Of a DNA stretch of 64,000 nt, positions 1-64,000 are shown one piece after another (positions within the stretch are counted from its first letter, which is position 1; each line of letters opens with the position of its first letter). Under the pieces are notes generated by a model, which was given only the letters and a program-made list of their open reading frames with translations, made no database searches and had not been told where the DNA came from. Position numbers and translations under genes: made by a program. The DNA comes from Bacillota bacterium. GTDB lineage: Bacteria > Bacillota > Negativicutes > DSM-13327. Location of the stretch: NCBI GenBank assembly GCA_017889585.1, contig JAGFZX010000016.1, positions 1 through 64,000 of the forward strand, written 5' to 3'.

Positions 1-62
1 TTTGCCGATAATTTAAAACAGATTTAAACTACTAATACTCAGGTAAGAAAAATATTATTGGT

Positions 63-120
63 AATAGCAAAAACTCCTGCAAAAATTCACATCTGAATTT
101 TCGCAGGAGTTTTTGCTATT
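63..120 (-). terminator. Intrinsic terminator hairpin at the 3' end of the M29 aminopeptidase gene
   Basis: Near-perfect long inverted repeat AATAGCAAAAACTCCTGC..AAATTC/GAATTT..GCAGGAGTTTTTGCTATT with T-rich flank. Confidence 0.8.
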
Positions 121-1234
121 ATTTGAGGTTTTCTGGATTCAAACATTCCAGTCCTGGAATAACAAACCGACCATCTTTTTCGATTAATAGGTCATCAAAA
201 TAAATGCTTCCCCCACCATATTCCGGGGTTTGAATACAGATTAGGTCCCAGTGGATAGCTGAAACATTACCATTAAAAGCATTTTTATACGCCCGACCTG
301 GAGTTAGATGAAAGCTACCGGAAATTTTCTCATCGAACAAGATGTCCAATATCGGTTTATTTATATAAGGATTTACCCCAAAAGCAAATTCGCCAATATA
401 GCGGGCTCCTTCATCAGTATCGAGAATTTTGTTAAGCCGATCAGTGTTATTTCCAGCAGTTGCACTTATAATCTTACCCTCTTTAAATTGCAAACAAACA
501 TTTTCAAAAGTAACGCCCTGATATACAGATGGACAGTTATAGGTAATCATACCATTCACTGAGTCCCTGACTGGTGAAGTATAGATCTCACCATCAGGCA
601 CATTAATTTTCCCATCCAGTTTAATCGCCGGAATACCTTTGATTGAAAAATTTAAATCAGTGCCAGGGCCAATGATATGGACTTTATCAGTACGCTGCAT
701 CAAGTCAACAATTTTATCCATGGCCTTCGACATTTTTGCATAATCCAGATTGCAAACATTAAAATAAAAGTCTTCGAAAGATTCCAAGCTTTTTCCTGCC
801 GACTGAGCCATTGAAAAGCTAGGATATCTAAGGACTGTCCATTTCGTATGATCAATCCGCGGCTCGTGTACTGGGCGCCAGTAATATTTTTGATAGATCG
901 ACATTTTTTCTTCAGGAACATCTGAATATTCACTAATGTTGTCTGAGCCGCGCAAACCAATATAAGCATCCATCTGCTGCATTTGTAATAAATCACGTTC
1001 AGCCAATAGTTTCATCTGGTCTTCAGTACAGTTGAGCAGGATTTCACGCTGAACTCCTGCAGGTTCTGCATAAACAAAGGGAATACCGCCTACTTGGTAA
1101 ACTTCTTTTACCAAGGCTTTTACCAAGGTATCAGAAGACGTACCTGTATACCAAATCAATATTTTCTCCCCACGTTGGAGAGAGCAAGAATAATTAATAA
1201 GATTTTCAGCTAGTTTTTTTACCCTGTAGTCCAC
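119..1234 (-). CDS. Aminopeptidase, M29 family
   Basis: 371 aa ORF; M29-like composition (LINYSCSLQRGEKILI; C-terminal EYGGGSIYFDDLLIEKDGRFVIPGL). Confidence 0.85.
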   Translation of the reverse strand: MDYRVKKLAENLINYSCSLQRGEKILIWYTGTSSDTLVKALVKEVYQVGGIPFVYAEPAGVQREILLNCTEDQMKLLAERDLLQMQQMDAYIGLRGSDNISEYSDVPEEKMSIYQKYYWRPVHEPRIDHTKWTVLRYPSFSMAQSAGKSLESFEDFYFNVCNLDYAKMSKAMDKIVDLMQRTDKVHIIGPGTDLNFSIKGIPAIKLDGKINVPDGEIYTSPVRDSVNGMITYNCPSVYQGVTFENVCLQFKEGKIISATAGNNTDRLNKILDTDEGARYIGEFAFGVNPYINKPILDILFDEKISGSFHLTPGRAYKNAFNGNVSAIHWDLICIQTPEYGGGSIYFDDLLIEKDGRFVIPGLECLNPENLK

Positions 1235-1308
1235 TTATATTGCCCCTTTTGCGTATAAATTTATAAGCCATAATGCCAGAATCTCTTGACTCCTTTGTTT
1301 CTGTCAAA

Positions 1309-2589
1309 TTAGCGACTGCCTTCATAAACCAACTTAGAAATTTCCAGTATCATACAACAAGATTTTTCAAAAGAGTTCATCGGCAAAAACTCACAGTTAG
1401 AATGAAAGTTATGAGCACCAGTAAAGAAATTAGGCGTAGGTATTCCTCTTGCTGATAGGGTTGAGCCATCAGTCCCTCCCCTCATTGAGATTGTTTTAGG
1501 AACAATCTCCAAGTTTTCCATTGCTTTATACATGAATTCTATACATTGTTTGTTATCATCTGTTATCGAATCCGCAATATTTCCGTAGGTATCTGTTATT
1601 TCGTATGAAATCTGTGCTCTAGGATTGCGCGCAGAAACCAGTTTCATTAAATCAGCAATATAATTTTTTCTTGCTTCATAGAGTTTTTTATCAAAATCTC
1701 GAATATTTATATTCACTGTAGCCGTATTTGGATTACTCGTGATTCGTGTTACCCAAAAATAACCCTCTTTACCATCAGTGTGTTCAGGGGTATCTTTCTT
1801 ATCTAGATGATTCATTATATCGTTAACTACTAAAGCAGGATTTACTAGCACACCTTTTGCCGACATCGGATGTGCCGTGATGCCTTTTATGTTGATTACT
1901 ACACTGCCAGCATTAAATGTCTCAAATACAACTTCACCAATCTCACAAGAGTCAATGGTATATGCAAATTGTACAGGAAAATCCCTTAAATCCATAGCTT
2001 TAGAACCAGATCCACCGATTTCCTCGTCAGGCAAAAAGGCTACAACGATATCGCCGTGATAGAGGCAATCATTCATTTTGAACCTTTCCAAGGCTACCAT
2101 AATAGCGGCAATAGCAGCCTTATTATCAGCCCCTAATACACTGGTGCCGTCACTTACAATGATATCCTGCCCTATATAATTTAATAGTTCTTTATGCTCA
2201 GCAACTCTCATCCAAATATCCTGTTCTTTGTTAAGCAATACATCACCGCCATTGTATTGTTTCACAATATGTGGCTTAATAATTGGGCTTATACTTACAT
2301 CTACAGTATCTAAATGGGCCAAAAAACCTATAGGAGGAATTTTTCCTGTAAAACCTTTAGGTAAGTTAGCAGGCAATATGGCGGTAAGAATCCCTTGTTC
2401 TGTCAGCTTAATATGAGTCAGACCGAGTTCCAGTAAATCAGCTTTTAGCAGTTTAGCAAGTTCTATTTGTCCCTGAGTACTAGGAACAGCCGTTCCCCCT
2501 GCCTCGCTCTGGCTTTCTATTGCAGCATAACGAAAAAATCTTTCTACCAGTTTAGTTTTTAAATCGTTGTTTTTCATTATATAACTCAC
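1309..2589 (-). CDS. pepT: Peptidase T / M20 tripeptidase
   Basis: 426 aa; M20 motifs GFLAHLDTVDVS, VLGADNKAAIAAIM, FLPDEEIGGSGS, RGGTDGSTLSARGIPTPNFFTGAHNFHS. Confidence 0.88.
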   Translation of the reverse strand: MSYIMKNNDLKTKLVERFFRYAAIESQSEAGGTAVPSTQGQIELAKLLKADLLELGLTHIKLTEQGILTAILPANLPKGFTGKIPPIGFLAHLDTVDVSISPIIKPHIVKQYNGGDVLLNKEQDIWMRVAEHKELLNYIGQDIIVSDGTSVLGADNKAAIAAIMVALERFKMNDCLYHGDIVVAFLPDEEIGGSGSKAMDLRDFPVQFAYTIDSCEIGEVVFETFNAGSVVINIKGITAHPMSAKGVLVNPALVVNDIMNHLDKKDTPEHTDGKEGYFWVTRITSNPNTATVNINIRDFDKKLYEARKNYIADLMKLVSARNPRAQISYEITDTYGNIADSITDDNKQCIEFMYKAMENLEIVPKTISMRGGTDGSTLSARGIPTPNFFTGAHNFHSNCEFLPMNSFEKSCCMILEISKLVYEGSR

Positions 2590-2784
2590 CCTTCCCTTAA
2601 CTATGAATAATCAGCTTGAAAACCGAATGGAATGTTTTTTCAATACAATGAGGAAGCCTCATGATTTTTTCAAAGCCTCCAAATTATTTATTAGTAGACA
2701 ACTATATCAATTCAACTTTATAAATACAAATACCTCCTAAATCCCAACTATTGCCACGGACCATTTTTAATGTCCCTTTATGTA

Positions 2785-2820
2785 AATAGGGTTCTGAGGA
2801 AAAAACCTCAGAACCCTATT
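2785..2820 (-). terminator. Perfect 15-bp inverted repeat with 6-nt loop, directly 3' of the tRNA-Sec-like gene
   Basis: AATAGGGTTCTGAGG-aaaaaa-CCTCAGAACCCTATT; no strong T-run after the stem. Confidence 0.6.
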
Positions 2821-2828
2821 ATTTCATA

Positions 2829-2924
2829 TGGCAGAAACGTGTAGAAATCGAATCCACTCATCGACAGTTAAGCCGACACAAACAGTTTTGAATACCGCAG
2901 AAGCTACCAGCCCCATCCACTCCC
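2829..2924 (-). tRNA. selC: tRNA-Sec-like gene, anticodon UCA at 2889-2891
   Basis: Minus strand GGGAGTGG-AT-GGGGC-TGGTA-GCTTC-..GCGGT-ATTCAAA-ACTGT..TGTCGGC-TTAACT-GTCGATG..GTGGA-TTCGATT-TCTAC-ACGTTTCT-G-CCA: D stem, anticodon stem, 7-bp variable arm, T stem with TTCGATT loop, encoded CCA. Many G.U pairs; one acceptor mismatch (G8/A). Confidence 0.7.
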
Positions 2925-2933
2925 ATTGTTGTT

Positions 2934-2942
2934 AGTATAACA
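2934..2942 (-). promoter_or_regulatory. Extended -10 (TGTTATACT) upstream of the tRNA-Sec-like gene
   Basis: Minus strand TGTTATACT-AACAACAAT-GGGAGTGG; spacing to the tRNA 5' end fits a -10 box. Confidence 0.4.
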
Positions 2943-3003
2943 GTCTTTTATTTGTAATAGGAATTTTAATAAAATGAAAAATGGATTAATAAGGGATTAC
3001 ATC

Positions 3004-3043
3004 AATACTAGTGATATCAAATTTCATTTATATCACTAGTATT
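3004..3043. repeat. 14-bp perfect inverted repeat AATACTAGTGATAT-12nt-ATATCACTAGTATT
   Basis: Exact arms 3004-3017 and 3030-3043 in the serS/tRNA intergenic region. Confidence 0.9.
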
Positions 3044-3096
3044 GCAAATAGCTAACGATGTATCAATCTTCTGGTTAAATAACTTCGATACTCAAC

Positions 3097-3136
3097 AAGA
3101 GGCAGTCGAAAAGCTATTACTTTTCATCTGCCTCTT
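3097..3136 (-). terminator. Hairpin downstream of serS
   Basis: AAGAGGCAG-tc-GAAAAG-ctatta-CTTTTC-at-CTGCCTCTT. Confidence 0.6.
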
Positions 3137-3147
3137 AGTCTTTTCTA

Positions 3148-4419
3148 TTATTTTCCGATCACTGCAACACCCATATATGGCCTCAATACTTCAGGTATAA
3201 TGACCGAGCCATCAGGCTGTTGGAAGTTTTCTAAAATAGCTGCCACAGTCCGGCCTATAGCGAGGCCCGATCCATTTAATGTATGGACAAATTCAGGTTT
3301 CGCCTTTGGTTCCCGCCGGAACTTGATGTCAGCACGACGGGCCTGAAAATCTTCAAAGTTGGAACAGGAGGAAATTTCTCGATATGTATTAAAGCTGGGT
3401 AACCACACTTCAAGATCATAAGTCTTAGCTGATGAGAAACCTACATCCCCACTGCACAGTGTCATTCTGCGATAAGGAAGTCCTAATAGTTCCAGTATAC
3501 GCTCAGCATTTTTCGTCAATTTTTCCAGTTCATTATATGATTCTTCTGGTAAAGAGAATTTAACCATTTCGACTTTGTTAAACTGATGCTGGCGGATAAG
3601 ACCACGTGTATCACGACCGGCTGATCCTGCTTCAGCACGGAAACAAGCGCTGTATGCTGTATAATACAATGGCAAATCCTTTGCATCGAGGATCTCTTCA
3701 CGATGATAATTGGTGATGGGCACTTCAGCTGTTGGGATGAGATAATAATCCAACCCCTCTAGTTTAAACATATCATCAGCAAACTTAGGCAACTGTCCTG
3801 TACCCATCATACTGTCTTTATTGGCAATAAATGGCGGAAAAAATTCAGTATAACCGTGTTCACGAGTATGAATATCAAGCATAAAATTAATCAGCGATCG
3901 CTCTAACCGAGCTCCAAGACCGCGATAAAAGGTAAATCTTGCTCCTGTAACCTTACTTCCGCGTTCAAAATCAAGGATATTCAGTTTTTCGGCAATTTCC
4001 CAGTGAGCTAGTGGCTGACCTTCAAAAACAGGCAACGTGCCCCAAGTATGCATCTCAACATTACTATTTTCATCCTGACCTACAGGTACAGACTGATGAA
4101 GCATATTGGGAATGTTAACGATAATTTGCTGTAACGCGATTTCAACGTCTCTGACTTTGGCATCAATCTCAGAAATCTGATCACCGACTAGACGCATTTC
4201 TGCTACTAATCCATCAGCGTTTTCTTTGGCTCTTTTCAATTGACTGATTTCCTGGGATACAGTATTACGCTTATTTTTAAGCACCTCTACTTGGCTGAGT
4301 AGTACCCGACGCTCTTTTTCTAGTGTCAAGAATTCATTCAGGCTGAGATTATTCCCACGATTGATCAATGCCTGCTGAACGATTTCCATATTATCTCGGA
4401 CAAATTTAATGTCAAGCAT
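3148..4419 (-). CDS. serS: Seryl-tRNA synthetase
   Basis: 423 aa; class II motifs [62 protein letters not shown]. Confidence 0.97.
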
Positions 4420-4448
4420 AGTTCTGACCTCCTATTAATGTAAACTAA

Positions 4449-4490
4449 AATACAGCAAAAAAACCCCCGCCTGCTATCCAGAAACGAGAG
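4449..4490 (-). terminator. Hairpin plus T-run in the serS leader (possible attenuator)
   Basis: Minus strand CTCTCG-TT-TCTG-GATAG-CAGG-CGGGGG-TTTTTTT just upstream of serS. Confidence 0.45.
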
Positions 4491-4706
4491 GCCCGCATAG
4501 GACATGATACATCATTTATGTTCTTATATTCTACAATATGCACTATTTATTGTAAAGCACTTCCACCTGTATGATCATTAGGTATTCTATGAATACTACC
4601 TATTTTGCCGTCTATCATTCAACTTTTTTTGATAATTCCCTCATATTATTATATTTCCCTACATAAAAAGAAAGTAGTAAGGATTTTAAACCTAAGGAGT
4701 GATGCA

Positions 4707-5762
4707 ATGACTGCTAATACAATGCTAAATATCGCTAAAATAGCAGCCACCTATGCAGGCACTATTATGGGTGCTGGTTTTGCCTCAGGTCAGGAACTTA
4801 CTCAATTTTTCGTTGTTTACGGCAACATGGGTCTGGCGGGACTTCTTGTAACAGGCTTCTTATTTTGCTGGCTAGGCATGCAAATATTGGAGATCAGTTA
4901 TAAAACTCAGGCTACCAGTTACCATGAAGTATTATATTATGTCTGTGGCAAAAGGATCGGTTTATTATTAGATATTATGACTACACTTTTCCTATTTGGG
5001 GTTTTAACGATTATGCTAGCAGGGGCAGGAACAATATGCTATAACACTTTTAAACTACCATATTCCTTAGGCCTCGCCATCATGGCTTTTAGCCTTATTA
5101 TCACTACACTCTATGGACTGAAAGGTATAACAACTGCCAATATCATTGTAACGCCCCTACTGATCATAACCATCATTATCATTGGACTATCGTCTCTATC
5201 ACACCATCAGTTAAGCCTAGCAATCATCGATCTCCCACCGCAAACCACAGATTTGCCTGCTCCCCATTGGCTCATTGCCAGCTTGCTTTATCTTTCCTAC
5301 AACCTAGTAATGAGTACCACAGTACTCGCCCCCTTGGGCTCATGTATTGTCCAGCGCCCAGCCCGTATCTTAGGCAGTCTTACAGGAGGCTTAATACTTA
5401 TACTAGTAGCCGGTTTGTTAACAATTGTAGTGATGATCCATTATCCTGAGTCCTTAGATCATGAGATACCAATGCTCTATATTACTAATGTACAGCATCC
5501 CTTATATCATGGCGCCTATATATTTATATTTACAGCAGCCATCTATACTACAGGCCTAGCCTGTCTATATGGTTGCGCTGCCAAGCTTACAGCAACTACT
5601 AGACTATCAACTAAATTTAGTCTGCTGGTCCTGGTTATCCTTAGTCTTATCTTTAGTCGTGTAGGTTTTGCCGATCTTATTGGAATTATATTCCCAATTT
5701 TTGGTTATATAGCATTATGGTTTACATGCAGATTACTTTATTTATCCTTTTTCCCCAAATAA
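4707..5762 (+). CDS. YkvI-family multipass membrane protein (transporter-like)
   Basis: ORF called from 4605, but ATG 4707 follows AAGGAGTG; many TM segments; GTIMGAGFASGQELTQFF near the N-terminus. Confidence 0.75.
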   Translation: MTANTMLNIAKIAATYAGTIMGAGFASGQELTQFFVVYGNMGLAGLLVTGFLFCWLGMQILEISYKTQATSYHEVLYYVCGKRIGLLLDIMTTLFLFGVLTIMLAGAGTICYNTFKLPYSLGLAIMAFSLIITTLYGLKGITTANIIVTPLLIITIIIIGLSSLSHHQLSLAIIDLPPQTTDLPAPHWLIASLLYLSYNLVMSTTVLAPLGSCIVQRPARILGSLTGGLILILVAGLLTIVVMIHYPESLDHEIPMLYITNVQHPLYHGAYIFIFTAAIYTTGLACLYGCAAKLTATTRLSTKFSLLVLVILSLIFSRVGFADLIGIIFPIFGYIALWFTCRLLYLSFFPK

Positions 5763-6604
5763 GTAATGGCACTGAGTACTGCCATTAATCCCTCGCCAGT
5801 AGCTTTAGCGATTTGCCATGGTTTCCCAGTGCAATCACCGGCTGCAAATACACCAGGAATATTTGTTGACATGTCGCGATTGACTTTTATAACCTCACCA
5901 TCTAGTTCAAGACCTGGCAGTACATTTTCTACAGGATCAGACTGTCGTATAATAAACACACCATGAACCTTTAAATTTTCTTCAGCCATAACCAAATTTT
6001 CTACTACTACATCACCTGTAATGGCCTTAGGTTTATCATGTATGACTTTAATTTCAGAACGCATGGTAGGAGCCTTTTTATATTGAGGCAAATAATATAC
6101 TGTACGGCATAGTTCCCGTAAAAAATCGGCCTCTTCTTCTCCTTCTTCAGCATACGAAATAACAGCTACATCCTTATCTCGGTACATCATACCATCACAT
6201 GTAGCGCAATAACTTACACCCCGCCCTAAAAAATTTTTTTCACCACTAAATAATGTGGTCGCCACAACACCAGTAGCAATAATCACAGCCCGTGCCTCAT
6301 AAGTATCTCCTGGGGTAAGTATTGTAAAAATATTATCTCCCGGAAAAATATTGATTACTTTCTCTCTTATTACCGTTGGGTTATGAGCCATACAGTGGGC
6401 TATAAATTGCTGCATCATACCCTGGCCGGTGATTTGGGGCATACCGAGATAATTATCAACTAAATGGGCCTGTTGCAGTTTTTTACTAAAATCCATATGC
6501 TCAAATAAGGCAATACTTTTATTGCGAATACGCCCAGTAAGAGTTGCCGATAAACCGGCTGGACCTCCGCCAATAATGGCAATATCAAAGATTTCACTAG
6601 CCAT
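5738..6604 (-). CDS. Thioredoxin-reductase-like flavoprotein lacking canonical NADPH motifs
   Basis: FAD motif IAIIGGGPAGLSA, redox CATCDG, C-terminal GVFAAGDCTGKPWQIAKATGEG; central VAVISYAEEGEEEADF replaces GGGxSAxEEA. Confidence 0.8.
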   Translation of the reverse strand: MASEIFDIAIIGGGPAGLSATLTGRIRNKSIALFEHMDFSKKLQQAHLVDNYLGMPQITGQGMMQQFIAHCMAHNPTVIREKVINIFPGDNIFTILTPGDTYEARAVIIATGVVATTLFSGEKNFLGRGVSYCATCDGMMYRDKDVAVISYAEEGEEEADFLRELCRTVYYLPQYKKAPTMRSEIKVIHDKPKAITGDVVVENLVMAEENLKVHGVFIIRQSDPVENVLPGLELDGEVIKVNRDMSTNIPGVFAAGDCTGKPWQIAKATGEGLMAVLSAITYLGKKDK

Positions 6605-6642
6605 TTCATGTTCCTCCTTCAATTTAGGATTGAGGTGATTTT

Positions 6643-6954
6643 ATGTATAATCATACAATTACGCGTCTGGCTTATTGGCCAATATTTTTCATTATGTTTG
6701 TCAGTGGTATCTGTATAGGCAGTATCTTTGGTTTAACCTTTGGCCTAATGAATCAGGCTTCTGTTGGCATATTCGGCGGCGCATTTATAGCCTTACTCAC
6801 TGGCCTGACCTCAGGCATCCTAGGCCTAATATCTACAGCGGTGTTCAACATACTAGCGCCTGTCATCGGTGGAATTGCTCTGGAAATCGAGCAGTTGCCA
6901 ATGACATCAAAGGACAATATCAATATACAGCCACCTGAGCCTCAATCACACTAA
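6643..6954 (+). CDS. Small hydrophobic membrane protein
   Basis: 103 aa ORF with TM stretches, preceded by a GAGGTGA-type SD. Confidence 0.55.
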   Translation: MYNHTITRLAYWPIFFIMFVSGICIGSIFGLTFGLMNQASVGIFGGAFIALLTGLTSGILGLISTAVFNILAPVIGGIALEIEQLPMTSKDNINIQPPEPQSH

Positions 6955-7043
6955 TGGGTTTTTATATATTATAACCACTTCTCACAATTGTTATATTTTA
7001 TCCAATTTTCAGATATTTTGCGGACTAAATAAAACAACTTATT

Positions 7044-7080
7044 AAAGCGGGAGACAGGCTATCCTGTACTCCCACTTTAT
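7044..7080. terminator. Bidirectional terminator-like hairpin between convergent genes
   Basis: AAAGCGGGAG-ACAGG-ctat-CCTGT-aCTCCCaCTTT. Confidence 0.6.
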
Positions 7081-7163
7081 AACGATTAAACCTCTATTAA
7101 CTTGATCACCTTCAAAAAAGTAACTATTAATCTTCTGATCTACTTATTGTCTTTTCAAATGCC

Positions 7164-8267
7164 TTACCCATTTTTACGTTGAAATTCTAACATAAAATCC
7201 TTTAGTGCTTGGCAACCTTCTAGGGTCATAGCATTATAGATGGAAGCCCGGAGTCCTCCTACCGAACGGTGACCTTTGAGTCCGATAAGCCCCACCTCTT
7301 CAGCTTCCTTAGCGAACTTCTTCTCCTGTTCTTCATTCGGCAAACGGAACGTAACATTCATCAAAGAACGACTATCTGCATCAGCATGACCGCGGTAGAA
7401 ACCGCTACTTTGATCAATGGTGTCATACACCAGAGCAGCTTTCGCTATATTACGTTTTCCAATAACTGATAGACCACCCTGGTCTTTCAACCACCGTAGT
7501 ACCAAATTCAGCATATATACTGAAAAAACTGGTGGTGTATTATACATGGAATCATTCTTAGCATGTGTTTCATACCGCATCATCGCGGAAATGGTTTTAG
7601 GGTTATTTTCTAATAAATCTTTGCGAATAATGACAACGGTTACCCCAGATGGTCCCAAGTTTTTCTGAGCACCAGCATAAATCATAGCAAAGTTTTCAGC
7701 ATCAAAAGGTTTGTTCAAAATATCGGAGGACATATCGGCAATGAGGGGTACCTGCCCAAAGCTAGGTAATTTATTCCATTGTGTGCCGAAAATAGTATTA
7801 TTGGATGTAATATGCACATACGCTGGATTCTCACTTAACTGAATTTCATCCATCCGAGGAATCCGTTTATAATTACCTTCAGCAGTTGTTCCTGCTACAT
7901 GAGTATTGCCAAATAGTTTGGCTTCTTTCATAGCTTTTTCCGACCAAGCACCTGTCAGTATATAATCTGCAGTACGGCCCTGAGGCAGAAAATTCATTGG
8001 TACCATAGCAAACTGAGTACTAGCACCGCCCTGTAGGAATAACACGCGATAGTTATCTCCTAGACCTAAGATTTCTTTCATATTAGCCTCAGCCTCAGCA
8101 TTAATGGCTTCATAAGGCTTGGATCGATGACTAATCTCCAATATAGACATACCAGTCTGCTGATAATTTAGGAACTCAGCTTGAGCCTCCATCAGAACCT
8201 CCAATGGCAGTATCGCTGGTCCAGCATTAAAATTAATAATACGATTATTCATGTATATCACTCCCAC
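7164..8267 (-). CDS. serC: Phosphoserine aminotransferase
   Basis: FNAGPAILPLEVL, LFLQGGASTQFAMVPMN, AGAQKNLGPSGVTVVI, GLKGHRSVGGLRASIYNAM. Confidence 0.96.
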   Translation of the reverse strand: MGVIYMNNRIINFNAGPAILPLEVLMEAQAEFLNYQQTGMSILEISHRSKPYEAINAEAEANMKEILGLGDNYRVLFLQGGASTQFAMVPMNFLPQGRTADYILTGAWSEKAMKEAKLFGNTHVAGTTAEGNYKRIPRMDEIQLSENPAYVHITSNNTIFGTQWNKLPSFGQVPLIADMSSDILNKPFDAENFAMIYAGAQKNLGPSGVTVVIIRKDLLENNPKTISAMMRYETHAKNDSMYNTPPVFSVYMLNLVLRWLKDQGGLSVIGKRNIAKAALVYDTIDQSSGFYRGHADADSRSLMNVTFRLPNEEQEKKFAKEAEEVGLIGLKGHRSVGGLRASIYNAMTLEGCQALKDFMLEFQRKNG

Positions 8268-9504
8268 TTATCAAATGTACTACCATTCCATCCCTGAGTT
8301 TAGGCTCAAACCAAGTTGATTTAGGCGGCATAATTTCCCCAATATCAGCAATTGCCATTAATTCTTTTATAGAAGTAGGAAACATAGAAAACGCCACGAC
8401 ATACTCGCCATTATCTACTAATCGTTCCAATTCCTTCATGCCACGAATACCACCAACAAAATTAATCCGTTTATCAGTGCGGATATTTATAATCCCGAGG
8501 ACTGGTTTTAACAGATTTTCTTGCAAAATAGTTACATCTAGTTTACCGATAGGGCTGGCTTCATCATATGTTCCGGGCTTTGCTACTAACTTGTACCACG
8601 CTTTATTCATATACATACCAAAATAATGAGGATACTCTGATTTACAAGATACACGCGTACACGGCTCAATATTAAATTTATCCTGAATCTTAACTAAAAA
8701 CTCAGCTTCAGATAAACCATTTAAATCCTGGACAACTCTATTATAATCCATAATTTTTGTCATGGTATTAGGCACAAGAACAGTTAAAAATCGTGTATAG
8801 GCTTCATCGCCAGTATAACCAGGATTGTTTTTCTTAGTATCATAGATATGGCTAGCAGCCGCTAAGCGATGATGACCATCTGCAACATACAGGGTTTCAA
8901 TACGGTCAAAGGCCTGCTCAATGGCCTTAATTTTAACAATCTCATCTACAATATACAAAGTATGACGAATTTCATCTTCTGTAGTAAAATCATATACCGG
9001 ATCTTTACTCATACACTGGGCCATCAGCGCATTAATCGTATTATCAGCCCTATATGTTAGAAATATCGGACCAGTTTGGGCCTCAGTGGCTAAAATATTG
9101 TTGATTCGATCTTGTTCTTTATCAGGTCTGGTCAGTTCATGCTTTTTAATAATATTCTTCTGATATTCTTCCACAGATGCTGCGGCAACTAGGCCCACCT
9201 GAATATGTGTACCCATCTGTTGTCTGTAAACATAAAAACAAGGTTTTTTATCCTGGATTAAAATACCCTTCTCAATGAAGTCCCGAAGGTTTTCCCCAGC
9301 CTTTTCATATACTGCCTCTGAATAGATGTCAATACTCGGCTCAAGATCAACCTCAGCCTTAGTCACCCGCAAAAAACTATAGGCATTGTTGGTTGTAATT
9401 TGTCTAGCTTCAGTCGAATCCATTACATCATAGGGCAATGAAGCAACTTGAGCTGCTAGCTCACTTACAGGCCTAAGCCCACAAAAAGGTTTTACACTAG
9501 CCAT
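8245..9504 (-). CDS. DUF1015-family protein (ParB/SerK-like DGHHR motif)
   Basis: MASVKPFCGLRPVSELAAQVASLPYDVMD N-terminus, VADGHHRLAAASHIYD motif; overlaps serC start by 23 nt. Confidence 0.85.
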   Translation of the reverse strand: MASVKPFCGLRPVSELAAQVASLPYDVMDSTEARQITTNNAYSFLRVTKAEVDLEPSIDIYSEAVYEKAGENLRDFIEKGILIQDKKPCFYVYRQQMGTHIQVGLVAAASVEEYQKNIIKKHELTRPDKEQDRINNILATEAQTGPIFLTYRADNTINALMAQCMSKDPVYDFTTEDEIRHTLYIVDEIVKIKAIEQAFDRIETLYVADGHHRLAAASHIYDTKKNNPGYTGDEAYTRFLTVLVPNTMTKIMDYNRVVQDLNGLSEAEFLVKIQDKFNIEPCTRVSCKSEYPHYFGMYMNKAWYKLVAKPGTYDEASPIGKLDVTILQENLLKPVLGIINIRTDKRINFVGGIRGMKELERLVDNGEYVVAFSMFPTSIKELMAIADIGEIMPPKSTWFEPKLRDGMVVHLISGSDIHE

Positions 9505-9515
9505 AATAATTCCTC

Positions 9516-11102
9516 CTATACTGCACTAAAGTTAACTAACTTAGCGCCTAAGATTCCATCAACTGCATTAATTTTCAGCATAACTGCCGCTGGTACATCA
9601 GAATCCACACCCATAACCATAATATTAGTGCCAACAACTTCAGTACGTCCTACCTGCATGTTATCAATATTGATTCCTGCATTACCAAGGACTGTACCAA
9701 CATTACCAATAATCCCCGGACGATTGATATGCGGCCCAACAATGAGCCAACCTCTAGGATCAACATCAACCCGATCGCCATCAATCATCACAATACGACC
9801 TTCAGTAGCACCAAATAATGTTCCAGCCACAACATGGCGTTTTTTGTCTGTATGCACAGTTACAGTAATCAAATTAGCAAAATTGGCGGTATCCTTGCTT
9901 TTTACTTCACGTATTTTAATACCACGAGACTTAGCGATCCCGGGAGCATTTACATAGTTAACTTGCTCGGTCAAAATAGAATTTAACAGTCCTTTAATGA
10001 CTGCAGTCGTCAGCATTTTAATATCCACTTCGCTAATTTCACCATTATACTCCACATCTATGGCATTAATACGACCTTCAGCCAAATTAATGGCTAAACA
10101 ACCCATTTTCTCTGCCAACTCAAAGTATGGACGAATAACCTCCAATACATGTGGTTGCATAGGTGCCATATTAACAGCTGTGGAAATAGGTTCTCCCTTC
10201 AATACTGCAATAATGTTTTCCGCCACATCCACAGCAACGCCTACCTGTGCCTCTGCAGTAGAGGCCCCCAAATGGGGGGTAACGATGACCTTATCAAGCT
10301 TGAGCAGTGGATTATCAAAGTCAACTGGTTCTTTTTCAAATACATCGATAGCTGCCCCTGCTACAATACCTTGCTCAACAGCTTCAGCTAAATCACTTTC
10401 ATTAACAACGCCACCACGAGCACAGTTAATAATACGGACACCAGGCTTCATTTTAGCAAAAGTCTCTTTATTTAAAAGGTTCTTGGTCTCTGCCGTCTTT
10501 GGTAAATGAAGTGTAATAAAATCGGCCACTGGGAATATTTCTGCAAGTTCAACAAGCTTAATTCCCATAGCCTCAGCCTGATCCTCACTAATAAACGGAT
10601 CATAAGCTACAATATTCATTTCCATAGCCATTGCCCGTTTAGCAACACCACTGCCAATACGACCCAGGCCTAGAATACCTAGAGTTTTGCCCCGCATCTC
10701 AACACCCATCATTTTGCTACGCAGCCACTGACCGTTCTTCAAACTGGCATGAGCCTGAGGGATATTGCGCGCTAAGGCTAGCATCATGGCCACCGTATGT
10801 TCAGTCGCCGCTACAGTATTACCTTCGGGCGCATTGAGTACAATGATACCTTTTTTAGTTGCTTCCGAAACATCAATATTATCCACGCCAACTCCAGCGC
10901 GACCAATGGCCTTAAGATTAATAGCTGCATCAAGAACAGCTTTGGTCACTTTAGTTTCACTGCGCACTACCAATGCATCATACTCAGGAATAATCCGGAG
11001 TAGTTCTTCTGCTGGTAGCCCAGTTTTAACATCCACCTCATATGCTTTTTGCAACAATTCCACGCCTTCTACTGAAACTGGATCACTCACTAAAATTTTC
11101 AT
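9516..11102 (-). CDS. serA: D-3-phosphoglycerate dehydrogenase, long form with ACT domain
   Basis: 528 aa; VGVDNIDVSEATKKGI, LGILGLGRIGSGVAKRA, NCARGGVVNE, C-terminal ASB/ACT region. Confidence 0.97.
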   Translation of the reverse strand: MKILVSDPVSVEGVELLQKAYEVDVKTGLPAEELLRIIPEYDALVVRSETKVTKAVLDAAINLKAIGRAGVGVDNIDVSEATKKGIIVLNAPEGNTVAATEHTVAMMLALARNIPQAHASLKNGQWLRSKMMGVEMRGKTLGILGLGRIGSGVAKRAMAMEMNIVAYDPFISEDQAEAMGIKLVELAEIFPVADFITLHLPKTAETKNLLNKETFAKMKPGVRIINCARGGVVNESDLAEAVEQGIVAGAAIDVFEKEPVDFDNPLLKLDKVIVTPHLGASTAEAQVGVAVDVAENIIAVLKGEPISTAVNMAPMQPHVLEVIRPYFELAEKMGCLAINLAEGRINAIDVEYNGEISEVDIKMLTTAVIKGLLNSILTEQVNYVNAPGIAKSRGIKIREVKSKDTANFANLITVTVHTDKKRHVVAGTLFGATEGRIVMIDGDRVDVDPRGWLIVGPHINRPGIIGNVGTVLGNAGINIDNMQVGRTEVVGTNIMVMGVDSDVPAAVMLKINAVDGILGAKLVNFSAV

Positions 11103-11187
11103 GTTAAATCCTCCATACTATTTTACTTACTCAATTTTTCAATGTAAATCTTTCAAAAAATTATTTACCCCTCACTAAAGGGATAAA

Positions 11188-11405
11188 TAAAAAAAGCCCT
11201 CATCCCATACAGGGACGAGAACTATTCCCGCGTTGCCACCCAAATTGCCTTTACGGCCAACTTTAGCCGCTATATCGGGCGGAACCCGTCTTAATTCATC
11301 ATCAGCCATTCTAGGGCGGAACCAACTGTTAAAATGACCGACTTACACCAACCGTCGGCTCTCTGTACATTCTATACATTTAGCTTCCCTGTCATCATGT
11401 TCAAA
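11188..11405 (-). promoter_or_regulatory. T-box riboswitch, Ser specifier UCC (11318-11320)
   Basis: Minus strand T-box TGGGTGGCAACGCGGG (11227-11242); stem I AGAGAGCCGACGGTTGGTGTAAGTCGG; specifier loop TTCCG between CAGTTGG and CCCT; terminator CTCGTCCC-tgta-GGGATGAGGGCTTTTTTT. Confidence 0.93.
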
Positions 11406-11643
11406 TATTAATTTTAACTTATTATATTTTATCCCACGTTTAAAGTCAAGTGTATTTTGGGAGAAAACATTTTTCTGCAATAACGTGGATTATCATTGTT
11501 TCATCATCATTAGTTGTTAATCAAAATTACTCATTTTAGATAATTAGCTATATTTTCCCTAACTAACAGGAAAAATACATTTAATCAAGAATATTAGAGC
11601 AAGATACTAACAAAGTATCTATTCTAGATAGGAGGTCAAAAAA

Positions 11644-12147
11644 ATGAGCAAAGAAGTAGCATACAATGAATATGCCAATGAAATAACCGAGATACTAAGT
11701 AAAGGTGCCTTTCTAACCACGGAAGTTGATGGCGTGGTCAATACTATGACGATTGCTTGGGGTAGCGTTGGCTTTATGTGGGGCAAACCTGTATTTATGG
11801 CCATGGTCAGACCTTCCCGTTTTACTTATCAATGTATCAAAAAAAGCGGTCAGTTTACAATCAGTATCCCCTTTAAGGATATGAGCGCAGCTCTTGGTAT
11901 CTGCGGCTCCCAATCAGGCCGAGATACAGACAAACTGGCCGCTGCCAATTTAACAACTGTCCCTGGCAAAAAAATATCCACACCTGTTATTGCCGATTGT
12001 GGGCTACATTATGAATGCAAAGTCGTCTATAAACAAGAAATGTCGGCAGAGCTACTCGCTACAGACTTACAAGAAAAATGGTATGCTAGTGGCAATTATC
12101 ACACCTTGTTTTTCGGAGAAATTCTCACTACATATGTAGATGAGTAA
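11644..12147 (+). CDS. Flavin reductase-like domain protein
   Basis: 167 aa; FLTTEVDGVVNTMTIAWGSVGFMWGKPVFMAMVRPSRFTYQCIKKSGQFTISIP. Confidence 0.85.
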   Translation: MSKEVAYNEYANEITEILSKGAFLTTEVDGVVNTMTIAWGSVGFMWGKPVFMAMVRPSRFTYQCIKKSGQFTISIPFKDMSAALGICGSQSGRDTDKLAAANLTTVPGKKISTPVIADCGLHYECKVVYKQEMSAELLATDLQEKWYASGNYHTLFFGEILTTYVDE

Positions 12148-12185
12148 ATAAGGAACGACCTAGAAAAAACTGAATTAACTTATTG

Positions 12186-12280
12186 AACCGCAAAGAAACA
12201 AATGACACAAAGAATCCCCAAAAGATTTATAGAAACTAATCTGTAATAATCCCTTTGCGTTTTTTGTGTTCTTTACGGTT
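12186..12280. repeat. Intergenic imperfect inverted repeat, CAAAG family copy A
   Basis: Left AACCGCAAAGAAACAAATGACACAAAG, right CTTTGCGTTTTTTGTGTTCTTTACGGTT. Confidence 0.75.
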
Positions 12281-12310
12281 GATCATTATTGTTCATTATG
12301 AAAAAACAAT

Positions 12311-12413
12311 TCAAATACAAAGATACTAAGAATGCAGAGCTTTTGCAAAGAAGAATCTAATCGATCTCTCCTTTATAAAAGCTTTATTCTGGCTTAGCGT
12401 CTTTGTATTTTTT
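12311..12413. repeat. Intergenic imperfect inverted repeat, CAAAG family copy A2 (diverged)
   Basis: TCAAATACAAAGATACTAAGAATG... / ...CTTAGCGTCTTTGTATTTTTT. Confidence 0.6.
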
Positions 12414-12423
12414 CTTTTTACCG

Positions 12424-13137
12424 CTATGCTTGTTTAATATTTGAGGAGGATGTCTTTGTTGTTGCCCGTATTTCTTGCCAAAGATCACGGGCTAAATCAG
12501 CAATTCTCTTTTCGATCTTTGCCAGAGGATTGGCTACTACTCGGCTAAGATATAACTTGGCTTTTTCTTTTTCTCCTGTACGCCATAGCAAATCGGCAAC
12601 AAGATACATAACCGTAAGTTCCGATAAATTGCCAATGGGCATGTGTTCTTTTTCCAAGGCCTGCTCGTACCACTCACAAGCTTTAGCGAGGGCTTTATTC
12701 TCTTCATCATCCTGCTGACCTTCCCGGTACAACCAACCTAACCGAAGGTATAGCCCCGCCCGTTTACTGGCCTTATCTGCAGCCAGCTCAGTATAAAAAA
12801 TAGCCAGTTTATAGGCAACAATCGCCTGCTCCCTGGTTCTTATACCACACAAATTAACCTTAACTTCTCTACTAGATAAAAACTTATGTATCTTTGTTGC
12901 CACAGATGCTGTTACTTCCACAAATTCAGTATCTCGTGCCGCATAACCACAATGTGGACACGCCCATACTGTATAGTAATAAGGATTTATCTCTTTATAA
13001 TAAGCACAAAAATCAGAATCCTGCTTGATGAGGGCTAAACGTGAACGTACACATGTAACCTCAAATTTTTCCCCACATACCACACATTCTTTTTCTACAA
13101 AGTATAATGCGTCAGCCACCCTTTCCCCTCCATCCAT
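12424..13137 (-). CDS. DUF2225-family protein (CxxC zinc-ribbon N-terminus, TPR-like C-terminus)
   Basis: CVVCGEKFEVTCVRSRLALIKQDSDFCAYY..NPYYYTVWACPHCGYAA. Confidence 0.8.
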   Translation of the reverse strand: MDGGERVADALYFVEKECVVCGEKFEVTCVRSRLALIKQDSDFCAYYKEINPYYYTVWACPHCGYAARDTEFVEVTASVATKIHKFLSSREVKVNLCGIRTREQAIVAYKLAIFYTELAADKASKRAGLYLRLGWLYREGQQDDEENKALAKACEWYEQALEKEHMPIGNLSELTVMYLVADLLWRTGEKEKAKLYLSRVVANPLAKIEKRIADLARDLWQEIRATTKTSSSNIKQA

Positions 13138-13163
13138 GCTATAAATAAAACTTACCCAAAATA

Positions 13164-14888
13164 TTATATCACATCATGCTGTAAATGCCATAACTGATCA
13201 AACAATTGCTTATTTGCCAATAACTCTGCCTGCCGCCCCTGCTCAACCATACTGCCAGAGCTAAGTACGATAATTTCATCCATAGTCTCTAGACCCGTCA
13301 AGCGGTGTGTAATCATGATTGTGGTACGACCGGTCATCAACTTGCCAATCGTCTCCATTATGAGCTGCTCAGTTAAGGCATCAAGCCCCACTGTGGGTTC
13401 ATCCAAAATCAGGATGGGGGCATTTTTGAGTAAGGCGCGAGCAATGGCAATACGTTGACGCTGCCCTCCTGATAAGGCATAACCATTTTGACCTACCATG
13501 GTGTCATAACCTTGAGGCAGCTTCTCAATGAACTCCCCTAGTTCAGCATGTTTAATCGCCTGATCAAACTGGTTCTCACTAGCATCCGGCCTGGCAAGTA
13601 GAATATTATCACGAATACTAGCATTAAATAAGTGGGTCTGCTGTGTTACTACCCCAAACATAGCACGTAATTTTGAAGCATCATATTTTTTAAACTCATG
13701 GCCACCTAAACGGATGGAACCTTGCTGATAATCCCAAAATCGCAGAAATAAGTGCAGCAGTGTACTTTTCCCTGCACCACTAGGACCGACAATGGCAAGG
13801 CGCTGTCCAGCACCAACAGCAAAAGAAATCTTGTTGAGTACCAAGGGGCTCTCCGGACTATACCTAAAACTTAAGTTTTCAACGTCTATACGTGTATCAG
13901 GAATATTTATCATCCCCTCATCCTCAAGCACCACTGGCTCAGTATCAACAATAGTAAACAGCCTTCTAGCCGCCGCCATACTCTCTCCAAGATAATGTAC
14001 TGCGAAGGGCAAAGGTAATACGGCTTCGAAACTACTTTGCACTGTTAAAACCACTACTGCTAGGTATATACCTTCCATACTTCCATTATGTATCAAAGGG
14101 ATAGTTAACCATAAGATTAGCCACACAGTACTATTCACAACAAATAAACCTATTGCATCTGTCAATCCAGACAACTTTGAAACATTACTCTGCAAGCTAA
14201 GGAGTCGCTGATGAATATCATCAATGAGCCTCGCCTGACGCCCAGTTTGATTAAAGGCAGCAAGTTCTACGATACCTGTCATACTATCGACTAACTGGGC
14301 CCTTAGCTCACCTCTTGCAACAACTAATTTATGGGCGGTAGATTTTTGTATTGTTTGTAAAAAAATAGGCAGTATTAGGCCAGCCACCACAAAACCGCCA
14401 GTCAATACATAGACAAAATTCATACTATATTGAGCTAGAAACCAACAAACAGTACTGAATACTACTACGCCAATAAAGGGCGGCGCTAGAACTCTAAGAT
14501 AAAATTCTTTTAATATTTCCACATCGCCCACAATCGCACTAAATAGCTCTCCGCTTTGCCACTGCATTAAACGTGCGGTCGACAGCCCTTCTAACTTTGT
14601 ATAAAACCACACCCTAACAACCTCTAACAGGCGAAAAGTAGCATCATGAGAAATATATCGTTCTAAATAGCGAAAAACTGCCCGGGAAATGCCAAAAAAC
14701 CGCACCCCGACAATGGCTGTTGACAATTCATTTATCGCCGGATGCAATGCCGCATTGGAAATAAGATAGGCCGAAGCAGCCAGTAAGCCTATATTACTGC
14801 CAATCGTTAGGCAGCCAAAAACAATAGCAATTAGCATGGTTAGCCATGTTGAACCCATTATTTGTAACAAGCGTATCAAAATCTTCAC
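13164..14888 (-). CDS. cydC: ABC exporter CydC (cytochrome bd assembly)
   Basis: 574 aa TMD-NBD; Walker A GPSGAGKST, signature LSGGQRQRIAIARAL; overlaps CydD gene. Confidence 0.9.
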   Translation of the reverse strand: MKILIRLLQIMGSTWLTMLIAIVFGCLTIGSNIGLLAASAYLISNAALHPAINELSTAIVGVRFFGISRAVFRYLERYISHDATFRLLEVVRVWFYTKLEGLSTARLMQWQSGELFSAIVGDVEILKEFYLRVLAPPFIGVVVFSTVCWFLAQYSMNFVYVLTGGFVVAGLILPIFLQTIQKSTAHKLVVARGELRAQLVDSMTGIVELAAFNQTGRQARLIDDIHQRLLSLQSNVSKLSGLTDAIGLFVVNSTVWLILWLTIPLIHNGSMEGIYLAVVVLTVQSSFEAVLPLPFAVHYLGESMAAARRLFTIVDTEPVVLEDEGMINIPDTRIDVENLSFRYSPESPLVLNKISFAVGAGQRLAIVGPSGAGKSTLLHLFLRFWDYQQGSIRLGGHEFKKYDASKLRAMFGVVTQQTHLFNASIRDNILLARPDASENQFDQAIKHAELGEFIEKLPQGYDTMVGQNGYALSGGQRQRIAIARALLKNAPILILDEPTVGLDALTEQLIMETIGKLMTGRTTIMITHRLTGLETMDEIIVLSSGSMVEQGRQAELLANKQLFDQLWHLQHDVI

Positions 14889-16615
14889 GCCACACCTCTA
14901 AAAGCAGTGACCAATTGATAATAACGCCCATGTTTCATCATTAATTCATCATGCCCTCCAACTTCAGCCACTTGCCCCTGATCAAATACCACAATGGAAT
15001 CGGCTTTATACACAGTGGTCAGACGATGAGCGATGATAAGCACTGTACGCCCAACTTTAAGCCTCTGTAGAGCCTCATCAATCACAGCTTCATTTTGAGG
15101 ATCAAGACCAGCGGTCGCCTCATCTAATAATACAAAAGGAGCATCCTGCAAAAAAGCTCGCGCAATTGCCAAGCGTTTACATTGTCCGCCGCTCAGCCCC
15201 TGTCCCCCTTCTCCCACTACCGTATTATACCCTTCAGGCAAAGCCATAATAAACTCATGGGCACCGGCATTCTTAGCGGCCTTAGCCACTTCCTTCAAAG
15301 AAGCACCTTCTTTACCTAAGCGAATATTATCAGCAATTGAACGAAAGAACAAATGAGGGGCCTGGGGTACAAAAGCGACATGTTCTAACCAATCTGCCCG
15401 CTCAATTTCGGACAAACGGACTCCATTCACATAAATTTCGCCCTGATCTGGAACCATGAACATTAATAAGAGACTCGCAAGAGTACTTTTACCAGAACCG
15501 CTAGCTCCAACTACGGCTACCTGCTGTCCAGGTTTTATTTCCAGTGAAATGCCCTTTAGTGCCGGACGAGCCCCAGCTTCATAAGCATAATATACATTTT
15601 CAACAACAATCCCCACCTGTTCTTGACGAGGAAAAAACTTTACCTTATCCATTCCTACCTGTCCCTGATGTAATGCTAATATCTCAAAAATGCGCTCGGC
15701 AGCAGCGACTCCAGCCATTCCAGCATGAAAATGGGTTCCCAACTGACGCAGAGGAGAATAAAACTCCGGCGCCAGTAATAATAGGAAAAAAGCCTGCACA
15801 AAATTCATTTTGAAATACAATAATTTTAAACCGATCGTCACAGCTACCAACGCTGTACTAATAGTTGCCACTAGTTCTAACACTAAGGCTGACAAAAAGG
15901 CGATCCGGAGTACTCCTAAGGTCGTATCGCGAAACTCAGCGCTCATACGGCTAATTACCTGTATCTGCTCAATACTGCGGCCAAAAATTTTCAATATGGT
16001 CAGCCCTTGTAGTACGTCCAAAAAATGCGCACTGAGGCGAGATAACGTTTCCCACTGCTGCTTATTCAAATTCTCGGCCATACGGCCGATGAGTATCATA
16101 AAGATGGGAATAAGGGGTGCTGTCACCATCAAAATAACAGCTGTACTAACATCAAGAGGAAAAACCCACGTCAAGATAACCGCAGGTACCAATAGTGCCG
16201 TAAATAACTGGGGCAAGAATTTTGCAAAATAGGGTTCTAATTTTTCAACTCCTTCCACCAGTACATTCACCAGTTCGCCTGTTTGCTGACCCCTAGCATA
16301 TATCGGACCTAGGTCTAGTAGACAATTAAGAAGCCGCTCCCTAATCTCTGTCTTAATGCAAGCAGCCAAACCATGGGCCGATACTTCGATAAACCAAACC
16401 ACCACACTGCGTAATGTCATAATCACAAATAAGGGAACCATCCATAGCCATACCCCTGATAAATTTAAACCATCTATAAATACACCATTAATAATTTTAG
16501 CCAGATAATCAGCCTGTAATACAACCAATACTCCACCACTAACTGCTAGTCCAACTAGCAGTAAAAACCGCTGTCTGTGTTTTTCAAGTTGCTGTATAAG
16601 ACGTTTATCAACCAT
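14885..16615 (-). CDS. cydD: ABC exporter CydD (cytochrome bd assembly)
   Basis: 576 aa TMD-NBD; Walker A GASGSGKST, signature LSGGQCKRLAIARAF. Confidence 0.9.
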   Translation of the reverse strand: MVDKRLIQQLEKHRQRFLLLVGLAVSGGVLVVLQADYLAKIINGVFIDGLNLSGVWLWMVPLFVIMTLRSVVVWFIEVSAHGLAACIKTEIRERLLNCLLDLGPIYARGQQTGELVNVLVEGVEKLEPYFAKFLPQLFTALLVPAVILTWVFPLDVSTAVILMVTAPLIPIFMILIGRMAENLNKQQWETLSRLSAHFLDVLQGLTILKIFGRSIEQIQVISRMSAEFRDTTLGVLRIAFLSALVLELVATISTALVAVTIGLKLLYFKMNFVQAFFLLLLAPEFYSPLRQLGTHFHAGMAGVAAAERIFEILALHQGQVGMDKVKFFPRQEQVGIVVENVYYAYEAGARPALKGISLEIKPGQQVAVVGASGSGKSTLASLLLMFMVPDQGEIYVNGVRLSEIERADWLEHVAFVPQAPHLFFRSIADNIRLGKEGASLKEVAKAAKNAGAHEFIMALPEGYNTVVGEGGQGLSGGQCKRLAIARAFLQDAPFVLLDEATAGLDPQNEAVIDEALQRLKVGRTVLIIAHRLTTVYKADSIVVFDQGQVAEVGGHDELMMKHGRYYQLVTAFRGVA

Positions 16616-16656
16616 AATAATACTCCCTTATTTTAAAAAAGCTATCAAGTCTTACT

Positions 16657-16752
16657 AAACCGCAAAGGCGCAAATAACACAAAGTATACGCAACAGATTT
16701 GAAAAATAAAATCTTCATTATTGCCTTTGCGTTCTTTATGTTCTTTGCGTTT
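16657..16752. repeat. Intergenic imperfect inverted repeat, CAAAG family copy B
   Basis: Left AAACCGCAAAGGCGCAAATAACACAAAG, right GCCTTTGCGTTCTTTATGTTCTTTGCGTTT. Confidence 0.8.
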
Positions 16753-16831
16753 AATCATCGTTCTTTATAATCAAAAAGCTTATACCTTCTAGTATAGCAA
16801 GAATATTATACCTTTTGTTTCTGTAAAAGAA

Positions 16832-16866
16832 AAGGCTATGCATAGTTTCCACCCTTGCATAGCCTT
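16832..16866 (-). terminator. Hairpin downstream of the FAD/Fe-S dehydrogenase
   Basis: AAGGCTATGCA-..-TGCATAGCCTT perfect 11-bp stem. Confidence 0.75.
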
Positions 16867-16871
16867 CCCTG

Positions 16872-19754
16872 TTATTTCTTCGCGGTTGTGCATCGATCTA
16901 CTAAATAAATAATGGACTGATAGCTGATCCCACTACGATGGGATAATCCCATCTCACAAGTACGGCTATTGGAATAGCCTGCATGACAATCATCTGGCAA
17001 GGAGTCTTTGAGTTCGGAGAGTGCTGATTCATTAAGTTCAGGCACTTCAAAGCCTTTATCTCCTGCGAAACCGCAACATCTAACCTTTGCTGGCATAACT
17101 ACCTTAGTCGCGCAAGCCTCTGCTACGCTTTTGAACTTTTCTTTCAGCCCAAGCTTCGTTGAACTGCAGGTAACATGAACAGCGATTGTCTCAGGCTGTT
17201 TCTTGAAATCCAGCAAATCCATCAGATAATCATGAATAAACTCTAAAGGTTCATACAATTTTAGCTTTTTACTCATCACTTTTCGCATCCGATAAATACA
17301 GGGACTTGTATCACAAACAATTGGGTATTCACCATTATTGCTGCACTGAGCTAAAGCTTGTTCCAGTTCACTGCTCATATTATCAGCTGTTTCAAATAGC
17401 CCTTTACTTTCAAAAGGCATACCACAGCATAATTTATCCATCTCATTAGGGAAAATTATCTCATATCCGGCTTTTTCCATGACATGAATCATAGTTGCGC
17501 TGAGTTGTCGTTGATCCTTATCACCAGCGGCAGGACCGCCCATGGTCCGACTGACGCAGCTTGGAAAATAAACTACCTTACGTCCTGCCACACCAGGTTT
17601 AGATTTGGAAGGATCTGGAGTATTTCCAGCCCCAGCTAGATACTGATTCCACTCTGGCATGTGATTGCCGCTTAGGGACCGCAAACCTTTTGTAATGCCA
17701 CCCATCAGGGATGTGCCAAGCACTGAATGAGCCAGGCTGGCAGCAGACAGACCTAAGCGCGCCATTGTCGTTATACCGGAAAAATTTTTAGCAATCAATC
17801 GACCGATAGATTTACCGTTATCCCCCATAGCCCGTGCCCGTTGCTGTTTTGTATAATCCCCTGTATTAATACCCACTGGACAACTGGTTTGACATAAGCC
17901 ATCTGTCGCACATGTCTCATCACCGAAATAACTATAGTCTTCTTCTAGACGCCTCAGGAGTTGATTATCCTCGCCTGTTTTTTTTAGTCTAGCAATCTCA
18001 CGCTGCACCACGATGCGTTGACGAGGAGTTAGCGTCAGATTTTTGGAAGGACAGTTGATCTCACAAAAACCACATTCAATACACTTATCAATAATATCAT
18101 CAGCCATGGGCATGGGTTTAAAGTTCTCAAGATAAATGGATTGATTGTCAGTAATCACAACATCAGGATTGAGGATATTATCAGCATCAAATACTTGTTT
18201 TAAAGTCCGCATGATGCCATAAGCCGCCTTACCCCATTCTAATTCTACAAATGGAGCCATATTACGGCCTGTACCATGTTCTGCTTTCAGGGAACCATGA
18301 TATTTTTCAACGACCAAATTAAGAACATCCTGAATAAGGGCCTTATACCGACCAACTTCCTCCTCTGTGTCCAAATTTTGCGTGACCACAAAATGTACGT
18401 TGCCATCTAAAGCATGTCCGTAAATAATACCATCGTTATAATTATACTTATCCATAATAGATCTAAGTTCTAATATGGCTTCAGCAAGTCTCTCTCGTGG
18501 GAAAGCCACATCTTCAATAATGACTGTAGTACCCGGCTTTCTCATGCCGCCAACAGCTGGAAAAATTCCTTTACGAATATACCACAATTTTTCATACTCA
18601 TACTTCACATCGGTAAAGATAATGGGTAATACTGTTGGTATTGAAGCTAAGCGTTCTTTTACAGCTTCTATTAGGCTGCTTAAACCATCTTTAGTCTCCG
18701 AACGTACTTCGACTAGTAGCGCAGTAGCATGCTCATCAAGAGTTTTAAGATAGCCAGGCATACCGGCTTCGTCTTCAACCGATCTGAGAGATGCACGATC
18801 CATCAGTTCCGCAGCAGCCACTAAATCTCGATCTAGTTTCATGACTGCTAAGCAGGCAGCCTTCATATCAGGAAAGATCATAAGTGCAGAGGCCTTATGG
18901 GCATGATCAATAATTGTCTTATAGGTAATCTCAGTGATGAAACCCAGTGTTCCTTCTGACCCAATCATTAAATGTTTAATAATATCAAAAGGATCAACAT
19001 AATCGACAAAGGAGTTTATTCCGTAACCTGTAGTACATTTAATTTTGAATTTATGTTTAATCAGTGCCTTTAGTTCTGGGTTTGCATTAATTTCATCACG
19101 CAGCTGCTCAATACTTTGGATAATCCTAGAATGGGTTGCAACAAAACGATTTCTTGAAGCCGCATCAGCAGTATCTAGAGTCGTACCATCTGCAAAAATG
19201 ATTTTCATATCAGACAGTGTTTTATAACTATTATCTGCTGTACCACAACACATACCACTGGCGTTATTCGCCGCAATACCACCAATCATGGCATTATTAA
19301 TGGTTGCGGGATCAGGTCCGATTTTACGGGCAAAGGGCCTCAAATAATCATTCGCCTCAGAACCGATAATCCCTGGCTGTAAAGAGATCAGTCCCCCATC
19401 AGCACTGATAGAATAGTTGCTCCACCCCTGGGTGGCTACAAGCAAGACTGAATCAGTGATCGACTGGCCTGAAAGACTAGTCCCTGCTGCACGAAAGGTT
19501 ACAGGAACTTTCATATCCTGTGCAACTTTTAAGATATCAGACATTTCATTTGGGGTGTCTACTTTAATTACTAATTTAGGTAGCAGGCGATAAAAGCTGG
19601 CATCAATGCCGTAGGCCAAGGTTCTAATTGGATCTGCGAAAACACGCGTTGCAGGTATAAATCTTACAATAGCATGATAGAAACCTTGATATTTGTCAGA
19701 AAGATTTAGAATATCACTAGTCACAGTTTTTATTGCCATATCGGTAGCCCCCAT
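16872..19754 (-). CDS. FAD-binding and Fe-S oxidoreductase, D-lactate dehydrogenase/GlcD-GlpC fusion type
   Basis: 960 aa; FAD_binding_4 region FRAAGTSLSGQSITDSVL, GGIAANNASGMCCG; ferredoxin CIECGFCEINCP; CCG motifs LCCGMPFESKGL and RCCGFAGDKGF. Confidence 0.9.
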   Translation of the reverse strand: MGATDMAIKTVTSDILNLSDKYQGFYHAIVRFIPATRVFADPIRTLAYGIDASFYRLLPKLVIKVDTPNEMSDILKVAQDMKVPVTFRAAGTSLSGQSITDSVLLVATQGWSNYSISADGGLISLQPGIIGSEANDYLRPFARKIGPDPATINNAMIGGIAANNASGMCCGTADNSYKTLSDMKIIFADGTTLDTADAASRNRFVATHSRIIQSIEQLRDEINANPELKALIKHKFKIKCTTGYGINSFVDYVDPFDIIKHLMIGSEGTLGFITEITYKTIIDHAHKASALMIFPDMKAACLAVMKLDRDLVAAAELMDRASLRSVEDEAGMPGYLKTLDEHATALLVEVRSETKDGLSSLIEAVKERLASIPTVLPIIFTDVKYEYEKLWYIRKGIFPAVGGMRKPGTTVIIEDVAFPRERLAEAILELRSIMDKYNYNDGIIYGHALDGNVHFVVTQNLDTEEEVGRYKALIQDVLNLVVEKYHGSLKAEHGTGRNMAPFVELEWGKAAYGIMRTLKQVFDADNILNPDVVITDNQSIYLENFKPMPMADDIIDKCIECGFCEINCPSKNLTLTPRQRIVVQREIARLKKTGEDNQLLRRLEEDYSYFGDETCATDGLCQTSCPVGINTGDYTKQQRARAMGDNGKSIGRLIAKNFSGITTMARLGLSAASLAHSVLGTSLMGGITKGLRSLSGNHMPEWNQYLAGAGNTPDPSKSKPGVAGRKVVYFPSCVSRTMGGPAAGDKDQRQLSATMIHVMEKAGYEIIFPNEMDKLCCGMPFESKGLFETADNMSSELEQALAQCSNNGEYPIVCDTSPCIYRMRKVMSKKLKLYEPLEFIHDYLMDLLDFKKQPETIAVHVTCSSTKLGLKEKFKSVAEACATKVVMPAKVRCCGFAGDKGFEVPELNESALSELKDSLPDDCHAGYSNSRTCEMGLSHRSGISYQSIIYLVDRCTTAKK

Positions 19755-19860
19755 TATTCAGAATTTTCTTATCACTGTAAACATACCATAAATCAACCTT
19801 TTTTGACATATTTTTTAGTAAATAGTAGAAAACTTTGTATAAGATTCTATCGCATAAATC

Positions 19861-19900
19861 TAAAGGGAGTGAAATTTTTTAAGAAATTCACTCCCTTTCT
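19861..19900 (-). terminator. Hairpin downstream of cydAB
   Basis: AAAGGGAGTGAA..TTCACTCCCTTT inverted repeat. Confidence 0.7.
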
Positions 19901-19932
19901 CAATAGCATTCCTTGGGGCGCCTTCCTGGACT

Positions 19933-20937
19933 TTAATATTCTAAATGCTTAGCGCTAACACGCTTGCGAAACATCCAATAGGTATAACCTTGATATACAA
20001 GGACAATCGGCACCAACACCACTGCAGCAAAAGTCATTATTTTTAAGGTATAAGCACTTGAGGCTGCATTATAGATCGTCAAACTCCAATTCGGATTCAG
20101 GCTAGATACCATCAAGCGAGGGAACAAGCCACTAAAAAAGGCTATTGTGGTAAAAACAATGGCCAAACCGCTCATCGCAAAAGCCCAGCCAAATTTCCAG
20201 CTCCATGTCAGTGCGTATGACAAAACAAATACCACCACTGCACCCCATAAGGCAATACCAGCCAATGAGCTCTTAAACAAATCAGTATTGATATAGGTTA
20301 AACCAACTAAGGCTAAAAAGGCAATGGCAGCGCCAATCCCCACTTTAGCAGCCACCTGACGAACCCGTTCAATTAATTCGCCCTCGACTTTAAGTGTTAA
20401 GAACAAAGCGCCATGGAATAAAAATACCAGTAAAAAAGCAACTCCACCTACTAAGGTATAAGGGCTTAGCAAATCAAAGAAGGTACCCACATATTGCATC
20501 TTTTCATTAATGGGTAGACCCTTAATGAGATTAGTAACAGCTACACCCCACAGCAGAGCTGGCACAGCACTGCCAATAAAAATCATCCAATCCCAAATAC
20601 TGCGCCATACTGGGCTTTGATCTTTACTACGAAATTCAAAAGATACAGCTCTTACGATTAAGGCCATGAGCATGAGAAATAAAGCTAGGTAAAAACCGCT
20701 AAACATGGTGGCGTATACATGAGGGAAAGCTGCAAACAAAGCACCACCGGCCGTAAGCATCCATACTTCGTTGCCATCCCATACTGGGCCAATAGAATTA
20801 ATAATGATTCGGCGTTCTACATCATTTTTGCCCAAGAATGGTAACAACATACCTACACCATAGTCAAAACCTTCCAGAAAGAAAAAACCTGTAAATAGCA
20901 CGCCAACTAATACAAACCATATTATCGTTAGTTCCAT
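19933..20937 (-). CDS. cydB: Cytochrome bd ubiquinol oxidase subunit II
   Basis: 334 aa; FFFLEGFDYGVGMLLPFLGKNDVERRIIINSIGPVWDGNEVWMLTAGGALFAAFP. Confidence 0.97.
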   Translation of the reverse strand: MELTIIWFVLVGVLFTGFFFLEGFDYGVGMLLPFLGKNDVERRIIINSIGPVWDGNEVWMLTAGGALFAAFPHVYATMFSGFYLALFLMLMALIVRAVSFEFRSKDQSPVWRSIWDWMIFIGSAVPALLWGVAVTNLIKGLPINEKMQYVGTFFDLLSPYTLVGGVAFLLVFLFHGALFLTLKVEGELIERVRQVAAKVGIGAAIAFLALVGLTYINTDLFKSSLAGIALWGAVVVFVLSYALTWSWKFGWAFAMSGLAIVFTTIAFFSGLFPRLMVSSLNPNWSLTIYNAASSAYTLKIMTFAAVVLVPIVLVYQGYTYWMFRKRVSAKHLEY

Positions 20938-22313
20938 AATGTTGCCTCCTTCTTAGTTACCACACTTAGAGAAGGTGTATGTTCCACAGGTCCTTCTACG
21001 ACAAACTTGCGGACTAAATAGATCGCTGCTACGGCTAATACGCCATATAATACGGTAAAGCCAATCAATGAGATCCAAATGTCAGCACTCGTCAAATTGG
21101 TGGATACAGCCTCACTTACTTTTTGTAAACCCACTACAATCCAAGGCTGACGAGCCCCCTCTGTCAGAATCCAGCCTGAAGAATTAGCAATATAGGGCAT
21201 TGGTAAACTCCATAAGAGTAATGTAAGCACTGTTTTATTTGTTTCCAACTGATTTTTATATAACAAGAGAGTACTTAATGCTGCTAAAGCAGCCATCCAT
21301 AGACCGGCGATCACCATAATACGGAAACTCCAGAATGACTGAGTTACTGGGGGAATATAGTTACCTGGTCCATATTTTAATTCAGCTGCTACCTGCAACT
21401 CTTTTATGCCTTTGACTTCACCTGCCATCTTATCATAAATGAGCATCGATAAGAATCCAGGGATGCCAACTTCTGAAGTATTCCGTTGACTAGCTTCATC
21501 AATCACTGCGACAAGAGCAAAAGGAGCCGGATTTGCCGTTTCCCACAAAGCTTCCATTGCAGCCATTTTCGTCGGTTGTTTTTTCCCTAAATATTGAGCT
21601 TGCAAATGCCCTGTCCCCATCACGAGTACAGTACTAATGAGCATGCAAGACAAACCAATCTTTATAGAAGAACGAAACACTGGCAAATGTTTCTGTTTTA
21701 ATAAATAGTACGCACTAATGGCAGCCACAAATACACCTGCTGTCACGAGGCCCCCGAGTACGGTATGAGGGAATTGCCCCCATAAATAGGGATTGGTGAT
21801 CAACGCTGGGAAATCAACCATCTCAGCCCGCCCATTTTTCAGGGAATATCCTACAGGTGACTGCATAAAAGAATTAGCTGACAAGATCCAAAAGGCCGAT
21901 AGATTACTACTAAAGGCTACTAACCAAATACAGATTAGATGCATCTTTTTTGATAACTTATCCCAGCCAAAAATCCACAGCCCGAGAAAAGTTGACTCTA
22001 AGAAAAAAGCCGTCAATGCCTCTAAAGCTAACGGTGCCCCAAAAATATCACCCATAAACCGGGAATATTCCGCCCAGTTCATGCCAAACTGAAACTCCTG
22101 GACGATGCCTGTGGCCACGCCCATTGCAAAGTTCACCAGAAATAATTTACCCCAAAACTGAGTCATCTTCTTGTACAGTTCATTACCTGTTCCCACATAC
22201 ATGGATTCCATAATTGCCACTAGTACAGACAATCCTAAGGTCAGTGGTACAAACAAGAAATGATACACTGTCGTAATACCAAATTGCCATCGCCCTAATA
22301 ATACCTCTTCCAC
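20928..22313 (-). CDS. cydA: Cytochrome bd ubiquinol oxidase subunit I
   Basis: 461 aa; RWQFGITTVYHFLFVPLTLGLS, GIVQEFQFGMNWAEYSRFMGDIFGAPLALEAL. Confidence 0.97.
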   Translation of the reverse strand: MEEVLLGRWQFGITTVYHFLFVPLTLGLSVLVAIMESMYVGTGNELYKKMTQFWGKLFLVNFAMGVATGIVQEFQFGMNWAEYSRFMGDIFGAPLALEALTAFFLESTFLGLWIFGWDKLSKKMHLICIWLVAFSSNLSAFWILSANSFMQSPVGYSLKNGRAEMVDFPALITNPYLWGQFPHTVLGGLVTAGVFVAAISAYYLLKQKHLPVFRSSIKIGLSCMLISTVLVMGTGHLQAQYLGKKQPTKMAAMEALWETANPAPFALVAVIDEASQRNTSEVGIPGFLSMLIYDKMAGEVKGIKELQVAAELKYGPGNYIPPVTQSFWSFRIMVIAGLWMAALAALSTLLLYKNQLETNKTVLTLLLWSLPMPYIANSSGWILTEGARQPWIVVGLQKVSEAVSTNLTSADIWISLIGFTVLYGVLAVAAIYLVRKFVVEGPVEHTPSLSVVTKKEATLWN

Positions 22314-22335
22314 AATCTTCCCCTACCTTTCATCA

Positions 22336-22746
22336 TTATACGTCTTTACTCAACTTAGCAAAATTAACCTTACTCAGCGCCTGTATTAAATCATTCTGTA
22401 TAACAGCCAAGGCAGCATGCACCGGACATTGAGGGACACACCCCTTACTACAAGCGTCATTCACCTTTAAGCATCGTTGCAAATTAACAGGCCCTTCCAT
22501 AATAGTAATAATATCTAAGAGGCTAATGTCCACTGCTGGTTTTGCTAATGCAAACCCCCCATCGATCCCCCGATAAGACTTTACCACTTCTCCTTGGGTC
22601 AAAACGCGCATAATTTTTTGCAAAAAACCAATAGGTATATTCTGTTCCTCAGCAATCATTTGGCTCTTCACAATCGCGCCTTCAGGCAAACCCGCTAAAT
22701 GCATGATGACGCGAAAAGCATAATCAGTAGCTTGATTAAACTGCAT
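22336..22746 (-). CDS. Rrf2-family transcriptional regulator with Cys cluster
   Basis: MQFNQATDYAFRVIMHLAGLPEG, IPIGFLQKIMRVL, SYRGIDGGFALAKP; C-x7-C-x3-C-x3-C-type Cys-rich segment. Confidence 0.9.
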   Translation of the reverse strand: MQFNQATDYAFRVIMHLAGLPEGAIVKSQMIAEEQNIPIGFLQKIMRVLTQGEVVKSYRGIDGGFALAKPAVDISLLDIITIMEGPVNLQRCLKVNDACSKGCVPQCPVHAALAVIQNDLIQALSKVNFAKLSKDV

Positions 22747-22768
22747 ATCCTCACCACTTTCTGTAATC

Positions 22769-22790
22769 AATACTGTACCGGTTTAGTATT
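22769..22790. promoter_or_regulatory. Candidate Rrf2 operator, 22-bp near-palindrome
   Basis: AATACTGTACCGGTTTAGTATT, 9 of 11 symmetric pairs, 22 bp upstream of the MQFNQATDY start codon. Confidence 0.5.
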
Positions 22791-22914
22791 AATTACATTC
22801 TACTCTTGCCAATATCTTTCGTCAATACTCTTTTAAAATATTCTGTCATTTTAAAATACCCTATTCCTGACAGACCAACAATGAACTTGCCCAGCTAAAG
22901 CTGAACATGAATAA

Positions 22915-22950
22915 ATTCCCCTCCAACCTTATTTCGGCGGAGGGGAATTA
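22915..22950 (-). terminator. Hairpin downstream of the MCP gene
   Basis: AATTCCCCTCC...GGAGGGGAATT. Confidence 0.7.
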
Positions 22951-22960
22951 TATACTCATT

Positions 22961-24682
22961 TTAAACTTTAAATTTACCGATTTCAGACATTAATTCTTCA
23001 GCCATGGCTGATAAGGTCTGGCTGGAAGAAGCAATCTCTTCCATAGATGCCGACTGCTCTTCAGTGGCTGCCGATACAGTCTGAGCTTGCTGGGCAGCGA
23101 CTTTACTCTCTTTGTCAATTTCCTGCACAGCATTTACCACCTGCTGGCTACCACTCGATATCTCTTCAGTAGCAGCGGAGGTTTCATGAATTTGTTCAGA
23201 CATCTGTTCAATCATTTTCACTATTTCTCTAAAGCTCTCGCCAGCGACATTGACCACTTGCGTCCCTATACTCACTTCCATTTTACCTTGGGTCATATAA
23301 CTCACCGCATTAGTTGTTTTTTGTTGTACTTCACCAATTAAATTGGCAATCTGCTTGGCCGCTTCCCCAGACTGTTCAGCAAGTTTACGAACTTCCTCTG
23401 CCACCACGGCAAAACCACGCCCCTGTTCTCCAGCTCGGGCAGCTTCAATGGCCGCATTCAATGCTAACAGATTGGTTTGTCCAGCAATGCTGGCAATAAC
23501 TTCCACAATTTGTCCAATTTCTTGGGATTTACCTTCTAGTTCTGCGATCACTGTAGCCGTCTCACTGGTTTTTTCCTCAATGACTGACATTTGCCGTACC
23601 GCTTTTTCTACAGCTCGCCCGCCATCGCTGGCTGCACTGGCTGTCTTCTCAGCCGCAAGTGATAACGTCTGACCATTTTCTGCTACTTGCACAATGCCTT
23701 GGGATATTTGTCCCACTATCTCTGTGGTGGAATTAACTAATTGCAGCTGTTTTTCTGCACCTTGGGCCACTTGTGTAATCGCTCCTGCCACTTGATTGGC
23801 AGCCTGAGCCGATTGCTCAGCACTGGCAGTAAGCTCTTCCGAAGAAGCTGCCAGCTGCTCAGAGTTACTAGATAACTGCTTTATCAAATTTCTCATGTTT
23901 TTATTCAGCGTATTAAAGCTATTTGCCAGTATCCCAAATTCATCTTTTCTTTTTAAAAACGCTCCCATTATGTCTTTTGAATAATCGCCGTCCGCCATAA
24001 TACCAACACGCCTAACCACCCCATTGAAGGAAATGGTCATGTCTTTCGTAATTACCCAGCCTATTACCATTACCAGTACCGCTGACAATAATATAATAAT
24101 GGCCAATATCCACATAGCCTGTTTAAAATTCTCTTGATTTCCTTTATTGATTTTCTCGGCTTCTTTTGCATTGTACTCTGCAAGCTCCCGAATACTTTTG
24201 TGATAAACTTCGCCATGTACTTTGGCTTTTTTATTATAAGTATCATAAGCTTCCATATTTTTATTTTCCAGGGCAAGATCAATAACTTCTTGTCTAGCAG
24301 CTCTATATTGATCCAGACTATCGTGCAGTTTCTTTAACGTATCCACTTCAAAGGTGTTTAAATTTGTTTTTTCATAATTAGCAAGATTTTTTCCAAATAC
24401 TTCGACCCGCTTATCGATATCTTGTTTTAATCTTGTCTTTTCATTATTATCTGTAGTAAGCATTAGCATAAAAATATCACCCTCAATGGCTCTGGAATGA
24501 TTGCGATTGTCATTAAGCCATTGAACTGGCAACAATCGCTCTTTATACATAGCATCCATATCCTCATTAGCTTCTAACAAATAATGATATCCCGTAAACC
24601 CCACTATCCCTAAGGAAATCATTGCCACCATAATAAGTACTACTAATTTGCCAGCAACTTTCAAATTCCTCAACCAGTTCAT
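22961..24682 (-). CDS. Methyl-accepting chemotaxis protein
   Basis: 573 aa; two TMs, HAMP, signalling domain IAGQTNLLALNAAIEAARAGEQGRGFAVVAEEVRKLAEQS. Confidence 0.95.
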   Translation of the reverse strand: MNWLRNLKVAGKLVVLIMVAMISLGIVGFTGYHYLLEANEDMDAMYKERLLPVQWLNDNRNHSRAIEGDIFMLMLTTDNNEKTRLKQDIDKRVEVFGKNLANYEKTNLNTFEVDTLKKLHDSLDQYRAARQEVIDLALENKNMEAYDTYNKKAKVHGEVYHKSIRELAEYNAKEAEKINKGNQENFKQAMWILAIIILLSAVLVMVIGWVITKDMTISFNGVVRRVGIMADGDYSKDIMGAFLKRKDEFGILANSFNTLNKNMRNLIKQLSSNSEQLAASSEELTASAEQSAQAANQVAGAITQVAQGAEKQLQLVNSTTEIVGQISQGIVQVAENGQTLSLAAEKTASAASDGGRAVEKAVRQMSVIEEKTSETATVIAELEGKSQEIGQIVEVIASIAGQTNLLALNAAIEAARAGEQGRGFAVVAEEVRKLAEQSGEAAKQIANLIGEVQQKTTNAVSYMTQGKMEVSIGTQVVNVAGESFREIVKMIEQMSEQIHETSAATEEISSGSQQVVNAVQEIDKESKVAAQQAQTVSAATEEQSASMEEIASSSQTLSAMAEELMSEIGKFKV

Positions 24683-24811
24683 AGATTAAATCTCCTTTCA
24701 TTAAGATATTATTTATTATTAATAATTTTAATAATATCATCTTTTAATTGCTTTTTTTGTCAAATTATGCGTTTTTTGAGTTTTCTATACATAATTAATA
24801 TTTTATGTAAA

Positions 24812-24842
24812 ATCCCCTCTAACCGTCTAGGTAGAGGGGACT
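24812..24842 (-). terminator. Hairpin downstream of the glycogen cluster
   Basis: TCCCCTCTA..TAGAGGGGA inverted repeat. Confidence 0.6.
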
Positions 24843-24903
24843 TTTACACTTGAACCATAATGCTCTCTAATGCGCTATATCTAGTCTTTATATATTATTT
24901 TTC

Positions 24904-27900
24904 TTATCGCTGGTATTTTTCCACTAAGCCCGCCAGCTTGGAGGAGAGCTCGCTTGTCAGTATCTCTTTGTGATACCTCCACTCCCAGTTATTACCTACT
25001 ATACCAGGAAAATTCATTCTAGCTTGACTGCCTAAACAAAGTATATCCTGGAGAGGCACGATCAGGGTATTGGCATTACTCTGATAGATAAATTCAACAA
25101 ATTGCCAGCAAGTTGGCTTAAGTTGATTATCATCTGTACCTAGCTGACGCTCTAGACATTGTTGTATACATTCAGCCAACTTAGGTTCTTCAGTCAGCAG
25201 TTTCTCATACCAACCTACTGTTGTGTCATTATCATGTGTGCCTGTATATAAAACACTATTTTTCTCACAACTAAAAGTTATATATCGCCCACTCTCATCA
25301 TAATCAAAGGAAAACTGCAGAACTTTAATACCAGGAAAATAAAACTGATGCTTAAGATCATCCACTTCAGATGTAATAACACCTAAATCTTCTACAATGA
25401 ACGGCAAGTTTCCCAAATATTTTTCTAGGACACTAAAAAACTGAGCGCCCGGCCCTTTAACCCAACGACCATCTACTGCCGTCTCAGCCTTACCCGATAT
25501 TTCCCAAAAAGCTTCAAAACCTCGAAAATGATCAACTCTAACAATATCGACTAATTGAAATAATACCTGCAAGCGTTGCCGCCACCACTGATAGTCATCC
25601 TTCGCCATTTCTTCCCATTTATAATGAGGGTTGCCCCATAATTGGCCTGTTTTGCTGAAGTAATCAGGTGGTACACCAGCCACTGTTTGAGGACTACCAT
25701 CTTCAGCCAAGTCAAATAACTGTTGATTGGCCCATACATCACTACTATCATGAGCAATAAAAATAGGTATATCACCAATAATTTTAATATTATATATCCC
25801 AGCATATCGTTTAAGCTCATTCCATTGGCTTGCAAAGATAAACTGTAGGAATTGATGATAAGCAATGTCATCTGCCATTAATACTCGATACTCTTCCATT
25901 ACTTTCACTTGTCTTGAAGCAATATCTTTCGGCCACAAATTCCATGACTGCCCTTTAAAATTAGTTTTTAGCGCCATAAATAAAGCATAGTCTGTAAGCC
26001 AAAAACTGTTTTCATCCAAGAATTTTTTATAAACAAACGATATACTTTGCTGTTTAAATTTCATAAAGGCCATCTGCAATAATGTCTCTTTATATGCTTT
26101 AACTTTATCAAACTCTACCCTATCATAATCAAATGCCGGACAGCTTCTAATTTTCTCTGCTGGTAGCAGACCGATATCAACCAACTTGCTTAAGGCAATC
26201 AATAAATGATTGCCTGCAAAAGCCGATAAGCATTGATAGGGAGAATTACCATACCCCACTGGATTTAATGGTAGTACCTGCCATAATGTTTGTTTACTGC
26301 TATGCAAAAAATCAATAAATTCATAAGCATCTTTGCCTAAATCGCCAATACCACCTTCAGAGGGTAGCGATGTAGGATGCAAGAGTATCCCTGCCCCGCG
26401 AGGAAAACAATCCTTCTCAAGCTGTAGTAATGCCTTACCTTCCAAAGGTTGCAAATAAATAGTCAGCACTCCATCAACGATAGGGATTTGCTGGTTATCA
26501 TTCAAAAGATCTAACATTATGCCATGACACCAGGTTCTCACTGGCAGCTGTACTGTAATTGGATCAGTGCTGCGGTTCATTACTATGACAGCTGTATTAT
26601 CTTGTTTAGCCTGGCCAAAAACATCCCGACCGTTGTTAATTGTGCGAATATAGGAATAAACTTGGTCATGAGCAGGCAGGGAAATCCATTTACCAGTTTT
26701 AAATACATCATATTTGTTACGCAGAGCAATCATTTGCTTATACCATGTAAGCAGTTCTACATTTTCTTTTCCCCATGGATAAGTAGCGCGATTAAAAGGA
26801 TCTTTATACCCCTCTACCCCAACCTCATCACCATAATAAACAGAAGGTACGCCGGGAAATGTCATTTGCCATAATGCCATTATCTTCATACGTGCAATGG
26901 CTAGCTTCTGCGATTCCTGAGGCAAACGATATCTAGCCTGCTGGACAACTGTCAGACTTTCAATCGGCGGTGCCTCCCCTAGCAGTGTCAATATTCTTGG
27001 TACATCATGACTGCCAATTAAATTCATCATGGCATAAAAGTTATGACTAGGATAATTTTCCTCTAAGCTCATTAATGCCCGATGGACAGTATAGGCATCA
27101 ATAGTACCAAGCATAAAATCCAGGGTAATCCTCCGAAATGGATAATTCATAACCGAATCCATTTCCTCCCCCTGAAGATATCGTCTTAGTTTTCCATAAC
27201 TTTCTTTATTAGAAGCATCTTCCCATACTTCACCAATCAGTACACTATCTTTATCTATCTCTTTCATAGTTTTGTAGATCTTTTCGATAAAGGAGTCAGG
27301 TAGTTCATCAGCCACATCCAGGCGCCAACCTTTAGCCCCCAGCTTTAGCCAATGTTTAATCACACTGTCTTTATTTTCAATAATAAAATCAATATAGGAT
27401 GGTTCATTTTCTTCCACATTAGGCAGTGTATCTATCCCCCACCAGGCCTCATATTGTTCGGGATGATTTTCAAACCGATACCAGGGATAATAGGGTGACT
27501 GCTTGGATTGATAGGCACCGACTTCAGGATAATTGCCCTCTCTGTTAAAGTATATGCTATCGCTACCAGTATGACTAAATACACCGTCTAAAATGATAGC
27601 AATACCATGTTCTTTACCTCTGGCGCATAACTGGGCGAATACTTGATTATCTCCAAGCATTGCATCAACTGTTTTATAATCACCTGTATCATAACGGTGA
27701 TTACTCGGTGAGGCAAAAATAGGATTAAAATAAATAATGCTAATTCCTAATTCTTTTAGATAGGGAAGTTTCTCAATAACGCCCTGCAAATTGCCACCAA
27801 AAAAATCATAGGATACAATTCTCCCAGTATCTACATCACGGATATAATAGGGATTATTATTCCAATGTCCGTGAATTAAACTATCCTTTTTAGGATTGAG

Positions 27901-28365
27901 CACCTGACCAGTCCCATTATAAAAGCGGTCCGGGAAAATTTGATATATAACCCCTTCTTTGAACCACTGAGGCGTAACTGCTCCCTCTTTATATACAGTA
28001 ACCTGATAAGCAGGTGGATTTGTTTCATATAGTTGACCAATACCACCCAATCCGTCTGCGCGATTACCATAATAATAAATTTTATCTTTTACTATAATAA
28101 TGAAGTAATACCATAAGACGCTAGGCACCCTCGAAGCCGTGAACTGGACTTGATATATTAAATTTTCTTCCTGCTCCTGCCCTAGCTTCATCTCTATCTT
28201 TTTTTCGCCGCTTTCCTCCTGCCATAACCTTAGTACAACATTATCTGGCTTCTCTGTCCCTTGAATTTTCAAACGCAGCAAAAGCTCTTCATTACAACAA
28301 ACAGCCCCAAAGGGGCTGCGAAAAAACTCCATCTGGGAATCATGGATTATAAAATTTTGATTCAT
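24904..28365 (-). CDS. Fusion of GH13 amylopullulanase/neopullulanase-like domain (N) and GH77 4-alpha-glucanotransferase (C)
   Basis: GH13 motifs DGVFSHTG, GWRLDVADE, IGEVWEDA, LIGSHDVPR; GH77 start RGAGILLHPTSLPSEGGIGDLG, VRVDHFRGFEAFWEI, VEDLGVIT, YTGTHDNDTTVGW. Confidence 0.93.
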   Translation of the reverse strand: MNQNFIIHDSQMEFFRSPFGAVCCNEELLLRLKIQGTEKPDNVVLRLWQEESGEKKIEMKLGQEQEENLIYQVQFTASRVPSVLWYYFIIIVKDKIYYYGNRADGLGGIGQLYETNPPAYQVTVYKEGAVTPQWFKEGVIYQIFPDRFYNGTGQVLNPKKDSLIHGHWNNNPYYIRDVDTGRIVSYDFFGGNLQGVIEKLPYLKELGISIIYFNPIFASPSNHRYDTGDYKTVDAMLGDNQVFAQLCARGKEHGIAIILDGVFSHTGSDSIYFNREGNYPEVGAYQSKQSPYYPWYRFENHPEQYEAWWGIDTLPNVEENEPSYIDFIIENKDSVIKHWLKLGAKGWRLDVADELPDSFIEKIYKTMKEIDKDSVLIGEVWEDASNKESYGKLRRYLQGEEMDSVMNYPFRRITLDFMLGTIDAYTVHRALMSLEENYPSHNFYAMMNLIGSHDVPRILTLLGEAPPIESLTVVQQARYRLPQESQKLAIARMKIMALWQMTFPGVPSVYYGDEVGVEGYKDPFNRATYPWGKENVELLTWYKQMIALRNKYDVFKTGKWISLPAHDQVYSYIRTINNGRDVFGQAKQDNTAVIVMNRSTDPITVQLPVRTWCHGIMLDLLNDNQQIPIVDGVLTIYLQPLEGKALLQLEKDCFPRGAGILLHPTSLPSEGGIGDLGKDAYEFIDFLHSSKQTLWQVLPLNPVGYGNSPYQCLSAFAGNHLLIALSKLVDIGLLPAEKIRSCPAFDYDRVEFDKVKAYKETLLQMAFMKFKQQSISFVYKKFLDENSFWLTDYALFMALKTNFKGQSWNLWPKDIASRQVKVMEEYRVLMADDIAYHQFLQFIFASQWNELKRYAGIYNIKIIGDIPIFIAHDSSDVWANQQLFDLAEDGSPQTVAGVPPDYFSKTGQLWGNPHYKWEEMAKDDYQWWRQRLQVLFQLVDIVRVDHFRGFEAFWEISGKAETAVDGRWVKGPGAQFFSVLEKYLGNLPFIVEDLGVITSEVDDLKHQFYFPGIKVLQFSFDYDESGRYITFSCEKNSVLYTGTHDNDTTVGWYEKLLTEEPKLAECIQQCLERQLGTDDNQLKPTCWQFVEFIYQSNANTLIVPLQDILCLGSQARMNFPGIVGNNWEWRYHKEILTSELSSKLAGLVEKYQR

Positions 28366-28378
28366 ATTATAAACCTCT

Positions 28379-29830
28379 CTACCCAATCATTTTTTTATAA
28401 ACTTCCTGATACTGCTTGGCTGAACTTTGCCAGCTATAGTCACTATTCATGGCATTACTGACCACTTTATTCCATTTTTCTTTGTTTTTATAGAGAGCCA
28501 ATGCCTTATTGATGGCATCAAGCAATTCATGGGCATTATAATTAGCGAAACTAAAGCCATTACCCGTACCAGTATACTGATTATACGCCTCCACAGTATC
28601 CTGTAAACCACCAGTTTCTCTCACAATCGGCAAACAGCCATAACGCATAGCAATCAATTGCCCAATACCGCAAGGCTCATATAGGGACGGCATCAGAAAT
28701 AAATCCGCACCTGCATAAATCTGACGAGCTAGGGCATCATCAAACATAATATTGGTTGAGATCTTACTCGGATACTGCCAAGCCATATACTTGAAAAAAT
28801 TCTCATATCGAGCTTCGCCTGTCCCCAAGATGACCAACTGGGCATCATGATTATCAATGGACATTTGCTTAAGCATATCTACCAATATATATTCCATTAG
28901 CTCCATACCTTTAGGACCTACTAACCGAGAAACAATGGCTACCATAGGTATATCGGCATTCACTGCCAACCCTAATTGCTCTTGCAACTGTAATTTATTT
29001 TTGTTTTTTTCAGATAGAGATCCTATATTGTAATTGGTGCCAATCTTCTTGTCTGTGGCGGGGTTATACTCCTCATAATCTATGCCATTTATAATACCCA
29101 CTAAATCATTCTGACGCTTGCGTAAAAATCCATCAAGCTGTTCACCAAAAAATGGGTTTTGGATTTCCTGGGCATATGTACGGCTAACCGTAGAAATCAT
29201 ATCAGAATATGCTAGACCACCCTTCATAAAGTTTACATTATTATTAAATTCCACCCCTTCATGGTTAAAATATCGCCAATCTAAACTCAATATATCGTGT
29301 AATATTCCCTTAGGAAATACTCCTTGATAGCGCAAATTATGAATAGTAAATAGTGTTTTAATATGCTTATAGTCAGATAACTGGCGATAATGAGCATCCA
29401 GTAGTACGCTCACCATACCAGTATGCCAATCATTACAGTGAAGTATATCAGGCATAAAATCAATTTTAGTTAAAGACTCTAGTACAGCTCTGCAAAAAAA
29501 GCCAAATCGTTCATCATCATCATCATAGCCATAGAAGCTATGCCGTTTAAAGTAGTATTCATTATCAATAAAATAAAAGATTATTCCTTGATATTCAAGC
29601 TCAAGTACACCACAATACTGTTGTCGCCAACCCACTTGCACTACAAATTTATTTTTGAGTACCATTTGTTGTTTATATTCTTTAGGTATATTTTGATAAT
29701 TAGGTAACATTACTCTCACATCGGTGCCTTGCTGTTTTAATTCTTTCGGCAAGGAGCCAATTACGTCACCAAGCCCACCTGTTTTGGCAAAAGGCACCGC
29801 TTCAGCCGCCACAAATAATACTTTTAACAT
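28379..29830 (-). CDS. glgA: Glycogen synthase (GT5)
   Basis: LFVAAEAVPFAKTGGLGDVIGSLPK; MPSLYEPCGIGQLIAMRYGCLPIVRETGGL. Confidence 0.96.
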   Translation of the reverse strand: MLKVLFVAAEAVPFAKTGGLGDVIGSLPKELKQQGTDVRVMLPNYQNIPKEYKQQMVLKNKFVVQVGWRQQYCGVLELEYQGIIFYFIDNEYYFKRHSFYGYDDDDERFGFFCRAVLESLTKIDFMPDILHCNDWHTGMVSVLLDAHYRQLSDYKHIKTLFTIHNLRYQGVFPKGILHDILSLDWRYFNHEGVEFNNNVNFMKGGLAYSDMISTVSRTYAQEIQNPFFGEQLDGFLRKRQNDLVGIINGIDYEEYNPATDKKIGTNYNIGSLSEKNKNKLQLQEQLGLAVNADIPMVAIVSRLVGPKGMELMEYILVDMLKQMSIDNHDAQLVILGTGEARYENFFKYMAWQYPSKISTNIMFDDALARQIYAGADLFLMPSLYEPCGIGQLIAMRYGCLPIVRETGGLQDTVEAYNQYTGTGNGFSFANYNAHELLDAINKALALYKNKEKWNKVVSNAMNSDYSWQSSAKQYQEVYKKMIG

Positions 29831-29833
29831 ATC

Positions 29834-30955
29834 TTAGATCACCTGTCCTTTCGTTATTACAACAGGATATTTACACTCTCCCTTTAACTGCTTGTCAGCT
29901 GTAATCAATACATCTTTATCGCAAATTACATTTTCTAGCACCACGCCCGGACCAATTTCACATTTTTGCATAATAATACTATTTTTAATATATGCCCCTG
30001 CATGGACTTTTACGCTACGAAATAAAATGCTGTTTTCCACCCGCCCCTCAATATAACACCCGGTAGCAATCAAGGAGTTTGATACATCAGCCTGAGCCAT
30101 ATATTTAGCTGGCGGTTCATCTTTAACCTTAGTATAAATAAGACCAGAACTAAAAAATAACTCCCTCCAAATCTGAGTATCCAACAATTCCATACTATGC
30201 TGAAAATAACTTTGGAGCGAACTAATCCTTGCCACATACCCCTGATGATAATAACCAGATACTTTAAACTTATTAACATTTTTAATGATGCAATGTTTGA
30301 TAAAATCATAATCGCCACGAGCAATACAATCCTTCACTAGCTCTATTAATAGTTTTCTTTCCATAATAAAGGTTTTCAGTGATATGTTTTGATAATCCCT
30401 AGATTCTTTATATTCTTTTATGTTAATGATTTGTCCGTTTTCTCCTATTTCCAAGACATTAGCCCCCACGCAATCATGAGTACTGCAATTAGCCTTAGTA
30501 TATAAAACGGTAATTTCTGCTCCTGTACTCTTGTGAAAATCCAAGGCTTGTCGATAGTCCAAATTGCTCACCATTCCAGGCCCTGCTATCACAACATATT
30601 TTTGTCTACTTTTACAAATATAATCCAAATTGCTATAGAAATTTTCTACATCGCCTCGTTGTATTTGCATAGGATTTTTAGTATAAGCAGGGGGTAAAAT
30701 AAATAGTCCATCCCGCTTGCGCGCTAAGTCCCACTCCTTACCTGACCTTAGATGATCCATTAAAGACCGATATTTATGTTGGATAAAAATCCCTACATTA
30801 GAAACACCTGAATTTACCATATTAGATAATACAAAATCGATTAGCCGATAACGACCGGCAAAAGGAACAGCGGCTAAAGGCCGAGAGCGACTAAGGTCAC
30901 CTAAATTTTCTTCTACTTCACTGAGATTAATAATCCCCATTAATTCCCCCATCAT
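29834..30955 (-). CDS. glgD: ADP-glucose pyrophosphorylase-like subunit GlgD
   Basis: MGIINLSEVEENLGDLSRSRPLAAVPFAGRYRLIDF. Confidence 0.93.
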   Translation of the reverse strand: MMGELMGIINLSEVEENLGDLSRSRPLAAVPFAGRYRLIDFVLSNMVNSGVSNVGIFIQHKYRSLMDHLRSGKEWDLARKRDGLFILPPAYTKNPMQIQRGDVENFYSNLDYICKSRQKYVVIAGPGMVSNLDYRQALDFHKSTGAEITVLYTKANCSTHDCVGANVLEIGENGQIINIKEYKESRDYQNISLKTFIMERKLLIELVKDCIARGDYDFIKHCIIKNVNKFKVSGYYHQGYVARISSLQSYFQHSMELLDTQIWRELFFSSGLIYTKVKDEPPAKYMAQADVSNSLIATGCYIEGRVENSILFRSVKVHAGAYIKNSIIMQKCEIGPGVVLENVICDKDVLITADKQLKGECKYPVVITKGQVI

Positions 30956-30957
30956 AA

Positions 30958-32190
30958 CTAAGCCTCCTCCTTTCTACAAAGTTCTTCATTAGTTAGACAA
31001 GAAAGATTCGTCCTAATTTTAGAATGTGGGGGAATAATCATATCAGCAGCCACTACCACAATCTCCTGCTCATCCTGTTTCTGCGAGGCTGAGGCCGATA
31101 CTGTCGCCCCTTGTTTAATGACTGCCTTACGCCCGATAATCGCCTTACTAATGGTCACATTGCCTTCGATATGCACGCCTGCCATAATAACAGAGTTCTT
31201 AACTACTGCCCCTGCTCCAATATACACATCAGGAAAGATAACCGAATTTGTCACTTCCCCTAATACTAGACATCCTTCACTAATAATAGAATTTTTTACG
31301 TTGGCAGTAGCAGCAGTATAATGAGGAGGCCTTGGCGGATTGGCTGAATAAATACGCCAGCTAGAGTCATACATATTCAGTTCAGATTTTTCATCCAATA
31401 AATCCATATTAGCCTGCCAGAGACTTTCCACAGTCCCTACATCTTTCCAATAGCCGTCAAAGGGGTAGGCCATCAATGTATCCTGATTATTAAGCATTTT
31501 AGGTATGATATCATGTCCGAAATCATGACTGGAACTAACATTCTTTTCGTCTTCTAATAAATACTTTCTGAGAAGAGGCCAGTTAAAAATATAAATACCC
31601 ATAGATGCTAGATTACTCTTAGGCTGGGCTGGTTTTTCAGCAAAATTAGTCACACGATAGTTTTCATCAGTACTCATAATACCAAAACGACTGGCTTCAT
31701 CCCAAGGCACTTCTAGCACACCAATCGTAACATCAGCGTTTTGCACCTGATGGAATTCTAACATGAGAGAATAATCCATTTTATAAATATGATCGCCTGA
31801 CAATATCAGTACATACTCTGGATTAAACCGATCCACAAAATTAATGTTCTGACAAATAGCATCTGCCGTACCTTTATACCATTCTCCGCCTTGTTCTTTA
31901 ACAAAAGGCGGTAATACATATACTCCACCGTGAATTCTATCCAGATCCCAGGCACTGCCAATACCAATATAACTATTTAATGCTAAAGGTTTATACTGGG
32001 TAAGCACGCCCACAGTATCAATACCTGAGTTATAACAGTTACTTAAGGGAAAATCAATAATTCGATACTTACCACCAAAAGGTACTGCTGGTTTAGCTAC
32101 GTTCTGTGTTAAAACTCCCAAACGACTCCCCTGGCCACCTGCCAACAGCATGGCTACACATTGCTTTTTGCGCATAGTAACTCCCCTCAT
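30958..32190 (-). CDS. glgC: Glucose-1-phosphate adenylyltransferase
   Basis: [51 protein letters not shown]. Confidence 0.95.
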
Positions 32191-32247
32191 TATTAAAATA
32201 ATTCTATAACTTATACTCTATCTGATTTTATTTTCTGCTCATTCTAT

Positions 32248-34158
32248 CTAGGAATTTATCTTGCACGGTTGTATATATTTTAAGTATATTGTAGCTAAAG
32301 GCGGAACGGTAAGAACTAGGGACTGGGGGTTATTATGCCAACTTACAGCCTCTGCTACTAATTGCCCAACATTTTCCTGACCTGAACCACCAAACCGCTC
32401 CCAGTCGCTATTAAATACCTCCTGATATGATCCCATCACTGGCATGCCAATTCGGTATGAGTGATGCACCTCAGGCGTAAAGTTGCACACCACGATCAAT
32501 ATTTCATCAGCCGACATAGATTTACGCATAAAGCAGATAATACTCTGAGAATAGTCGCTACAATCAATCCATTCAAAGCCCTGCCAATTATCATCCACTT
32601 GCCAGAGGGCACGCTCCTGCTGATAAAGCTTATTAAGTGAACGGCAGTAGCCTAGCAACTTACTATGTTTATCATGTTCCAAAATATGCCAATCCAAACT
32701 TTCATCCTCTTGCCATTCAATAAATTGACCAAACTCCCCACCCATAAATAGCAGTTTTTTACCTGGATGAGCCATCCAATACCCATAAAAAGCACGTAAA
32801 TTAGCAAATTTCTGCCAATAATCGCCAGGCATTTTATCAAGCATTGACTTTTTCCCATGAACCACTTCATCATGGGACAAAGCTAAAACAAAATTCTCAG
32901 AAAAGGCATACATAAAGGAAAATGTTAATAAGTGATGCTGCCACTTCCGGTGAACTGGCTCCAAAGCCATATAGCGAAGCATATCATTCATCCAGCCCAT
33001 ATTCCACTTAAAATTAAAACCCAGGCCTCCAGCATGTGTGGGCCAAGACACCATAGGCCAAGCAGTAGACTCTTCAGCCATCATGAGTACATTAGGGTGA
33101 TGCTGAAATACCACTTCGTTCAACTTACGTAAAAATTTCACTCCCTCCAAATTACCATTGCCTCCATATTTATTTGGAGTAAAAGTACCATCCTCCTTAC
33201 CATAATTCAAATACAAAATATTGGAAACGGCATCTGTACGAATACCATCAATATGATAAACATCTAACCAAAACAAGGCATTGGAGATGAGAAAACTTAA
33301 TACTTCCGTACGTCCCAAATCAAAATTAGCAGTACCCCACCCGATATTTTCACACCGTTCACTACTTGCATACTCATAAAGAGACGATCCATCAAAACGT
33401 CTGAGTCCATGATCATCTTTACAAAAATGCCCTGGCACCCAATCCATAATGATACCAATGCCATGCTCATGACACTTATCAACTAAATACATAAAGTCTT
33501 CAGGCGTACCATAACGGCTAGTAACTGCATAATAACCTGTGGCCTGATACCCCCACGACCCATCAAAAGGATGTTCGGCAACAGGCATAAATTCAATGTG
33601 AGTATAGCCCATATTAGCTGCATACTCAGGCAACAGTTCCGCGAGTTCACGATAGGTCAGGAACTCATTACCATGCCCCCGCCGCCATGAACCTAAATGT
33701 ACTTCATAAATAAGTACTGGGCTCTGATAAGCAGGCTGCTTCTTCTCCTGCTGCCATTTTTCATCCTGCCATTTATAGCCCTGCAAATCATATACTATTG
33801 AGGCGGTATCAGGTCTAAGCTGAGCATAAACTGCATAAGGATCAGCTTTAAGCAGCCTCTCACCAGTAGCTGTATATATTTCGTATTTGTAAATCTCTCC
33901 AGCCCTCAGATCAGGGATAAACAGTATCCAGATACCAGACTTAGCCACCCGCTCCATAACATGTTTCTCGCCCTGCCAACCATTAAAATTCCCGACAACT
34001 CGCACCTCCTGAGCATTAGGTGCCCATACAGTAAAACGTACCCCAGAACTACCACATTTATAGACAATATGGGCCCCCATAAGCTGATAACTGCGAAAAT
34101 TACTACCCTCATGAAATAGATATAGGTCTTCATCACTTAATTGTAAAATATTGTTCAT
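32248..34158 (-). CDS. glgB: 1,4-alpha-glucan branching enzyme
   Basis: CBM48 WAPNAQEVRVVGNFNGW; GH13 motifs DWVPGHF, GIRTDAVSNILY, EESTAWP, ALSHDEV. Confidence 0.96.
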   Translation of the reverse strand: MNNILQLSDEDLYLFHEGSNFRSYQLMGAHIVYKCGSSGVRFTVWAPNAQEVRVVGNFNGWQGEKHVMERVAKSGIWILFIPDLRAGEIYKYEIYTATGERLLKADPYAVYAQLRPDTASIVYDLQGYKWQDEKWQQEKKQPAYQSPVLIYEVHLGSWRRGHGNEFLTYRELAELLPEYAANMGYTHIEFMPVAEHPFDGSWGYQATGYYAVTSRYGTPEDFMYLVDKCHEHGIGIIMDWVPGHFCKDDHGLRRFDGSSLYEYASSERCENIGWGTANFDLGRTEVLSFLISNALFWLDVYHIDGIRTDAVSNILYLNYGKEDGTFTPNKYGGNGNLEGVKFLRKLNEVVFQHHPNVLMMAEESTAWPMVSWPTHAGGLGFNFKWNMGWMNDMLRYMALEPVHRKWQHHLLTFSFMYAFSENFVLALSHDEVVHGKKSMLDKMPGDYWQKFANLRAFYGYWMAHPGKKLLFMGGEFGQFIEWQEDESLDWHILEHDKHSKLLGYCRSLNKLYQQERALWQVDDNWQGFEWIDCSDYSQSIICFMRKSMSADEILIVVCNFTPEVHHSYRIGMPVMGSYQEVFNSDWERFGGSGQENVGQLVAEAVSWHNNPQSLVLTVPPLATIYLKYIQPCKINS

Positions 34159-34195
34159 CGCAATATCACCTCCCCCTTGCTATCTACTTGGAAAA

Positions 34196-36631
34196 TCACC
34201 GACTGATAATCTCTATAGGCTTGATATGCCAGATCTCTTCGGCATATTGGCGAATGGTGCGGTCACTAGAAAAAATTCCAGCATGAGCAATATTTTGAAT
34301 GCTCATTTGTATCCATTTTTCCTTATCCTTATATCTTTTGTCTAATTCCACATGGGCATTGGCATAAGAATCAAAATCCTGCAGGACAAAAAACTCATCA
34401 TTATTTGAAAGAAGGGAATGATAAATTTCTCTGAACTCTTCCTTTTGATATGGCAAGAAACCATTAACTAGCTGTTCTAATATGGTCTTGAGCCTTAGAT
34501 CACTATTATATAGGTGCAAGGCACTATACCCACCATGAATATAATAGTCAAAGACCTGTTTACTCGTTAAGCCGAAAATAAAGATATTATCATCGCCTAC
34601 AGCATTGTATATTTCTACATTAGCTCCATCTAGGGTGCCAATTGTAACGGCTCCGTTTAGCATAAACTTCATATTACCCGTCCCTGACGCTTCTTTGCTG
34701 GCTGTGGAAATTTGTTCACTGACATCAGCTGCAGGAAATAGAATCTCACCTAATGAAACACTATAGTTCTCTAAAAATATCACTTTTAGCTTATTTTTTA
34801 TCTGTTTATCTTTATTAATCAGCTCGGATAGTACATTAATCAATTTAATGGTCTGCTTTGCAATATAGTACCCCGGTGCTGCCTTACCAGCAAAAATAAA
34901 GGTCCGTGGCGTAATATCAAGATCAGGATTTTCCCGCAGGCGATTATATAAATCCATAATATGGAATATGTTGAGTATTTGACGCTTATATGAATGAATA
35001 CGTTTAATATGCACATCAAATATTGAATGAATATCAATTACAATGCCAGTATGTTCTTTAATATATTGGGCCAAAACTTTTTTATTATGAAGTTTTATTT
35101 TACTTAGCCGATCTTGGATCTTCTTATCATCTGCAAAATTTGCAAAAGTTTTTAATTCCTCCGGTTGTTTTATCCAATTTGATCCAATACAATCAGTAAT
35201 GAGCTGGGCAAGCTCGGGATTACATTTTAAAAGCCAACGTCTATGAGTAATACCATTTGTCTTATTATTAAATTTACCTGGATAAACTTCGTGGAAGTCC
35301 CTCATAATATGCTCTTTTAAAATATCTGTATGGATTTGGGCTACTCCATTGACGCTATGGCTGCCTACTACTGCGAGTCGTGCCATATGCACCATGCCAT
35401 CAGTAAGAATGGCCATCCCTCTGATTTTATCCCAATCTCCTGGATACTTCTCCCACAGTTTCTGGCAAAAACGTTCATTTATTTCATTCGTAATCATATA
35501 AATCCGGGGCAGTAATGACTTAAACATGTCAATCGTCCAGGTTTCTAAAGCTTCAGGCATAATAGTATGATTGGTATAGGAAATGGTTTTTATTGTGATT
35601 TCCCAAGCATCATCCCAAGATAAACCTTCTTCATCCATCAATATCCGCATAAGTTCAGGTACAGCTACCGCTGGATGGGTATCATTAATATGTATAGCCA
35701 CTTTTTCGGATAGCTCTTTCATATCTGAATACGTCTTTTTATACAGCCTAATAATGCTCTGTAATCCAGCTGAAACAAAGAAATATTGCTGCTTCAGACG
35801 GAGAACCCGCCCTTCATAAAAATCATCCTGTGGATATAAAATCTTAGAAATCTGCCCTACTGCACTTTGATACTCCATGGCCTGCAAATACTCACCACGA
35901 TTAAATGAAGCAAAATCAAAACCATCATTTACAGGTTCAGCACTCCATAGCCGCAATGTATTAACCGTATTATTTTCGAAACCGACAAGGGGTACATCAT
36001 AAGGCACAGCCAGCACAGCCGTATAATTTTCATGGTTAAAAAATATCCTTCCCTGCTGTCTTTCCTCCCTGATCGTCCCACCGAATTTTACCTCTACGGC
36101 TTTATCATGTTTGCGAAATTCCCACGAATACCCATCTTTAAGCCAATTGTCAGGTAACTCAACCTGATAATGATCAACAATTTTTTGTTCAAATAAGCCA
36201 TATTTATAACGAATACCGCAACCATGACCAGGTAGTCCTACCGCCGCCATAGATTCCATAAAACAAGCAGCGAGTCTACCAAGACCACCATTCCCCAGTC
36301 CTGGATCAGATTCTTGTTGCTCCACTTCAATTAAATCAATACCTAATTCTTCTAGAGCCGTCTGGCAAGCGTCCTTTAGTCCAATATTTACCAAGTACAT
36401 ATCCAGTAATCGTCCAAGCAAAAACTCCATCGAAAAATAGTATACCTGTTTTTCTCCACCCTTGGTGTATTGATTATTGGTCTCTAACCAATTCTTACTG
36501 ACCAGATCACGAATAATACGGCTGAGAGCCATATATTTATTATTAGCAGATGCCTCATCAAGTCCTTTACCAAACATAGTCTGCAGTTTATTAACAAACT
36601 GTTTTTTCAGTTCTTCCTTATCTATTAGCAT
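34196..36631 (-). CDS. glgP: Glycogen/alpha-glucan phosphorylase (copy 1)
   Basis: 811 aa; GNGGLGRLAACFMES, HINDTHPAVAVPELMR, PLP site EASGTGNMKFMLNGAVTIGTLDGANVEI. Confidence 0.96.
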   Translation of the reverse strand: MLIDKEELKKQFVNKLQTMFGKGLDEASANNKYMALSRIIRDLVSKNWLETNNQYTKGGEKQVYYFSMEFLLGRLLDMYLVNIGLKDACQTALEELGIDLIEVEQQESDPGLGNGGLGRLAACFMESMAAVGLPGHGCGIRYKYGLFEQKIVDHYQVELPDNWLKDGYSWEFRKHDKAVEVKFGGTIREERQQGRIFFNHENYTAVLAVPYDVPLVGFENNTVNTLRLWSAEPVNDGFDFASFNRGEYLQAMEYQSAVGQISKILYPQDDFYEGRVLRLKQQYFFVSAGLQSIIRLYKKTYSDMKELSEKVAIHINDTHPAVAVPELMRILMDEEGLSWDDAWEITIKTISYTNHTIMPEALETWTIDMFKSLLPRIYMITNEINERFCQKLWEKYPGDWDKIRGMAILTDGMVHMARLAVVGSHSVNGVAQIHTDILKEHIMRDFHEVYPGKFNNKTNGITHRRWLLKCNPELAQLITDCIGSNWIKQPEELKTFANFADDKKIQDRLSKIKLHNKKVLAQYIKEHTGIVIDIHSIFDVHIKRIHSYKRQILNIFHIMDLYNRLRENPDLDITPRTFIFAGKAAPGYYIAKQTIKLINVLSELINKDKQIKNKLKVIFLENYSVSLGEILFPAADVSEQISTASKEASGTGNMKFMLNGAVTIGTLDGANVEIYNAVGDDNIFIFGLTSKQVFDYYIHGGYSALHLYNSDLRLKTILEQLVNGFLPYQKEEFREIYHSLLSNNDEFFVLQDFDSYANAHVELDKRYKDKEKWIQMSIQNIAHAGIFSSDRTIRQYAEEIWHIKPIEIISR

Positions 36632-36811
36632 GCGTCTGCTCCCCCCCCTATCTAAAGATATATTCCTAACATTTTTATTTTTAGATACAATTGATTATTG
36701 GTTATCATTTCCCGATTTCTCTTTTAATTCCTGCCGCTATTATTTATTCTTTTGTAAATCATTGACCCAAAAAAACAGAGATATACGGTGTAGTATACCC
36801 CTGAAAAATAT

Positions 36812-39247
36812 TTATCCAATTACAATTGATGGTCTTATTTCCCAAATTCCTACAGCATATTCTGAGATAGTCCGATCACTAGAAAAATTGCCAGAATGGG
36901 CAATATTCTTTACACACATGGAGAGCCACTGTTGACGATCCCTAAATTTTGCTTCTATCAGTAATTGAGCTTGTAAATAAACCGCAAAATCTCTGAGTAC
37001 AAAGAACTCATCATTATTTTGCAGTAAGTAATTATAGAGTGGTCTAAACTCTTCCTTTGAATTTGGTAAAAAGCCATTAACCAATTGTTCCATTACCCTC
37101 TTTATTCGAATATCCCCATTATAAACATCCCAAGCACTATAGCCACCATAACTGTAATAATTGAGAGCTTGCTGAGCCGTTAGGCCAAATATAACAATAT
37201 TATCCTCACCTACGGCTTGTTTGATCTCCACATTAGCCCCATCTAGTGTGCCAATTGTAATGGCACCATTCATCATAAACTTCATATTACCTGTACCTGA
37301 AGCTTCTTTACTGGCAGTAGATATTTGTTCACTAACATCAGCTGCCGGAAAAATCATTTCCCCCAGTGATACATTGTAGTTTTCTAAGAATACTACTTTC
37401 AGCTTATCGTTAATGGTTTTATCATTATTAATAACGGTTGCCAAAATATTAATTAGTTTAACAGTTTGTTTCGCAATATAATAGCTAGGCGCTGCCTTAC
37501 CTGCAAAAATAAACGTCCTCGGTATAATGTCAAAATGGGGATTTTCCTTTAATTGGTTATATAAATGCATAATATGCAATGCATTTAATATTTGACGCTT
37601 ATAGGCATGAATACGCTTAATCTGCACATCAAATATAGAATGTACATTAACAACAATTCCATGTTTTTCTTGGATATATTTCGCCAATCGCTGTTTATTT
37701 TGCAGTTTTATTTCAGCTAATTGCCCCTTAAAAGCATTATCGGTAGCAAATTGGCACAGTCCTAGAAGTTCCATAGGATATTTAACCCAATTATTGCCAA
37801 TAGAGTTGGTAATGAGCGCCGCGAGCTTAGGATTAGCTTTCAATAGCCAACGTCTGTGAGTAATACCATTTGTCTTGTTATTAAATTTATAGGGATAATA
37901 CTTATGAAAATCATGCATAATATGCTTTCGCAAAATGTCGGTATGCAGCTCAGCTACACCATTCACACTATATGTACCCACCACTGCCAAGCGGGCCATA
38001 TGCACCAATCCGTCGGCGATCACTGCCATACTCCCAATACGTTCCCATTCACCAGGATATTTATCCCATAATTCTCGGCAAAACCGTTCATTTATTTCCT
38101 GGACTATCATATAGATACGAGGCAAGAGTGTCTTGAACATTTCCACACTCCATGTTTCAAGAGCCTCAGGCATAATTGTATGATTGGTATAAGATATTGT
38201 CCTCGTGGTCATCTGCCAAGCCTCATCCCAGCTGAGTCCTTCCACATCCACTAGCAATCGCATTAATTCAGGAATGGCCAAGGCTGGATGGGTGTCATTT
38301 ATATGCACGGCTATTTTATCAGGCAACTCTTTAATCTTATGATTTTTGCGTTTAAATCCCCGCAGAATACTCTGCAGTCCTGCTGATACAAAAAAGTATT
38401 CCTGCTTTAACCGTAATAATCGTCCTTCAAGATAGCTATCATCAGGATAGAGAATTTTAGAAATTCGCTCGACTGAATGTTTATATTCCACTGCTTTTAA
38501 ATAATCGCTTCGATTCAAAGATACAAAATTAAAATCACTTTCTGCTAGCTCTGCACTCCACAATCTGAGTGTATTTACTGTATTGTTTTGATAACCTACC
38601 ATGGGAATATCATAAGGTACTGCCAATACAGTTTCATATCCCTCATGAATATATCTTACTTTACCTTCAGGTCCCCCACTATATGCTACGCTGCCGCCAA
38701 ACCTTACCTCTACCGCTTTACTCGGCTTACGATATTCCCATATATATCCATCTTTAAGCCAGTTATCAGGCAGCTCAACCTGATTATTATTCACTACCTT
38801 TTGTTCAAATAGTCCATATTTATAGCGAATGCCGCAGCCATGCCCCGGCAAACTTAACGCTGCCATAGAGTCGAGAAAACAAGCTGCTAACCTACCTAGT
38901 CCTCCATTACCTAGTCCAGCATCAGGCTCTTCCCGTATCATGTCATTTATATCAATACCTAGTTCAGCTAAGGACTCTGTACATATTTCAGTTATCCCCA
39001 TATTGAGCAAATTCATTTCTAACAATTTTCCTAACAAAAACTCAATAGAAAAATAGTAAAGTTGCTTTTCACCTTTATCACTGTACTGTCTGTTTGTCTT
39101 TATCCAATTAGGGCTAATATAATCACGGATAAGACTGCCTAGGGCCGCGTATTTATCATTAAGGCTGACTTCATCAAGACTCTTGCCATACATCGTCTGA
39201 ACTTTATTAAGATAAGCCTCTTTAAAACTTTCTTTATCGGTCAACAA
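36812..39247 (-). CDS. glgP: Glycogen/alpha-glucan phosphorylase (copy 2)
   Basis: 811 aa; same motifs as copy 1, EASGTGNMKFMMNGAITIGTLDGANVEI. Confidence 0.96.
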   Translation of the reverse strand: MLTDKESFKEAYLNKVQTMYGKSLDEVSLNDKYAALGSLIRDYISPNWIKTNRQYSDKGEKQLYYFSIEFLLGKLLEMNLLNMGITEICTESLAELGIDINDMIREEPDAGLGNGGLGRLAACFLDSMAALSLPGHGCGIRYKYGLFEQKVVNNNQVELPDNWLKDGYIWEYRKPSKAVEVRFGGSVAYSGGPEGKVRYIHEGYETVLAVPYDIPMVGYQNNTVNTLRLWSAELAESDFNFVSLNRSDYLKAVEYKHSVERISKILYPDDSYLEGRLLRLKQEYFFVSAGLQSILRGFKRKNHKIKELPDKIAVHINDTHPALAIPELMRLLVDVEGLSWDEAWQMTTRTISYTNHTIMPEALETWSVEMFKTLLPRIYMIVQEINERFCRELWDKYPGEWERIGSMAVIADGLVHMARLAVVGTYSVNGVAELHTDILRKHIMHDFHKYYPYKFNNKTNGITHRRWLLKANPKLAALITNSIGNNWVKYPMELLGLCQFATDNAFKGQLAEIKLQNKQRLAKYIQEKHGIVVNVHSIFDVQIKRIHAYKRQILNALHIMHLYNQLKENPHFDIIPRTFIFAGKAAPSYYIAKQTVKLINILATVINNDKTINDKLKVVFLENYNVSLGEMIFPAADVSEQISTASKEASGTGNMKFMMNGAITIGTLDGANVEIKQAVGEDNIVIFGLTAQQALNYYSYGGYSAWDVYNGDIRIKRVMEQLVNGFLPNSKEEFRPLYNYLLQNNDEFFVLRDFAVYLQAQLLIEAKFRDRQQWLSMCVKNIAHSGNFSSDRTISEYAVGIWEIRPSIVIG

Positions 39248-39287
39248 AAAAAACCTCCCACAATGAAAATTATGGTTTTATATCATC

Positions 39288-40403
39288 TTAAATCACGGTT
39301 CCCTTCTCAATTACAAGTGGATAATGGGTTTCACCTTTTAACGATTTTCCATTAGTAATTCTAACGCTTTTGTCACAAATTACATTTTCGATTACGGCAT
39401 TTTCAGCAATCTCACACTTCTGCATAATGATACTATCCTTGACATATGAACCTTTACCTACTGTTACACCACGAAATAAAATGCTATTTTCCACACGTCC
39501 TTCAATGATACAACCATTGCCAATCATCGCATTAGAAACTCTAGCATTTTCTTTGTATTTCACAGGGGGTTCATCTTTTACTTTCGTATACACCAGCCCG
39601 GATTTGAAGAATAACTCTTCCCTTTTTTCGGGCTTTAATAATTCCATATTGTGTTTATAATAACTTTTTATACAATCAACTCTGACAGCATAACCTTTAT
39701 AAGGATAGCCATACATCTTTAATGTACCAATATTTTTAATTACTATATCTTTCATAAAATCCAGGCCTCCTCGTGCCTGACAATCCTTGATTAAATCCAC
39801 TAATAAATCTTTTTTCATAATATACATCTCCAGGGAAACCTTCCGGGATAAAGTTCTAGATGGATTTATGGCTATATCAATAATAAGGCCGTTCCCCTGA
39901 CACTCTACAATACTATACTGTTTTAGTTCCTCATCTCCATTATGTTCTTTGTAGAGCAAAGTAATATCGGCATCCACATCCTGATGAAATTTGAAGGCCT
40001 TACGATAACTTAAATTACAAATAATATGACTACCGGCAATAATCACATATTTTTGCCGACTACTCTCAATATAATCCAGATTGTTGTAAAAGTTTTCTAC
40101 GTTTCCTCGATAACCACCTCCCAAATATTGGGATTTGACTGGTGGCAAAATAAACAATCCATCTCGTTTGCGCGCCAGATCCCATTCCTTGCCTGACCGC
40201 AAATGGTCCATCAACGCCCGGTATTTATCCTGTACTAAAATACCAACATTTTGTATGCCTGAATTAACCATATTGGATAAAATAAAGTCAATCATCCGAT
40301 ACCTACCACCAAAAGGAACCGCAGCCAATGGCCGACCTTTGGTTAGCTCTGTTAATAATTCCTGACCATCATTAAGGTTAATAATTCCCATTACATTTTG
40401 CAT
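39288..40403 (-). CDS. glgD: ADP-glucose pyrophosphorylase-like subunit GlgD (copy 2)
   Basis: MQNVMGIINLNDGQELLTELTKGRPLAAVPFGGRYRMIDF; the ORF-track start at 40460 is probably too early. Confidence 0.92.
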   Translation of the reverse strand: MQNVMGIINLNDGQELLTELTKGRPLAAVPFGGRYRMIDFILSNMVNSGIQNVGILVQDKYRALMDHLRSGKEWDLARKRDGLFILPPVKSQYLGGGYRGNVENFYNNLDYIESSRQKYVIIAGSHIICNLSYRKAFKFHQDVDADITLLYKEHNGDEELKQYSIVECQGNGLIIDIAINPSRTLSRKVSLEMYIMKKDLLVDLIKDCQARGGLDFMKDIVIKNIGTLKMYGYPYKGYAVRVDCIKSYYKHNMELLKPEKREELFFKSGLVYTKVKDEPPVKYKENARVSNAMIGNGCIIEGRVENSILFRGVTVGKGSYVKDSIIMQKCEIAENAVIENVICDKSVRITNGKSLKGETHYPLVIEKGTVI

Positions 40404-40404
40404 A

Positions 40405-41595
40405 TCATCCCACCTGCTTCTGTATCTCAATAATACTGCTTGCCAGAACATCAATACCACTAGAAGTAACTATATCTTCGTTTACCACTGTTATATCTTT
40501 ATTATTCACATTTCCAATAATAGCCTCTGCTTCCACCACACCTTTACGTCCGATAATTGCCCGATACACCTGAGCATAAGCGCCAATATTCACATAGGGC
40601 ATGACAATGGAATCTTTAATGCAAACTCCTTCAGCAATATGTACACCAGGAAAAATCACGGAATGATCAACTGTGCCTAAAATAGAACAGCCCTCACTAA
40701 TGAGTGAGCGTGTTACTTTGGCGGTAGCACCGATATAATGCGGCGGTCTGGTAGCATTCACCGAATATACTTTCCAATTAGGATTATACAAATCAAGCTC
40801 AGGTTCCTCATTTAGTAAATCCATATTAGCTTCCCAGAAGCTCTCCACAGTTCCCACATCTTTCCAATACCCTTCAAAGTAATATGCTGATAGGCGATGG
40901 TCTGCAGCCAATAACTTAGGAATAACATCTTTCCCAAAGTCATGACTAGAAAGATCATTCTTACTGTCATCTTCTAGGACTTTGCGAAGTAAGCGCCAAT
41001 TAAAAATATAAATGCCCATAGACGCTAAATTACTTTTGGGCTCTTTAGGCTTTTCAGCAAATTCTGTAACTCTACCTGTTTCACCTACACTCATAATGCC
41101 AAAGCGGGAAGCCTCATGCCAAGGAACTTCAATTACTGAAATAGTCACCTCAGCCTTTTGGGCCTTATGATGTTCTAACATAAGGGAATAATCCATATTG
41201 TAAATATGATCCCCAGAGAGTATCAATACATAATTAGGATTCATCATCTCAATGAAATTCAAATTCTGATAAATAGCATCTGCTGTCCCCTTATACCATT
41301 CGGCCCCTTTCTCGCAAGCATATGGTGGCAACATGAATACCCCACCATCCCTACGATCCAGATCCCATGAACTGCCAATGCCGATATAACTATTGAGCGC
41401 CAAGGGTTGATATTGAGTAAGCACGCCAACTGTATCAATTCCCGAATTATGGCAATTGCTAAGTGGAAAGTCAATAATGCGGTACTTGCCACCAAAAGGT
41501 ACCGCTGGCTTTGCTATTTTCTTGGTTAAACTTCCTAATCGACTCCCCTGACCACCAGCTAGAATCATTGCCACACATTCTTTTTTACTCATCAT
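40405..41595 (-). CDS. glgC: Glucose-1-phosphate adenylyltransferase (copy 2)
   Basis: [40 protein letters not shown]. Confidence 0.95.
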
Positions 41596-41988
41596 ACCAA
41601 TCCCCCATTCTTTTTCTAAGCATGCTACAAGTACTCCAGCAACCCATTTCCTATCCTATTCTCTGCTCCTTATAAAAATGAATACTTTTTAAACTCTTTC
41701 CAAATTGTAAATATTTTACATAATATTATTACTTTACTTTCGTCATCTTCTTTCTGTTTTCCTTTTTTTGTAATTTGTATTATTACTTCAAATTCCGCAA
41801 AGTAATGTGAAATATTCTCCTTTGATTCACCAATAATCTACAATGGGAGATTTTTATCTTCCCGAGGCATTATTATCATAGGAAATGCTCTATGAGATAA
41901 AATTCCCTCCTTATTTATATTAGATATTATAATAAAATAAATAAAATATGCATGATTCAAGCAGGTATTATCTATTTAATGTAGTATA

Positions 41989-42019
41989 CTATATAGTGTA
42001 CAGTGCTATATAGTGTACA
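41989..42019. promoter_or_regulatory. Two direct 14-nt repeats CTATATAGTGTACA upstream of the CcpN-like gene
   Basis: Exact copies at 41989-42002 and 42006-42019, 17-nt register, about 20 bp before the SD. Confidence 0.6.
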
Positions 42020-42038
42020 CTTTTTGTTTGGCAGGTGA

Positions 42039-42698
42039 ATTATTATACAACTTACAATACGACAAAGCAGCATATTAGAAATAATCAAATCTTTCGGACC
42101 TATCACTGGCAATCAAATTGCTGAAAAACTCAAACTTAGTCGCGCAGCCCTACGTTCAGATCTAGCTATTTTAACAATGTCTGAATTAATTGGGGCCAAA
42201 CCAAAAGTCGGCTATTATGTTACAGGCCAAAATGTGAATAACCTAAAAACATCTGCATTCAATACCATTTTAGTGGCTGATGTTTATTCCCGTCCCATTA
42301 TCGTAAAAGGAAACAGCTCAGTTTATGAAGCCATTCTCACTCTATTTACTGAAGATGTAGGTACAATTTTCGTAGTATCTGAAGACAACCTTTTAGAAGG
42401 CGCAGTATCCCGAAAAGACCTTATAAAAGCTGCAATGGGCGGTAAAAACAACAATGAGCTACCGGTAAGCATTATCATGACCAGAATGCCTAATATCATT
42501 TTGGCAACACCGGATGAATCCGTACTTACTGCCGCACAAAAATTATTGCGCCATCAGGTTGATGCTCTGCCAGTAGTCAAACTAATAGAGGTAGATGATC
42601 AGCCAAGGTTTCAAGTAATCGGACGTTTTACCAAAACCAATATTACTCACCTGTTTGTACAATTAGCCGAAAAATACCATAAAGGGGGACTGCTTTGA
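42039..42698 (+). CDS. ccpN: CcpN-like repressor: HTH_11 plus tandem CBS domains; non-ATG start
   Basis: Frame extends upstream of ATG 42177: IIIQLTIRQSSILEIIKSFGPITGNQIAEKLKLSRAALRSDLAILT-MSELIGAKPKVGYYVTG; CBS domains follow; ppsR and ppdK downstream. Confidence 0.85.
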   Translation: MIIQLTIRQSSILEIIKSFGPITGNQIAEKLKLSRAALRSDLAILTMSELIGAKPKVGYYVTGQNVNNLKTSAFNTILVADVYSRPIIVKGNSSVYEAILTLFTEDVGTIFVVSEDNLLEGAVSRKDLIKAAMGGKNNNELPVSIIMTRMPNIILATPDESVLTAAQKLLRHQVDALPVVKLIEVDDQPRFQVIGRFTKTNITHLFVQLAEKYHKGGLL

Positions 42699-43525
42699 GC
42701 ACTTTACACAATAGTCAACTACCAGTAGTTTACATACTGTCTGATTCCATTGGCGAAACGGGAGAAATGGTTGTAAAAGCAGCGATGAGTCAGTTTGAAT
42801 TCGTAAATATGCAAATTCGCCGCAAACCTTATTTAAAGTCAATTGCACAAATAGAAGTCGCCCTCAAAGAAGCATCACAAACCAATAGCACTATTATGTA
42901 TACTTTGGTCCGTACTGATTTAAAGAACGCTTTAGAATCCTCTGCTAAAGCTTTAGGTCTTCTCCATGTAGATATTATGGGGCCTGTCATCAATGCACTG
43001 TCCACAATATCTCAAATACCCCCACGCAACGAACCAGGGTTAATTCGCAAAGTAGATGAAGCCTATTTTGCCAAAATTGATGCTATCGAATTTGCTGTAA
43101 AATTTGATGATGGCAAAGAACCCCGCGGACTCCTCCAAGCCGACATTGTCGTCACTGGCGTTTCACGAGCATCCAAAACTCCATTATGCATGTATCTGGC
43201 ACATAAAGGCATCAAAGCTGCCAATGTGCCCCTGATCAAAGAAATTCCACCACCACCAGAGCTTTTTCAGGTGGCCCCCCATAAAGTAGTCGGCCTTATG
43301 ATCAAACCGTCCCTGCTATTTGAAATACGTAAAGAACGCTTGAGGACAATGGGGTTACACCAATCTACCTCCTATGCTAATATGGAGCGTATTATTGAAG
43401 AACTTGATTACGGACAAAAAATTATGCGGCAAATTGGCTGTCCTATTATTGATGTTACGAATAAAGCAACTGAGGAAACTGCCGCTAGGGTTATGGAATT
43501 TTATCGCAAAGGAGTTAATAAGTAA
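42695..43525 (+). CDS. ppsR: Pyruvate, phosphate dikinase regulatory protein (bifunctional kinase/phosphorylase)
   Basis: 276 aa; VYILSDSIGETGEMVVKAAMSQF; VTGVSRASKTPLCMYLAHKGIKAANVPL. Confidence 0.94.
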   Translation: MSTLHNSQLPVVYILSDSIGETGEMVVKAAMSQFEFVNMQIRRKPYLKSIAQIEVALKEASQTNSTIMYTLVRTDLKNALESSAKALGLLHVDIMGPVINALSTISQIPPRNEPGLIRKVDEAYFAKIDAIEFAVKFDDGKEPRGLLQADIVVTGVSRASKTPLCMYLAHKGIKAANVPLIKEIPPPPELFQVAPHKVVGLMIKPSLLFEIRKERLRTMGLHQSTSYANMERIIEELDYGQKIMRQIGCPIIDVTNKATEETAARVMEFYRKGVNK

Positions 43526-46182
43526 TGGAAAAATATGTATATCTCTTCAATCAAGGCCGCGCTGATATGCGCTCACTACTCGGAGGCAAGGGTGCTAATT
43601 TAGGAGAAATGACCAATATCGGTCTACCAGTACCACCGGGTATGACCATCACTACTGCAGCTTGCAAGGAATATTATAAAGAGGGCAAAAAACTCCCCCT
43701 TGCGATTATGGATGAAGTAAGACAAAACTTAGCAACCCTAGAAGCCCAAATTGGTAAGAAATTAGGCGATACTACCAATCCCCTCTTAGTGTCGGTACGT
43801 TCAGGCGCTGTATTTTCTATGCCAGGCATGATGGATACCATTTTAAACCTGGGGTTAAATGAAGTAACTGTACAAGCTATTGCTAAAAATACAGCTAACT
43901 TAGTGTTTGCCTATGATTCCTATCGCCGCTTTATACAGATGTTTTCTGATGTAGTGTTAGAGATTCCTAAACACGACTTTGAATATCTGCTCACTGAACA
44001 CAAAAATCAGCAAGGCGTAATCTACGACCAAGAGCTATCAGCGGAAACATTACGTTCTCTTATTAACAGTTATAAAGAACTTGTCCTGGAACGTACAGGT
44101 TCCCCTTTCCCAGAAGAGCCTATCGAGCAGTTATTTCTCTCAATCGAAGCAGTTTTCCGTTCCTGGAATAACGATCGAGCCTTTATTTATCGTAATTTGA
44201 ATAAAATCGACCATGATTTAGGTACTGCAGTGAACATCCAATCTATGGTCTTCGGCAATATGGGCAATGACTGCGGAACTGGCGTGGCTTTCACTCGTAA
44301 TCCATCTACTGGCGAAAATATCCTGTATGGTGAATATTTGACGAATGCCCAAGGAGAAGATGTGGTGGCAGGTATCCGCACCCCACAACCTATTGCCAAA
44401 CTAGAAGCAGAGATGCCTGAAGTATATGACCAATTTTGCAAAACTGCCAATATACTAGAAAAACACTATAAAAATGTGCAAGACATCGAATTCACCATTG
44501 AAAAAGGCAAACTATTCATATTGCAAACCAGAAATGGCAAACGCACTGCTCAAGCAGGTATAAAAATTGCTCATGATTTGGCAGTCGAAGGTTTAATTAC
44601 TAAGCAAGATGCACTATTAATGATTGAACCAGCCCAACTTGACCAACTCTTGCACCGCCAAATTGACAGTAAGGCAGAGCTAAATATAGTTGCTACAGGC
44701 CTACCAGCTTCACCAGGTGCCGCCTCAGGTATTGTAGTCTTTAGCTCCGACCATGCTGAGCAAATTAGCAAAACAGGTAAAAAAGTACTGTTAGTACGTA
44801 CAGAAACAACACCTGATGACATACATGGCATCATTGCCTCCCAAGGAATACTGACGAGTCGCGGCGGTATGACAAGCCATGCTGCTGTAGTAGCCCGAGG
44901 CATGGGAAAACCCTGTGTATGTGGCTGTGATGCTCTAAACATTGACTACAATAACAAAACTATTACTGTTGGGCAAACCATCATCAAGGAAGGTGATCTT
45001 TTATCTATCGACGGTGCCACTGGTCGAGTCATTGCCGGCATCGTACCTATGATGGAGCCTAAACTATCTAAGGAATATCTGACTATCTTATCTTGGGCCG
45101 ATGAAGTTAAAAGCCTAGACGTTAGAGCAAATGCTGACACCCCTGACGATGCGCTCAAAGCCAAGGAATTTGGTGCTAAAGGTATTGGACTTACCCGTAC
45201 TGAACATATGTTTATGGGGCAAGATCGTCTCCCCTATGTACAGAGCATGATTTTAGCAGAAACACCAGAAGAACGTCGTGATGCCTTGTCTCATCTGCTC
45301 CCTATCCAAGAAGATGATTTCTATGGTATTTTAAAAGCCATGGAAGGATACCCAGTCTGTATTCGGCTACTAGACCCACCACTTCATGAATTTTTACCTA
45401 GTGCAGAAGACTTAATTATTGAGACTACTAAACTAAGCATTACAAAAGAAGATCTAACCTTACTCGCCCAAAAAGAAGGCTTGCTCAAAAAAGTTCGCGG
45501 CCTCCATGAATCCAATCCTATGCTAGGGCATCGTGGTTGCCGTCTAGGCATTACGTATCCAGAGATCTACGAAATGCAGATACAAGCTATTTTCAATGCC
45601 GCTGCCCGTTTAACCAAGGAAGGCTATATAGTACTACCTGAGGTAGAAGTTCCTCTTACGATTGACAGAGCTGAAATGGCCTTCTTTAAAGAAAAAATTG
45701 ATAATATTGCTAAAGCTACCATGAATAAATATAGTGCAACATTCCACTATATGTCAGGTACGATGATCGAACTCCCTCGTGCCGCACTCATGGCAGATGA
45801 ACTTGCAGAAGTATCCGAATTCTTTACCTTCGGCACCAACGACCTAACCCAAACATGCCTGGGCTTTAGCAGAGATGATGCTGAAGGCAAATTTATGAAT
45901 GACTATTTAGATATGAAGATTTTGGCGGAAAACCCATTTATTGTCCTTGACCGTAAAGGAGTAGGTAAACTTATGGAGATGGCAGTCATAAGCGGGAAAA
46001 AAATACGCCCTGAGCTTAGTATTGGCATTTGTGGCGAACACGGTGGAGAACCCAGTTCCATTGAATTCTGCCATCAAATTGGCCTTGATTTTGTTAGCTG
46101 TTCCCCTTACCGTGTGCCCCTTGCCCGGTTAGCCGCCGCTCAAGCAGCTATCAGCAAAGGTGAAGTTTACGGAACTAAATAA
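43525..46182 (+). CDS. ppdK: Pyruvate, phosphate dikinase
   Basis: 885 aa; GGKGANLGEMTNIGLPVPPG, VSVRSGAVFSMPGMMDTILNLGLN, catalytic His region GILTSRGGMTSHAAVVARGMGKPCVCG. Confidence 0.98.
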   Translation: MEKYVYLFNQGRADMRSLLGGKGANLGEMTNIGLPVPPGMTITTAACKEYYKEGKKLPLAIMDEVRQNLATLEAQIGKKLGDTTNPLLVSVRSGAVFSMPGMMDTILNLGLNEVTVQAIAKNTANLVFAYDSYRRFIQMFSDVVLEIPKHDFEYLLTEHKNQQGVIYDQELSAETLRSLINSYKELVLERTGSPFPEEPIEQLFLSIEAVFRSWNNDRAFIYRNLNKIDHDLGTAVNIQSMVFGNMGNDCGTGVAFTRNPSTGENILYGEYLTNAQGEDVVAGIRTPQPIAKLEAEMPEVYDQFCKTANILEKHYKNVQDIEFTIEKGKLFILQTRNGKRTAQAGIKIAHDLAVEGLITKQDALLMIEPAQLDQLLHRQIDSKAELNIVATGLPASPGAASGIVVFSSDHAEQISKTGKKVLLVRTETTPDDIHGIIASQGILTSRGGMTSHAAVVARGMGKPCVCGCDALNIDYNNKTITVGQTIIKEGDLLSIDGATGRVIAGIVPMMEPKLSKEYLTILSWADEVKSLDVRANADTPDDALKAKEFGAKGIGLTRTEHMFMGQDRLPYVQSMILAETPEERRDALSHLLPIQEDDFYGILKAMEGYPVCIRLLDPPLHEFLPSAEDLIIETTKLSITKEDLTLLAQKEGLLKKVRGLHESNPMLGHRGCRLGITYPEIYEMQIQAIFNAAARLTKEGYIVLPEVEVPLTIDRAEMAFFKEKIDNIAKATMNKYSATFHYMSGTMIELPRAALMADELAEVSEFFTFGTNDLTQTCLGFSRDDAEGKFMNDYLDMKILAENPFIVLDRKGVGKLMEMAVISGKKIRPELSIGICGEHGGEPSSIEFCHQIGLDFVSCSPYRVPLARLAAAQAAISKGEVYGTK

Positions 46183-46188
46183 ATAGCA

Positions 46189-46218
46189 AAAACCAGCACT
46201 AGATCTAGTGCTGGTTTT
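46189..46218 (+). terminator. Intrinsic terminator after ppdK
   Basis: Perfect palindrome AAAACCAGCACTAGATCTAGTGCTGGTTTT. Confidence 0.85.
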
Positions 46219-46241
46219 AATTTTTAAATTTTTACTATTTA

Positions 46242-47765
46242 CTATAACCATTTTTGGGCTGTACGATAGAATTTTTTCCAATGCTTATCCATTTTGTCTT
46301 GTACAGATAGCACTTCACGTCCCTGCCAACCTATGACCATTCCTACCTCTAAGTACAATATCTTACTGGATTTTGCCTTCAGCAATTTTTCAAGCAAACT
46401 AACTGTACTATTAGCATCACTCAGTAAACCTAAATTATTTTGTAGTATATCCAGCCGTAAAATAAGCTGGGGTACCTCATAAAATACGGGCTCTAAGACT
46501 TCAGCTGCATATCTTATTTTTTTTATCATTAACCGTAATTTATGTACATTTTCTGTAGCAGACCAGTCAATTAATTTGCCCTGTTTAGTCACGATTTTAA
46601 GCCAGCTAGACAATCTACTCATACTGTACTCACCTAAAGTGCGTTGATGCTCCACTAGTTGCCATCCTTTGTTATCGATAAGCATTGCCCATAAATCTAG
46701 TAATAAGGGTGTGGCGAAACCTGCCTTAAGTATTTCATATATTTTTACAGCCTCCAGCAGGCGATGCTTTGCGAGCGTGTCCCCCAAATTTTTTTTACTC
46801 TCTATAGGTATGAACTGGCAGTCACTACATTGTTGCCAGGCAACATAGGCTACATCAATTTCCCTTAGTGTCCCAAGCATCTGCCCCAGCTTCCTTAGTT
46901 CAGCCTGATGATATTTATACTGCTCATGAACAATTAAAGGTCTATAAAATTCCAGTAACGACCGCAAACGGCGCAAGGAAATCCGTAGCTCATGCATATG
47001 CTCAGGCTGGGTGGAGTTTTCTAAAAAAGCCTGCTGGACCATAAAAAATTGGGCTATCAATTGCACTAAAATAGTACGTAATTCAACACCAACTAGCTGA
47101 TTTTTATCTATTTTAGCAGCCTTTTGCGGCTGTACAGTAGCCAATCCTGCCAATTTAAGACCACGGTAGAATTTACTGTCTGATTCCGGTAATAGAGGAT
47201 ATTCTCTTGCCAGTGCTGCCCCTAATTGAAATAAAGCAGAGGGCTTGCCACTCTTTAATTCCAACTCTATCTCCAATATGGGGGCCTTCTTAGAACCAGC
47301 CACAATTGTCCCCTGGTCTGCTGCAACTTCAATCTGGCTGCCATCAGGCATAATGACATCAAGAGTCCTCCGCTCAAATTTGGTAATAAGAATAGGCTTT
47401 AATCTCTGGTTCCCAACCAACTCTATTAAATACTTTCCAATGTCAGTACCTTCAAATACTGTAATATCAGGCTGGGCATCATTAACAACAATATTCCATT
47501 CCTGCCTTTCATGTAACCCCCCACTTGATAGCCCACCGCCCTTTATAGTTGCGACCCATTGTTCACCCTCACGACGAATGCGATATGCTAATTTTGCTTT
47601 CTGTAAACAATATGTGGCTGTATCAAAATAGCGAGCATCTAATACTTGTCTGCCTCCGCCTCCGGGTACTGCTACTTCTGTCAACGACTGTGCGGTCATA
47701 ATTTTTTCCCATACACTACTATCAGTACATATAAGCTTTAATTCAATCTCTGTGTGTTTAGACAA
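46242..47765 (-). CDS. CYTH and CHAD domain protein (inorganic triphosphatase-like)
   Basis: N-terminal EIELKL, RYFDT, RIRREGEQWVATIKG; C-terminal CHAD MHELRISLRRLRSLLEFYR, HKLRLMIKKIRYAAEV. Confidence 0.92.
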   Translation of the reverse strand: MSKHTEIELKLICTDSSVWEKIMTAQSLTEVAVPGGGGRQVLDARYFDTATYCLQKAKLAYRIRREGEQWVATIKGGGLSSGGLHERQEWNIVVNDAQPDITVFEGTDIGKYLIELVGNQRLKPILITKFERRTLDVIMPDGSQIEVAADQGTIVAGSKKAPILEIELELKSGKPSALFQLGAALAREYPLLPESDSKFYRGLKLAGLATVQPQKAAKIDKNQLVGVELRTILVQLIAQFFMVQQAFLENSTQPEHMHELRISLRRLRSLLEFYRPLIVHEQYKYHQAELRKLGQMLGTLREIDVAYVAWQQCSDCQFIPIESKKNLGDTLAKHRLLEAVKIYEILKAGFATPLLLDLWAMLIDNKGWQLVEHQRTLGEYSMSRLSSWLKIVTKQGKLIDWSATENVHKLRLMIKKIRYAAEVLEPVFYEVPQLILRLDILQNNLGLLSDANSTVSLLEKLLKAKSSKILYLEVGMVIGWQGREVLSVQDKMDKHWKKFYRTAQKWL

Positions 47766-48020
47766 AATTATTCACCAGCTTTCCAACTTAATTCACTCAT
47801 ATTACTATACCACATTTACTTTTGTAGTAAACAAAACTCCGAATATGTTATTTATCTAGACGGCATTGCTGCGCTGAGTACCTTGGATCGAGACTTATTG
47901 GATATTTCTATGGAAAATTTGGATGAGATTATTCTAATTTACGAAAAAATTGCACAGGTATAAAAGAAGCCCCAAAATTAGCATTACGCCGACTTTGAGA
48001 CTTCATTTTTTGATATTGCA

Positions 48021-49625
48021 TTAAATCCCCAGAGAATGCTCAGGGATTTCTAAAAACTCAACATCAGGATTGCGTTCACTCACCCATCTGATGGCCCATT
48101 CATTGCTTAAGAGCAATACCGGACGGTCTTTTATGTCATGAATGATCATGCCACTGTCAATACTCTTCATAGACTTAATGGCTGATTCTTCACCAGCCAA
48201 CCAGCGAGCTACGCTAAATGACAACCTATCCATAATAATATCTACACCATATTCATTTTTTAATCGATATTCAAGTACTTCAAACTGTAATGCCCCTACA
48301 ACACCAATAATAAAGGCCTCTACCGCACTGTCCCGCTGACGAAATACCTGTACAGCTCCTTCTTGGGTAAGCTGGGTCATACCCTTAACAAACTGTTTTC
48401 GTTTCATTGTATCTTTAGGTTGCACCCTAGCGAACTGCTCTGGAGGGAATACTGGAAAATCTTGAAAGTTAAACTTACTGCCTTCCTGGCATAGGGTATC
48501 ACCAATACCAAAAATGCCAGCATCAAACAATCCGATTATATCCCCTGGATATGCTTCCTCAATGATTGTCCTCTCCTGTGCCAGAAATTGCTGGGGCTGA
48601 GCAAGTTTAATGCTCTTGCCTGACTGAACATGATAGACACTCATCCCCCTAGTAAACTTACCTGAACAAATACGAATAAAGGCCAAGCGGTCGCGATGAG
48701 CTGGATTCATATTAGCCTGTATTTTAAAGACAAAAGCCGAAAAATCTTCACTTGTCGGATTAATTTCGCCTTCTGTGGATAGGCGAGCTACAGGTGGAGG
48801 TGCTAATTTTAGAAAATCTTCTAAAAAGGGGCGCACACCAAAGTTTGTCATGGCACTACCAAAAAACATGGGTGTCAACTCGCCAGCCTTTACCTGATCC
48901 AAATTAAAAGCATCACCAGCCATATCCAGAAGCTCAATATCTTCGCACAGTGCACTATGGACATCTTCACCTAATATTTCTCTAAAAGCAGGATCAATCA
49001 CACTGCTCATAGTTGAAGGTAATACTGACTGCCCATGAGATCCGTCACGCTCAAACAATTCTACCTGGGCGTGCTGGCGATTATACACCCCAATATAATT
49101 ACCGTGTATTCCTACAGGCCAATTCATGGGATAAGCCCGTATGCCAAGTACCTGTTCAATTTCTTCCATTAACTCAAAGGGACTTTTACCAAATCGATCT
49201 AACTTATTTACAAAAGTAAATACAGGAATACCTCGTTGACGACATACATGGAATAACTTTTTTGTCTGATCTTCTACCCCTTTGGCCACATCAATCAGCA
49301 TGACAGCACTATCAGCCGCCATCAGCGTCCGGTACGTATCTTCACTGAAATCCTGGTGACCAGGTGTATCCAAAATATTAACCCGATGTCCATCATAATC
49401 AAACTGCAATACGCTAGAGGTTACCGAAATACCTCTTTGTTTTTCAATCTCCATCCAGTCCGAAACAGCATGTTTCTGGGCCTTGCGAGACTTTACCGAG
49501 CCCGCTAGACGAATTGCTCCGCCATACAACAATAATTTTTCAGTCAAAGTGGTTTTCCCCGCATCCGGATGGGAAATAATCGCAAATGTCCGCCGCCTAT
49601 TCGTCTCTAACTCTAATTCTTCCAT
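48021..49625 (-). CDS. prfC: Peptide chain release factor 3
   Basis: 534 aa GTPase; FAIISHPDAGKTTLTEKLLLYGGAIRLAGSVKSRKAQKHAVSDWMEIEKQRGISVTSS. Confidence 0.96.
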   Translation of the reverse strand: MEELELETNRRRTFAIISHPDAGKTTLTEKLLLYGGAIRLAGSVKSRKAQKHAVSDWMEIEKQRGISVTSSVLQFDYDGHRVNILDTPGHQDFSEDTYRTLMAADSAVMLIDVAKGVEDQTKKLFHVCRQRGIPVFTFVNKLDRFGKSPFELMEEIEQVLGIRAYPMNWPVGIHGNYIGVYNRQHAQVELFERDGSHGQSVLPSTMSSVIDPAFREILGEDVHSALCEDIELLDMAGDAFNLDQVKAGELTPMFFGSAMTNFGVRPFLEDFLKLAPPPVARLSTEGEINPTSEDFSAFVFKIQANMNPAHRDRLAFIRICSGKFTRGMSVYHVQSGKSIKLAQPQQFLAQERTIIEEAYPGDIIGLFDAGIFGIGDTLCQEGSKFNFQDFPVFPPEQFARVQPKDTMKRKQFVKGMTQLTQEGAVQVFRQRDSAVEAFIIGVVGALQFEVLEYRLKNEYGVDIIMDRLSFSVARWLAGEESAIKSMKSIDSGMIIHDIKDRPVLLLSNEWAIRWVSERNPDVEFLEIPEHSLGI

Positions 49626-49875
49626 TCTATCGTAAAATCCCCCTAAAATCTTAGATTAACTATAAATAAAGCTTGGCCTCGGCCAAGGCACAGCCCAGGC
49701 TGAAGCCTTAGTTGCCCTTACTTGAAATCAAGAAAAGGCTATACTTTCTGATTCCGTAAAAATCACTCTCTATTACTATATGGTCACACCTCTAAAATGT
49801 CAAATGTTATCCTGATATATATCAGTAATTCCCCATCTATAGTATTCATAATACAAAAAAAGAGTAAAAACCATG

Positions 49876-49971
49876 TTAAATGCAAAGAAGCACAAAGGAC
49901 ACAAAGGACTTTTTATAATATCCCCTTCGTGATCTTTGTGCTCCCATAGCGGCTTTGTTCCTTTGTTTTTA
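49876..49971. repeat. Intergenic repeat, CAAAG family copy C
   Basis: Left TTAAATGCAAAGAAGCACAAAGGACACAAAGGA (9-nt period), right CTTCGTGATCTTTGTG...GGCTTTGTTCCTTTG. Confidence 0.6.
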
Positions 49972-49980
49972 AAATGTTTC

Positions 49981-50649
49981 CTACCCTTTTACGATCTGGT
50001 GTCGATTTACCTTATCACCTTTTAGTGTATCAGCTGTCTGACTGTAAGTAAATTCCGGATTCAAGGCTCTTACAAAACCAGCGAACCACAGCTGATAAAG
50101 TTCCTTCATGAGGTTCTTATCCACTCCCGCCTTAAGCCAATTTCGTTCCTGCAGGCAAACATCACCTTCCCAGACCACTTTGTCAGCCTCGTTTATGGTC
50201 ACTACATCACCTTGATCACAAGGCATACCATTTAATACATAGTCATTCAAAGCCTGATATATACCACTAGCAGCCTCAGTATCATATTTGCCCTGGGCTT
50301 TAGCATGTTGACCGCATATGCTGCCATGCTCAGCAAATGCAGCTTCAGCGATAGTGCGGGCATCATTACCACAGGTATCTGTAAGTTCCTTAATAAAAGC
50401 AGCTTCCCTGGTTTCAGCAATCGTAACCTGCCGCTGTAACCAACCGTGAATATTATTATGATCAATTAATTCCTCTAGCTTCATATTAGGCTGAGGCGCT
50501 CCATAGATCTGCCAAACCTGAGCCTGTAACTCTTCAGCTGTAGCGCCACATAGTTCTTCAGCCCTTTGATAAATTAACTGTTCTCGTTCTACTACCCTGC
50601 TGATTTTATGATATAACCAATGATGGATATGTCCTAAGAATGCACTCAT
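49981..50649 (-). CDS. Conserved hypothetical protein, 222 aa
   Basis: Long ORF, SD-like AGGAGGAATTTAGTATG, co-oriented with the siroheme-reductase-like gene; no family recognised. Confidence 0.6.
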   Translation of the reverse strand: MSAFLGHIHHWLYHKISRVVEREQLIYQRAEELCGATAEELQAQVWQIYGAPQPNMKLEELIDHNNIHGWLQRQVTIAETREAAFIKELTDTCGNDARTIAEAAFAEHGSICGQHAKAQGKYDTEAASGIYQALNDYVLNGMPCDQGDVVTINEADKVVWEGDVCLQERNWLKAGVDKNLMKELYQLWFAGFVRALNPEFTYSQTADTLKGDKVNRHQIVKG

Positions 50650-50672
50650 ACTAAATTCCTCCTACAATCTGT

Positions 50673-50855
50673 TTGAAAATGCCCATCTGCATTGTTGCTC
50701 CTGTGCGTTCTCGCTTAACGTACCCCGTGTACTAGCTACAATGATGTTATCGTTTCACTCTAACTAAGCGAATCACACAAATCTTCTTGTTTACTGTCGT
50801 GCACGAAGATTTGGTTCCCTGCTTATTGTCGCGCCTAGCATCTGGGCATTTTGAA
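50673..50855. repeat. About 183-bp element bounded by inverted repeats TTGAAAATGCCCATCTGC / GCATCTGGGCATTTTGAA
   Basis: Terminal arms match except for a few positions; internal hairpin AAATCTTC/GAAGATTT. Confidence 0.65.
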
Positions 50856-50875
50856 CCAGCCTACATTATTGGGTA

Positions 50876-51877
50876 TTAAATTACTTTATTTAAACCTGCT
50901 AGTATTTCATCCACATCAAGTCCATGAATTCCAGCTGCCTTACTGACCGCTTCGCCAGTAGCAGATGGACAGCCAAGACACCCCATACCAAATGAACGAA
51001 ATACAGGTATCGTCTGAGGGTATACTCGTATAATATCACTAATGACACTATCAGCTGTGATTTTATCCCCAAGTACCAGCGTACCTTCTGTCAATCCCCC
51101 TGCAACTGGCACTATCTCCCGCCCTTCTTCCGAACTAGGCACTAGTGGTTGGGTAGTATTACTAACCCCCTTATAAAATTCTGCCAATACATCAGCCTTA
51201 AACTTCTTAAGACCAATTCGGTCAATAAATTGTCCAACCCGCTCAATATCAGCATTTTTCTGATAGTACCTAACAATAACATCAACAATGTGTAATGCTT
51301 CATCATAATCCAGTCCTTCAATTAAGAGATCTGCTAGGCGTGGATGAGAACCTGCACTACCACCTACGTAGACATCCCAGCCTAAATCCGTCCCCATCAC
51401 GCCAATATCCTTAATATACACTTCAGCGCAAGAATTTTGGCAACCTGCAACTCCTAGTTTCATACGGGAAGGCATTTCCTTCTTATGATATAATTTATCA
51501 AGTTCCATGCCAAGTTTAATACTATCCTGTTTACCTCTTTTACAGAATACATTACCAGGGCATATTTTCACACTACGTACACAATTAGCAAAACCCATCG
51601 CTGGCTTCATGTCTAATTCTTGCCAAATATTCTCGATATCCTCAGCCTTAAGGCCAGTAATCATCACCCGCTGAGCTGATGTAAGTTTCATTACGCCATG
51701 ATATTTTTCCGCAACATCAGCATATTTTCTCATCAAATCAGGTTTTATAAAACCACCGGGCAAATGTGGCGTAATAGCATATGTACGATTTTCGTCACGA
51801 ATCTTCTGTAAATTAGCACCTTTAGGTAACATTTTGGCACCTCCCTCAAATATTATCTTTATCATATCCGATAGCAT
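50876..51877 (-). CDS. Nitrite/sulfite reductase-like siroheme Fe-S protein with C-terminal DUF1858-like domain
   Basis: SAQRVMITGLKAEDI, CPGNVFCKRGKQDS, GVAGCQNSCAEVYIKDIGVMG; C-terminal ITADSVISDIIRVYPQTIPVFRSFGMGCLGCPSATGE. Confidence 0.88.
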   Translation of the reverse strand: MLSDMIKIIFEGGAKMLPKGANLQKIRDENRTYAITPHLPGGFIKPDLMRKYADVAEKYHGVMKLTSAQRVMITGLKAEDIENIWQELDMKPAMGFANCVRSVKICPGNVFCKRGKQDSIKLGMELDKLYHKKEMPSRMKLGVAGCQNSCAEVYIKDIGVMGTDLGWDVYVGGSAGSHPRLADLLIEGLDYDEALHIVDVIVRYYQKNADIERVGQFIDRIGLKKFKADVLAEFYKGVSNTTQPLVPSSEEGREIVPVAGGLTEGTLVLGDKITADSVISDIIRVYPQTIPVFRSFGMGCLGCPSATGEAVSKAAGIHGLDVDEILAGLNKVI

Positions 51878-52037
51878 TATTCTTATCTGTGATTTACATC
51901 AATTTTAAAATAAATATAGCAGCTTTTCCCTCGACATTTATCGACATTTTATCCTAAGAAAAGATATTCCGATCTTCTTCTTAGAATATTATTATAACCA
52001 AATAGTACTTTATAATTCCGTACCAAGGAGCCACAAG

Positions 52038-53240
52038 ATGCTTAAAAAACAACAATCTCGCTTTTCCACACGAGTTGTCTTTAATACACATAAAATTATT
52101 GCTATCTATCTTGTTCTCAGCATACTTTGGATTAAATTTTTTGACCACCTTATTCCTCAACTTCCAATCGGCATAATGATGATAAACAAAATATTCAGCT
52201 TTAAATGCTAGATTTATTTACTTATTACAACTACTATGTTATCAATGCTCTTAAAGCACTACACCATCGCCATAAAGATTTCAGAAACTAAATTAAAACA
52301 AAATAACATTCAGCTCACTAATACGAACAGGGAACTTCCAGCTACAGAAGAAAAATTACGAAAACAATTAGCTGAATCATTACAGCAACAAAATGTTATT
52401 AATGAGCAAAATCAATACTTACTGATTCTATTAACAGCGATACCTGACTTAATATTTCACTTTGATAAAAATGGTCTGTTTGTCGACTACAAGGCCACCA
52501 ACAATATGAAGCTGCTACCAAATTCCGTTAATCCCCTTATTGGCAAATCAGTATATGATCTTTTGCCACTACCATTAGCAGAAGATACGATAGAGTCTAT
52601 TGCTAAAGTACTAGCTACAAATGAACGAGAAGTTCTGGAATATCACCTGCCAATCAACAATCAGGATCAATATTGGGAAGCACGCCTAGTCAAGCTCAAC
52701 AATAACCAGGTAATGGCAATTGTTCGGGACACTACTCAACGCAGCCAATTGTTAGAAGAACTCCACTATCTAAGCCTCCATGATCATCTTACTGGCCTCT
52801 ATAACCGAGCATATTTTGAACAGCAAATGCAGCAGCTATACTATACTGAAAATGCACCAATAACTTTATTCATTTGTGATTTAGATGGTTTAAAAATCAT
52901 TAACGATACCTTCGGGCATCAATTCGGTGACCAACTTTTAAAAGTTGCTGCTACTACATTATCTGGGGTTTTTAATAAGCATGATATTATAGCCCGCATC
53001 GGCGGCGATGAATTCGCTATTTTATTGCCAAATACAGCATCTCATGAGGCCCAAGCTGCTTACCAGCGCATTCGAGCAGCCGAATCAGAGTATAATGCAC
53101 AAAAGAATCCTATAGTCCTAAATATCTCAATCGGTTTTGCCGTCAGCAGTCAATACTCTTCCAATATGAATGAATTATTCCTTGAGGCAGATAATAATAT
53201 GTATAAGGAAAAAAATAACCGTAAATCTCAGTATCAATAA
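52038..53240 (+). pseudogene. PAS-GGDEF diguanylate cyclase with in-frame TAG at 52209-52211
   Basis: ATG 52038 after AAGGAG; MLKKQQSRFSTRVVFNTHKIIAIYLVLSILWIKFF..NKIFSFKC*IYLLITTTMLSMLLKHYTIAIKISE in one frame; GGDEF region ARIGGDEFAILLPN intact. Confidence 0.75.
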
Positions 53241-53241
53241 G

Positions 53242-53281
53242 AAATTGACCTTGCAATAAATTGCAAGGTCAATTTCTTAGT
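53242..53281. terminator. Bidirectional terminator between the GGDEF gene and cheX
   Basis: AAGAAATTGACCTTGCAAT-AA-ATTGCAAGGTCAATTTCTT. Confidence 0.85.
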
Positions 53282-53296
53282 TTTATCTCTACTCGT

Positions 53297-53758
53297 TTAT
53301 AATATGCCAATATTCAACTCAAGCACTAGTGAACCGACTATCATCTCGACAACCAAAAATTTATTACAACTAACTTTAGACTTAAAATCCGAGCCGACCA
53401 CTAAAGCGGGTGGCGAAATATCCACTCTTAGCCCGTATTTTTCAAAATTTGTCGCTGCATTTCCTGTCACCATATTAGTTAATTCAGAAATAGCGCTTTG
53501 TGCCATCTCATCCATTTCAGCAACTGGCATCCCCATCATCATAATTGAAGCCATCTTCTTCGCTGTATCTTCCGTAATATTATAGGCAACATTACCCCGC
53601 ATCCCACCAGTCAATCCTACAAGCACAGTAACACCCTTGCTTGTCATAAATTGATCTCCTATTGAAAGGTTCCCCTTAGTGATACTTTGAAAACCCAATT
53701 GGGGCATGATATTCATGATTGCTTCAATAAATGGATTGACCATTTTTACATCCAACAT
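53297..53758 (-). CDS. cheX: Chemotaxis phosphatase CheX-like protein
   Basis: 153 aa; VKMVNPFIEAIMNIMPQLGF, AQSAISELTNMVTGNAATNFE. Confidence 0.9.
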   Translation of the reverse strand: MLDVKMVNPFIEAIMNIMPQLGFQSITKGNLSIGDQFMTSKGVTVLVGLTGGMRGNVAYNITEDTAKKMASIMMMGMPVAEMDEMAQSAISELTNMVTGNAATNFEKYGLRVDISPPALVVGSDFKSKVSCNKFLVVEMIVGSLVLELNIGIL

Positions 53759-54103
53759 TATTCCCTCCTAAAAACTCAATATCCATCTATAATTAACCTA
53801 AATTAGTCTAAGCCTTAACTATATTATTAATCTGAGATACACTCTGACCATCAATAATTTTTATCCATAGTATCGCCACAACTATAACTTTTATCAATAT
53901 AATTAGTTTTAAAATGTTCCTCTATGTTGTAACTTTTAAGGGCAGACCTGATTTATAATTCATTATTTTTTACATTTTCCATAAAAAATACCTATTATGT
54001 CATTGCAGGGGTTTACCTATTTTACTTTATGAATTACTATTATATATAATACTACTATAGTTGTCATTACTTTAAATCACAATTTATTACCAAGGAGGAA
54101 AAT

Positions 54104-55585
54104 ATGCTTGTTCATCAGATAATCAACCATGCCGACTCAGACCAAATTGCATTCTTAGGGCTATCGAATATTACATATGGTGACCTACAACAGAGAGTTA
54201 CAGAATACAGAAACTTTTTTTATCAACAAGGTGTACGCCCCGGGGAGAATGTTGGTTTATTTTCTAAAAATTCCATTGAGTTTATTTATAGTTATTTAGC
54301 CGTCGTCAGCTTAGGGGCAGTGGTCGTACCCCTTAACTTTCAGCTTGTCCCCCGAGAAATTGCTTATATCATACAAGATGCCAACATAAAAATCTTGGTT
54401 ACTATGTCTGAGCTACAATTAGCCGCTGAACTTACTAGCTATGATTATAATCAACAACTACTACAACTCATCATTCCAGATTTTATTAAAACCATTTCAA
54501 GTTTAGATCTAACATCAGCTCCTGTACCTACAACCTGTGATGAAAATACACTATGCACCATTATTTATACTTCAGGCACGACAGGACATCCTAAAGGTGC
54601 AATGCTCACTCACAAAAACTTGATCAGTAATGCCCAAGCATTCTCTCTGGTTCACCCTCACTTGATAACAGATCGAGCTCTTTGTATATTGCCCATGTAT
54701 CATTGTTTCGCTTGGACTGTAGCGGTGCTGACACCTTTACTTAATGGTTGTTCTATTAAAATATTAGAATCCTTCAACATTAGAGAGACCATTACTAGCA
54801 TTCGCGATAACAAATTAACCATTATTGCCGGTATTCCCACCATGTTTAGATTATTCACCCAGTGGGCTACAGCAGAAGATCTTGCCCATGTACGACTATT
54901 TATTTCAGGAGGTTCTTCCCTGCCCCAGGAAATTTCCGAGCAGTTTACACAAAAAACCGGCAAAAAGGTAGTCGAAGGCTATGGTCTATCAGAAGCCTCA
55001 CCTGTTGTCTCAGTAAATCCTGCAGATAAAGTCAAGTACTGTTCTATCGGCAAACCCCTGCCGGGTATTGATGTGCGAGTAATTGATAGCAACAATATTG
55101 ATCTGCCCCCCGGCCAAACTGGTGAGCTCCTGGTACGTGGCCCTAATGTCATGCAGGGTTATTATAAATTGCCAGAGGAATCAGCTAAAACCTTACAAAA
55201 TGACTGGCTGCATACAGGTGATGTAGCATATATTGATGAGGACGGCTATATCTTTATTATTGACCGCCTTAAAGATATGATTATTACTAGCGGTGAGAAC
55301 ATTTATCCCCGGGAGATTGAAGAACTTTTATACGCTTACCCCTCTATAGCCGAAGCTGCCGTCATCGGCGTGCCTGACAAACTACGCGGCGCCACTGTCC
55401 GTGCCTATATTGTCCCTGCCGAAGGACATAACTTAAATAAAAAATTATTACAAAGCTATCTGCAGAAAAAAATTGCACCCTATAAAATGCCTCGTGAGTT
55501 CATTATTGTAAACGAATTGCCAAAAAATTCTACAGGAAAGATTTTGAAGAGAGTATTACGACAACAGGCAATAGGTGACTGCTAG
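54104..55585 (+). CDS. Class I adenylate-forming enzyme, acyl-CoA synthetase/ligase
   Basis: IIYTSGTTGHPKGAMLTHKN, GYGLSEASPVVSVNP, DGYIFIIDRLKDMIITSGENIYPREIEELL, PKNSTGKILKRVLR. Confidence 0.93.
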   Translation: MLVHQIINHADSDQIAFLGLSNITYGDLQQRVTEYRNFFYQQGVRPGENVGLFSKNSIEFIYSYLAVVSLGAVVVPLNFQLVPREIAYIIQDANIKILVTMSELQLAAELTSYDYNQQLLQLIIPDFIKTISSLDLTSAPVPTTCDENTLCTIIYTSGTTGHPKGAMLTHKNLISNAQAFSLVHPHLITDRALCILPMYHCFAWTVAVLTPLLNGCSIKILESFNIRETITSIRDNKLTIIAGIPTMFRLFTQWATAEDLAHVRLFISGGSSLPQEISEQFTQKTGKKVVEGYGLSEASPVVSVNPADKVKYCSIGKPLPGIDVRVIDSNNIDLPPGQTGELLVRGPNVMQGYYKLPEESAKTLQNDWLHTGDVAYIDEDGYIFIIDRLKDMIITSGENIYPREIEELLYAYPSIAEAAVIGVPDKLRGATVRAYIVPAEGHNLNKKLLQSYLQKKIAPYKMPREFIIVNELPKNSTGKILKRVLRQQAIGDC

Positions 55586-55633
55586 TACAGTACTATCCCT
55601 TTAAAGAGCTTATATCATGGAGGATCATCCAAT

Positions 55634-56959
55634 ATGAGTAATTTGTCAACTGAGCTGCAAGCACTAACTCTACAACTCACCATTCTGCCTGAACAAATCA
55701 ACAAAATCGCCGATAAATTCCGCCAAACCATGCTAGATGGGTTAGCGGGAAAAGACAGCCCCCTCAAAATGCTACCATCCTATTTAAGCAAGCCTTCCAG
55801 AAATGAAACAGGTACTTTTTTAGCCCTGGACTTTGGCGGCACTAATGTGCGGGTACTCTTAACCGAATTATTAGGACAAGGAATCTTTAATGTAGAGGCC
55901 CGCATTGCTAGTCGCCTCAAAGATGCTGATGGTCATTATAATTATATTTCTGATCAATCAACAGCCGACCAGTTATTTGATTTTATTGCGATGCAGATTG
56001 CGACCATTGTCAAACCTGATGCCAATTATCCTTTAGGCCATACCTTTTCCTTTCCCATTCATCAGACAGGGCTTAATACAGGCACACTCATCCACTGGAC
56101 CAAGGAAATTGAAACAACAGGTATGGATGGCAACGACATTACTGAGATGCTCATTGCAGCCTTAGCGAGGCAAAAGCTTACTAACGTCTTGCCCCAGGCA
56201 ATTATTAACGATACTGTGGGTGCACTGCTCACAGCTGCCTATATTGATCAATCTACAACGATTGGTTCTATTTGCGGCACCGGTCATAATACAGCCTATA
56301 TTGAACCATTGTCACCTCTAACCAAGGCTCCAATGATAATCAATCTAGAATCAGGCAATTTTGATCAATTGCCCTTTACAAATTATGATTCACAACTCGA
56401 TGCTAATAGTGAAAGACCTGGTGCACAACCCTTAGAGAAAATGGTCTCAGGTCACTATATTGGGGAAATAGTACGTATTATTGCCTGTAATTTATTTGAT
56501 GCCAGCCTACTGTCTACTAGCCCTGGCAGAAACATATTAACTACACCATATCTTTTAAATGGTGCCCATCTTTCACTCCTGCAAGAAGATGATACCGAGG
56601 AACTCGTCCTCATCTCCAATTGGTTAGAGGGCAGTCTGCATATTACAAATTCATCTATTGAGGATCGTAAGGCTCTCAAAACTATTGCCGCTTTAATATG
56701 TGCCCGCTCTGCCCGCCTAGTCGCAGCAACCTACTTAGGTATTATTAAACACATTGATCCAAACTTAGAGCACAGCCATAACATTGCTATTGATGGCTCA
56801 CTCTACGAAAAAATGCCAGGCTATGCCCAGGATATTCAAATAACCTTAGACCAAGCACTCGATGGTACAGCAGCAATGGCGACAACAACCCTCACCAAAG
56901 ATGGTTCCGGTATCGGTGCTGCTATTGCCACAGCCATTGCTATAAATATGAAGAGCTAA
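55634..56959 (+). CDS. Eukaryote-type hexokinase
   Basis: 441 aa; LALDFGGTNVRVLL, LGHTFSFPIHQ, IINDTVGALLTAAY, NLESGNFDQLPFTNYDSQLDANSERPGAQPLEKMVSGHYIGEIVR. Confidence 0.9.
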   Translation: MSNLSTELQALTLQLTILPEQINKIADKFRQTMLDGLAGKDSPLKMLPSYLSKPSRNETGTFLALDFGGTNVRVLLTELLGQGIFNVEARIASRLKDADGHYNYISDQSTADQLFDFIAMQIATIVKPDANYPLGHTFSFPIHQTGLNTGTLIHWTKEIETTGMDGNDITEMLIAALARQKLTNVLPQAIINDTVGALLTAAYIDQSTTIGSICGTGHNTAYIEPLSPLTKAPMIINLESGNFDQLPFTNYDSQLDANSERPGAQPLEKMVSGHYIGEIVRIIACNLFDASLLSTSPGRNILTTPYLLNGAHLSLLQEDDTEELVLISNWLEGSLHITNSSIEDRKALKTIAALICARSARLVAATYLGIIKHIDPNLEHSHNIAIDGSLYEKMPGYAQDIQITLDQALDGTAAMATTTLTKDGSGIGAAIATAIAINMKS

Positions 56960-56965
56960 ATATAT

Positions 56966-57012
56966 GCATAAAAACAGTCATTAGATGCCAGTGGTATCTA
57001 ATGACTGTTTTT
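56966..57012 (+). terminator. Terminator after the hexokinase gene
   Basis: ACAGTCATTAGAT..ATCTAATGACTGTTTTTT. Confidence 0.8.
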
Positions 57013-57017
57013 TCTAC

Positions 57018-57587
57018 TTATTCATTAATCATCGAAATAAAATACTTGTGAATACGATCATCATTTGTCAATTCAGGATGGAAGGCAGTGACTAGCATCT
57101 TGTCTTGACGAGCAATGACAATTTTATCATCTACTATAGCCATAACTTCTATATTCTCACTAGCACGCTCAATATAGGGCGCGCGAATAAATACTGCACA
57201 TACTGGTTCAGACCCAAATTCAGGCACTAACATGGCAGCCTCAAAGCTTTCTCGCTGACGACCAAAACCATTTCGACGTACCGCCATATCCATCAAGCCC
57301 AAGCGTGGTTGATCACTGCCGATAATTTCCTTAGCCAGCATAATCATCCCAGCGCAAGTACCATAAATCGCCATACCTTGACTGGCTCTGGTCTGGATCT
57401 TTTCCATCAATCCCCACTGTACCATCAACTTACCAATCGTGGTGCTTTCCCCGCCAGGAATAATGAGGCCTGCTATATCATCTAGTTCAGCAGGCTTTCT
57501 GATTTCTAGGGCTGTGGCCCCACAACGTTCAAGCATCCAGCAATGCTCACGAAAGGCTCCCTGTAATGCCAAAACTCCTATTTTCAT
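57018..57587 (-). CDS. pdxT: Pyridoxal 5'-phosphate synthase glutaminase subunit
   Basis: MKIGVLALQGAFREH, IIPGGESTTIGKL, GTCAGMIMLA, VTAFHPELTND. Confidence 0.97.
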   Translation of the reverse strand: MKIGVLALQGAFREHCWMLERCGATALEIRKPAELDDIAGLIIPGGESTTIGKLMVQWGLMEKIQTRASQGMAIYGTCAGMIMLAKEIIGSDQPRLGLMDMAVRRNGFGRQRESFEAAMLVPEFGSEPVCAVFIRAPYIERASENIEVMAIVDDKIVIARQDKMLVTAFHPELTNDDRIHKYFISMINE

Positions 57588-57617
57588 GTCTGCCTCCACT
57601 GACTCTTTTCGATTTTT

Positions 57618-58499
57618 TTACCAGCCGCGGTCTTGCATACGTTCATGGTCGGACAAAGTGGAAATTTCAATACCGACCATCGCTTCACCAAGATCACGAG
57701 AAATTTCAGCTAATATTTTAGGATCATTATAATAAGTAGTGGCTGCCACAATCGCCTTGGCTCTTTTGACAGGATCACCTGACTTAAATATACCTGAACC
57801 GACAAAAACGCCATCACAGCCCAAATGCATCATCAGTGCTGCATCAGCTGGAGTAGCAATACCACCAGCAGCAAAGTTAACAACAGGCAAACGACCTAAT
57901 TTCCGAACCTCCATCACCAATTCCAAAGGTGCTGCAATGTTTTTTGCAAAAGCAGATACTTCTTCGATTGGTAAATGCTGCAATTGGCGGATTTCACTCA
58001 TCACCATTCGGATATGTTTTACAGCTTCAATTACATTGCCTGTACCAGGTTCACCCTTAGTACGAATCATAGCCGCACCTTCGCCAATACGGCGCAGTGC
58101 TTCACCAAGATTTTTAGCGCCACACACAAAAGGAACTTTAAACTCATGTTTATCAATATGAAATTTATCATCAGCTGGAGTCAATACTTCACTTTCATCA
58201 ATATAGTCGACTCCCAGAGATTCTAAAATCTGTGCTTCCACAAAATGGCCAATTCTACCTTTAGCCATTACTGGAATGGTCACTGCTTCCATAATATTTA
58301 GAACAATGCTAGGATCAGCCATCCGTGCAACACCACCTGCGGCACGTATATCTGCTGGTACACGTTCTAAAGCCATAACGGCACATGCTCCTGCTGCTTC
58401 AGCAATTTTTGCTTGTTCAGGATTAATTACATCCATAATTACGCCGCCTTTGAGCATTTCTGCTAAACCGGCTTTTACACGAAAAGTTCCTTGTTGCAT
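57618..58499 (-). CDS. pdxS: Pyridoxal 5'-phosphate synthase lyase subunit
   Basis: 293 aa; [53 protein letters not shown]. Confidence 0.98.
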
Positions 58500-58655
58500 A
58501 AATTACTACCTCCTGAAATTGTTTTTATTTTTTCTTAAAAAACTGTAATTGAGGACTTCCTTAAAATATAATTGTATTATAAAATAAAATAGACCTCTAT
58601 AAAATATACAGAATTAACATTTTTAATAGGTACAGTTTGAAGGGATTTATAATTT

Positions 58656-60059
58656 ATGAACTTAATTGTATTAGAGTCGAAGAAAACTACCCCCTTATAT
58701 ATACAACTCTATAACTATTTCAAGGCTGAAATCGAAGAAAATAGACTCACTCAAGGTGAAAAATTGCCCTCCATTCGAGGACTGTCAAAAAGCCTTTCAA
58801 TTAGCAAAATAACAGTAGAAAAAGCCTATCAACAACTTGCTAGTGAAGGATATATAGAGAATTGTGATCGTTCTCGATATACTGTAAATAAATTAGATGG
58901 CTCTATTTGTAAATCCATGCCACCTCTGATTGAAAGTTCATCTAAAAGTAGAACAATTATACAAAGGAGTAAAGTCCTCTATGATTTTTCAAGTGGAGAA
59001 ATGGATATCGATGGATTTGATTTTTCTCTATGGAAACGTTATATAAGTAAAGCTTTTCTGCAAAAAGAGCGTCTTGTAAGCTATGGGAATATTAAAGGTG
59101 AGGAAGAGCTCCGGGCAGAAATTGCAAAATACATTCAAAAATCAAGAGGTGTTTACACTCATAGGTCGCAAATTATAATTGGTGCAGGTGTACAAAACCT
59201 TTTGAGCATTCTTTGCAGTATATTAAAATTGGAAAATAACAGTATCGCTTTTGAGGAACCAGGCTTTAAAAATGGTAGACGTATTTTTGCTGATAATGCC
59301 TTTAGGATCAAACCAATAAAAATGAAGAAAGACGGTATTGATATGGAGGAACTTGTAGATAGCGGTGAAAACCTAGTCTATGTCAGCCCGTCTCACCAAT
59401 TTCCAACAGGCTATATTATGCCAATTGGAAGGAGAAATCAACTGTTAAATTGGGCAATAACAAATAATGGTACTATTATTGAGGATGATTATGATAGTGA
59501 ATTTCGTTATTACGGACGTCCCATACCAGCGTTAAAAGGTCTTGATACCAGGGGAAATGTAGTATATCTGGGTTCATTTTCAAAAGTGATACCACCTTCC
59601 ATACGCATCAGTTACATGGTTTTGCCTGAAAAATTTTTAGAAATTTATCAAAAAAAATCATCTCTCTATAATCAAGCCGCCTCTACCATTGAGCAACTCG
59701 CCCTTGCTCAGTTTATGTATGATGGCCATTTAGAGAGACAAATTCGCAAACTTCGCAAATTATATTATGAGAAAAGTCGGTTGTTTTTTGATGCTATAAA
59801 AAATATCTTAGGTGAAAATGTGGAAGTCAATGAGAACGAATCCGGACTTCATACCATTCTTACTGTAAAGTCTAAATTAAAAGCAAGAGAATTAGGCGAA
59901 AGAGCACTTAAATACGGTTGTCGCGTGGCTCCTGTTGAGGACTATTATTGGGAAGTCTCACCAGAAAAATTACCACAAATCATATTATACTTTTCCAAAA
60001 TACCTGCGAATGAAATAAAAACTGCACTTAAGAGATTAAAAGATGCATGGTTCATGTAG
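58656..60059 (+). CDS. pdxR: MocR/GntR-family PdxR-type regulator
   Basis: N-terminal wHTH PLYIQLYNYFKAEIEENRLTQGEKLPSIRGLSKSLSISKITVEKAYQQLASEGYIE; aminotransferase-like C-domain EDDYDSEFRY, GSFSKVIPPSIRISYMV; divergent to pdxS. Confidence 0.92.
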   Translation: MNLIVLESKKTTPLYIQLYNYFKAEIEENRLTQGEKLPSIRGLSKSLSISKITVEKAYQQLASEGYIENCDRSRYTVNKLDGSICKSMPPLIESSSKSRTIIQRSKVLYDFSSGEMDIDGFDFSLWKRYISKAFLQKERLVSYGNIKGEEELRAEIAKYIQKSRGVYTHRSQIIIGAGVQNLLSILCSILKLENNSIAFEEPGFKNGRRIFADNAFRIKPIKMKKDGIDMEELVDSGENLVYVSPSHQFPTGYIMPIGRRNQLLNWAITNNGTIIEDDYDSEFRYYGRPIPALKGLDTRGNVVYLGSFSKVIPPSIRISYMVLPEKFLEIYQKKSSLYNQAASTIEQLALAQFMYDGHLERQIRKLRKLYYEKSRLFFDAIKNILGENVEVNENESGLHTILTVKSKLKARELGERALKYGCRVAPVEDYYWEVSPEKLPQIILYFSKIPANEIKTALKRLKDAWFM

Positions 60060-60092
60060 AGCTTTATCAATCTTTAATGGATTCTATATACA

Positions 60093-60779
60093 CTAACTCT
60101 TGCTGATTTTACTCTTTACGGATTGCACTATTTCCCGTGCAAATGGTCCCATAGTTCCATCGGCATATGCTTTAAGTATTCCAGCTGCCACTTGTCTGAT
60201 GGTACTTTTAACAATGGTCTGATCGGTAATTTTTTGTTGTTTTAATGCTTCTTCGATACGAACAGCGGCTTCAAGAGCCTTCTCTGCCGCAATGGTATTT
60301 ATTGTATGAACAACGTCAGCCTTGCCGACTAATACTTCCCCTACTACCTGAAAAATTTCAACCATCTGTGGTACGATGTCAGCGGGAAACTGATTGACAA
60401 TAATCACGGGTCTTTGACCTAGTGCCATTTCATCAGCATGCCCAATAAACTTGATACATATGCACTTCACATGGGGAGCAGCGATTTGCTCTAACATATG
60501 TTGGGCTACATTGGTCGCTATATTTATGACAGTAACTGGCTTTTTTATTTGATTAAATATCTTAATACAACTAACTACTTCATGGTCAGGTACCGCTAGG
60601 ATAACAGTCCCCATCTTCACTATATCTTCTAAATTATTGACAGTAGAAACATATAGTTCTTCTGCCAATGTATTCATATTGGAAGCATTCCTGTCAAACA
60701 AACATAGCTCTACATGTCCTGCTAGCAATTTTGCTAGTACTCTGCCCATGCGTCCTATTCCCACTAATCCAATATCCAT
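60093..60779 (-). CDS. Pyrroline-5-carboxylate reductase/ComER-like NAD(P)-binding protein
   Basis: MDIGLVGIGRMGRVLAKLLAG Rossmann motif; ProC-like layout. Confidence 0.7.
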   Translation of the reverse strand: MDIGLVGIGRMGRVLAKLLAGHVELCLFDRNASNMNTLAEELYVSTVNNLEDIVKMGTVILAVPDHEVVSCIKIFNQIKKPVTVINIATNVAQHMLEQIAAPHVKCICIKFIGHADEMALGQRPVIIVNQFPADIVPQMVEIFQVVGEVLVGKADVVHTINTIAAEKALEAAVRIEEALKQQKITDQTIVKSTIRQVAAGILKAYADGTMGPFAREIVQSVKSKISKS

Positions 60780-60856
60780 ATACTCACCTCGATTATAGTA
60801 TATTAGAAAAACACCCCTTATGTGTTTAAGTATGCATTAAAATAAACCTTTTGAAA

Positions 60857-60920
60857 GATGGAGACACGAAGAGCATGAAAAACAGGTCATGAATAAACAT
60901 AATATCCTTCGTGTTTCAAT
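60857..60920. repeat. Intergenic inverted repeat, possible diverged CAAAG family copy D
   Basis: GAGACACGAAG...CTTCGTGTTTC. Confidence 0.45.
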
Positions 60921-60967
60921 TTTTTTTACTTCGAAGAGCCTATACTTTACTATAGTAATAAATCCTA

Positions 60968-61000
60968 TTCAACCACAAAAGCACAAAGCTCACTAAGAAT
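60968..61000. repeat. Half-element of the CAAAG family
   Basis: TTCAACCACAAAAGCACAAAGCTCACTAAGAATA shows the 9-nt period but no right arm. Confidence 0.45.
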
Positions 61001-61121
61001 ATACAATTTCTTCTTGCAAAAAAATAATCATATATTATTTTACTCAATACATCCATAATTTCGCAGACAGCGGCAACCATAATAAGCACTGCTACCAATA
61101 ATCGTTCCCTCATATATTTTC

Positions 61122-62414
61122 CTACCTAAATATTCCTTGTACTGTTGGAACTACATAAGGGTCATATATAAAATGCAAAAATACAAAAAGCCCCAGCCCT
61201 ACAACCCCACCGACTACGCAGCCATTAATACGAATCCACTGCAAATCATCACCAGCTTTTTCCTCAATAAATTGATTTAAATCTTCATTTGAAAAGGTAT
61301 TGAGAACACTTTTGATAATAATACCAATTAACTGATGCTCATTTTCAATCAATTTATGTACCGCTTGCTTAATACCAGCTTCTAGCCATGCCTGCGCTTG
61401 CTGGTTCTGGGTAAAGTTATCCCAATAGTTTTGTATCTGCTCATACAGCCATATCCAGACTGGGGAATTAGATGAATCCTTGATAGCTTCCAATGCTACT
61501 TCAGCAAAATGTGTGGTTACTTGAGTAGTATCCATCTCCTTAGCTACTACTTCCTTCCAAGCTTCAATAGCCGCTAACCATGAACCCGGGCTTTCTAATT
61601 GATCAATTATTTCCAATAAATTGGCATATATCCATTTATATAGTATATGATCAGTCTGTTTTGCTTCAGACAATATTGCTAATAATTCCTCATATATAAC
61701 ATCAGCTGCTTGAGATAAGTTTATACTATCAGTCTGCTCTGCCAACCAAAAGACTGCCTTTTCAAATATAGATTTGGTCTGTTGTTCTCTGATTTTCAAA
61801 AGCTGTTGATAAATCAATTGTCGGATCTCGCTTTTTTGTAGAATGTTAATACATTCATCAACAACACAACTTACCACTTGTTCATATTTTTTGTGCATAA
61901 CTACCCATTTGATAGCCATTTTGATATGAGGGGTTATCGTAATTGTCCTAACCTTAATTTTGAGTATTTCATCTAAATATAATGCCAAATTCTCTCCATC
62001 AATACCAGCCAAAACATCTTCACTATGCTTGCTAAACAGATTTTTCAGCAATAGCTTACCATCTTTATTTTCCACCCATTCAATCAACAAACTTACAAAA
62101 TAAATTTTATCCACTCTTTGCTTGATTGACTGTATACTAAGCAGTTCATATTCGATCATATCAGCCATAGCATTAATTACTCTTCCTCGATGACGAGTAA
62201 TTAATGCCGTATGCCAAGGAAATCCCAATGGCTTTGTAAATAAAGCAGTAACGGCGAACCAATCTGCAACTCCTCCCACAACAGCAGCTTCTGTTACAAA
62301 ACTGAATAACTGGACTGCTAATAACTCTTTATAAAAGTATTTTAGCACACTTGCCAGGACAAATAGTAGAAAAACCCCCGCCAAGAACTTATTTGCCATA
62401 TTTTTGCGATTCAT
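61122..62414 (-). CDS. DUF445-family membrane protein
   Basis: AAVVGGVADWFAVTALFTKPLGFPWHTALI; C-terminal LQWIRINGCVVGGVVGLGLF. Confidence 0.88.
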   Translation of the reverse strand: MNRKNMANKFLAGVFLLFVLASVLKYFYKELLAVQLFSFVTEAAVVGGVADWFAVTALFTKPLGFPWHTALITRHRGRVINAMADMIEYELLSIQSIKQRVDKIYFVSLLIEWVENKDGKLLLKNLFSKHSEDVLAGIDGENLALYLDEILKIKVRTITITPHIKMAIKWVVMHKKYEQVVSCVVDECINILQKSEIRQLIYQQLLKIREQQTKSIFEKAVFWLAEQTDSINLSQAADVIYEELLAILSEAKQTDHILYKWIYANLLEIIDQLESPGSWLAAIEAWKEVVAKEMDTTQVTTHFAEVALEAIKDSSNSPVWIWLYEQIQNYWDNFTQNQQAQAWLEAGIKQAVHKLIENEHQLIGIIIKSVLNTFSNEDLNQFIEEKAGDDLQWIRINGCVVGGVVGLGLFVFLHFIYDPYVVPTVQGIFR

Positions 62415-62431
62415 GATATACCACCCTATTC

Positions 62432-63670
62432 TTACAGCCAAAATGACATTATATATAGCACCACGCCCACCAACCCGCCGACTACCGAACCATTAATACG
62501 AATCATTTGCAAGTCATTACCTACTTTATTCTCAATAAATGCTACCAGCATCGCATTGGTGAATTTATCTAAACTTTCCATTACAATTTTGCCTATCTCA
62601 TCATGGTAGTTATCTAACCATTGACTAATCATATTCTTCACTACTTGATCAAACTTTCCTCGCTCATGCTCATTTTGCGCAAAATCTGCAATCATTTTAT
62701 CAAATTGATTAATAAACACCTCTAGCCATTTGACAGTCTGCCTGTTGTTAACTAGCGCTCCTGCACAAAATTCGGCAATATCTTTAGCAGCATATTGTGC
62801 AGCATTAGTCTTATTCAGGAATTGATATATCCATTCCTGAATTTTTTGCTGAAATACAACATCCGTTCTCTTGATAATCAGCCATTGCTGTAACCATATT
62901 TTAAACTTTTGTCGCAAAGTATGTTGCTCATCTTGCATAGCAATCAAACTTTCAATCAAGGCTTTTTGCCCAAAACTACCAACTTCCTCGGCTGATAAAT
63001 TCAGCAACTGGTTAAAAAACTTCCTTCTTTTCATCCCCTGTTCATATCTTTGCCTGGCAATGATAAAATACTGGGCAAATAAGACATGTGCCTGTTTATG
63101 CTCTATTAATAACACACACTGCTTAAGAAAAAATTTTATTATTTTATCATCATAGCTATTTTTTATCAACCACTCTATACCGTCAATAATATATAAGGCT
63201 ACTCTGGTTTTATAAACCGTATTTTTTATAATTTCATCAATAATTTTTCCTAACTGCTTTGGTTTTACTTGTGCAACAATATCACGAATAAAACTATACA
63301 ACATGCGCTTGATAACATTTTTACCACCATGCTCTACCATAACCTTAGCTAAGGTACCTGCTATATCCCACTCACTCAGTTTAGACTTTATATTTTCCTT
63401 CATTAATAACTGGTTCCCCACCATGTGCACAAGGGCCTGAAATATTTTTTCCCGATTACGGGGAATAATGGCTGTGCGAAAAGGTATACCTAGAGGGCGA
63501 CGAAATAATGCAGATACAGCAAACCAATCTGCCAGTCCACCAATCATGGCCGCTCCAAAACCACCAGCGAGTAACCCCCCGACAAAGGTATGCTTAAAGG
63601 GATAACTACTAAAAAAAGCTAAGGATACTGCCCCCAAAATAAAATTAGCCTTATTTTTATTGCCAATCAT
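62432..63670 (-). CDS. DUF445-family membrane protein
   Basis: AAMIGGLADWFAVSALFRRPLGIPFRTAIIPRNR; C-terminal LQMIRINGSVVGGLVGVVLY. Confidence 0.88.
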   Translation of the reverse strand: MIGNKNKANFILGAVSLAFFSSYPFKHTFVGGLLAGGFGAAMIGGLADWFAVSALFRRPLGIPFRTAIIPRNREKIFQALVHMVGNQLLMKENIKSKLSEWDIAGTLAKVMVEHGGKNVIKRMLYSFIRDIVAQVKPKQLGKIIDEIIKNTVYKTRVALYIIDGIEWLIKNSYDDKIIKFFLKQCVLLIEHKQAHVLFAQYFIIARQRYEQGMKRRKFFNQLLNLSAEEVGSFGQKALIESLIAMQDEQHTLRQKFKIWLQQWLIIKRTDVVFQQKIQEWIYQFLNKTNAAQYAAKDIAEFCAGALVNNRQTVKWLEVFINQFDKMIADFAQNEHERGKFDQVVKNMISQWLDNYHDEIGKIVMESLDKFTNAMLVAFIENKVGNDLQMIRINGSVVGGLVGVVLYIMSFWL

Positions 63671-63993
63671 AATTTATCATTGACCTCATCAATTTCACTC
63701 TCATTGCCTTGACCAAACCATGATTCTAATTGAGTGTGTGCTTTGCTTTTAGCCTCATTATCAACATACATAGATACAATTGCCAAGGCCATCATCAATG
63801 CCCCAAAATCGTCTGTATACCCAATCATCGGCAGGAAATCCGGAATAGCATCAATCGGTGCAATAAAGTACCCTAGGGCGCCAACAATAACAGACTTAGC
63901 CTTTAATGGTACATTGTCTTTCTGCAGGGTATAATATAATAGCAGTGCTGCATAAATTAATTTTTTACCTGCTTTAATAGCCTTATTTTTCAA
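63667..63993 (-). CDS. DUF1232 (YkvA-like) membrane protein
   Basis: KAKSVIVGALGYFIAPIDAIPDFLPMIGYTDDFGALMMAL. Confidence 0.9.
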   Translation of the reverse strand: MKNKAIKAGKKLIYAALLLYYTLQKDNVPLKAKSVIVGALGYFIAPIDAIPDFLPMIGYTDDFGALMMALAIVSMYVDNEAKSKAHTQLESWFGQGNESEIDEVNDKL

Positions 63994-64000
63994 TTTTACA

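Follow-up and report, generated by a model that had tools for sequence, protein, structure and literature searches.

A diverged second copy of the selenocysteine tRNA gene downstream of serS in a draft genome of the Negativicutes

The locus between serS and pepT

The DNA analysed here, called the window below, covers the first 64,000 nucleotides of contig C56, which belongs to a draft genome in 134 contigs (83.7% complete, 5.4% contaminated). On its minus strand lies a complete tRNASec-like gene of 96 nt, GGGAGTGGATGGGGCTGGTAGCTTCTGCGGTATTCAAAACTGTTTGTGTCGGCTTAACTGTCGATGAGTGGATTCGATTTCTACACGTTTCTGCCA, which was read directly from position 2924 to position 2829 and ends in an encoded CCA. Its upstream neighbour on the same strand is serS, encoding seryl-tRNA synthetase (3148-4419; TIGR00414, 572.7 bits), the best matches of which include Propionispira, which places the genome in the Negativicutes. 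Downstream, and also on the minus strand, lies pepT, encoding peptidase T (1309-2589; TIGR01882 and NF009920, both over cut-off).

Direct reading confirmed the cloverleaf described in an earlier note on this DNA, with a UCA anticodon and U33 in a 7-nt loop (ATTCAAA), a long variable arm of 7 bp, the T loop TTCGATT, and G73 followed by CCA (3' end GCCA). The gene shares its length and all of these features with bacterial tRNASec (selC; RF01852). As also described there, pairs 1, 3, 5 and 6 of the acceptor stem are G.U and pair 8 is a mismatch, in this case G.A. In the D stem, where tRNASec has 6 bp, 5 bp are formed and a T-A pair may be added to them after a one-base deletion.

The Rfam tRNA-Sec model RF01852 aligned with the gene from end to end at 37.3 bits, below its curated gathering score of 47; with an E value of 1e-4 for 8 kb the match is not due to chance, despite the sub-gathering score. 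ARAGORN called no tRNA in the window and so missed the gene. A covariance model built from six sequences, the window gene among them (R1), gave it 92.4 bits. The predicted fold had a free energy of -24.3 kcal/mol and was no better than shuffled sequences (z -0.22), compared with -48.6 and a z of -3.26 for an intact relative. As judged from its sequence the gene is of the tRNASec type by descent, as the earlier note had proposed, and this identity is beyond doubt because the genome has another tRNASec gene, described below, with which this one is homologous. Its charging with serine and conversion to selenocysteine are putative.

Two flanking elements reported earlier were also found. An extended -10 element (TGT TATACT; TGTTATACT) was read directly at 2942-2934, 9 nt upstream of G1, and aligns to the TATAAT of the second selC gene. 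No -35 element was recognisable, and a promoter scan did not list the -10 element either. Downstream, at 2785-2820, lies a terminator-like hairpin of 15 perfect base pairs, which has a weak minus-strand T tail; its homologue is the terminator hairpin of the second selC gene. The sequences of the two hairpins differ by three paired double changes, yet the one in the window is perfect; it may have been kept for another reason, such as the separation of serS from pepT transcription.

A link between the two genes, as the position next to serS would imply, is not supported: in a scan of 11 related serS loci, no tRNA was present downstream of any of them. Gene order in relatives is conserved upstream of serS and not downstream. 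With the downstream genes unconserved and the tRNA absent there in relatives, the serS neighbourhood is most likely incidental. Two further inverted repeats were observed in this part of the window. A palindrome, ATACTAGTGATAT...ATATCACTAGTAT, lies at 3004-3045 between serS and the tRNA copy, and a long near-perfect hairpin, AGCAAAAACTCCTGC...GCAGGAGTTTTTGCT, lies at 61-120 downstream of an open reading frame at 119-1234. The latter draws sub-threshold matches to Rfam microRNAs (57-128), most probably by chance because the hairpin is long.

The paralogous selC gene and the selenocysteine machinery of the genome

A better tRNASec gene was found elsewhere in the genome (G000:C122:7100-7196); it scored 64.9 bits, against 37.3 for the window gene, and was typed by ARAGORN as tRNA-SeC(tca). 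The two loci align over about 170 bases, from just upstream of the -10 element to where the hairpin ends, the tRNA included (window 2783-2951, minus strand, and G000:C122:7074-7242; 83% identity, blastn E 2e-43). Beyond these limits there was no significant alignment between them. The variable arms differ by a single base. This identifies the window gene, at the level of sequence, as a paralogue of the genome's own selC.

The C122 gene is itself not clearly perfect. Its acceptor pair 4 is an A.A mismatch, which may be real or a sequencing error; across 36 intact tRNASec of the Negativicutes, pairs 1-7 of the acceptor stem contain no other mismatch. Since the window copy retains, on the 3' side of the acceptor stem, the usual U that is replaced by A in C122, it did not descend from the present-day C122 gene.

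The earlier note had suggested a search for sel genes and a second selC, and in addition to the C122 gene this search yielded selA and selB, adjacent on contig C47, and selD on contig C65, which has one in-frame UGA in the motif SGGUAAKIGP. With these genes and the better selC present, the genome very probably uses selenocysteine decoding. The note would have doubted the assignment if a sub-threshold score had been found together with an absence of sel genes, and would have regarded this copy as a relic if a clearly better tRNASec existed elsewhere; the score is indeed below threshold and a better copy exists, and the sel genes are present. No second SelA and no second SelB were found in the genome, which speaks against a dedicated second selenocysteine system.

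Changes in the window copy

Changes were scored on the window branch by taking as reference the state shared by the C122 gene and its counterpart in the nearest relative (G011), and were compared with a set of 36 distinct intact tRNASec of the class Negativicutes. The window copy carries 12 branch-specific changes, comprising seven C-to-T, three G-to-A, one C-to-A and one deletion. Six of them fall at columns invariant in all 36 intact tRNASec, compared with 8 of 206 nearest-neighbour differences among the 36 that fall at columns invariant in the rest (Fisher p 1.6e-5, a rough figure of about 2e-5, as the 206 differences are not independent). The states A53-U61, A32, U72 and the one-base deletion in the D arm are unique to the window copy in this comparison; A53-U61, A32 and the deletion, together with the low score and the G.U pairs, also set it apart from bacterial tRNASec as described by RF01852. 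Its four acceptor G.U pairs compare with 0-2 in the 36 other intact tRNASec, and the AT-rich acceptor of another class genome (G307) is made of Watson-Crick pairs (GGAAACG/CGTTTCC), not G.U. The invariant-site changes and the excess of acceptor G.U pairs point to relaxed constraint on the window copy. The mismatch at pair 8 had also been read as a sign of degeneration, a reading we do not retain: G.A occupies this pair in 34 of the 36 other intact Negativicutes tRNASec, and is therefore the norm of the class rather than damage.

Other features of the copy speak against simple decay. No base pair is broken by the changes except in the reshaped D arm, where the deletion and a G-to-A change jointly permit the T-A closing pair. 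The closing pair of the T stem has undergone a double change from G-C to A-U. The anticodon, U33, GG, TTCGATT, G73 and CCA have all been kept. The terminator hairpin, too, is perfect in spite of the three paired double changes that separate it from its counterpart in C122. Broken pairs and lost key residues, the usual marks of a pseudogene, were thus not found apart from the D arm. Under nine random GC-to-AT changes, unbroken pairing has a probability of 0.044, or 0.007 if the key loop residues must also be spared; the former rises to 0.30 once the observed surplus of C-to-T relative to G-to-A is built into the calculation. Part of the retained pairing could result from C-to-T change that is linked to transcription and affects the RNA-like strand, in which case the window gene is or was expressed.

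Origin and fate of the window copy

The earlier note had left the choice between a degenerating and a naturally divergent tRNA, and degeneration is the better supported of the two. Both marks of a decaying duplicate were found, namely an intact paralogue in the same genome, albeit with one acceptor mismatch, and changes at otherwise invariant sites. We consider it likely that the window gene is a recently duplicated selC in decay, perhaps still transcribed. A unit of about 170 bp, comprising the core promoter, the tRNASec and the terminator, would have been duplicated from, or together with, the C122 copy, and would now sit between serS and pepT. Because selenocysteine decoding can be served by the C122 copy together with SelA, SelB and a SelD that itself contains selenocysteine, the window copy would be under relaxed constraint and, the genome being AT-rich, would decay mainly through C-to-T and G-to-A changes. 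We infer that the window copy has ceased to do the main tRNASec work; it may or may not still be transcribed and charged. An orthologue was sought in a congener (G001), and no tRNASec was found in that assembly, denser scan included; the assembly has selA, selB and a UGA-containing selD and probably lacks the gene, which leaves the test empty. An exact 36-base stretch had no match in viral contigs.

A rather unlikely alternative, and the one that survives best, is a second functional tRNASec. Transcripts of both copies would then be substrates of SerRS for charging and of SelA for conversion, and the window copy would have drifted towards G.U with paired changes, adding to the tRNASec pool or acting conditionally. 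The pairing preserved almost throughout, the T-stem double change, the retention of every decoding and CCA feature and of the -10 element and hairpin, and the A.A mismatch of the C122 copy all fit this reading, as do functional second copies with compensatory changes, which have been proposed in 21 genomes, eight of them bacterial (PMC5330540). It accounts poorly for the half of the changes that lie at class-invariant sites, the score below gathering, the weak predicted fold and the unrecognisable -35 element, and with a single SelA and a single SelB such a tRNA would have no dedicated partner. In a variant that we regard as improbable, two complementary weakened genes are kept, the A.A-mismatch copy and a functional G.U-rich copy of low or conditional efficiency that tunes UGA recoding.

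We hold it very improbable that the window copy is the scar of an integrative element with selC as its attachment site. The selC gene probably does serve as such a site in the Negativicutes, as judged by 3'-half tRNASec fragments that share the strand of the intact gene and lie 6.6, 40 and 45 kb downstream of it (G031, G313 and G323) and by a tyrosine recombinase that adjoins the tRNASec of G323. These scars, however, consist of the 3' half only, from the anticodon loop onward. The window copy is full length, has a promoter of its own and is not on the contig that carries the main selC, and the neighbouring genes that were examined showed no recombinase. Least probable of all is a binning artefact, in which the window or the C122 copy would come from another organism and the window copy might be the genome's only selC: the 134 contigs and the 5.4% contamination allow for it, but the tetranucleotide composition of C122 correlates with that of the window at 0.97-0.98 (0.30-0.89 for sampled stretches of other families), and the two copies have a near-identical variable arm and flanks in common.

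Second tRNASec copies are already in the literature, and the window gene is a duplicated gene of modest interest rather than a new kind of RNA. In the Secmarker study (PMC5330540), the extra copies in the 21 genomes mentioned above were distinguished from disrupted copies, which were treated as likely false. Additional copies reported there, for example in Desulfosporosinus, Desulfitobacterium and Halanaerobium, are like the window gene in being second, non-identical G73 copies, in which some of the changes against the top copy are paired; the window gene differs by its many changes at invariant sites and its low predicted stability. The human tRNASec2 pseudogene is likewise a dispersed, diverged duplicate alongside an intact gene, but has lost G73 and acceptor pairs, whereas the window gene retains G73, CCA, promoter and terminator (PMC5330540). 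A tRNASec-like architecture is also found in selC* tRNACys and allo-tRNAs (PMC7609411); selC* tRNACys has U73, in contrast to the G73 of the window gene, for which no second SelB was found. The locus would thus present a selC duplicate partway through diverging, with promoter and terminator still recognisable. Its practical value lies in annotation and in the choice of the copy for testing: a standard tRNA finder can miss diverged selC copies such as this one, and the G.A at acceptor pair 8 in Negativicutes should not be taken for decay.

A survey of 381 genomes of the class found tRNASec in at least 41 at the threshold used, a lower bound resulting from strict filters. Second copies elsewhere in the class were 3'-half fragments, intact duplicates, or complete genes that have a second selB and selA next to them in betaine-reductase clusters, as read in G042; among the genomes listed, the window copy is the only full-length, G.U-loaded, dispersed one. 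A second, divergent tRNASec of 94 nt with its own selB was observed in five genomes (G042, G307, G312, G313 and G314). In G042 it lies in a betaine-reductase island carrying its own selenocysteine machinery (C1:1044000-1060000), together with a betaine BCCT transporter, selB, a thioredoxin reductase, component C of glycine/sarcosine/betaine reductase, selA and a component B subunit; the second selA of G313 is a remnant. Finally, G320, a genome 96% complete, has two intact tRNASec and no selA, selB or selD over cut-off, so that these are orphan tRNASec genes, whereas its congeners have selA and selB.
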